NCBI GenBank assembly: GCA_025929855.1
Contig: JAICPK010000001.1
Location: 1-29,196, forward strand
Direction: 5' to 3'
From: Nitrososphaera sp.
GTDB taxonomy: Archaea > Thermoproteota > Nitrososphaeria > Nitrososphaerales > Nitrososphaeraceae
Length of the DNA stretch: 29,196 nucleotides
Shown here: positions 1 through 29,196 of the stretch, one piece after another
How positions within the stretch are numbered: the stretch's first letter is position 1
Layout: the number at the start of each line of letters is the position of its first letter
Translations under genes and position numbers: made by a program
The notes under the pieces: model-generated
What the model saw: only the letters and a program-made list of their open reading frames with translations
The model's database searches: none
Told to the model about the DNA's origin: nothing

Positions 1-120
1 CTAACAAAACCACATAAGTTTGATGTGCTTCCATACTATGCTGCTGTGGATTCAATAGAGTTCAAGAATGCAGACGACATCAAACCCGGGATGCTAGTCG
101 ACCAAATAAGGAAAAGCTAG
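1..120 (+). CDS. C-terminal end of an unidentified protein (partial)
   Basis: Frame 1 is open from the first base to a TAG stop at 118-120 and encodes 39 residues ending in MLVDQIRKS. The start lies outside the window. The composition looks like a normal folded protein end (IEFKNADDIKPG), and a hairpin followed by a T-run lies just after the stop. I do not recognise the family from this fragment. That it is coding is inferred from the open frame, sensible codon use and the terminator-like structure behind it. Confidence 0.55.
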   Translation, partial: LTKPHKFDVLPYYAAVDSIEFKNADDIKPGMLVDQIRKS

Positions 121-133
121 CATACATTCAGGT

Positions 134-166
134 AATGAGTTTACGGTATATCTGCACTCATTTTTC
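134..166 (+). terminator. Hairpin plus T-run after the partial gene
   Basis: A 7-bp inverted repeat (AATGAGT at 134-140, ACTCATT at 156-162) with a 15-nt loop runs straight into further Ts (TTTTTC). It lies 14 bp after the stop of the upstream partial gene. Archaeal termination depends mainly on T-runs, so the role is plausible but not proven. Confidence 0.4.
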
Positions 167-413
167 TAAATTGAGGGAATATTTCTACGCCATCTGTGAA
201 GCTCGTTATCGACTCCTTAATGTCAGTATCGCATAGTCACGACCACTGAAACAACTGCAGAAATTATCGCGGGTTCGCCGATCTCTCTCTCTATTACTAG
301 CCCGAGTGCTTTCGCACTTTTAACATTATGGTTATTCCTAATTTGCTGCTCCGTCAGCTTTAAGCTCAACAGGCGGTCGTTTATGGGACTATCCACGAAG
401 AATTACTCTGTAC
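167..413. other. Intergenic spacer without a recognisable gene
   Basis: No convincing ORF or tRNA was found on either strand in the spacer between the partial gene and the racemase-like gene. The only structure seen is a small hairpin at 305-318 (AGTGC, loop TTTC, GCACT) followed by three Ts. A (CT)n-rich patch lies at about 280-292. Confidence 0.5.
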
Positions 414-423
414 TTTATATTTA
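414..423 (+). promoter_or_regulatory. TATA box of the racemase-like gene
   Basis: TTTATATTTA is centred about 31 nt before the TTG start at 450. That is the spacing expected for an archaeal TATA box driving a leaderless or nearly leaderless mRNA. It supports the TTG start over downstream alternatives. Confidence 0.5.
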
Positions 424-449
424 TCTGGCATCATGTTCAAAAAACAGCA

Positions 450-1250
450 TTGGCGAACAACCCGGTAGCCGTGTTTGACTCAGGCATTGGATCTCTCTCT
501 ATAATACGGGAGCTAAGGCACGAGATACCATATGAAGACCTGCTATACTTTGCAGACAGGGTCCACTTTCCATACGGCACCAAGTCACATTCAGAGCTGC
601 GCGAGATCATTGTAAATACAATAAACTACCTCAAGCGCTACAACCCAAAGCTCGTGGTAGTTGCCTCAAGCACTCCCTCAGTCCAAGTACTCGATGAGGT
701 AAGAAGGACGATAACGGACATCTCGATAATAGGAGTTAGGCCACCTCTTAAAGAGGCTGCTAGACTCACAAAGAAAAAGCATATTGGAATCATGGCCACT
801 GAGGGCATGATAAGGAGCAAGGAGTTTGAGAACCAAATTCGCAGGGAAGTACCCCAGCATATCTTAGTGACAAGATTCAATGCCTCACCTATAATTGAGC
901 TGATAGAACATGGAGTGCATCTTGAGAACGAGCAACGAACCTTTAATGTGATCTCACGCGTTCTGGGTGACAGCATTGATGAAAAGATTGACGTCATTGC
1001 TCTCTCAAGCACTCACCTGCCTTTTGTAAAACGATATCTCAATTCGCTCTTGCCTACTGTTAGATTCATTGATCCGGCGCAGATAGTAGCCAAAGACGTG
1101 AGGAAGTTCCTAGCTTTTTATCGAATGGCAAAAAAGAGTGGTAGGAGTAATCTTCGGATCCTAGTCTCTGACGGCAAGCGAGAGTTTGAGAAATCAGTAC
1201 GTGCACTGGGAGTGAGAGAGCCGATTGAAGAGGTGTTCCTTACATTTTGA
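450..1250 (+). CDS. Glutamate racemase-like protein lacking both catalytic cysteines
   Basis: Aspartate/glutamate racemase superfamily protein of 266 aa, the usual MurI length. The N-terminal DSGIGS motif (D10), the YFADRVHFPYGTKS segment and the C-terminal STHLPF motif align with glutamate racemase. The two catalytic cysteines are both serine: the ACNTA motif reads ASSTPS (S73), and LGCTHYP reads LSSTHLP (S187), although the following His189 is kept. Normal family members interconvert L- and D-glutamate by a two-cysteine, two-base mechanism, so this protein is probably not a standard racemase. It may be a ligand-binding relative or have another chemistry. The start is TTG, chosen because it begins directly at the conserved N-terminal strand and sits at the right distance from a TATA box. 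The next gene, uppS, has its own TATA box. Family assignment is firm; function is unknown. Confidence 0.85.
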   Translation: MANNPVAVFDSGIGSLSIIRELRHEIPYEDLLYFADRVHFPYGTKSHSELREIIVNTINYLKRYNPKLVVVASSTPSVQVLDEVRRTITDISIIGVRPPLKEAARLTKKKHIGIMATEGMIRSKEFENQIRREVPQHILVTRFNASPIIELIEHGVHLENEQRTFNVISRVLGDSIDEKIDVIALSSTHLPFVKRYLNSLLPTVRFIDPAQIVAKDVRKFLAFYRMAKKSGRSNLRILVSDGKREFEKSVRALGVREPIEEVFLTF

Positions 1251-1270
1251 TTCAAATTAGTAACACAGTC

Positions 1271-1279
1271 TAAATATAT
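1271..1279 (+). promoter_or_regulatory. TATA box of uppS
   Basis: TAAATATAT lies in the 79-bp gap before uppS. Transcription would begin at about 1300, leaving a leader of roughly 30 nt. No strong Shine-Dalgarno sequence precedes the ATG. Confidence 0.45.
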
Positions 1280-1329
1280 GTAAACAAGGAATAATCAGTA
1301 CAACAAAAGACAGGCAGCTAAGAGCAAAA

Positions 1330-2151
1330 ATGGGGTTTCAAACAGATATTGATAGAGGGGGCAGAGCACTGATGGATACCTTTCTCCAGCTCAGTGGCAT
1401 ATACTCGTTTTATGAAAGACACTTAGAGTTAGAAATTATCAAGTATCCGCTGCCTAACCACGTTGCAATTGTGCTTGATGGTAACAGGAGGTGGGCCAAC
1501 ATGCATCTACTTGATGCTAGTTGGGGGCACAACCATGGCGCTGACAAGGCAGAAGAACTATTGAACTGGATACATGACGTGGGCATCAAAATCACCACAT
1601 TGTATGTGCTATCAACTGAAAATCTTGAGCGTAAGGATGAAGAGCTTGAAAACATCTACAGGCTTCTTGAAAAGAAGCTGCAAAAGCTCTACAATGACGA
1701 ACGGGTGCACAAACGCAGGATGAAGATAAAAGCAATAGGCGACACTAAGCTCCTCCCCTATAACTTGCAGCAGATATTGACAAAGCTTGAAGAATCGACT
1801 GCGGATTATCACTCGATGTTTCTCAACATCGCAATAGCATATGGCGGTCAAAAGGAGCTAATCGAAGCGGTCAGAAAGATAGCTCGAATGGCCGAGAAGG
1901 GCCTGATTGAAGTTGACGAAATTGATGAAAGGACCATTGAATCATGTCTATATACGTCACACCTACCGCAGCCATCACCTGATCTTATCCTGAGGACGTC
2001 TGGCGAAAAAAGATTGAGCGGCTTCTTGATATGGCAGAGTGCCTACAGCGAGCTGATGTTCATGGATGTATTCTGGCCAGAGTTTCGCAAAATTGACCTT
2101 ATGCGAGCCATTAGGACATATCAGCAGAGAGTGCGCAGATATGGCAGATAA
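1330..2151 (+). CDS. uppS: Isoprenyl (undecaprenyl/dolichyl-type) diphosphate synthase
   Basis: cis-Prenyltransferase of 273 aa. It condenses isopentenyl diphosphate units in Z configuration onto an allylic primer to make a long polyprenyl diphosphate, the lipid carrier used in archaeal N-glycosylation and other surface glycan assembly. Family motifs are in order: HVAIVLDGNRRWA with catalytic Asp50, the GHNHGADK region (66-73), LYVLSTENLER (91-101), AIAYGG (168-173), DLILRTSGEKR (218-228) and WQSAYSELMF (235-244). The first 40 residues form an extension typical of archaeal members, so ATG 1330 fits, but ATG 1372 (Met15) is also possible. A hairpin and T-run follow the stop. The precise chain length of the product cannot be read from sequence. 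Confidence 0.93.
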   Translation: MGFQTDIDRGGRALMDTFLQLSGIYSFYERHLELEIIKYPLPNHVAIVLDGNRRWANMHLLDASWGHNHGADKAEELLNWIHDVGIKITTLYVLSTENLERKDEELENIYRLLEKKLQKLYNDERVHKRRMKIKAIGDTKLLPYNLQQILTKLEESTADYHSMFLNIAIAYGGQKELIEAVRKIARMAEKGLIEVDEIDERTIESCLYTSHLPQPSPDLILRTSGEKRLSGFLIWQSAYSELMFMDVFWPEFRKIDLMRAIRTYQQRVRRYGR

Positions 2152-2165
2152 AATATAGTACTAAT

Positions 2166-2191
2166 ATAGCCCCAAGTTGAGGCTATGTTTT
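2166..2191 (+). terminator. Hairpin with T-run after uppS
   Basis: ATAGCC (2166-2171) pairs with GGCTAT (2181-2186) across a 9-nt loop and is followed by GTTTT. It lies 14 bp past the uppS stop. Confidence 0.45.
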
Positions 2192-2393
2192 CAAATCAAA
2201 AGATATAGTAAATTGTTCTTCTGCTACTTCTTCAACTTGCTAGGTAGCATTGGTCTTCGCTGCTAGCAGAGAGAGCACACAGTACTTGTAGATAATTTCC
2301 ACTAATTAAGAGTACTGAATTGTTGAGCAATCAGGTCGTTGTGGTGATAGACATAATGAGTTCCAAGAAGAGTCACATACATATACATAAAAT

Positions 2394-2861
2394 ATGGATA
2401 CTGAACATTATAGAGATACTGAAGTTATTAAGATGAGAGACGAAGACATAACAAAAAAGAATTGCTTCTTATACGTTATACACTATGACACAGTCAATAT
2501 TAAAGATGAACTACAGAGATTAAAAGATCTTATCGATAAATATAATGGAGATCCCCAACGAGAAAAATGGGAACGTGTAAAAGAATATTCTAAGTCTGAA
2601 ATGAAACGATTAGAAGAGATAAGAAAATACATACATAGACATTTAGAGATCATTAGATATTTAGTTAAGAATCACAGATTAGATCCTGGTAAATTCGACT
2701 ATGTCTACATAAAGTACAGTGTAGACTTGTTCTATGATGCTTATTATATGGATCCAGAATATGACCAACCCGGCTTAGCAGATTTGATAAGCGATATTGA
2801 GGATCAGATTGGACAATTGGATGCAGCACTACAATTTCTTGACGGAGAAAAGATATCGTAG
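2394..2861 (+). CDS. Hypothetical helical protein
   Basis: 155-aa protein that I cannot assign to a family. It is charged, rich in Lys, Glu, Asp, Arg and Tyr, and mostly predicted helical: residues about 35-95 look like a long coiled-coil or helical hairpin (DELQRLKDLIDKY, KSEMKRLEEIRKYIHRHLEII), followed by a Tyr/Asp-rich segment and a second helix near the C-terminus. There is no signal peptide or membrane segment, so it is probably cytosolic. The gene is clearly more AT-rich than its neighbours and stands alone in a gene-poor region, which suggests recent acquisition or lineage-specific DNA. A TATA-like stretch at 2378-2393 touches the first ATG. If that is the real box, translation would begin at ATG 2433 (142 aa) behind a leader of about 20 nt. 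An upstream box near 2350-2360 would instead allow ATG 2394. Confidence 0.6.
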   Translation: MDTEHYRDTEVIKMRDEDITKKNCFLYVIHYDTVNIKDELQRLKDLIDKYNGDPQREKWERVKEYSKSEMKRLEEIRKYIHRHLEIIRYLVKNHRLDPGKFDYVYIKYSVDLFYDAYYMDPEYDQPGLADLISDIEDQIGQLDAALQFLDGEKIS

Positions 2862-2887
2862 AAGATATAATAGTTTATAGCTATTGC

Positions 2888-2894
2888 TTTTTTT
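2888..2894 (+). terminator. T7 run after the helical protein gene
   Basis: Seven consecutive Ts lie 27 bp after the stop at 2861, matching the T-run type of archaeal terminator. No hairpin was seen. Confidence 0.35.
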
Positions 2895-3287
2895 GAAATT
2901 GGATCTTAATTAATTTGTGATCCACATAAGAGATGGCACGGTGAGGCCCATGAAGCTAATTGTTGCAGTCATGGCCGTCTTGCTACCTGCCAGTTGTCTT
3001 TAATGGTCTATCAGTCTTCGAATTACATCGTTCTTGCAACCAATTTTTGATCAGTAGCTCAATTAGGATGCATGTATCCAACTAATGACATTTAAGAAGA
3101 TTGAAGAATTACCCAGCTCTAAAGAAGATGAAAGCTCAGTAGTCCAAGTTTTAAGCAGATCCAATCAAGTCATTGATAAATTTACTCTTGCGGATCATTA
3201 ACTACCAGTCCAAAAATTCAACAGTATGTTAAATCCAACCGGAGTTTTTTATGCAGCTTGTTATTTTTACAAATTGACTTGCTACTG
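2895..3287. other. Gene-poor AT-rich stretch with possible small ORFs
   Basis: No gene of normal size fits here. A short plus-strand frame at 2950-3003 encodes 17 residues (MKLIVAVMAVLLPASCL) that look like a bacterial/archaeal lipoprotein signal peptide ending in a lipobox-like LPASC before a stop. A second frame at 3085-3201 encodes 38 residues. Both could be remnants of decayed genes or chance; neither is well supported. Confidence 0.4.
3085..3201 (+). CDS. Possible 38-aa small protein
   Basis: ATG to TAA frame of 38 codons giving a hydrophilic, acidic-then-polar peptide (begins MTFKKIEELPSS, ends KFTLADH). Codon use is similar to the neighbouring helical protein. No clear TATA box lies at the right distance and no family is recognised. 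It is listed because it lies in a region with other small genes, but it may be a chance ORF. Confidence 0.22.
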   Translation: MTFKKIEELPSSKEDESSVVQVLSRSNQVIDKFTLADH

Positions 3288-3297
3288 TTTTTAAATG
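3288..3297 (+). promoter_or_regulatory. TATA box of the mini zinc-finger gene
   Basis: TTTTTAAATG is centred about 28 nt before the ATG at 3321, the spacing expected for a leaderless archaeal transcript. It is independent support that the short zinc-finger ORF is a gene. Confidence 0.45.
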
Positions 3298-3320
3298 AGT
3301 TAAGATAGAATATGATATAG

Positions 3321-3479
3321 ATGAGAGATAAAGAATCTATGTGGGTATGTAAACATTGCCAGTTAGTTTTCGCCTTTGATTCACACATTAGAGCACATAA
3401 AATGCTGACAGGTCATACTAGAATTATCAGATACGAATTACCCTCGACAAATACTGTAAGAGAGTCGGAGCATATTTAA
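3321..3479 (+). CDS. Mini C2H2 zinc-finger protein (52 aa)
   Basis: Short gene encoding a single classical C2H2 zinc finger. The translation contains WVCKHCQLVFAF followed by SHIRAHKMLTGH, giving C-x2-C-x12-H-x5-H with Cys10, Cys13, His26 and His32 and hydrophobic core residues in the expected places. A basic tail follows (TRIIRY). Such fingers bind DNA or RNA or mediate protein contacts; single-finger miniproteins of this kind are known from archaea, and I infer a nucleic-acid-binding or regulatory role. It stands alone, with its own TATA box and no operon partner. No neighbour reveals the target. The finger pattern is directly visible; the role is inference. Confidence 0.7.
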   Translation: MRDKESMWVCKHCQLVFAFDSHIRAHKMLTGHTRIIRYELPSTNTVRESEHI

Positions 3480-3737
3480 CAGAGTGCGAGAGCAAAGACA
3501 GACAAATTTGGCAACAAGATCAGTAGAATTTCAATAAGAGACGAATATGATTTGCATTATTTTCCTTATTTTATCTAAACTATCTATCTTCTGAGCTTCA
3601 CAATATAAGCCAACTTGTTTGGCTTGAACTCACACATGCTGGCACGATATTTTAGCGTCTACTTGTAATAAGAAATGGGAGAGTAACTATGGAATTTTTC
3701 AGATATGAAATTAGATATCTAGCAAGTAAACAAAAGA
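3480..3737. other. Spacer between zinc-finger gene and nadE
   Basis: No ORF of note. A 7-bp perfect hairpin (AAGCCAA 3607-3613, TTGGCTT 3619-3625, loop CTTGT) is present. It is not followed by a T-run on the plus strand, so it is not an obvious terminator. The nadE stop follows on the minus strand. Confidence 0.4.
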
Positions 3738-4595
3738 TCATAGAGAGACGATGGCAGCAGGTCTACGCTTGTGCAAGCTTTTTTCTATCATGCCCCTGAC
3801 CTTATTGATATGCTTTGTAGACACTCCTAGCTTTCTTATTATGTCTTTTGGCTGTTTTTTTTTGTCAACTAGCAAGTGCAGTATCTGGTCTATTATTTCA
3901 TAATCCATTCCTATCTCCTCTTCTGCGAGGTGATTTTCCCAGAGCCGGGGGCTGCTCTTCTTTTGAACTATTTCTGCCGGAATATCCAAATATTCTGCAA
4001 GAGCTCTTACCTGTGTCTTATACAATACTGCAATAGGCATAATATCTGCGGCTCCATCCCCAAACTTACTAAAATATCCAATTTGGACTTCACTCTTGTC
4101 TGAGGTGCCTGCCACAAGATAGCCACTAATCCCTGCATAGTAATATAGAATGCTCATGCGAATTCTTGCCATCAGGTTTCCTCTTGCCTCCTTGTTCTCT
4201 GGTAGGATCTCTTCAAATTTTTGGATTAGTGGGTGGATGTCAATAACATGATATCTTATCCTAAGCTTCTTAGCCAGATCTATCGCATGAGCAGTATCTT
4301 CTCTTGGAGTAGTGGTGCTTGGCATGACAAGGCCAAGAACATTTGATCGCCCAAGTGCATTTACACTTAATTTGAGAACGACAGATGAATCAAGACCGCC
4401 ACTCAGTCCTATTACTAGTCCTTTTGCAGAGCTTTTCGAAATATAGGCGGAGATGAACTTCTCTATTTTGTTTGATATTTTCTTATAATCTTGACCAAGT
4501 AATTCTTCAAGTGTGCTTGGTTTCACAGTACTATGAATCAGCGGCTCAGAAGTATTAATATCCTCTATCAGAGATTTATTCTTGCCATCATCCAA
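3738..4595 (-). CDS. nadE: NH3-dependent NAD+ synthetase
   Basis: Makes NAD+ from nicotinic acid adenine dinucleotide, ATP and ammonia, the last step of NAD biosynthesis, in the cytosol. The 285-aa protein has the N-type ATP pyrophosphatase P-loop SGGLDSS (65-71), the GNLMARIRMSILYYYA helix, GTSDKSE and GYFSKFGDGAADIMP, all diagnostic for NadE. There is no glutaminase (nitrilase) domain, so it uses free ammonia, which suits an ammonia oxidiser. The first 35 or so residues extend beyond the usual core, so the true start could lie further in. A spacer of about 230 bp without a gene separates it from the glycosyltransferase gene. I could not place a convincing TATA box. Confidence 0.93.
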   Translation of the reverse strand: MDDGKNKSLIEDINTSEPLIHSTVKPSTLEELLGQDYKKISNKIEKFISAYISKSSAKGLVIGLSGGLDSSVVLKLSVNALGRSNVLGLVMPSTTTPREDTAHAIDLAKKLRIRYHVIDIHPLIQKFEEILPENKEARGNLMARIRMSILYYYAGISGYLVAGTSDKSEVQIGYFSKFGDGAADIMPIAVLYKTQVRALAEYLDIPAEIVQKKSSPRLWENHLAEEEIGMDYEIIDQILHLLVDKKKQPKDIIRKLGVSTKHINKVRGMIEKSLHKRRPAAIVSL

Positions 4596-4828
4596 ATAAT
4601 CAATAACGATGCTCGGATTTGGTCAATAGAATTAGATACACGACATACCACATACAAACAATTTACCTTTGATTACATGATTTAGTCAATGATGACTACA
4701 AAACGAAAGATAGAAACAGAGCAATAATGGGGCAGCTTACTGGATTCATAGTTAAGAAGATTGCAAGTTTCGATGGAAATGCTATATGGATTTTCATTCA
4801 TACAAAAAATTTTTACCAGTTGTATAAA

Positions 4829-5839
4829 TTACATAAGCATAGAAATAATTTTGGCTGCTCTTGCGGCACCCTTTATGTCCACTACATTACTTCTGCATCC
4901 GATCTTTACTTTAATTAGGTGCTCAAGTCGAAAAATGTCTTCATACTTGAATCCAAAGCGTGCTGCATTCTGCTCCTGCTCAAAGTGGTTCTTTATTGGT
5001 ATAAAAATTCCAGGCGTTCCATATGCCATCGACTCATCCATTGTTGATCTGCCAGCAAGCGATATTACGAGATCAGCAGCGTAGACTAGATCATGCATAT
5101 TGTTAACAAAGCCAAGGTTACGATACTCTTGTGAATCAGGCAGTTTTAGCGAAGGACCAGACACAATTATGAGTTCAGAACCTAGCTTGCTTTGAAGTTG
5201 GCGGTGCATCTCTATTACCTTTTGAACCAAGTATTTGCCGGCATCGGTTCCACCACTGCTAACAAGTATTGTATTTTTTTCGAAACAAAATTGTTTGCGC
5301 AGCATGTTGCGGTCGGCGCTAGCCCGCCTCACTATAGGGCCAACATAGCGAATGTTGTCCCTGTCGTCTCCAACTTCAGGAATGATGACACAGTCGCATG
5401 TCTGCATAATATTACGCATTGACTTGTTCATCTTTTTCTCTATTACTGATGCAAGGCCAGTTGTAAAATGACTTTCGATAATGTCGGTTATCAGCACGTG
5501 TCTTTGACCCGTTTTCTTGGCGACTGCAATTGAGGCAAAGTCCTCATCACTTATTATCAATCCATTGTGATTGTCCAGAATTTCTTTTGCAATTGTCTTG
5601 CACTTTTTGTAATAAAGGTAGTATCGTAGGAGCCACTTGAATACATGCTGAAGCTGCCCAGATTCAACAATGAATTTCTCGGACTTGTAAACGTCTAGGG
5701 TATTGAACCCTTCTCTTGCGATCAGGATTGACGCGCCTTCACCACTTACAAACAGGATGTCAGTTTTCAGTTCCTCTGCAATGGCAATGTCTCGAGTTGC
5801 ATGACCAAGCCCAATGGGGCTTGTGAAAAAAGTGATCAT
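4829..5839 (-). CDS. MurG-like (GT-B, GT28-type) glycosyltransferase
   Basis: GT-B fold glycosyltransferase of 336 aa. The N-terminal acceptor domain starts with the glycine-rich loop SPIGLGHATRD (7-17). The C-terminal donor domain has the typical strand SSGGTDAGK (194-202), the VNNMHDLVYAADLVIS segment (245-260) and the nucleotide-sugar motif GRSTMDESMAYGTP (263-276) followed by NHFEQEQNA, as in MurG and related UDP-HexNAc transferases. It probably transfers a sugar from a UDP-sugar to a lipid or glycan acceptor at the cytoplasmic face of the membrane. There is no membrane segment. The start lies only 21 bp after the nikR-like stop, so the two genes are likely one transcript. The substrate is not predictable; the metal-regulator neighbour raises the possibility that surface glycans are metal-controlled. 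Confidence 0.8.
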   Translation of the reverse strand: MITFFTSPIGLGHATRDIAIAEELKTDILFVSGEGASILIAREGFNTLDVYKSEKFIVESGQLQHVFKWLLRYYLYYKKCKTIAKEILDNHNGLIISDEDFASIAVAKKTGQRHVLITDIIESHFTTGLASVIEKKMNKSMRNIMQTCDCVIIPEVGDDRDNIRYVGPIVRRASADRNMLRKQFCFEKNTILVSSGGTDAGKYLVQKVIEMHRQLQSKLGSELIIVSGPSLKLPDSQEYRNLGFVNNMHDLVYAADLVISLAGRSTMDESMAYGTPGIFIPIKNHFEQEQNAARFGFKYEDIFRLEHLIKVKIGCRSNVVDIKGAARAAKIISMLM

Positions 5840-5860
5840 GGCGATTATCCTGCTACTACA

Positions 5861-6244
5861 TTACATTGCTATCAGCTTTACATGATCCATCTTTTTGTTT
5901 GATTGGAATTTTTTAGTCATATTCTTTATCTCTGCAGCTTCGCCTTTTAGCAAAAATATTTCAAGGCATCGGTCTCGATCTATCTTGTTGTGTATATGGG
6001 TAGTGATCAGTTTATCATAATCGTGCTGCATTTCTGTCACCTGATCGTCTGATTTTTCATCGTGTATTGCCAAAAGGACTGCAAAGAGTTCTCCATACAA
6101 ATCCTGCCTATCCTTTTCTTCTGCCAGAAGATTTCTGATGCCGGCTCTTACAATCTCGGATCTGCCAGAAAAGCCAAGGGCTTTCTGCAACTTGTCTATT
6201 TCTGTCAAGATATCGTTATTGAGCGAAATACTAACTATCGCCAA
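5861..6244 (-). CDS. nikR: NikR-family nickel/metal-responsive regulator
   Basis: Ribbon-helix-helix DNA-binding protein (residues 1-45, VSISLNNDILTEIDKLQ...GRSEIVRAGIRNLL) followed by an ACT-like metal-binding domain, 127 aa. The nickel ligands of NikR can be matched: His74 in EMQHD, His83 and His85 in THIH, and Cys93 in DRCLEI. The spacing from the second His of HxH to Cys is eight residues, two more than in the E. coli protein as I remember it, which could change metal preference. Family members bind DNA as tetramers when loaded with Ni(II). The gene is divergent from znuA, with only 92 bp between starts containing direct repeats, so it may control that transporter as well as itself. A minus-strand TATA box about 26 nt before the ATG supports this start. 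The true metal could be Ni, Zn, Co or Mn. Confidence 0.88.
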   Translation of the reverse strand: MAIVSISLNNDILTEIDKLQKALGFSGRSEIVRAGIRNLLAEEKDRQDLYGELFAVLLAIHDEKSDDQVTEMQHDYDKLITTHIHNKIDRDRCLEIFLLKGEAAEIKNMTKKFQSNKKMDHVKLIAM

Positions 6245-6261
6245 TGAGATGTATTATTATT

Positions 6262-6274
6262 AAGTTATTTATAA
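6262..6274 (-). promoter_or_regulatory. TATA box of the nikR-like gene
   Basis: On the minus strand this reads TTATAAATAACTT, centred about 26 nt before the ATG at 6244, so the mRNA is predicted to be leaderless. Confidence 0.5.
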
Positions 6275-6286
6275 GAGCTTCCATAT

Positions 6287-6320
6287 TTTTTAATAACAAA
6301 GGTATATATTTTTAATAACA
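6287..6320. promoter_or_regulatory. Putative operator: paired 12-bp direct repeats
   Basis: TTTTTAATAACA occurs exactly at 6287-6298 and again at 6309-6320, 22 bp start to start, or about two helical turns, so both copies face the same side of the DNA. The second copy overlaps the 3' edge of the znuA TATA box and the transcription start zone; the first lies where the BRE/TFB would bind. This is a good position for repression of znuA, and possibly of nikR, by the NikR-like protein or another metal regulator. Confidence 0.45.
6303..6313 (+). promoter_or_regulatory. TATA box of znuA
   Basis: TATATATTTTT is centred about 30 nt before the ATG at 6337. It partly overlaps the second operator-like repeat. 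Confidence 0.5.
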
Positions 6321-6336
6321 TGGAGAAAATAGCAGG

Positions 6337-7293
6337 ATGAATCAGAGCAGAGCAGCTCTTGCAGCCATTGCCACATTAATCCCACTTGCAATGATCGCCA
6401 CCGTACAGACTGGCAGGCCAGCTCTGCAAGATAGACAAGAGCAGGAAAAGATCACAGTTGTTGCGTCCTTTTATCCGCTTTACGAATTTGCTTCCAGGGT
6501 TGTTGGAGACAGGGCAGAAGTGTCAAGCCTTGTACCGGCTGGCGTAGAGCCACACGACTGGGAGCCTACAGCAGAGGATGTTTCAAGAGGACGCGCGGCC
6601 GATGTGTTGGTCATTAATGGTGCAGGTTTTGAAAGATGGGCAGATGACATAGAAGCCAAAGTTGTTGCTAACACTAGTGAAGGGATCGAATTTAATTATA
6701 AAGAAGGAAGGGAGGTGGGAGAGGATGAGCACAGGCATGGAGATGCCAGTGGTGGCGGAGGAGTAAATAATCCTCACATCTGGCTAGACCCAATTCTTGC
6801 AAAGCATCAGATAGACAAGATCCGCAATATGATGGCCAGCTCAGACCCGGTCAACGCAGATTATTACAATCAAAATGCTGACAGATTTACCGCAGAGCTT
6901 GACTCGCTTGATGCCTTTATCAGGTCAGAGCTAGCCGACTGTGACAAATCAGACTTTATAGCATTTCATGATGCATTTACTTACTTTTCAGAAAGGTATG
7001 GTCTGAGGCAGCACAGCATCCAGGGTGCTTCGCCGGAGGGGGAAATATTGCCGCAGACAATGCAGCAGATAATTGAGCTTGCAAACGAGTTTGACATTAA
7101 TATCATTTATTCAGAAGATTTGATCGACAGCAGGCTTGCAGATACAATTGCCAACGAGATTCCGGAAGGCAAGGTGTTAGTGCTGAGCCCAATTGAAGGT
7201 ATTGACAAAGGAGAACAGGCAGCAGGCATCGGATATATTGATAAGATGAAGCAGAATATTGCAAATCTAAAGGAGGGTCTAGAATGCAGATAG
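6337..7293 (+). CDS. znuA: Zinc/manganese ABC transporter substrate-binding protein
   Basis: Cluster A-I (ZnuA/TroA) metal-binding protein of 318 aa, the extracytoplasmic receptor of the transporter encoded by the next two genes. The N-terminus (1-24) is a hydrophobic signal/anchor without a lipobox Cys, so it is probably held in the membrane. Metal ligands expected in the family are visible: His73 in EPHDWEP, His147 in NPHIWLDP, His211 in AFHDAF and an acidic fourth ligand near YSED (260-261). Three histidines favour zinc over manganese. A short acidic/His loop (EDEHRHGD, 129-136) followed by a Gly run stands where ZnuA proteins carry their His-rich loop. The last 10 bases overlap znuC. Likely metal-regulated through the shared promoter with nikR. 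Nickel is a less likely substrate. Confidence 0.9.
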   Translation: MNQSRAALAAIATLIPLAMIATVQTGRPALQDRQEQEKITVVASFYPLYEFASRVVGDRAEVSSLVPAGVEPHDWEPTAEDVSRGRAADVLVINGAGFERWADDIEAKVVANTSEGIEFNYKEGREVGEDEHRHGDASGGGGVNNPHIWLDPILAKHQIDKIRNMMASSDPVNADYYNQNADRFTAELDSLDAFIRSELADCDKSDFIAFHDAFTYFSERYGLRQHSIQGASPEGEILPQTMQQIIELANEFDINIIYSEDLIDSRLADTIANEIPEGKVLVLSPIEGIDKGEQAAGIGYIDKMKQNIANLKEGLECR

Positions 7294-8030
7294 TCGAGAT
7301 CGACAGGCTCTCATATGCATATTCTGGTAACTTGGTTCTGGATAACATCTCGTTTACAATTGAGGAGGGAGACATACTTGGAATAATAGGCCCAAATGGA
7401 GCAGGCAAGACTACGCTTTTCAGCTGTATGCTAGGTCTGCTTGATGACTATACAGGCACAATAAAAATTCTTGGAGAGAACATTGAAAAGAAGAACAACA
7501 AAGTCTTCAAAAGTATAGGATACATACCACAAAAGAAAACAATTGAGCAGAACTTCCCCGCAACAGTTGAAGAAATTGTGTCACTTGGAGTCACCACTAC
7601 TGGTAAAACATCTAAGGAGAAAATAGCTTTGGCACTTGAAACAGCAGGTCTTTTTGCACAAAAAGATCGCAGAGTGGGCGAGTTGTCTGGCGGCCAGCAA
7701 CAGCGCGTATTGATAGCAAAGGCGATGGTGAACAATCCCAAGCTCTTGATACTAGACGAGCCAGTGACAGGCATCGATCTTGAAATGCAAAACAAGTTTT
7801 ATTCTCTTTTGCAAAAGCTGAATCAGGAGAATAACATCACCATAATCTGGGCATCGCACGACCTTGATGCAGTTAACAGGTTTGCCACCAGCGTGGCATG
7901 CATCAATCGCTCAATGTTCTTCCACGGCAAGACAATTGAATTCTTTGAAAATCCGGATCTCCTCAAGGCATATTCAGAATCGAGCATGCAAGCTCACATG
8001 CACCTACACAACCACACTTACAGAGGATGA
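7284..8030 (+). CDS. znuC: Zinc ABC transporter ATP-binding protein
   Basis: ABC ATPase of 248 aa that powers metal uptake. Walker A GPNGAGKT (36-43), signature LSGGQQQR (134-141), Walker B LLILDEP (154-160) and switch His192 are all intact, so it should be active. The C-terminus ends in a His-rich tail (AHMHLHNH), which may sense or buffer the metal. It overlaps znuA by 10 bp and is followed after 10 bp by the permease gene, so the three are translationally linked. Assignment to the zinc/manganese branch rests on the neighbours. Confidence 0.92.
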   Translation: MQIVEIDRLSYAYSGNLVLDNISFTIEEGDILGIIGPNGAGKTTLFSCMLGLLDDYTGTIKILGENIEKKNNKVFKSIGYIPQKKTIEQNFPATVEEIVSLGVTTTGKTSKEKIALALETAGLFAQKDRRVGELSGGQQQRVLIAKAMVNNPKLLILDEPVTGIDLEMQNKFYSLLQKLNQENNITIIWASHDLDAVNRFATSVACINRSMFFHGKTIEFFENPDLLKAYSESSMQAHMHLHNHTYRG

Positions 8031-8040
8031 GAGATAATAA

Positions 8041-8886
8041 ATGATTCTTGAAGTTTTGGAATTTGGGTTCATGCAGCGCGCTCTCATTGCAGGCGTTTCA
8101 GTGGCGATAACATCATCGGTGATCGGGTTGTTTCTTGTACTAAGACGCAATTCGCTCTTTGGAGATGCGCTCTCTCACGCCGCGTTTGGAGGCATAGCTG
8201 TAGGGCTTGCTACTAACATTTATCCTCTTTGGACTGGTCTGGCGCTTTCTATACTAGGAGCGTTGGGCATCACAAAGTTACGTCAGTATGCCAAGATACC
8301 GGCGGATGCGACTGTCGCCATATTGCTTTCGTCAGGCCTTGCGCTTGGCATATTACTTATAAGCCTATCAGGAGGGTTCACGCTTGACCTGTTCAGTTTT
8401 TTGTTTGGAAGCATCATGCTTGTCAGCGTAGAGGACACTCTTGCGATACTGGCAATGACTGGAATAATTCTGTCTATAATCATCCTCCTATATCGACAAC
8501 TGATGTACATCACATTTGATGAAGAGCAAGCGCGGGTTAGCGGCCTGCCAATTTCAAAGCTAAACTACCTTTTCATAATTCTTGCAAGTGTGGCAGTCAT
8601 TGTATCAATGAGGCTTGTCGGAATCCTACTTGTCTCGTCACTTTTGGTGATTCCAAATGTTACGGCGCTTTTGTTTAACAAAGGATTCAAGAAAACGGCT
8701 CTCATATCTGTGTCAATATCAATATTTTCAGTAGTGGCCGGTATCGCAATTTCATATGCTGCAAATCTGGCGCCTGCAGGAACAATAGTACTTGTCTCAA
8801 CTGCAGTATTTCTGACTGTCCTTGCAGCTAGGCATTATTCAAAAAAGAAGCAGGTAGTCAAAAAATTGGAAGAGGCTAGAAGCTAA
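8041..8886 (+). CDS. znuB: Zinc/manganese ABC transporter permease
   Basis: ABC-3 family permease of 281 aa with about eight hydrophobic helices. Typical features include the N-terminal stretch GVSVAITSSVIGLFLVLRR, the conserved FGDALSHAAFGG segment (residues 40-51) and the MRLVGILLVSSLLVIP segment that contacts the ATPase and lines the channel. It forms the membrane pore used by the znuA and znuC products. The C-terminus is Lys/Arg-rich and cytoplasmic. The 3' end overlaps the convergent winged-helix gene by 11 bp, leaving no room for a conventional terminator. Confidence 0.92.
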   Translation: MILEVLEFGFMQRALIAGVSVAITSSVIGLFLVLRRNSLFGDALSHAAFGGIAVGLATNIYPLWTGLALSILGALGITKLRQYAKIPADATVAILLSSGLALGILLISLSGGFTLDLFSFLFGSIMLVSVEDTLAILAMTGIILSIIILLYRQLMYITFDEEQARVSGLPISKLNYLFIILASVAVIVSMRLVGILLVSSLLVIPNVTALLFNKGFKKTALISVSISIFSVVAGIAISYAANLAPAGTIVLVSTAVFLTVLAARHYSKKKQVVKKLEEARS

Positions 8887-9454
8887 AATCTCCGCCACCA
8901 AAGTCTCCACCGAAATCAGCGCCGCCACCGCTGTCTGCTCCGGCACCACTGTCTTCGGCTCCTGCAGCGGATTCACCTGATTCCGCTGCTGTTCCGGATC
9001 CTTCGCCGCCTGCAAGACCACTCTCGGCAGGGGTCATTGCCATTCCCAACATCGATATCATGGACATAAAGAACACGGCATTCATGATACCGGAGAACAA
9101 CATCATCGGCATCCACATACGGTTATTGTCCATATAGCTTTGAAGCTGCTGCGTCTGGCCATTGCTTTGCCATTGTTGGATCTGCTGCATTTGCTTCTCC
9201 AGTTCCTGCTTTTTGGAGTTGAGCATCTGAAGCCCAGTGTGGCTGAGGGTCAGCTCTACCTTAATTCTAAGGAAACCTTTCTTTTCAGTGCGAATAACAA
9301 GCCTCTGTCCAATCAGATCATTTATGATTAGCTCAACTTCGGCCTTATCCAGACGAGTAACCTTGGCAATTTTGTCAAAAGACTTTACTCCTCTTCCAAT
9401 GGCGTCCAACACCATAAAGTGGTTAGGACTCTCATTGATTCTGACGCTTGACAT
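8876..9454 (-). CDS. Winged-helix protein with membrane segment and Gly/Ser-rich tail
   Basis: 192 aa from the chosen start. Order of parts: a winged-helix-like domain (about 10-75, HFMVLDAIGRGVKSFDKIAKVTRL...LIGQRLV), a short Gln/Lys-rich coiled coil (about 79-110), one strongly hydrophobic Met-rich membrane helix (about 113-140, MWMPMMLFSGIMNAVFF) and a tail almost entirely Gly, Ser, Ala, Glu and Asp ending FGGGDFSF. It would be a membrane-tethered DNA-binding protein, although the winged helix may serve protein contacts instead. The frame is open to ATG 9511, but a minus-strand TATA box at 9481-9487 lies 30 nt before ATG 9454, so I prefer that start. It is convergent with znuB. No named family is recognised. 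Confidence 0.75.
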   Translation of the reverse strand: MSSVRINESPNHFMVLDAIGRGVKSFDKIAKVTRLDKAEVELIINDLIGQRLVIRTEKKGFLRIKVELTLSHTGLQMLNSKKQELEKQMQQIQQWQSNGQTQQLQSYMDNNRMWMPMMLFSGIMNAVFFMSMISMLGMAMTPAESGLAGGEGSGTAAESGESAAGAEDSGAGADSGGGADFGGDFGGGDFSF

Positions 9455-9480
9455 TTCACTAGTAATATGCACAAAGCAGA

Positions 9481-9487
9481 ATTTAAA
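9481..9487 (-). promoter_or_regulatory. TATA box of the winged-helix membrane protein gene
   Basis: TTTAAAT on the minus strand is centred 30 nt before ATG 9454 and lies inside the longer frame that starts at 9511, so it decides for the shorter protein. Confidence 0.4.
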
Positions 9488-9614
9488 CTCTATTCTTAGA
9501 GGTTCTGTCACATCACAAGCTCATTCTTCTGCTGTAACAAGGTGTTCATCTCGGATTGATAGCCAGCAACAGCTATAACAGAAAGCGTTTTAATTATCAA
9601 ATAAGAAAAGTGGC

Positions 9615-9620
9615 AAAAAA
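9615..9620 (-). terminator. T-run after the RNR/zinc-ribbon pair
   Basis: On the minus strand a TTTTTT run begins 18 bp after the zinc-ribbon stop, and further short T-runs follow. This matches a T-run archaeal terminator for the nrdJ transcript. Confidence 0.35.
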
Positions 9621-9638
9621 CAAGATGGGGGTTAAGGG

Positions 9639-9824
9639 CTACTGCTGTATACGCCACTTGCCCACATAGTACACGCTGCAGTCATTGCAATACTCAAAAT
9701 TCGCATGTGGTGCGAGTTCGCGCTTGCAATTTCTGCAACGAACTGGTGTCAATGTCCCCGAGACACTTTCGTTGAGACCGATTGTCTCGTTGACGTCCTT
9801 CACTATCTTTGCCAGGTACCTCAT
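9639..9824 (-). CDS. Small zinc-ribbon protein
   Basis: 61-aa protein with one four-cysteine zinc ribbon: CRNC (Cys30, Cys33) and CNDC (Cys46, Cys49), spaced as in treble-clef/zinc-ribbon modules. The N-terminal 25 residues look helical and the C-terminus is basic-aromatic (YYVGKWRIQQ). It starts 33 bp after the nrdJ stop on the same strand and so is probably co-transcribed. GAG just before the ATG gives little ribosome-site support. The zinc ribbon is visible; a role as an RNR accessory or as a nucleic-acid-binding protein is only inferred from position. Confidence 0.65.
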   Translation of the reverse strand: MRYLAKIVKDVNETIGLNESVSGTLTPVRCRNCKRELAPHANFEYCNDCSVYYVGKWRIQQ

Positions 9825-9857
9825 CTCCTATCAAGGTTAGTAGTAGTAGATAGACTC

Positions 9858-12581
9858 CTAGCCGGAGCCACATCCACTAAAGCCACATTCGATGCACACA
9901 TTACATCCTTCGGTAATGATCAGTCTTGCATTGCACGTTGGGCACCGATCCTCTTGCATGTCTGTATGCTGTATGATGGCAGATATTGAAGCAGAATTCT
10001 TTGCCCCAGACTGCACTTCTTGAGGTGGAAGATCCATAGTTTCTGCAGCCTTTTCGTCTTCTAAGCCGGATTCTTTGAAGATCTTTTGCATCTGCTCCAG
10101 AACATAGGGTTCTTTAATACTGCTGAGTACATAATCGACTACATACTTGCTAGGCTTAACAGTAAATGCCCTTTGGCCGGTGTTTTGGCCAGTAATGTGA
10201 AGCACCTGCTCATGACGAGAACCATCTCTAAAGACTGTAACACCTTTTAATCCAAGCTCGTGGGATAGCAGATATGCACATTTGACGTCTTCTGCTGTCA
10301 CGTCTCCCGGCATATTGATAGTTTTCGCAATGGCGTTACTGATCCATTTCTGCCATGTAGCCTGAGCCATCACATGATCTGTCCAGTGTATGTCAATTGC
10401 GGTCACAAATATCTGCTGCATCCACTCAGGAATCTCGGATAAGCCGCGGATAGAACCATAGTTGTTTGCAATCTTGGTCAGTATTTCGTCAGAGTAGAGG
10501 CCGTTTTCTTTCAGCATGCTTTCAAACACCTTATCAGCGTAAAAGAAGCGTCCCACAGTCACACGCTTTTCATATACAAGCGCAAAGACTGGTTCCACAC
10601 CATTTGAAGTATCTGCGATCATTGAGAGGGTGCCGGTCGGGGCAATAGTGGAGGTCCACGAGTTACGTATTCCATGCTTCTTGATCTTTTCAATAAGCGT
10701 GTCCCAGTCGTATGTATGCGTCTCTCTTGGCAGTTCATAGTATCCTGCAACAGGTATTCGGCCCTTGACATAATCACTGTTCTTAAATAGTGGGAATGAT
10801 CCACGAGACTTTGCAATGGCTACACTTTCATCCATGCTCAAATATGATACAGCTTCTGCAAGCTTATTCATGAATTCATAGCCGTCTTTAGAATCATAGG
10901 GGATCTTGAGCAGGAACAACAGATCAGCAATGCCCATGATGCCAAGGCCTATTCTCCTTGTCTCCTTTGTCGCTACGTTGACTTCGTCTACAGGATACTT
11001 ATTCATGTCAATGACGTTGTCTAGGAATCTTGTAGCAAGTCTGATCGCCTGTTCGTAGCGCTGCCAGTCAAACTCGTATGCGCCATCAGCTTTACGTTTG
11101 ACAAAGTTTGCCAAGTTGATCGAGCCGAGATTGCATGATTCATAGGGATAGAGCGATTGTTCGCCACATGGATTTGTAGCACGCAGCGGACCACCTCTTG
11201 CTCCAATGAGTGGATTGTACTTGTTAATATTATCAAAGAATATTACTCCAGGTTCAGCGCTCTTCCACGCGCTCAATGCGATCAGATCTACAAGCTGCTG
11301 TGCGTCAATGTGCCTCATTGGCTCCTTCATCCTTGGACTGCGAAGAGGGTACTTGTGATTGCCATCCTTACTGACAAGTGCCTTCCAAAAGTCATCCCAG
11401 ATGCCGACACTTACATTAAAGTTCTCAAATACACCAGGCTTTGTCTTAGCTGTTACAAACTTTTCAATGTCTGGATGCCATGCCTCAATGATACCCATGT
11501 TGGCTCCACGGCGCTTGCCTCCCTGCTTGACGACATCGGTGATGGTGTCAATTATGCGCATAAACGATGTTGGCCCTGACGCAACGCCTGACGTCGATGC
11601 CACAATGTCGCCCTCCGGCCTCAGATCGGAGTAGTTTATGCCCACCCCGCCGCCCGACTTGAAGATCATGGCTGCATCAGTGGATGCTTTCATGATGCCT
11701 ACCATGTCATCGGGCATGTCAAGCACAAAGCATGCTGACAGTTGTCCAAGCTTTGCGCCGGAGTTCATCAGAGTAGGCGTATTTGGCAGATAATCCCGTG
11801 AAACCATCAGGTTGTAGTATTCTCTAACCCGCTCTTCATATTGTGCCATCTTGCCCTCTGCTATCATCCTAAGTAGATCCTTGAAGCTGATCTTCATTTG
11901 TCCCTGCTGTGCGCAGTAGATGTAGTGACGGATCATTGCTTCAAAATGGTACCTGTTCAGATAGTAGCTGCCAATGTGCAGCTTGTTGTCAAAGTCCTCT
12001 AGTTTGCCATAGTAGCGATTCGCTTCTTCAATGTTCTGGGTGTAGCCCCCTGCAGGGGTAAATATAGAAGAGTCATGCATTACGTCGGCAATTGCGACTA
12101 GGGTTGCAACCCTTTCAAACATTTGCTTGGGACCTTCAATGATCTCATTGTTGCTGTCGCGCAGCAAATACCGCGCAGCGAGTACTCTTAGGGAATTAAT
12201 GTCAAGAGCCTTATCAACTTCATCGAGATCCTTCTTGTTGAGGATCTTCATCTTCTCATCGCGCACTTTACGCCTTTCATGTCTGTAGAGTATGTAGGCC
12301 TTGGCTGTATCGGATAGCCCCTCTTCAATAAGTATGGACTCGACCATGTCCTGTGCGTCTTCTACACTTGGAATTGTCTTTTCGCTCTGCTGAACCATCT
12401 TTTGCACTACCTTTGCACCCAGCCGCTCAGCCAGAGGGTAATCAGGCTTGCCTGTTGCAACGAGTGCCTTGTATATTGCGTTTGAAATTTTGGACTGCTC
12501 AAAATGGACTATGCGTCCGTCACGTTTCCGTATCTTTGCAATTAGCGTTTCCTTATTATTAAATTCAGTAACTCCCGCCAT
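9858..12581 (-). CDS. nrdJ: Adenosylcobalamin-dependent (class II) ribonucleotide reductase
   Basis: Reduces ribonucleotides to deoxyribonucleotides for DNA synthesis using a B12-generated thiyl radical; no separate radical subunit is needed. 907 aa. An ATP-cone allosteric domain (about 14-105, IRKRDGRIVHFEQSKISNAI) precedes the catalytic barrel. Active-site residues are present: Asn470, Cys472 and Glu474 in NPCGEQ, and the redox pair Cys284 (LSACFVL) and Cys483 (ESCNLGS). The finger-loop GGGVGINYSDLRPEG (310-324) and TSTIAPTGTLS (643-653) are typical. The C-terminus is a Cys-rich ribbon (CPTC 880-883, CNVC 893-896, CGFSGC 899-904), which can bind zinc and shuttle electrons to the active site. 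A putative regulator with its own ATP-cone lies upstream. Class II identity rests on length, motifs and the C-terminal ribbon. Confidence 0.95.
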   Translation of the reverse strand: MAGVTEFNNKETLIAKIRKRDGRIVHFEQSKISNAIYKALVATGKPDYPLAERLGAKVVQKMVQQSEKTIPSVEDAQDMVESILIEEGLSDTAKAYILYRHERRKVRDEKMKILNKKDLDEVDKALDINSLRVLAARYLLRDSNNEIIEGPKQMFERVATLVAIADVMHDSSIFTPAGGYTQNIEEANRYYGKLEDFDNKLHIGSYYLNRYHFEAMIRHYIYCAQQGQMKISFKDLLRMIAEGKMAQYEERVREYYNLMVSRDYLPNTPTLMNSGAKLGQLSACFVLDMPDDMVGIMKASTDAAMIFKSGGGVGINYSDLRPEGDIVASTSGVASGPTSFMRIIDTITDVVKQGGKRRGANMGIIEAWHPDIEKFVTAKTKPGVFENFNVSVGIWDDFWKALVSKDGNHKYPLRSPRMKEPMRHIDAQQLVDLIALSAWKSAEPGVIFFDNINKYNPLIGARGGPLRATNPCGEQSLYPYESCNLGSINLANFVKRKADGAYEFDWQRYEQAIRLATRFLDNVIDMNKYPVDEVNVATKETRRIGLGIMGIADLLFLLKIPYDSKDGYEFMNKLAEAVSYLSMDESVAIAKSRGSFPLFKNSDYVKGRIPVAGYYELPRETHTYDWDTLIEKIKKHGIRNSWTSTIAPTGTLSMIADTSNGVEPVFALVYEKRVTVGRFFYADKVFESMLKENGLYSDEILTKIANNYGSIRGLSEIPEWMQQIFVTAIDIHWTDHVMAQATWQKWISNAIAKTINMPGDVTAEDVKCAYLLSHELGLKGVTVFRDGSRHEQVLHITGQNTGQRAFTVKPSKYVVDYVLSSIKEPYVLEQMQKIFKESGLEDEKAAETMDLPPQEVQSGAKNSASISAIIQHTDMQEDRCPTCNARLIITEGCNVCIECGFSGCGSG

Positions 12582-12628
12582 CCCAGATTGTATAGAAGAT
12601 TACAGGTTCTTAAAGATTGGGAGCCCAC

Positions 12629-12638
12629 ATCATATAAC
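12629..12638 (-). promoter_or_regulatory. Possible TATA box of nrdJ
   Basis: On the minus strand GTTATATGAT lies about 52 nt before the nrdJ ATG, which would give a leader of roughly 25 nt. A weaker alternative, CTTTAAG at about 12611-12617, would give a leaderless start. Partial inverted repeats (CCCA...TGGG) flank this area and could be an operator, but they are imperfect. Confidence 0.3.
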
Positions 12639-12853
12639 TTTTTTTGGCACTAAAAAATGAATGCAAATTACTACTCGAAAAATATATGAGATTTTTATGA
12701 AAATTCATCTAAAAGACGAATACATAAGTGCCACTTTGATAAGTAATGTGCATATAAGCTCTTGCGACAGAGCCTTAAACATGGCATAAGGTGCTCGCTT
12801 CAAGCATAATAGCAAAAAGCGCATAGCTGCAGTAGATGCTTGAGTAATCGCAG

Positions 12854-14938
12854 TTACAAATAGAGAGGCACTGTGTGAGGCGACTTGCAGAATTGGCATA
12901 TGTCCACACCTTCTTTTGAGCGCTGACCGCACGTTGTGCATAGTGCAAACCTAATACTGAGGCGCAGGAAGGGCAGCTCTTGTACAGTAGATTCTATTGC
13001 ACTTTTCATTTCTGCTGGCGACAGCTTTGTCAGGTCAAGCGTTGCTGTAAAGCCTCCATTCAGCAGCTTGTCAATTGCCAGACATTCTTGAATTGAAGCT
13101 TTGTCGTCATTAAGGATATCCCTCCCATTGAGTGTCATGCCTTGAGAATAGCTAGGGGTATTCTGCGATTGCAGAAGAGAGACCTTGCCATACTTCTCAG
13201 AATCTAGGGTAGCAAACCTTGACCCGCTGTCATCTGAAACCATTGCAATGCCAGCTCCTTCCTCTCCAAGCATCTTGCCCTGCCCGTTGGTCACTTCGGC
13301 AGCGGTCTTTAGCACTTTTTGAAGCACTTCACTAGAAGACTCTCCTAGTATGTTATACACTGATTCCCTAGTGCCAGTAAGGTTGACTGCTATGCTAGCT
13401 GTACTCATCTGCATCAACTGACTCACACTTGCAAGCGCAGGCATCATCCCCTTTTTGATATAGTCGACGATTATTTTTTTTCGGAGAGACATTGCAGCAA
13501 GCGATGGTTTTATCATGAGCGCAAGTTTGGCGCGGAAGTAAGTTTCATCCTTATTCGATTCATATGCAAGCCTTGGCAAGTTTATCGAAAGCAGATGGAG
13601 CGACATAGCAGCTGTAGCTTTGACGTCTGCCTTTTTGATGCCATTACTTGCACGCACCTTGTTGTTCCCAATAGAAATCATGCCTCCGCTTCGTACTGCT
13701 GCTATGATGTGGTCAAGGCTGTCCGTCATCCTGCCTGATAGTGAAAGGCCAAGCCGGGGCATGGGAGTATTATTGACATATTTCCTATAGCCATCCAAGA
13801 GTGCATTGAGCTGCTGGGCATCTAAGTTGTCAGTTTGCACTGCAATCGTAGTTACAGGTATACTGGCAGAATACGATGGGGCACCTGAAGAGGCCAGAAG
13901 CGCCCTTGCGAACCTAGAAGCAATGTCCTCTGGATCATTGACATTGTTAAGCAGCGCCGACACATAGCCTTCGAGCACAACTTCTGTTGATGCTTCTCTT
14001 GAAAGGAGCGAGACCAATGCTGGCAGGGTTGTGACAGCATCGTCAGAGCTTTTAATTGGAGGGATCCTAGCCATATTCAAGAATTTCCCTTTTAGATCCA
14101 AGCCGCCTCCCAGCTCTGACAGGTCAATGAATACAGTATCGGGCAGTAAACCCCACACAGGAGTATTAGAAATATTGATCTCGCCTGCCAGATGCATATC
14201 TGCAATGTCCTTTGGCAGCATGTTGAACAGTAAGTATTCAGAAAAAACCGCTCCAGCAGTCCTTGTCATGACATGCTCTATTCCGTTTCGGGCTGGCTCG
14301 TCTTGGGAAGAGAGCAGCTGAACAATATCTGAGGACGGGAGACCAAGCCGCGCTAGCTTGTTTCTATATTCCTCGTGGCCGTGCTCTATGAGAATAGAGT
14401 TGACGGTCTCACGTATGAGCGATGATGTGAGATAGGTTGTCTGGAACCTGTAAATCTTGTTCTCTACTTCTTCAGTGATCTTGTGGGCCTGCTCAAGCGG
14501 CAGATTGGCTTCCCTTACAAGTGATTGGATTATCTTGTGGGAATTGAACTCCTCAATGGTATGCTTGTTTGTCCTCACATACATCTTGCCACTCTCTATG
14601 ATTGAACGCTCCTCGATCTGGCGGGCAAGGCTCAGCACCAGTTTACCAAGGTTCGTGATAGTGTACCGACGCTCCGTCTTGTTGAGGGCAACCAGCAGCT
14701 GGCGAAGCAGCTTCCTCAGATGATAGGCAAACTTGCCAGACTCTTTCTTTGATTTAAAGCCCGCAAGAGCCTTTAGTTCCGAGTATGTTAGAGGTCCCTT
14801 TGCATTCAAAATTCGCAGAATGTCAATTCTGTTAGGGCTAGCCATAACAGAGAAAATCATCCTTACGCGCTTTGACGCGGATTCTAAAAGTCCAGCTTTC
14901 TTAGAATCTTTTTGATAATCAAAACTCGGTTGTTCCAT
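12854..14938 (-). CDS. HTH/ATP-cone protein with degenerate class III RNR-like body
   Basis: 694 aa. Order of parts: ArsR-like winged helix (about 20-105, SPNRIDILRILNAKGPLTYSELKAL), ATP-cone (about 118-200, VRTNKHTIEEFNSHKIIQSL), then a long region resembling anaerobic ribonucleotide reductase NrdD: SEYLLFNMLPKDIADMHLAGEI (233-254), SINLPRLAYES (451-461), TPSYSQG (594-600) and a four-Cys ribbon (Cys667, 670, 681, 684). The enzyme looks dead: the only cysteine outside the ribbon is Cys619, none lies in the finger-loop region, and the protein stops just after the ribbon where NrdD has its glycyl-radical domain. ATP-cones bind ATP/dATP, and the bacterial regulator NrdR also pairs a DNA-binding module with an ATP-cone. 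I infer a nucleotide-sensing transcription factor, possibly for the nrdJ gene just downstream on the same strand. Confidence 0.8.
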   Translation of the reverse strand: MEQPSFDYQKDSKKAGLLESASKRVRMIFSVMASPNRIDILRILNAKGPLTYSELKALAGFKSKKESGKFAYHLRKLLRQLLVALNKTERRYTITNLGKLVLSLARQIEERSIIESGKMYVRTNKHTIEEFNSHKIIQSLVREANLPLEQAHKITEEVENKIYRFQTTYLTSSLIRETVNSILIEHGHEEYRNKLARLGLPSSDIVQLLSSQDEPARNGIEHVMTRTAGAVFSEYLLFNMLPKDIADMHLAGEINISNTPVWGLLPDTVFIDLSELGGGLDLKGKFLNMARIPPIKSSDDAVTTLPALVSLLSREASTEVVLEGYVSALLNNVNDPEDIASRFARALLASSGAPSYSASIPVTTIAVQTDNLDAQQLNALLDGYRKYVNNTPMPRLGLSLSGRMTDSLDHIIAAVRSGGMISIGNNKVRASNGIKKADVKATAAMSLHLLSINLPRLAYESNKDETYFRAKLALMIKPSLAAMSLRKKIIVDYIKKGMMPALASVSQLMQMSTASIAVNLTGTRESVYNILGESSSEVLQKVLKTAAEVTNGQGKMLGEEGAGIAMVSDDSGSRFATLDSEKYGKVSLLQSQNTPSYSQGMTLNGRDILNDDKASIQECLAIDKLLNGGFTATLDLTKLSPAEMKSAIESTVQELPFLRLSIRFALCTTCGQRSKEGVDICQFCKSPHTVPLYL

Positions 14939-15042
14939 TACGCCTCATATCTAGATAAATGATTAAAACTACTTTGTAAAATGTTTTTAACTAATTGCAC
15001 GATCCAATCTATATTGCTCAATCGATTATTTGGTCGACCAGT

Positions 15043-15651
15043 CTAGCTTTCAACCAGTACCTGAGTCTTTTCAGTTGGTGCATCCTCTCGTTTTTGGGAC
15101 GGAATGTTAATTGGAACCTCTGGGAGCCTCGCTTTTGCCTCGTCCTCAAGTGCTCCTTCAATCTGGTTAAGGATTGAAAGGGCCTCTGTGTCCATGGGAG
15201 TCGAGATTCTGGCGTCTGCCTTGATATTTGCGTTAAGGAGCACGTCTGCAGTAACTGTTGAGACTTCCGAGAGTACTTCATTAGCGGCGGGAATGGCCCT
15301 AGTCAGATCCGTCTGGATACCTTTTATCATCTCAATTGTCGGATCTATAGTGTCAAGGATTGCAGCAAATTCGTTGATCGTACTGAAGCGTATCACTACT
15401 GCCTCAAGTGCAAGGCCAGTGTGTTGTGTGTTTCTTCGTAGGCGCCGCACATTGATCAGTTCGGTCGCAAGGATCTTTGCTCGGGCATTATTGCCTGTCT
15501 TAATGTTGGTAGCTATCTGCTCTAGAAAAGATGTCTCCATTGAGGCAAACTTTCTGTCAAGTAGCTTGAGGCGCCCAAGCTGGTTGTACACAACACCTGT
15601 CGCGTGGGTGATCTGGCTCATGAACTGCTGACGCTTCTCTCCTCCCGTCAT
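15043..15651 (-). CDS. cdvB: CdvB-family ESCRT-III-like protein
   Basis: 202-aa Snf7/ESCRT-III-like protein of the archaeal Cdv cell-division system. These proteins polymerise on the membrane at mid-cell and are remodelled by the Vps4-like ATPase CdvC. Seen here: long amphipathic helices from about 10 to 140 with a basic early part (QLGRLKLLDRKF, NVRRLRRNTQ) and an acidic later part, then a proline-rich motif RLPEVPINIP (175-184) resembling the MIM2 motif that docks on CdvC. The winged-helix domain that links Sulfolobus CdvB to CdvA is absent, so this is likely one of the CdvB paralogues. No other cdv gene is adjacent, which is common for thaumarchaeal cdv genes. A TATA box 24 nt before the ATG supports the start. 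Confidence 0.85.
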   Translation of the reverse strand: MTGGEKRQQFMSQITHATGVVYNQLGRLKLLDRKFASMETSFLEQIATNIKTGNNARAKILATELINVRRLRRNTQHTGLALEAVVIRFSTINEFAAILDTIDPTIEMIKGIQTDLTRAIPAANEVLSEVSTVTADVLLNANIKADARISTPMDTEALSILNQIEGALEDEAKARLPEVPINIPSQKREDAPTEKTQVLVES

Positions 15652-15669
15652 CTTACTGTTACTATGCTC

Positions 15670-15680
15670 GATTAAATGGA
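15670..15680 (-). promoter_or_regulatory. TATA box of cdvB paralogue
   Basis: CCATTTAATCG on the minus strand, centred about 24 nt before the ATG at 15651, predicts a leaderless mRNA. Confidence 0.4.
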
Positions 15681-15743
15681 AAAAACTCTAGGTGTCGAAG
15701 ACAGTATACTAAAAACTATCATAAAGCTAAGCTACAAAAAAAG

Positions 15744-16022
15744 GTGTATCTTACAGCAGCAATACAAGAGACATACAAGAATCAAGACACTCGTCAGCGG
15801 CGATGGGAGCACAGTCGCCTCTTAAAAGTAAAACAGTCAACTGAGATCTTGGAGCATGCAGGTGAGCTCGAATTAAGCCCTACGGTAATTGCATTCGTAT
15901 TTGCTACCAGCTTTTCAGCTATGAAGTGCTATAAGCTTAGAGTTGAAACGGTTTGTACGATGTGTATGATATGTGCTCGTCAGCGCCTACACCTAGAAGA
16001 AGGATTTCTTGGCGAGCAGTAG
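15744..16022 (+). CDS. Doubtful hypothetical protein
   Basis: GTG-started frame of 92 codons filling most of the gap between cdvB and the DUF35 gene. The product has a charged N-terminal half (QDTRQRRWEHSRLL), a helix-like middle (STEILEHAGELEL), a hydrophobic patch (VIAFVFATSFSAM) and a cysteine cluster CTMCMIC. A weak TATA-like CATAAAG lies about 22 nt upstream. No family is recognised. An overlapping frame at 15953-16195 runs into the DUF35 gene on the other strand. It may be a chance ORF; it is reported only because 475 bp would otherwise be empty. Confidence 0.25.
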   Translation: MYLTAAIQETYKNQDTRQRRWEHSRLLKVKQSTEILEHAGELELSPTVIAFVFATSFSAMKCYKLRVETVCTMCMICARQRLHLEEGFLGEQ

Positions 16023-16126
16023 TTGTATATGCTAGATCATTCAGCAGGTATATAGAACAAGATAAGAATGTGCAGTTGGAATTACAAGAGAGAAAGAGAT
16101 ACGCATGTTTTAGGCAACAGGAGCAA

Positions 16127-16519
16127 CTATTTCTGGAGCATAAGACCATGCTTGGAGTCATAGCCTGCAACCCTTACCTTGGTACCTATCGGTAAGTCGG
16201 CAGGCGTCTTGATGCCAGGTAGAAGTCCTGATGCTCTTAGGGGGGCATTGTCTAACTTGAACACTACCCATGCGTACGAACCGACATCCTCAAAACCTTC
16301 TGGCACAACTGCTTGGATGGTGTATGTCACAACGATGCCACTGCCTTCAAGATCAACTTGCTCAAATTTGTTCCCAGCACATTTTTCACAAAAGAATACA
16401 GTCTCCAGCATCAGGTGCCCACACTTTACGCATTTTTGAGCTAAGATCTTTTTCCTGTTTGCAGCCTCGATGAACTTTTCCAAGGTGCTTTTATGAGTTG
16501 ATAATTTCTCCTCTATCAT
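16127..16519 (-). CDS. DUF35 / OB-fold acyl-CoA-associated protein
   Basis: 130-aa protein with a rubredoxin-like zinc ribbon (Cys30-x2-Cys33, Cys44-x2-Cys47) followed by an OB-fold (about 52-130, GSGIVVTYTIQAV...GTKVRVAGY). In archaea DUF35 proteins bind acyl-CoA and bridge acetoacetyl-CoA thiolase to HMG-CoA synthase, channelling the intermediate. Its ATG overlaps the stop of the thiolase gene (ATGA, 4 bp), showing translational coupling and probable complex formation. No HMG-CoA synthase gene is adjacent here, so the complex may be thiolase-DUF35 only, or the third partner may be elsewhere. Confidence 0.88.
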   Translation of the reverse strand: MIEEKLSTHKSTLEKFIEAANRKKILAQKCVKCGHLMLETVFFCEKCAGNKFEQVDLEGSGIVVTYTIQAVVPEGFEDVGSYAWVVFKLDNAPLRASGLLPGIKTPADLPIGTKVRVAGYDSKHGLMLQK

Positions 16520-17685
16520 TTCCTATCCACTTTCTTGAATATATGAACCGCAGCGCTAGCACCAGTAGCCCCGAAATTGTGAGTGAGAGCGACCTCAGCA
16601 TTTGGAACTATACGCTCGCCAGCTTTGCCAGTGAACTGCTCAAATACTTCGACTACTTGCCCGACACCTGTTGCGCCGATCGGGTGCCCTTTTGATTTCA
16701 AGCCGCCTGACGGATTTATTGGGATCTCGCCGTTAAGACGTGTTGCTCCATCCCTTACTGCATGGACAGCCTTGCCCTTTGGGAAGAACCCAAGATCTTC
16801 AATATCGATGATCTCTGCTATGGTAAAGCAATCATGCACTTCAGCAAAGTCAATATCCTTTGGACTCACTCCGGCCATCTTGTAGGCCTGCCTTGCTGCA
16901 GCCACTGTACTTGGAATGGTCGTAATATCTTCGCGCCCTTGAACAGCTGCAGGTGAACCGCCCCTGCCAGATCCAATTATTTCGACATATGGCCTTCCGC
17001 TCTTTTTCGCAAACTCTTCGCTACATAGAATAACTCCAGACGCGCCATCAGAGAACGGACAGCAGTCAAGCAGCTTCAGCGGTGAAGCCACCACTGGTGA
17101 TTTTAGCACATCGTCGACGGTTATTTTCTTGTGGACATGCGCCTTAGGGTTCATCAACCCGTTTTCATGGTTCTTGACTGCAACGTGAGCGAGGTCTTCT
17201 TCAGTTGCCTTGTGAGTAGTCATGTAAGCGCGGGCCATTGATGCAAAGAGCCCAGGGAAAGACGCACCGTTACCACCTTCATAGAAAAAGTCAGAGCAGT
17301 AAGAGAATAAGGTCGTGCTACGCGCCGTGCCAGTATGCGTCACCTTTTCAACACCAAGTGCAAGGAGGCAGTCATAAAATCCGGCTGCTACATTAGCATA
17401 CGCTTCTCTAAACATTACGGAGCCCGAGCCACATGCCGATTCAATTGTAAGGCCAGGAACATGAGGAATTCCAAGGTTACTCATGATGACAGGTGCCATG
17501 TGGACCTGTTTGTCTGCAACTCCGAAAACATTTGAAATGTATCCAGCCTGGATCTCTTTTGGAGTAATTCCAGCAGACTCAACGGCATCTTTGGCCGCAT
17601 TTAGCGCAATCTCTATAATGCTTTCGTTTAACTTTCCGTATTTTGTGCTGCCCGCACCAAGAAGGCAAACTTTGTTAGTTGTCAT
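16516..17685 (-). CDS. Thiolase (SCP-x-type acetyl-CoA C-acyltransferase)
   Basis: 389-aa thiolase. Catalytic nucleophile Cys85 lies in ESACGSGS; His284 (EVHDCF), His334 (KSKGHPIGATG) and His369 (LTHNFGATG) complete the site. The last motif carries His where classical thiolases have the second Cys, the hallmark of the SCP-x/archaeal branch. It condenses two acetyl-CoA to acetoacetyl-CoA for mevalonate/isoprenoid lipid synthesis, or runs in reverse as the final step of the thaumarchaeal hydroxypropionate/hydroxybutyrate CO2-fixation cycle. Which of these applies cannot be decided from sequence. It is first in a two-gene transcript with the DUF35 partner, and has a strong TATA box 27 nt before the ATG. 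Confidence 0.9.
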   Translation of the reverse strand: MTTNKVCLLGAGSTKYGKLNESIIEIALNAAKDAVESAGITPKEIQAGYISNVFGVADKQVHMAPVIMSNLGIPHVPGLTIESACGSGSVMFREAYANVAAGFYDCLLALGVEKVTHTGTARSTTLFSYCSDFFYEGGNGASFPGLFASMARAYMTTHKATEEDLAHVAVKNHENGLMNPKAHVHKKITVDDVLKSPVVASPLKLLDCCPFSDGASGVILCSEEFAKKSGRPYVEIIGSGRGGSPAAVQGREDITTIPSTVAAARQAYKMAGVSPKDIDFAEVHDCFTIAEIIDIEDLGFFPKGKAVHAVRDGATRLNGEIPINPSGGLKSKGHPIGATGVGQVVEVFEQFTGKAGERIVPNAEVALTHNFGATGASAAVHIFKKVDRK

Positions 17686-17706
17686 CTCATAAAAATTGCT
17701 TTTTTC

Positions 17707-17717
17707 TATATAAATAG
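17707..17717 (-). promoter_or_regulatory. TATA box of the thiolase-DUF35 operon
   Basis: On the minus strand CTATTTATATA is centred 27 nt before the thiolase ATG. This is one of the best TATA boxes in the window and predicts a leaderless mRNA. Confidence 0.55.
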
Positions 17718-18460
17718 CTTAAACATCCTTGATATGTAAGAATCATAGTAGATGTTTAGTAAGGAATACTTGATCTTTGTAGCAAGTCAGGCAGATACAC
17801 CCTGAACTTGCGGTTTTGCAGTACCGAGTCATACATATGCACAGTCAGACATTATTGTGTTTTCTTTTTTTATGACGGACTTGTCGTTACAACCAAACTT
17901 GTATAACCTGCAGGTTGGGTGTTGCACGGCCTGAAGACATGCAGTATTGTCAGGTGTGTATGTGTGTATATGTGTGTGTGTGCCTAATCTCAACACAATC
18001 ATGTTCTGCAATCATAATGCCGCCAACAAGGGGCAATGTAATTTCACCTATTACTAGCACGCCTTTTCTCATGAGTTATGAATCTAGCCACATCTTTTCA
18101 AGAAAGAGAAAACGTGGAACTCTATAACAGATTGGAATAAGCAGGCACCATTGAAATGTAAGGAGAAGGGTAGATTAATATGCACAGGTCTACGAAGATC
18201 TGTCTGCTTCTGCCTGCAGTAAATCTATAGTATAAGAAGATGATATTGTTAGAAAGCGCGAATCTAAGAATAAAATATTTTATATCATTTGCCCTTCAAC
18301 TGTACAATCCAATACCTGTTGTTCAGTTATGATTGACTGCAAAATTCGTGGAAATTCTGTTATGTGGTACACATTAGCAAGATGAGTATTTGCTGTTGTA
18401 TAAGAAGATCTTAATATAGTATCATCGATGGTGTTGTTGCTGCTCTTGCTGGTTGCAATA
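17718..18460. other. Long intergenic region without a convincing gene
   Basis: About 740 bp with no ORF I would defend on either strand and no tRNA pattern. It holds an alternating purine-pyrimidine TG tract (17954-17982) and a perfect 12-bp palindrome AACCTGCAGGTT (17905-17916). AT-rich patches such as AAAATATTTTATATC (18272-18286) could serve as a promoter. A non-coding RNA is possible but nothing in the sequence proves it. Confidence 0.5.
17954..17982. repeat. TG microsatellite, strict purine-pyrimidine alternation
   Basis: 29 nt alternate purine and pyrimidine without a break, mostly GT with three interrupting AT steps. Such tracts can adopt Z-DNA under negative supercoiling and are prone to slippage. 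It lies in the middle of a long spacer. Confidence 0.8.
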
Positions 18461-18467
18461 CTATAAA
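18461..18467 (+). promoter_or_regulatory. TATA box of the two-TM protein gene
   Basis: CTATAAA about 38 nt before ATG 18502, predicting a leader of about 10 nt. Confidence 0.4.
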
Positions 18468-18501
18468 GCACCATTTACGGTATTACACTTCTGCGATTTG
18501 T

Positions 18502-18954
18502 ATGCTGGCGAGCAAGGTCTTTTACATAGCTATTGCAGCAGGAATAGTTTTCATTGCCATTGGCATAGCATCAAGTATCTATTCTAATGTGCCAGTAGAT
18601 GTCCCACTTGACAACACTATCAGGCCTGGAACAGCGGATGTAATTACTCCTGATATGAACGTAGGGAGCACTGCAAGCATTTCGGTGAGCGGCAATACAT
18701 TCCACATCGAGATCAAAGATCCGGATGGTCAAGTGATTGAGTCAAGAAGCGGCAACTCTTCCTTCAGTTACGATCTGACTGCGCAAAAGGCCGGCCAGCA
18801 CAGGATAACGATCAACAATACAGGCACTTCAGATCTTACAATTGAGGGTCACGCACAGACAAAGTCAAGCCCGCTCGGCCTGATCGGCGCGCTTATGCTT
18901 GTAGTAACTGGCATAATAACGATAGGCCTAGGGTTGCGCTTCAGGCGCCGCTAG
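18502..18954 (+). CDS. Two-TM membrane protein with extracytoplasmic beta domain
   Basis: 150-aa protein with an N-terminal membrane helix (about 6-28, FYIAIAAGIVFIAIGIA), a central polar domain of beta-strand character (about 45-120; ASISVSGNTFHIEIKDPDGQ, HRITINNTGTSDLTIEG) and a C-terminal membrane helix (about 127-145) followed by the basic end RFRRR. The layout resembles the small GOLD/emp24-like membrane proteins common in thaumarchaea, but that match is my inference. Topology by the positive-inside rule puts the beta domain outside. A TATA box at 18461-18467 lies about 38 nt before the ATG. The gene overlaps convergent pheA by 4 bp. Function unknown. Confidence 0.75.
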   Translation: MLASKVFYIAIAAGIVFIAIGIASSIYSNVPVDVPLDNTIRPGTADVITPDMNVGSTASISVSGNTFHIEIKDPDGQVIESRSGNSSFSYDLTAQKAGQHRITINNTGTSDLTIEGHAQTKSSPLGLIGALMLVVTGIITIGLGLRFRRR

Positions 18955-19793
18955 TGAAACTCAGCCTTTTTGTAAGAACCAAGTATCTTGATGTAAGATG
19001 TCTTTAGCTTTATTGACAAGAGTGCTTCATGTACAGCCTTGTTCTGGAGGTGACCTTCAAAGTCTACATAAAAGTTGTATTCCCAAGGTGTCTCCTTGGT
19101 TGGCCGGGATTCTATTTTAGTCAGATTTATCTTGCGTATTGCAAACTCACCCAAGATAGCAAAAAGCGCGCCAGGGACATGCTGGACTGAAAATATGATC
19201 GAGGTCTTGTGGTCGTGGCTAACGATATCATGCGGAACACTTTTTCCACTGTTTCTCTTTTTTGGCGACAGCACAAAGAACCTAGTATAATTGTTCCTCC
19301 TGTCCTCTATACCCTCATCAAGTATCTCCATATCATACAATTCTGCCGCTCTCTTGCTCGCTATAGCAGCAGAATCTGCCATCTTGTTTTCCTTTATCAT
19401 CTTCGCTGCGCCAGCTGTATCGTAAGTCGGCACAGGCCTGAACCCTTTATTTTGAAGATATGCTCTACATTGTGCAAGTGCTTGGGGGTGCGAATGCACA
19501 TACCTAATCATTTTTGTCCCTCTGTTTGCAATAAGACAGTGTCTGACGCGTTGGTAAATCTCGCCTATGACGTTCATTTTAGTCTGTAGCAATAAGTCAT
19601 AGATCTCATTGATGCTTCCCTCTATTGAGTTTTCCAATGGTACTACAATATACTCTACTTTGCCAGTCTCTGCAGCATCAAATACATCTTGAAATGACTT
19701 AAGCGGCAGCAGTTTAACGTTGGGGAAATACTGCAGAGTAGCCATTTCGCCATAGGCTCCTCGCTCACCCTGAAAGGCAACCTTTGGTGCCAT
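18951..19793 (-). CDS. pheA: Prephenate dehydratase
   Basis: Converts prephenate to phenylpyruvate in phenylalanine biosynthesis. 280 aa, the normal monofunctional length. The catalytic region starts AFQGERGAYGEMA (6-18) and includes VVPLENSIEGS (50-60) and the catalytic Thr-Arg-Phe (170-172) in NNYTRFFVL. A C-terminal ACT domain (about 196-275) carries GAL (208-210) and ESRP (228-231), the phenylalanine-binding motifs, so feedback inhibition by Phe is expected. No chorismate mutase domain is fused. The stop overlaps the convergent membrane-protein gene by 4 bp. It lies 45 bp after the csl4 stop on the same strand with no clear TATA box of its own, so the two may be co-transcribed. Confidence 0.94.
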   Translation of the reverse strand: MAPKVAFQGERGAYGEMATLQYFPNVKLLPLKSFQDVFDAAETGKVEYIVVPLENSIEGSINEIYDLLLQTKMNVIGEIYQRVRHCLIANRGTKMIRYVHSHPQALAQCRAYLQNKGFRPVPTYDTAGAAKMIKENKMADSAAIASKRAAELYDMEILDEGIEDRRNNYTRFFVLSPKKRNSGKSVPHDIVSHDHKTSIIFSVQHVPGALFAILGEFAIRKINLTKIESRPTKETPWEYNFYVDFEGHLQNKAVHEALLSIKLKTSYIKILGSYKKAEFH

Positions 19794-19838
19794 GCTGTTA
19801 TTGATATCATTACATTACTAGTAGTAATACTACACTCT

Positions 19839-20444
19839 CTACTTGCCTGCTTTGTGTATCAAACGGAATGTTTCCTTGCCATAGTCATGCGTCAGTTTGC
19901 GTTCTTCAAATGCACCGCACTCAACGCATTTTATCGTGTTTTCATTGGTGCGCACTGTATCTCCGCCGCACATGAAGCACAAGGTATAGAGCACTCCATA
20001 CTCTTTTTCTGCAAGCGTAAGGTGCACCGTCGAGTTCAGCAGGCTGACGACTCTACCCCTTACGATGTCGCCTGTATGAAAGGTAGCACGCCTGTCACCA
20101 CCCCTTCTGTCCCTGTCACCGCGAGCTCCAACCCTTGCTGATGCAATGGCAGAAAACCCTGCATCAGATCTTTTGTCATTTATGTATAGGATCTTGACAG
20201 AGACCATGCTACTAAACAGCATATCAACATACCCGACAATGGTGTCGCCCACCTTTGGTAGCATCGGCGAGTTCTTTTGGTCAACCTTGACAATCCTGCG
20301 TTTTAGATCATAAACTTTTGTTCCTACAGCTGCAGACCGCACCGTTCCATCGGAAGCAATGTAAGTATTCTTGCCTCCCTCAAATTCTTCAATGGATGCA
20401 ATGTGCTCGCCTGGCAGCATCGGCTTGTTGTTCTCTTTTATCAT
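19839..20444 (-). CDS. csl4: Exosome RNA-binding subunit Csl4
   Basis: Cap subunit of the archaeal RNA exosome, which binds RNA substrates and guides them into the Rrp41/Rrp42 ring. 201 aa: N-terminal domain beginning MLPGEHIASIEEF (about 9-60), S1 RNA-binding domain (about 63-148, KVGDTIVGYVD...GDIVRGRVVSLLN) and a C-terminal zinc ribbon (Cys156, Cys159, Cys173, Cys176). An Arg/Gly/Asp-rich insert (GARGDRDRRGGDRRA, about 107-120) lies inside the S1 domain, as in other archaeal Csl4 proteins, and may contact RNA. Divergent from cdc48, with a TATA box at 20471-20483. Confidence 0.93.
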   Translation of the reverse strand: MIKENNKPMLPGEHIASIEEFEGGKNTYIASDGTVRSAAVGTKVYDLKRRIVKVDQKNSPMLPKVGDTIVGYVDMLFSSMVSVKILYINDKRSDAGFSAIASARVGARGDRDRRGGDRRATFHTGDIVRGRVVSLLNSTVHLTLAEKEYGVLYTLCFMCGGDTVRTNENTIKCVECGAFEERKLTHDYGKETFRLIHKAGK

Positions 20445-20470
20445 GATTTCAATGACCGGAGCTTGTAGGA

Positions 20471-20483
20471 AAGTTATAATTCT
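20471..20483 (-). promoter_or_regulatory. TATA box of csl4
   Basis: AGAATTATAACTT on the minus strand, centred about 33 nt before the csl4 ATG. It shares a 158-bp divergent region with the cdc48 promoter. Confidence 0.4.
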
Positions 20484-20572
20484 TTAGAGGTTTAGATTTC
20501 TAGAATTATTTGTATGGGATTTATTGCAAAACTTGTATTTGTAATCGCAGATAGGGCGAAAGATAACAAAGG

Positions 20573-20579
20573 TATAAAG
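20573..20579 (+). promoter_or_regulatory. TATA box of cdc48
   Basis: TATAAAG, centred 27 nt before the GTG start at 20603. It predicts a leaderless mRNA and supports the GTG start. Confidence 0.55.
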
Positions 20580-20602
20580 AGAGGTATTTCTAAGGTGTTG
20601 GT

Positions 20603-22768
20603 GTGAGCCAGAATAGCCTATCCCTAAAGGTACTTGAAGCGTATACCAGAGATGTCGGTCGAGGAGTAGCAAGAATTGACTACGACTCAATGGATTCACT
20701 GGGCGCATCAACTGGAGATGTTATTGAAATCAGGGGCAAGCGCAGGACTGTTGCCAAATGTCTACCGCTTTATCCTTCTGATGAGGGCAAGGGCATTATT
20801 AGGGTGGATGGTCTTGTCAGGAATAATGCTGGTATTGCGATAGGCGATACTGTAATAGTCAAGAAGATAAAGGCAGTCCCGGCTGAAAAGGTGATTGTGG
20901 CACCTCTTGAGGCCATACCGCCAATAGACGAGCGCTATCTGGCAGATGCTCTTGAAAGCGTGCCGCTAATCAAGGGTGATAACGTGATGGTTCCATACTT
21001 TGGAGGCAGATTGACGTTTCAAGTAATCGGCGTCACGCCAGCTGCAGATGCTGTTCTAGTCACACAGAAGACAATATTCCACATAGCAGAAAAGGGTGAG
21101 ACTCTCAGAGGAGTCCCACAGGTAACATATGAAGACATCGGTGGCCTAAAAGAAGAGATCCAAAAAGTTCGAGAAATGATTGAGCTTCCACTTAGGCACC
21201 CGGAGATATTTGAGAAACTAGGCATAGAAGCGCCAAAAGGAGTGTTGTTGTATGGCCCTCCAGGCACAGGTAAGACACTTCTGGCCAAGGCTGTTGCAAA
21301 CGAAAGCAACGCTCACTTTATCAGTATCTCAGGACCTGAAATCATGAGCAAATTCTATGGAGAATCAGAAGCTAGACTGCGAGAGATATTCAAAGAAGCA
21401 AAGGAAAAGGCACCATCAATTATATTTATAGACGAGATCGACTCGATTGCTCCAAAACGCGAAGAGGTTACAGGTGAAGTAGAAAGAAGAGTCGTATCGC
21501 AGCTGCTGTCACTAATGGATGGCCTTGAAGCGAGGGGAAAAGTCATTGTCATTGCAGCCACAAACAGACCAAATGCACTTGATCCTGCTTTGAGAAGACC
21601 TGGCAGGTTTGATAGAGAAATTGAGATTAAAGTTCCAGATAAGCGCGGCAGGCTAGAGATACTGCAGATACATACGCGCAACATGCCACTTGAATCCGAC
21701 GTAGATCAAGATAGGGTCGCAGGAGTGACGCATGGATTTGTTGGCGCAGACCTAGAGTATCTCTGCAAAGAGGCAGCAATGAAGTGTTTGAGGAGGGTAT
21801 TACCAGAGCTTAATCTTGAAGACGAAAAGCTATCGCCAGAGGTGCTCAACAAGCTGATAGTCACAATGAGCGACTTTGAAAATGCAATCAAGGAAGTGAT
21901 GCCATCTGCCATGAGAGAAGTATACCTGGAGTCTCCAGACATTCCGTGGTCTGCAATTGGTGGCTTAGAAGAGGTAAAGCGTGAGCTTCAGGAGGCAGTT
22001 GAGTGGCCGCTGAGATATCCTGATCTCTATGCAAAGCTTGGACATACCATGCCAAAAGGTGTCCTTATGCATGGACCATCAGGAACCGGCAAGACACTAC
22101 TTGCAAAGGCAGTAGCAACAGAATCTGAAGCTAACTTTATCAGTGTAAGAGGACCCGAGCTACTGAGTAAGTGGGTCGGCGAGTCAGAGCGCGGCATCAG
22201 AGAGATATTTAGAAGAGCAAGGCAGGCAGCTCCATGTGTTGTGTTCTTTGATGAAGTAGACTCGATTGCTCCGACAAGGGGTATGGGAGGCGACAGCATG
22301 GTAACAGAACGGGTTGTGTCACAGCTCCTGACAGAGCTTGACGGCATACAGGCGCTTTCAGGTGTGGTAGTGATCGCTGCAACCAACAGAGCAGATATGA
22401 TTGACCCGGCCCTTTTGCGTCCCGGCAGGTTCGACAAGATAGTGTTTGTACCGATGCCAGACAAAGTAGCAAGACAAAGAATACTAGAGATACATGCAAA
22501 AGACAAACCGATGGGCCCAGATGTGGACCATGCTAAGATCTCTGAGATGACTGAAGGTTTTAGTGGAGCAGACACAAGTGCAGTAGCAAATACCGCAGTC
22601 TCACTTGTGCTACATGAATATCTAGCAAAGTACCCGACGCCGGAAGAAGCAGCCAAACACGCATCAGAAGCACATGTGATGTTGCGCCATTTTGAAGAAG
22701 CCGTAAGGAAGATCAAGACACAGAGAGAAGGCAAGCCTACAGAAAAGGCCGTTCCATACTACCGTTAA
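20603..22768 (+). CDS. cdc48: Cdc48/VCP-type AAA+ ATPase
   Basis: Hexameric double-ring unfoldase acting on protein complexes and feeding the proteasome. 721 aa, close to archaeal VAT length. N-domain (about 1-180) of double-psi barrel type. D1: Walker A GPPGTGKT (218-225), Walker B IIFIDE (273-278). D2: Walker A GPSGTGKT (491-498, second Pro replaced by Ser), Walker B VVFFDE (546-551). Both rings retain the RPGRFD motifs and should hydrolyse ATP. The chain ends VPYYR, which fits the hydrophobic-Tyr-X tail that opens the 20S proteasome gate. The start is GTG, set by the TATA spacing and by the next codons matching the N-domain. Divergent from csl4. T-runs follow the stop. Confidence 0.96.
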
Positions 22769-22783
22769 GTCAGCCAATGCATC

Positions 22784-22811
22784 TTCTTTTTCTTTCTCTT
22801 CTCTTTTTTTG
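22784..22811 (+). terminator. Pyrimidine/T-rich terminator of cdc48
   Basis: A nearly unbroken stretch of Ts and Cs including runs of five and seven Ts begins 16 bp after the cdc48 stop, matching the archaeal T-run terminator type. Confidence 0.55.
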
Positions 22812-22891
22812 TTGTACTTTTCTGAGAATTTATTTCCAACATACACACAGAAAGAACTCTTTGCGATGTGGGCAAATGTTTTTAAGTTATT

Positions 22892-22902
22892 GGTTTTATG
22901 AT
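22892..22902 (+). promoter_or_regulatory. TATA-like box of lysA
   Basis: GGTTTTATGAT is centred about 24 nt before the TTG start at 22921, consistent with a leaderless start. A second candidate, TTTTTAAG, lies at about 22879-22886. Confidence 0.35.
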
Positions 22903-22920
22903 ACACGTAACTAAAAGAAA

Positions 22921-24270
22921 TTGGTTGAAAATTCTCAAATCCAACTCGTAGAAAAACCAACAACAGTTAATCTAAATCGCTTTGTTAAGCCCATTGACAT
23001 TAAGAAACTGGTCGCACAGTATGGCACACCACTCTATCTGATTGACGAGGATACACTTCATGCAAAAGCAAAAGAGCTACACAAGGCATATTCAAAATTC
23101 AAGGGTCAGGTCAAAGTAGCGTACTCTATCAAGGCCAACTTTACACCTGCTATACTCAAAGCGTTCATGAAGGACGGCATAGCATTTGACCTGACATCAC
23201 TTGGCGAGCTCTACTTCATCAAACAGTGCAAGGCAGACCCGGAGAATATAATCTATACAAGTGTCACAGAAGAGCTAGAAGAATACATTGAAGTGCTACA
23301 AAGTGGTGTTAGAAGGATTGTTGTCAGTTCTTTTAATGGGATGACAAACTTATCCAAGGCTGCAAGCAAGATAGGAGGAGCAGCACCACTGACAATGATA
23401 CGTGTGAACCCGGAAGTAGGCGTCAAGGCCGAAGTTCGCGCGTCATATAGAAACAGCAAGTTTGGAGTACCGCTTAACGGCGGAACCATAGACAGCACAG
23501 CAAAGATGATCAAGCATTTGATGGGAAGTGACCTCTTGAAGTTTGAAGGCTTTCATTTTCACCTAGGATCTCAAATCACTGACTTTTCATGTTATACCCA
23601 TGCGCTGGACAAAATGGATGCATTCATAATCAAAATGAAGAAAGAAAATCCTGCTTTCCAGGTCAATACATTTGACATTGGTGGCGGGACGCCAATATTC
23701 TACAATGACCCTGTGCCAACTCCAGCGCAGATGGCTGAAAATCACATCAGCAAGCTGAATCAGCTAGCAGAAACGCACGGTACATCTACTCTCATGATCG
23801 AAAGTGGCCGATTCCTAGTGGCAGAATCGTCAATTCTTGTTTCAAGGATAGTGAATACCAAAGAATATAACGAGCACAAGATAGTGATTGTGGACGCAGG
23901 CTACCATATCTTACTTGATGCTGCACTATTAAAGCAAGAATACCCACAAGAAGTAGTGCCGGTAGTATCAGACAGCAAAGATAAGACGACTGCGCTTGCT
24001 ACTGTAAAGAATACTCATCTAGCAGGAAGACTCTGCGATACATATGATGTTTTCCCGCTTTCAAAAGTGTCCGACCTAAGCGAGTCTGAAGTTGGACGGT
24101 ATGTATCATTCTACAATGTAGGCGCATACTCTGTAGTATTCAATATGCCATTCCACTGTCAGACTAAGCCTCCCATAGTAATGAAGGATAGTGACGGCAA
24201 GTTCAGGCTGGTAAGGAAGGGGACAACACACGATCAGTTATTCCGAGAAGAAGGCGGAGAGCTAGAGTAA
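22921..24270 (+). CDS. lysA: LysA-like PLP-dependent decarboxylase (diaminopimelate decarboxylase family)
   Basis: Fold-type III PLP enzyme of 449 aa. PLP lysine Lys71 is in VAYSIKANF; FDLTSLGELYF (89-99), FHFHLGSQ (211-218), FDIGGGTP (251-258) and GAYSVVFN (401-408) follow in order. The active-site Cys motif reads GRLCDTYDVF (Cys372). In the typical enzyme this decarboxylates meso-diaminopimelate to lysine. Two substrate-site motifs differ from the textbook form: ESGR (294-297) instead of EPGR, and CDTYD instead of CESSD. With no lysine genes nearby, and lysine in many thaumarchaea made by the alpha-aminoadipate route, another amino acid substrate is possible. TTG start chosen from TATA spacing. 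Family is certain, substrate is not. Confidence 0.85.
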   Translation: MVENSQIQLVEKPTTVNLNRFVKPIDIKKLVAQYGTPLYLIDEDTLHAKAKELHKAYSKFKGQVKVAYSIKANFTPAILKAFMKDGIAFDLTSLGELYFIKQCKADPENIIYTSVTEELEEYIEVLQSGVRRIVVSSFNGMTNLSKAASKIGGAAPLTMIRVNPEVGVKAEVRASYRNSKFGVPLNGGTIDSTAKMIKHLMGSDLLKFEGFHFHLGSQITDFSCYTHALDKMDAFIIKMKKENPAFQVNTFDIGGGTPIFYNDPVPTPAQMAENHISKLNQLAETHGTSTLMIESGRFLVAESSILVSRIVNTKEYNEHKIVIVDAGYHILLDAALLKQEYPQEVVPVVSDSKDKTTALATVKNTHLAGRLCDTYDVFPLSKVSDLSESEVGRYVSFYNVGAYSVVFNMPFHCQTKPPIVMKDSDGKFRLVRKGTTHDQLFREEGGELE

Positions 24271-24311
24271 TGAGTTTCCACTGCCGCAAATATTTTTGTT
24301 GCTGGGAATAT

Positions 24312-24320
24312 TTTTTATAT
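24312..24320 (+). promoter_or_regulatory. TATA box of acyP
   Basis: TTTTTATAT lies about 25 nt before GTG 24342 and only about 20 nt before GTG 24336, so it favours the downstream start. Confidence 0.4.
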
Positions 24321-24341
24321 CAACAATTGCAATGAGTGCAA

Positions 24342-24641
24342 GTGAGTGATACCAAGAAAAGGACTCGCGCACATGTATTTATCACAGGCAAGGTCCAGGG
24401 AGTTTATTTCAGGCAAAATACAAGACAAATAGCCACGAAACATAGAGTCACTGGCTGGGTATGCAACTTGGTGGATGGTCGTGTAGAAGCAATCTTTGAA
24501 GGCGACAAGAGCGATGTCAACGAAGTAATAGAGTGGTGCCACCTGGGCCCGCCAAACTCCAGAGTGGATGACGTTGATGTAAGATTTGAGAAGTATACGG
24601 GCGAGTTTGCTAGCTTCACTATCAACAACAACAACAATTAA
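24342..24641 (+). CDS. acyP: Acylphosphatase
   Basis: Small alpha/beta enzyme that hydrolyses acyl phosphates such as carbamoyl phosphate or 1,3-bisphosphoglycerate. 99 aa from the chosen GTG, the normal size. The phosphate-binding loop GKVQGVYFRQ contains catalytic Arg24, and the catalytic Asn42 lies in GWVCNLVDGRVEAIFEG; both residues are present. The tail is a run of Asn encoded by an AAC repeat (INNNNN), which looks like codon slippage. A GTG six bases upstream (24336) is in frame and would add two residues. The stop abuts that of the convergent DUF5655-like gene without a single base between them. Confidence 0.9.
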   Translation: MSDTKKRTRAHVFITGKVQGVYFRQNTRQIATKHRVTGWVCNLVDGRVEAIFEGDKSDVNEVIEWCHLGPPNSRVDDVDVRFEKYTGEFASFTINNNNN

Positions 24642-24971
24642 TTACTGAATTTTCTGGTATGCTTCGGCAATCTGCTTCTTTGCAAGCTCTGCGTCCTCAA
24701 TAGTCACGACCTTGAGATACACAGGGAGTGTGCCTCTGCCATACCTTATCGACAGCATCAATGAGTCGCCAGTAGTTGACTCTATGTCAAGAAATGTTCT
24801 GAAGTTCATGGTCTTGGAATACACTATCCTGTGAGGCCTTATCTCTTCTATCACATTGCTGCCAAGCGATGTCACAAATTTTCGTAAGTCGACCATTATT
24901 GGTCTAACAGGCTCTTTTAACTTTTCCAAGTGGCTTTCAAATGTAATGTGGCCAGGCCTAGTGCCAAACAT
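24642..24971 (-). CDS. DUF5655-like protein
   Basis: 109-aa protein with a mixed alpha/beta pattern: an N-terminal helix region (FESHLEKLKEPVRPIMVDLRKFV), the core GSNVIEEIRPHRIVYSKTMNFRTFLDIE and a strand LPVYLKVVTI before a C-terminal helix. It resembles DUF5655-type proteins by the R-x-x-Y-x-K-x-x-NF pattern near residues 48-57, but this is from memory and not verified. Cytosolic, with no membrane segment. It follows hisF by 49 bp on the same strand, with a separate TATA box between. No function is known. Confidence 0.75.
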   Translation of the reverse strand: MFGTRPGHITFESHLEKLKEPVRPIMVDLRKFVTSLGSNVIEEIRPHRIVYSKTMNFRTFLDIESTTGDSLMLSIRYGRGTLPVYLKVVTIEDAELAKKQIAEAYQKIQ

Positions 24972-24997
24972 CAGATAACGATTGTAATATCATATGT

Positions 24998-25008
24998 CCT
25001 TTATAATA
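24998..25008 (-). promoter_or_regulatory. TATA box of the DUF5655-like gene
   Basis: TATTATAAAGG on the minus strand, about 32 nt before ATG 24971 and only about 13 bp behind the hisF stop. It suggests the gene can be transcribed independently of the his operon. Confidence 0.45.
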
Positions 25009-25021
25009 TTATTATTATTAT
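25008..25021. repeat. Short ATT trinucleotide repeat
   Basis: Four perfect ATT units plus a partial fifth abut the hisF stop codon, right next to the TATA box of the downstream gene. Slippage here could alter promoter context. Confidence 0.6.
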
Positions 25022-25827
25022 CATACCCTGATCTTGATACCATTTCTCTTTAGGTATTTTTTTACCTTATCGACTGTTGACTTTTCGTAGTGGAATATCG
25101 ATGCGGCCAGGGCGGCGTCAACATCTGTTTTTTTAAATACGTCGAGCATGTGGCGGGCCTTTCCGCAGCCGCCAGAGGCAATTACAGGTACAGGCACTGA
25201 TTTGCATATAGACTTTGTCAGCTCGATGTCATAGCCATTTTCAGTGCCGTCAGCATCAATGCTTGTAAGTAATATTTCGCCTGCCCCACGCTGCTCAACT
25301 TCTTTGGCCCATTTGATGGCATCAAGCCCTGTTCTTTCTTTGCCGCCATAGATCCTGACCTCAAACCAAAATTTCCTTTCATCCTTATCCTTGAATACCG
25401 TCTTATCTTTTTTAACATTGTAATTTCTCTTTGCATCTATTGCTACTACAATACACTGTTTGCCAAAGATCGACATTAGCTTTGATATCAATTCAGGGCT
25501 CTTGACCGCGGCAGTGTTGACCGAGACCTTATCTGCGCCAGAAAGCAGTATGTCGCGTGCGTCCTCGAGCTTTTTGATACCGCCACCAACTGTGAATGGT
25601 ATGTCGATGACTCCTGCCACCTTTCTCACGATGCTTGCTATTGTGTCCCTTCCCTGCTGCGACGCTGTGATGTCAAGGAATACTAACTCGTCAGCTCCTT
25701 GCTCGCGATATTTTTTGCCAAGCTCGACTGGGTCACCGGCGTCCTTGACCTCGGTAAAATGCACTCCCTTGACGACTCTGCCATTGTCGACATCAAGACA
25801 AGGGATTATTCTTTTAGCAAGTGTCAT
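25021..25827 (-). CDS. hisF: Imidazole glycerol phosphate synthase, cyclase subunit
   Basis: (beta/alpha)8 barrel of 268 aa. With HisH it turns PRFAR plus ammonia into imidazole glycerol phosphate and AICAR, the fifth step of histidine synthesis. Catalytic Asp12 ([14 protein letters not shown]) and Asp131 (VAIDAKRN) are present, as are the phosphate-binding loops VGGGI (80-84) and ASGGCGK. The length is slightly above average because of a charged insert after Asp131 ([17 protein letters not shown]). The ATG overlaps the hisA stop by one base (TAATG). It is last in the his operon. Confidence 0.97.
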
Positions 25828-26525
25828 TATGCTAGTGCCTTCACCTTTTGGATGCTCACTTTGCCGTCGTACATCGCTTTTCCAATTATGACAGAACTAC
25901 AGCCGGCGCTTCTAATCTTTATCACATCTTCTATACTTGAGATCCCACCGCTTGCAATTATTCTTGCGGATACAGCGGCGTCTGCCAATGTTTTGATATC
26001 AGGACCTTGCAATGTACCATCACGATCGATACTTGTCAGCAAAAATTCATCAACACCTATTGCAAGAAATTGCGATATTGCGTCTGCTACTGTTGTTCCA
26101 GTAGACTCTTTCCACCCTTTCACCATAACCATACCGTCCATCTGATCTACTGAAATTGTCACTCTGTCTGCATTCTTCTTGACAAGCTTCCTTACGACCT
26201 CCGGATCTCTATAAGCCATAGTACCAATCACAACCCTTGATGCCATTGAGAGCATTTCTTCAGCTTTTTCTAATGATCTAATGCCGCCTGCGATCTGCAG
26301 AGGGATCCTTACTGCTTGAGATATCTTTGCGATGAGTTCAGAATTACTGCCAGTCGAAAATGCTGCGTCAAGGTCAACTATATGCAGCATGTCGGCGCCG
26401 ACACTCTCCCACTTTCTTGCAGTTTCAACAGGATCATTGCTATATTCTATCTTGTCATCAGGATTCCCCCTGACAAGCCTGACGACGCTTCCGCCCATGA
26501 TGTCAACTGCGGCTAGGACCTTCAT
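25827..26525 (-). CDS. hisA: ProFAR isomerase
   Basis: Phosphoribosylformimino-5-aminoimidazole carboxamide ribotide isomerase, a (beta/alpha)8 barrel of 232 aa that opens the ribose ring of ProFAR to PRFAR. Catalytic Asp8 ([13 protein letters not shown]) and Asp127 (ISVDQMDG) are kept, with phosphate loops AGGIR (79-83) and ASGGIS. The frame is open to ATG 26543, but ATG 26525 overlaps the hisH stop as ATGA and places the first strand at residue 1, so I choose it. Confidence 0.95.
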
Positions 26526-27142
26526 TTCGCTTCTTTTTTGCACAATCCGATAAAGTTCCTTATCATAAGTGCACCAACATCGCCGGACTTTTCTGGATGA
26601 AACTGGACACCGATTAGATTATCCTTTTCAATCATCCCTGGGATGCTGACACCATACTCAGAAGTCGCCACTACTAACTTATGGTCCTTTGGTACGGTCT
26701 TGTAAGAATGCACAAAATATACCCAGGACTGATCCTTGACTCCTTTTAGCAGCTTGCTCTCGCCTTTTATTTGAAGATTGTTCCATCCCATGTGAGGAAT
26801 CTTGACCTTTCCCTTTGGGAGCATTACAACCTCGCCATCCAATATCTTCAATCCTTCCAGTCTCCCTTCTTCACTCTTATTAAAGAGTATCTCCATGCCA
26901 AGGCAGATTCCCAACAACGGCATACAATTGTCAATGGCTTTATCAAGATAGCTTGCACTACTCTCTATTGATCTGATTGCAGGATCAAAGTTACCAACAC
27001 CAGGAAGCACCAGCCCATCAAATTTTGTCAGTTCTTTTAAATCGTAGATTATGTCAACACTTTCTGTTCCGTTGCGCTTAAGTGCAGACTTGAGGCTGAA
27101 GAGGTTGCCTGCGCCATAGTCAAAAATTGCTATTTTTGTCAT
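26522..27142 (-). CDS. hisH: Imidazole glycerol phosphate synthase, glutaminase subunit
   Basis: Class I glutamine amidotransferase of 206 aa that releases ammonia from glutamine and channels it through the HisF barrel. The triad is complete: Cys80 (LLGICLGME), His182 and Glu184 (VQFHPEKSG). The N-terminus MTKIAIFDYGAGN is typical. The ATG overlaps the hisB stop by 4 bp and the stop overlaps the hisA ATG by 4 bp, so all three are translationally coupled. Confidence 0.97.
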   Translation of the reverse strand: MTKIAIFDYGAGNLFSLKSALKRNGTESVDIIYDLKELTKFDGLVLPGVGNFDPAIRSIESSASYLDKAIDNCMPLLGICLGMEILFNKSEEGRLEGLKILDGEVVMLPKGKVKIPHMGWNNLQIKGESKLLKGVKDQSWVYFVHSYKTVPKDHKLVVATSEYGVSIPGMIEKDNLIGVQFHPEKSGDVGALMIRNFIGLCKKEAK

Positions 27143-27735
27143 TGCATAGCCCCCTTGGTACTTGGCACGCCCTGCCTTTTGCTGTCGATATTAGTGGCCA
27201 TCCTAAGTGCTACTGCAAACGCCTTGAGCGCTGCTTCAACCTTATGATGATCATTTTCACCATAGTAGACTGCCATATGAGTACATGCATTTAGATTCTG
27301 CAGCAATGATCTTGTAAAATGCTCAAGATCTTCTCTTGGTACTCCCTCAATACTATCGCGGGTAAGTTTCAGCTGTACGTTGTAGTATTGTCGCTTGACT
27401 AAGTCGATCGATACGTACGCCAGTGCTTCGTCCATCGGGACAAGTGCATAGCCAAATCGTGTGATCCTTGTCCTATCACCCAGCGCTTTGTCTATGCTTT
27501 GCGCCAATGCAATAGCAACATCTTCTGCTAAGTGATGTACGATGCCATCGTTTGACTTGCCATTGAGGGTTATGTCGATCATAGCATGCTTGCCGATTGA
27601 CATGATCAGGTGGTCGATGAAGGAAAGATGCGTCTTGATGCGGGTCTTACCAGTGCCATCGAGATTAACGTTAACACTTACCTCCGTCTCCTTTGTGACC
27701 CTCTCAATCCTCGCTTTTCTTCCGGCAGAAGCCAA
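27139..27735 (-). CDS. hisB: Imidazoleglycerol-phosphate dehydratase
   Basis: Mn-dependent dehydratase of the histidine pathway, making imidazole acetol phosphate; 198 aa, monofunctional (no fused phosphatase). Metal and active-site motifs: DH (41-42), HHLAED (67-72), and NDHHKVEA (161-168). The first motif reads HHLAED rather than the common HHTVED. The N-terminus ARIERVTKETEVSV matches the family, so ATG 27735 is right even though it lies 58 bp inside the end of the upstream HAD gene in another frame. Since HisB here lacks a phosphatase domain, a separate histidinol-phosphate phosphatase is required. Confidence 0.95.
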   Translation of the reverse strand: MASAGRKARIERVTKETEVSVNVNLDGTGKTRIKTHLSFIDHLIMSIGKHAMIDITLNGKSNDGIVHHLAEDVAIALAQSIDKALGDRTRITRFGYALVPMDEALAYVSIDLVKRQYYNVQLKLTRDSIEGVPREDLEHFTRSLLQNLNACTHMAVYYGENDHHKVEAALKAFAVALRMATNIDSKRQGVPSTKGAMQ

Positions 27736-28700
27736 GTGTATTTTAAACTACAGCAGTGCACTTTATTTATTATGTTCGGTAGTTGGTTGACGCTCCTTAT
27801 AATTGCCTCAACGCCCTCCTGTTTGAACTTGTCTATTGTTTCGTCTGGCGCAGAGCTGTTGCCATAGATGCCTACAAATGCAATTTTTGCACCTATCTCT
27901 TTCTCAGCGCGCCTTGCCATAAGCAGGTCTTCTGCAGAGTCACCCACATAGACTGCAGTTCTTGCACCCATCACTTTCATTGCATGCTTGACTGCATAAG
28001 GAGATGGTTTGGCATACTTGCGCTTTTTGTCTTCTAAAAAGACGCAGGCGTCAGAGTTGAAATATTTTATTATGGGTTGGAGTGAATATTCTGCAGCAAG
28101 CCTGCTCCTACCAGAGACTATTGCAAGTTTGCCTTTGAACATTTTATTGAGTTTTTTCATTGTTTTGGCACTTACTGCGAGCTTATCGTTCTTTATCAGC
28201 GGCCTGCCAGTCGTCCAATATTTGGGCTCCAAGTGATCCTGCTTTCTGAACAAGTCCGGCCCATAAAATATCTCATCAAATACCCGTGCAAGCATGCTAT
28301 CTTTGACTGGTGCCGGGTAAGTTAGTACTTTTTTCCACTTGTCAATGCCATAGATAGCAAGGAACTTTTCCACCGAGATATAGCCACTTTCGTCAGAATT
28401 CTCTGCTACCTGGGTAAGAAACTTCCTTCCCTGCGAGATGCTCTTTGGGGGGTTGGCAAGGATTGCAAGAATTATAGCATAACTAGTGTCTGTGTCGTTG
28501 TTAAAGCCACCGCTCTGCCTGAACTTCAAAATGATTTGATCAGTGACTAAGGTTCGAAAAGAATTGTTGCCAGTGATAAATTTGAGCACATAGTCCACAG
28601 TCTCTTTGATTGCAGCATTGTAGGACTTGCGAATGTCAACTAACACTCCATCAATGTCAAAGAGTACACAATCATACGTCAAATTATCTGTTCTATGCAT
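27678..28700 (-). CDS. HAD-superfamily phosphatase, candidate histidinol-phosphate phosphatase
   Basis: 340-aa HAD hydrolase. Motif I LFDIDGVLVD (13-22, nucleophile Asp15, acid/base Asp17), motif II VSGRSR (195-200), motif III Lys231 (AKPSP) and motif IV VGDSAED (252-258) are all intact, so it should be an active Mg-dependent phosphatase. A large helical cap (about 25-180) separates motifs I and II. Within the his operon, between hisC (22-bp overlap) and hisB (58-bp overlap), it is placed exactly where histidinol-phosphate phosphatase activity is needed. This is inference from context. The last 25 residues (Cys/Trp then Arg-rich, ending GSQRRRR) look non-homologous and exist only because of the long overlap with hisB. 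Confidence 0.82.
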   Translation of the reverse strand: MHRTDNLTYDCVLFDIDGVLVDIRKSYNAAIKETVDYVLKFITGNNSFRTLVTDQIILKFRQSGGFNNDTDTSYAIILAILANPPKSISQGRKFLTQVAENSDESGYISVEKFLAIYGIDKWKKVLTYPAPVKDSMLARVFDEIFYGPDLFRKQDHLEPKYWTTGRPLIKNDKLAVSAKTMKKLNKMFKGKLAIVSGRSRLAAEYSLQPIIKYFNSDACVFLEDKKRKYAKPSPYAVKHAMKVMGARTAVYVGDSAEDLLMARRAEKEIGAKIAFVGIYGNSSAPDETIDKFKQEGVEAIIRSVNQLPNIINKVHCCSLKYTWLLPEEKRGLRGSQRRRR

Positions 28701-29196
28701 TTAAGATACTTGTCATTCATTTCCCTAGTGCCTATTGTAATTCTCATGCACCCTTTGTGGTTAGTAATATTGCCCAGCAGCTTTACCAAGATTCCATTGC
28801 TATTGAGAATTTTTGAAATTGCTGGGTAGTTCTTGCCGGCCTCGATGAAGATAAAATTAGCATCTGATCTGAAAATCTTAATACCATCAATTTTTGACAA
28901 TCTGGCAAACACTCTCTCTCTTTCACTCCTCACAGATTTGATAGTCTGCTTGACCTGATCTATATCTGCAAGGACACCGGATGCGATTGCAAGGGAAAGT
29001 GTGCTTATAGGGTAGGGGGATTGGATTATAGATCGGAATATCTTCACAAATTTTCTATTTGACACCATGTAGCCAACCCTTGCGCCGGCAAGCCCAAATG
29101 CCTTTGATAGTGTACGAAGTACTATTACATTATTACGCTTTATTGCCTCACCCGATAACGAGTAATCTGCAAAGTCTACATATGCCTCGTCGATCA
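28679..29196 (-). CDS. hisC: Histidinol-phosphate aminotransferase (partial, 5' end outside window)
   Basis: C-terminal part (about 172 residues) of a fold-type I PLP aminotransferase that converts imidazole acetol phosphate to L-histidinol phosphate. The frame runs off the window end, and its first visible residues read IDEAYVDF, the conserved PLP Asp/Tyr motif. RTLSKAFGLAGARVGY with the PLP lysine follows. The conserved C-terminal domain includes MRITIGTREMNDKY. The stop overlaps the HAD gene by 22 bp. An internal ATG at 29068 is not the start. Promoter and start of the his operon lie beyond the window unless more his genes precede it. Confidence 0.95.
   Translation of the reverse strand, partial: IDEAYVDFADYSLSGEAIKRNNVIVLRTLSKAFGLAGARVGYMVSNRKFVKIFRSIIQSPYPISTLSLAIASGVLADIDQVKQTIKSVRSERERVFARLSKIDGIKIFRSDANFIFIEAGKNYPAISKILNSNGILVKLLGNITNHKGCMRITIGTREMNDKYLKCIEQII

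Follow-up and report, generated by a model that had tools for sequence, protein, structure and literature searches.

Gene content of the locus

The window, by which we mean the whole stretch of 29,196 nucleotides of Nitrososphaera sp. DNA that was analysed, carries a gene for a 694-aa protein in which a predicted winged helix, an ATP-cone and a body resembling the class III (anaerobic) ribonucleotide reductase (RNR) NrdD are joined in a single chain (Table 1). The open reading frame, noticed in a first-pass annotation of the letters alone, was confirmed as real, and a plus-strand reading of the same interval was ruled out by stops throughout. The proposed three-part make-up held as well: the Pfam matches to DUF7347/HTH_20, to the ATP-cone and to NRDD (residues 440-687) all exceeded their curated cut-offs (for the cone, PF03477, 41.9 bits versus 25.8), and the three domains were all present in 51/51 aligned family members. 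The NCBIfam model of NrdD scored 50.2 bits on the protein, far under its cut-off of 326.35. Structure comparison revealed the RNR barrel fold of NrdD, and the whole-chain structure alignments began at residue 117-121, in the cone region, so that the cone fold is backed by these alignments and by the Pfam match. The N-terminal part modelled alone gave a mean pLDDT of 58.2, too poor for use, a sequence search of solved structures with the fusion returned weak matches at most, and the match between the winged helix and the ArsR chain 6uvu was weak (E 0.23).

Table 1. Features of the fusion gene and its immediate surroundings (positions in the window)
Feature	Position	Strand	Remark
nrdJ, class II RNR with its own ATP-cone	9858..12581	-	907 aa
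Fusion-nrdJ intergenic gap (nrdJ promoter region)	12582..12853	-	without a copy of the GTTAAAAACATTTTAC repeat
Gene for the winged helix, ATP-cone and dead NrdD fusion	12854..14938	-	694 aa
NrdD-type barrel, residues 213-694	12857..14302	-	without NxN flap, catalytic cysteines and glycyl radical
Four-cysteine zinc ribbon	12887..12940	-	C667 C670 C681 C684
ATP-cone, residues 119-191	14366..14584	-	Pfam
Winged helix-turn-helix (DUF7347/HTH_20), residues 28-102	14633..14857	-	Pfam
Inverted repeat GTTAAAAACATTTTAC	14976..14991	-	candidate own operator, 54 bases before the start codon
CdvB/ESCRT-III-like gene	15043..15651	-	directly upstream of the fusion

The cysteines of the fusion are exactly 619, 667, 670, 681 and 684, and thus, as annotated before, a single one (Cys619) lies outside the zinc ribbon. 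Cys619 is not invariant; the four ribbon cysteines are (14 diverse members aligned). The ribbon is C-terminal and aligns with the zinc ribbon of NrdD, and 10 residues separate it from the end of the chain.

Elsewhere in the window, nrdJ is followed downstream by a same-strand gene for a second winged-helix protein (8876-9511, with a weak match to MarR_2 / PF24409). A small CopG-like regulator is encoded next to what appears by eye to be a metal ABC transporter operon (5861-8886). A histidine biosynthesis cluster was recognized by eye at 25021-27735. The cell-division gene (CdvB/ESCRT-III-like, 15043-15651) adjoins the DNA-precursor genes.

Distribution and phylogeny of the family

In a draw of 398 genomes of the phylum, 264 matched the fusion at 1e-5, matches to plain NrdD or to the cone included. 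All 74 Nitrososphaerales rows were among them, a few of these with a split or incomplete copy, and the fusion is therefore not a product of chance; when the non-matching genomes are listed in order of kinship, the first ones lie outside the Nitrososphaerales. For 64 genomes of other families, picked among those matching at 1e-5, the best profile match begins in the winged helix, except in one genome (G142) where the copy is cut by the contig end. The names among the matches include Bathyarchaeota, Geothermarchaeota, Methanomethylicia and Nitrososphaeria, and among the weaker family matches one is named Hodarchaeota and has no Pfam match to the cone. An unrooted maximum-likelihood tree of 48 rows, in which several fusion rows form long branches, contains a branch (100/99) that splits 17/17 canonical NrdDs from 31/31 fusions. 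The fusions form one coherent family that is both wide and old.

The chain measures about 590-650 aa in some lineages and ends before the zinc ribbon in the very short members L213-L218. The winged helix and cone persist and the body erodes in some lineages. The frames of L213-L217 (615-718 aa) share 7 bases with the end of a gene on the opposite strand, which by eye resembles one for a nascent-chain-binding protein.

Loss of the catalytic motifs

The first-pass annotation had read the body as a retired class III RNR, with no cysteine in the finger loop and no glycyl-radical domain after the ribbon, and the alignments bear this out. The fold is kept; lost in the fusion, as compared with canonical NrdDs of related genomes, are the NxN flap, the cysteine of TRPFC, the finger-loop CC pair (found as SQCCRL, SMCCRL or CYQCCA in the canonical NrdDs aligned) and the glycyl motif RVTGY/RVVGY, all of which are retained by the canonical NrdDs aligned alongside. 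The CC pair, the TRPFC cysteine, an aligned NxN flap and R-x-x-G-Y were absent in the 24 fusions of one alignment set and in the 14 of another (counts that skip the regions lost from the cut copy L178), and the 694-aa fusion has no aligned NxN flap either. Among 117 complete ammonia-oxidizer copies none had CC within residues 300-560 or R-(V/I/T)-x-G-Y in the last 120 residues, and all 117 had two CxxC, with 6-15 residues after the last of them. Neither a catalytic Cys nor a radical Gly is thus conserved in the 694-aa protein. A frameshift or sequencing error that hides the glycyl-radical domain was considered and rejected, because the three frames downstream contain no such motif; the 117 relatives end alike. 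On these motifs, the 694-aa fusion is predicted not to be a functional NrdD. The further suggestion that the dead body senses substrate has become less likely, because the NxN flap, which lies over the substrate in NrdD as described in the cited text (PMC11226230), is lost.

Some relatives have lost less of the catalytic motifs. A single cysteine is found at or beside the second position of the CC pair in L064, L070 and L039 and near the finger-loop CC position in L057 and L059, a glycine that is not followed by Tyr occupies the radical place in L044 and L039, and an N-V-N lies close to the flap position in L062. L039 retains most, with its lone cysteine and glycine and without flap, TRPFC cysteine or GY, and is nearest to a missing link between enzyme and fusion. 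Its gene (L039:9351-11657), with the lone cysteine in the finger-loop region and the glycine at the radical place, possibly represents an intermediate stage of loss. A still-catalytic NrdD fused to a helix-turn-helix was sought among the divergent members, of which L182 and L044 proved to lack the cysteines.

The genomes that carry the fusion were also searched for the enzyme itself. None of the 95 rows of the 398-genome draw that matched canonical NrdD (E up to 1e-60) belongs to the Nitrososphaerales, and NrdJ is listed for all 74 Nitrososphaerales rows. The model of NrdG2 (TIGR02495) exceeded its cut-off in 0/61 Nitrososphaerales genomes (45 of which had weak matches at the level of radical SAM proteins in general) and in just 2/14 control genomes; it did so in 11/12 NrdD-bearing relatives, the twelfth (G004) scoring 128.5 versus 131.15.

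Genomic association with ribonucleotide reductase genes

The position directly upstream of nrdJ on the same strand, pointed out earlier for this locus, was confirmed (272 bases separate the two genes) and recurs in 105/120 ammonia-oxidizer loci, where the nrdJ match starts 90-589 bases away; the 120 loci do not equal 120 independent genomes, some being included twice. In 12 of the 120 the contig ends less than 600 bases past the fusion, and the linkage therefore amounts to 105 of 108 evaluable loci. In the other three (L086, L087 and L096) nrdJ is missing despite sufficient room. In two soil Nitrososphaeraceae among these a convergent gene, nuclease-like by eye, follows the fusion and not nrdJ (L087:6284-7015 and L086:8245-8979).

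Outside the ammonia oxidizers the association with RNR genes holds in part. Among 26 loci of other lineages, drawn from the best-scoring ones, an RNR gene is next downstream on the same strand in 8, and no RNR gene adjoins the fusion in 18. The adjoining gene encodes an NrdD of type 1 in L032, L033, L036, L064 and L066, of type 2 in L045 and of type 3 (typed by motif) in L070, and a TSCPD-bearing NrdJ in L065, the one positive case of nrdJ linkage outside the ammonia oxidizers; 24/24 usable nrdJ loci of other lineages (L151-L170 and L183-L186) contained no fusion in the stretch fetched. A type 2 NrdD also lies beside the fusion in L174-L178, loci that were chosen for a nearby NrdD and of which L178 has its winged helix cut off. 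In four loci a short gene is found between the fusion and the RNR gene, and the one tested (L066) matched the Pfam glutaredoxin family. In two further families a gene for dCTP deaminase lies downstream of the fusion (L199:3797-4357 and L204:883-1458), the frames starting 1 and 74 bases after it. The fusions of L064 and L070 are near-identical (tree branches of 0.025 and 0.023), and their adjoining NrdDs differ in type. Since NrdD types, NrdJ and dCTP deaminase all occur as partners, the linkage, in the loci that have it, is to the function of DNA-precursor synthesis and not to one protein, and the change of partner RNRs while the fusion stays supports the idea of a regulator.

Promoter elements and selection

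Promoter patterns were picked after looking at the promoters and the shuffle figures given with them are not significance tests: GTNAA-N6-TTTAC was found in 34/38 distinct Nitrososphaeraceae fusion promoters (shuffle mean 0.08), and T(C/A)AA-N5-TTGA in 37/64 Nitrosopumilaceae nrdJ promoters (shuffle mean 2.9) and in 26/47 loci unseen beforehand (shuffle mean 2.0). The former sits 53-55 bases before the ATG in 33 of the 34 matching promoters, distances that rest on script-picked start codons. The extended repeat has one exact copy, the fusion's own, in the 65% complete genome that carries the window, and with up to one mismatch it gave 14 matches in this genome versus 20 in a reversed control, hence no enrichment. 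Further elements in the Nitrosopumilaceae are TATGAA-N-TTCATA in 36/64 nrdJ promoters and GTCA-x-AA-x-TCTTA-x-TTA in 58/66 fusion promoters, which may simply be the TATA region. A shared motif of fusion and nrdJ promoters, proposed as a check earlier, was found in neither the Nitrososphaeraceae nor the Nitrosopumilaceae, where lineage-specific elements occur instead. The promoter repeat is evidence for autoregulation at most, and the absence of a common motif in these two families speaks against a simple single-box model for nrdJ.

A common theme GTNA-Nn-TNAC was considered and not relied on: it is weak, its spacing differs per promoter class (n = 8 in 34/38, 10 in 47/66 and 7 in 20/64) and it was not found in Nitrososphaeraceae nrdJ promoters. 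A palindrome-like CGATCATCG occurs between fusion and nrdJ in 38/72 Nitrosopumilaceae loci (L105, L112 and others) and in none of the fusion promoters.

In nine pairs, for some of which dS is near saturation, dN/dS amounted to 0-0.014 for the winged helix, 0-0.09 for the cone and 0.07-0.17 for the body, and to 0.047-0.078 for nrdJ in the eight pairs that were computable. Conservation of the winged helix thus exceeds that of NrdJ, and alignment columns 24-123 are mostly invariant in 27 sequences. A frozen winged helix on a conserved pseudoenzyme would be the pattern expected of a regulator.

Proposed function and alternatives

We consider it rather probable that the fusion descends from an archaeal class III RNR and acts as a transcription regulator, controlling its own promoter and the neighbouring gene for DNA-precursor synthesis. 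The conversion would have happened most simply once: the enzyme part would have lost catalysis and kept barrel, zinc ribbon and ATP-cone, and an N-terminal winged helix would have been gained. The barrel would provide a dimer and perhaps larger assemblies; adenine nucleotides or dNTPs may bind the cone and/or the former specificity site at the dimer interface, and such binding would alter the assembly and thereby set whether the paired winged helices hold DNA. The target next to the fusion would be nrdJ in ammonia oxidizers and nrdD or the dCTP deaminase gene in some relatives. DNA binding, ligands and sign of control are what we infer here, as are a dimer formed via the barrel and the role of the cone, and perhaps of the former specificity site, as nucleotide sensor. 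The RNR-regulator idea is the best available reading, now more widely supported.

An ordinary protein that has been misread, either an active NrdD whose residues are unusual or a pseudogene in decay, is hardly credible. Many family members are indeed named 'anaerobic ribonucleoside-triphosphate reductase' by their sources, a lone cysteine or glycine is kept in a few relatives, and the lack of a cysteine would by itself be no proof that catalysis is lost, because an NrdD of Thermotoga is described as having no pre-positioned radical cysteine (PMC4493059). However, the CC pair and the glycyl motif are absent together in 117/117 copies, flap and TRPFC cysteine are lost, NrdG2 stays under its cut-off in 61/61 genomes (with only 2/14 control genomes over it), and purifying selection and presence in 74/74 genomes do not fit decay. 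Control of pyrimidine synthesis instead of RNR was suggested by the frequent presence of pyrB, often with pyrI beyond, in the anaerobic relatives: of the 26 non-ammonia-oxidizer loci, 20 have pyrB within the stretch fetched and 12 have it just 3-28 bases downstream of the fusion, and pyrB or pyrI was also seen by eye after the fusion in L191-L193, L200, L201 and L205-L207. Yet 19 of the 20 genes are on the other strand, so that fusion and pyrB stand tail-to-tail without a common promoter, and the ammonia-oxidizer loci carry nrdJ in place of pyrB. Moreover, pyrB seems to be a relic left after nrdD moved away, since the order in L033, L064, L066 and L070 is fusion, nrdD and then pyrB; we regard pyrimidine control as improbable.

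Two other alternatives accept a regulator and differ in what it acts on. In one, the fusion is an autoregulator with a protein partner, the dead body binding an active RNR or RNR assembly factor and the winged helix serving mainly the own promoter. Purifying selection on the barrel (dN/dS of 0.07-0.17), where a sensor might need the cone alone, would fit this, as would the NrdD neighbours available for pairing in several lineages and the promoter repeat whose only exact copy in the 65% complete genome is the fusion's own. But no NrdD was found in ammonia oxidizers (0/95 matching rows), where NrdJ is of another class, and three NrdD types and two NrdJ kinds as partners speak against one tight interface; of the alternatives to the RNR regulator this is the least unlikely, though we doubt it. 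In the other, the fusion is a broader regulator, for instance of cell division or replication, that has RNR among its targets and a winged helix kept near-invariant by many binding sites. Its conservation beyond that of NrdJ (columns 24-123 in the 27 sequences) and the ESCRT-III-like gene, which lies beside the fusion, directly upstream, in 38/120 ammonia-oxidizer loci, would agree with such a role, against which stands the lack of enrichment, in the 65% complete genome, of the sole promoter repeat that could be recognised. We judge this unlikely too, a shade more so than the protein partner and a shade less so than pyrimidine control.

To our knowledge, the control of RNR expression in most archaea is an open question, and the proposed regulator of the own promoter and the neighbouring DNA-precursor gene is a testable candidate, with a family present in 74/74 Nitrososphaerales genomes, among them ammonia oxidizers that are central to the nitrogen cycle. 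It would be a case of an enzyme that came to regulate what replaced it. The family also explains why genes named for an anaerobic reductase occur in aerobic archaea that yielded no canonical NrdD. More tentatively, and with less confidence than in the regulator as such, an ancient archaeal lineage may have kept the cone and the effector dimer interface as a multi-nucleotide sensor of the dNTP pool that drives whichever RNR is present. If true, the sensor could have remained in place as the RNR itself (NrdD types, NrdJ) was exchanged when oxygen use rose. In Nitrosopumilus under peroxide, the relative abundance of RNR protein was high, as given in the cited text (PMC6593220).

Comparison with known systems

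The search for publications, by title and the start of the abstract and with subscription journals mostly outside its scope, yielded none showing a winged helix, cone and dead NrdD fusion, which does not prove novelty. The closest known system is the bacterial repressor NrdR, of which the first-pass annotation had considered the fusion an archaeal analogue. Both join a DNA-binding domain (predicted in the fusion) to an ATP-cone and are linked to RNR genes; the RNR genes to which NrdR is linked are described as belonging to more than one class, with an nrdRJ promoter in Streptomyces (PMC9110341). The fusion differs from NrdR in having an N-terminal winged helix in place of the N-terminal zinc ribbon and in carrying a whole dead NrdD body. 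The nucleotide contacts given for NrdR are V48, K50, R51, E56 and K62, K50 and R51 contacting phosphate (PMC9110341). Mapped by spacing, V121, E129 and K135 of the fusion match V48, E56 and K62, whereas T123 and N124 stand at the places of K50 and R51, where the family cones have, by the same mapping, Thr and Asn/Ser; VRTS is also found in most of the type 2 NrdDs aligned. As equivalents of K50 and R51 are lacking, the ligand may differ from that of NrdR. The analogy is thus upheld by cone and RNR linkage and weakened by the want of a common operator and of these two residues. A 2009 database held 6 archaeal versus 1268 bacterial NrdR entries (PMC2795772), and the archaeal NrdRs among the entries tabulated in another source belong to haloarchaea with class I RNR (PMC3019208). 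The fusion is not a member of NrdR and, by its position and parts, would work like an RNR regulator.

With NrdD the fusion shares the barrel fold, the ATP-cone ahead of the barrel and the C-terminal zinc ribbon; in contrast to NrdD, it lacks the NxN flap, the CC pair, the TRPFC cysteine and the glycyl-radical domain and has an added N-terminal winged helix. This winged helix, matched above cut-off, is what it has in common with ArsR-like regulators (DUF7347, HTH_20), from which it differs in that the winged helix is joined to a cone and a dead reductase, in what is likely a home-grown regulator of DNA-precursor supply.
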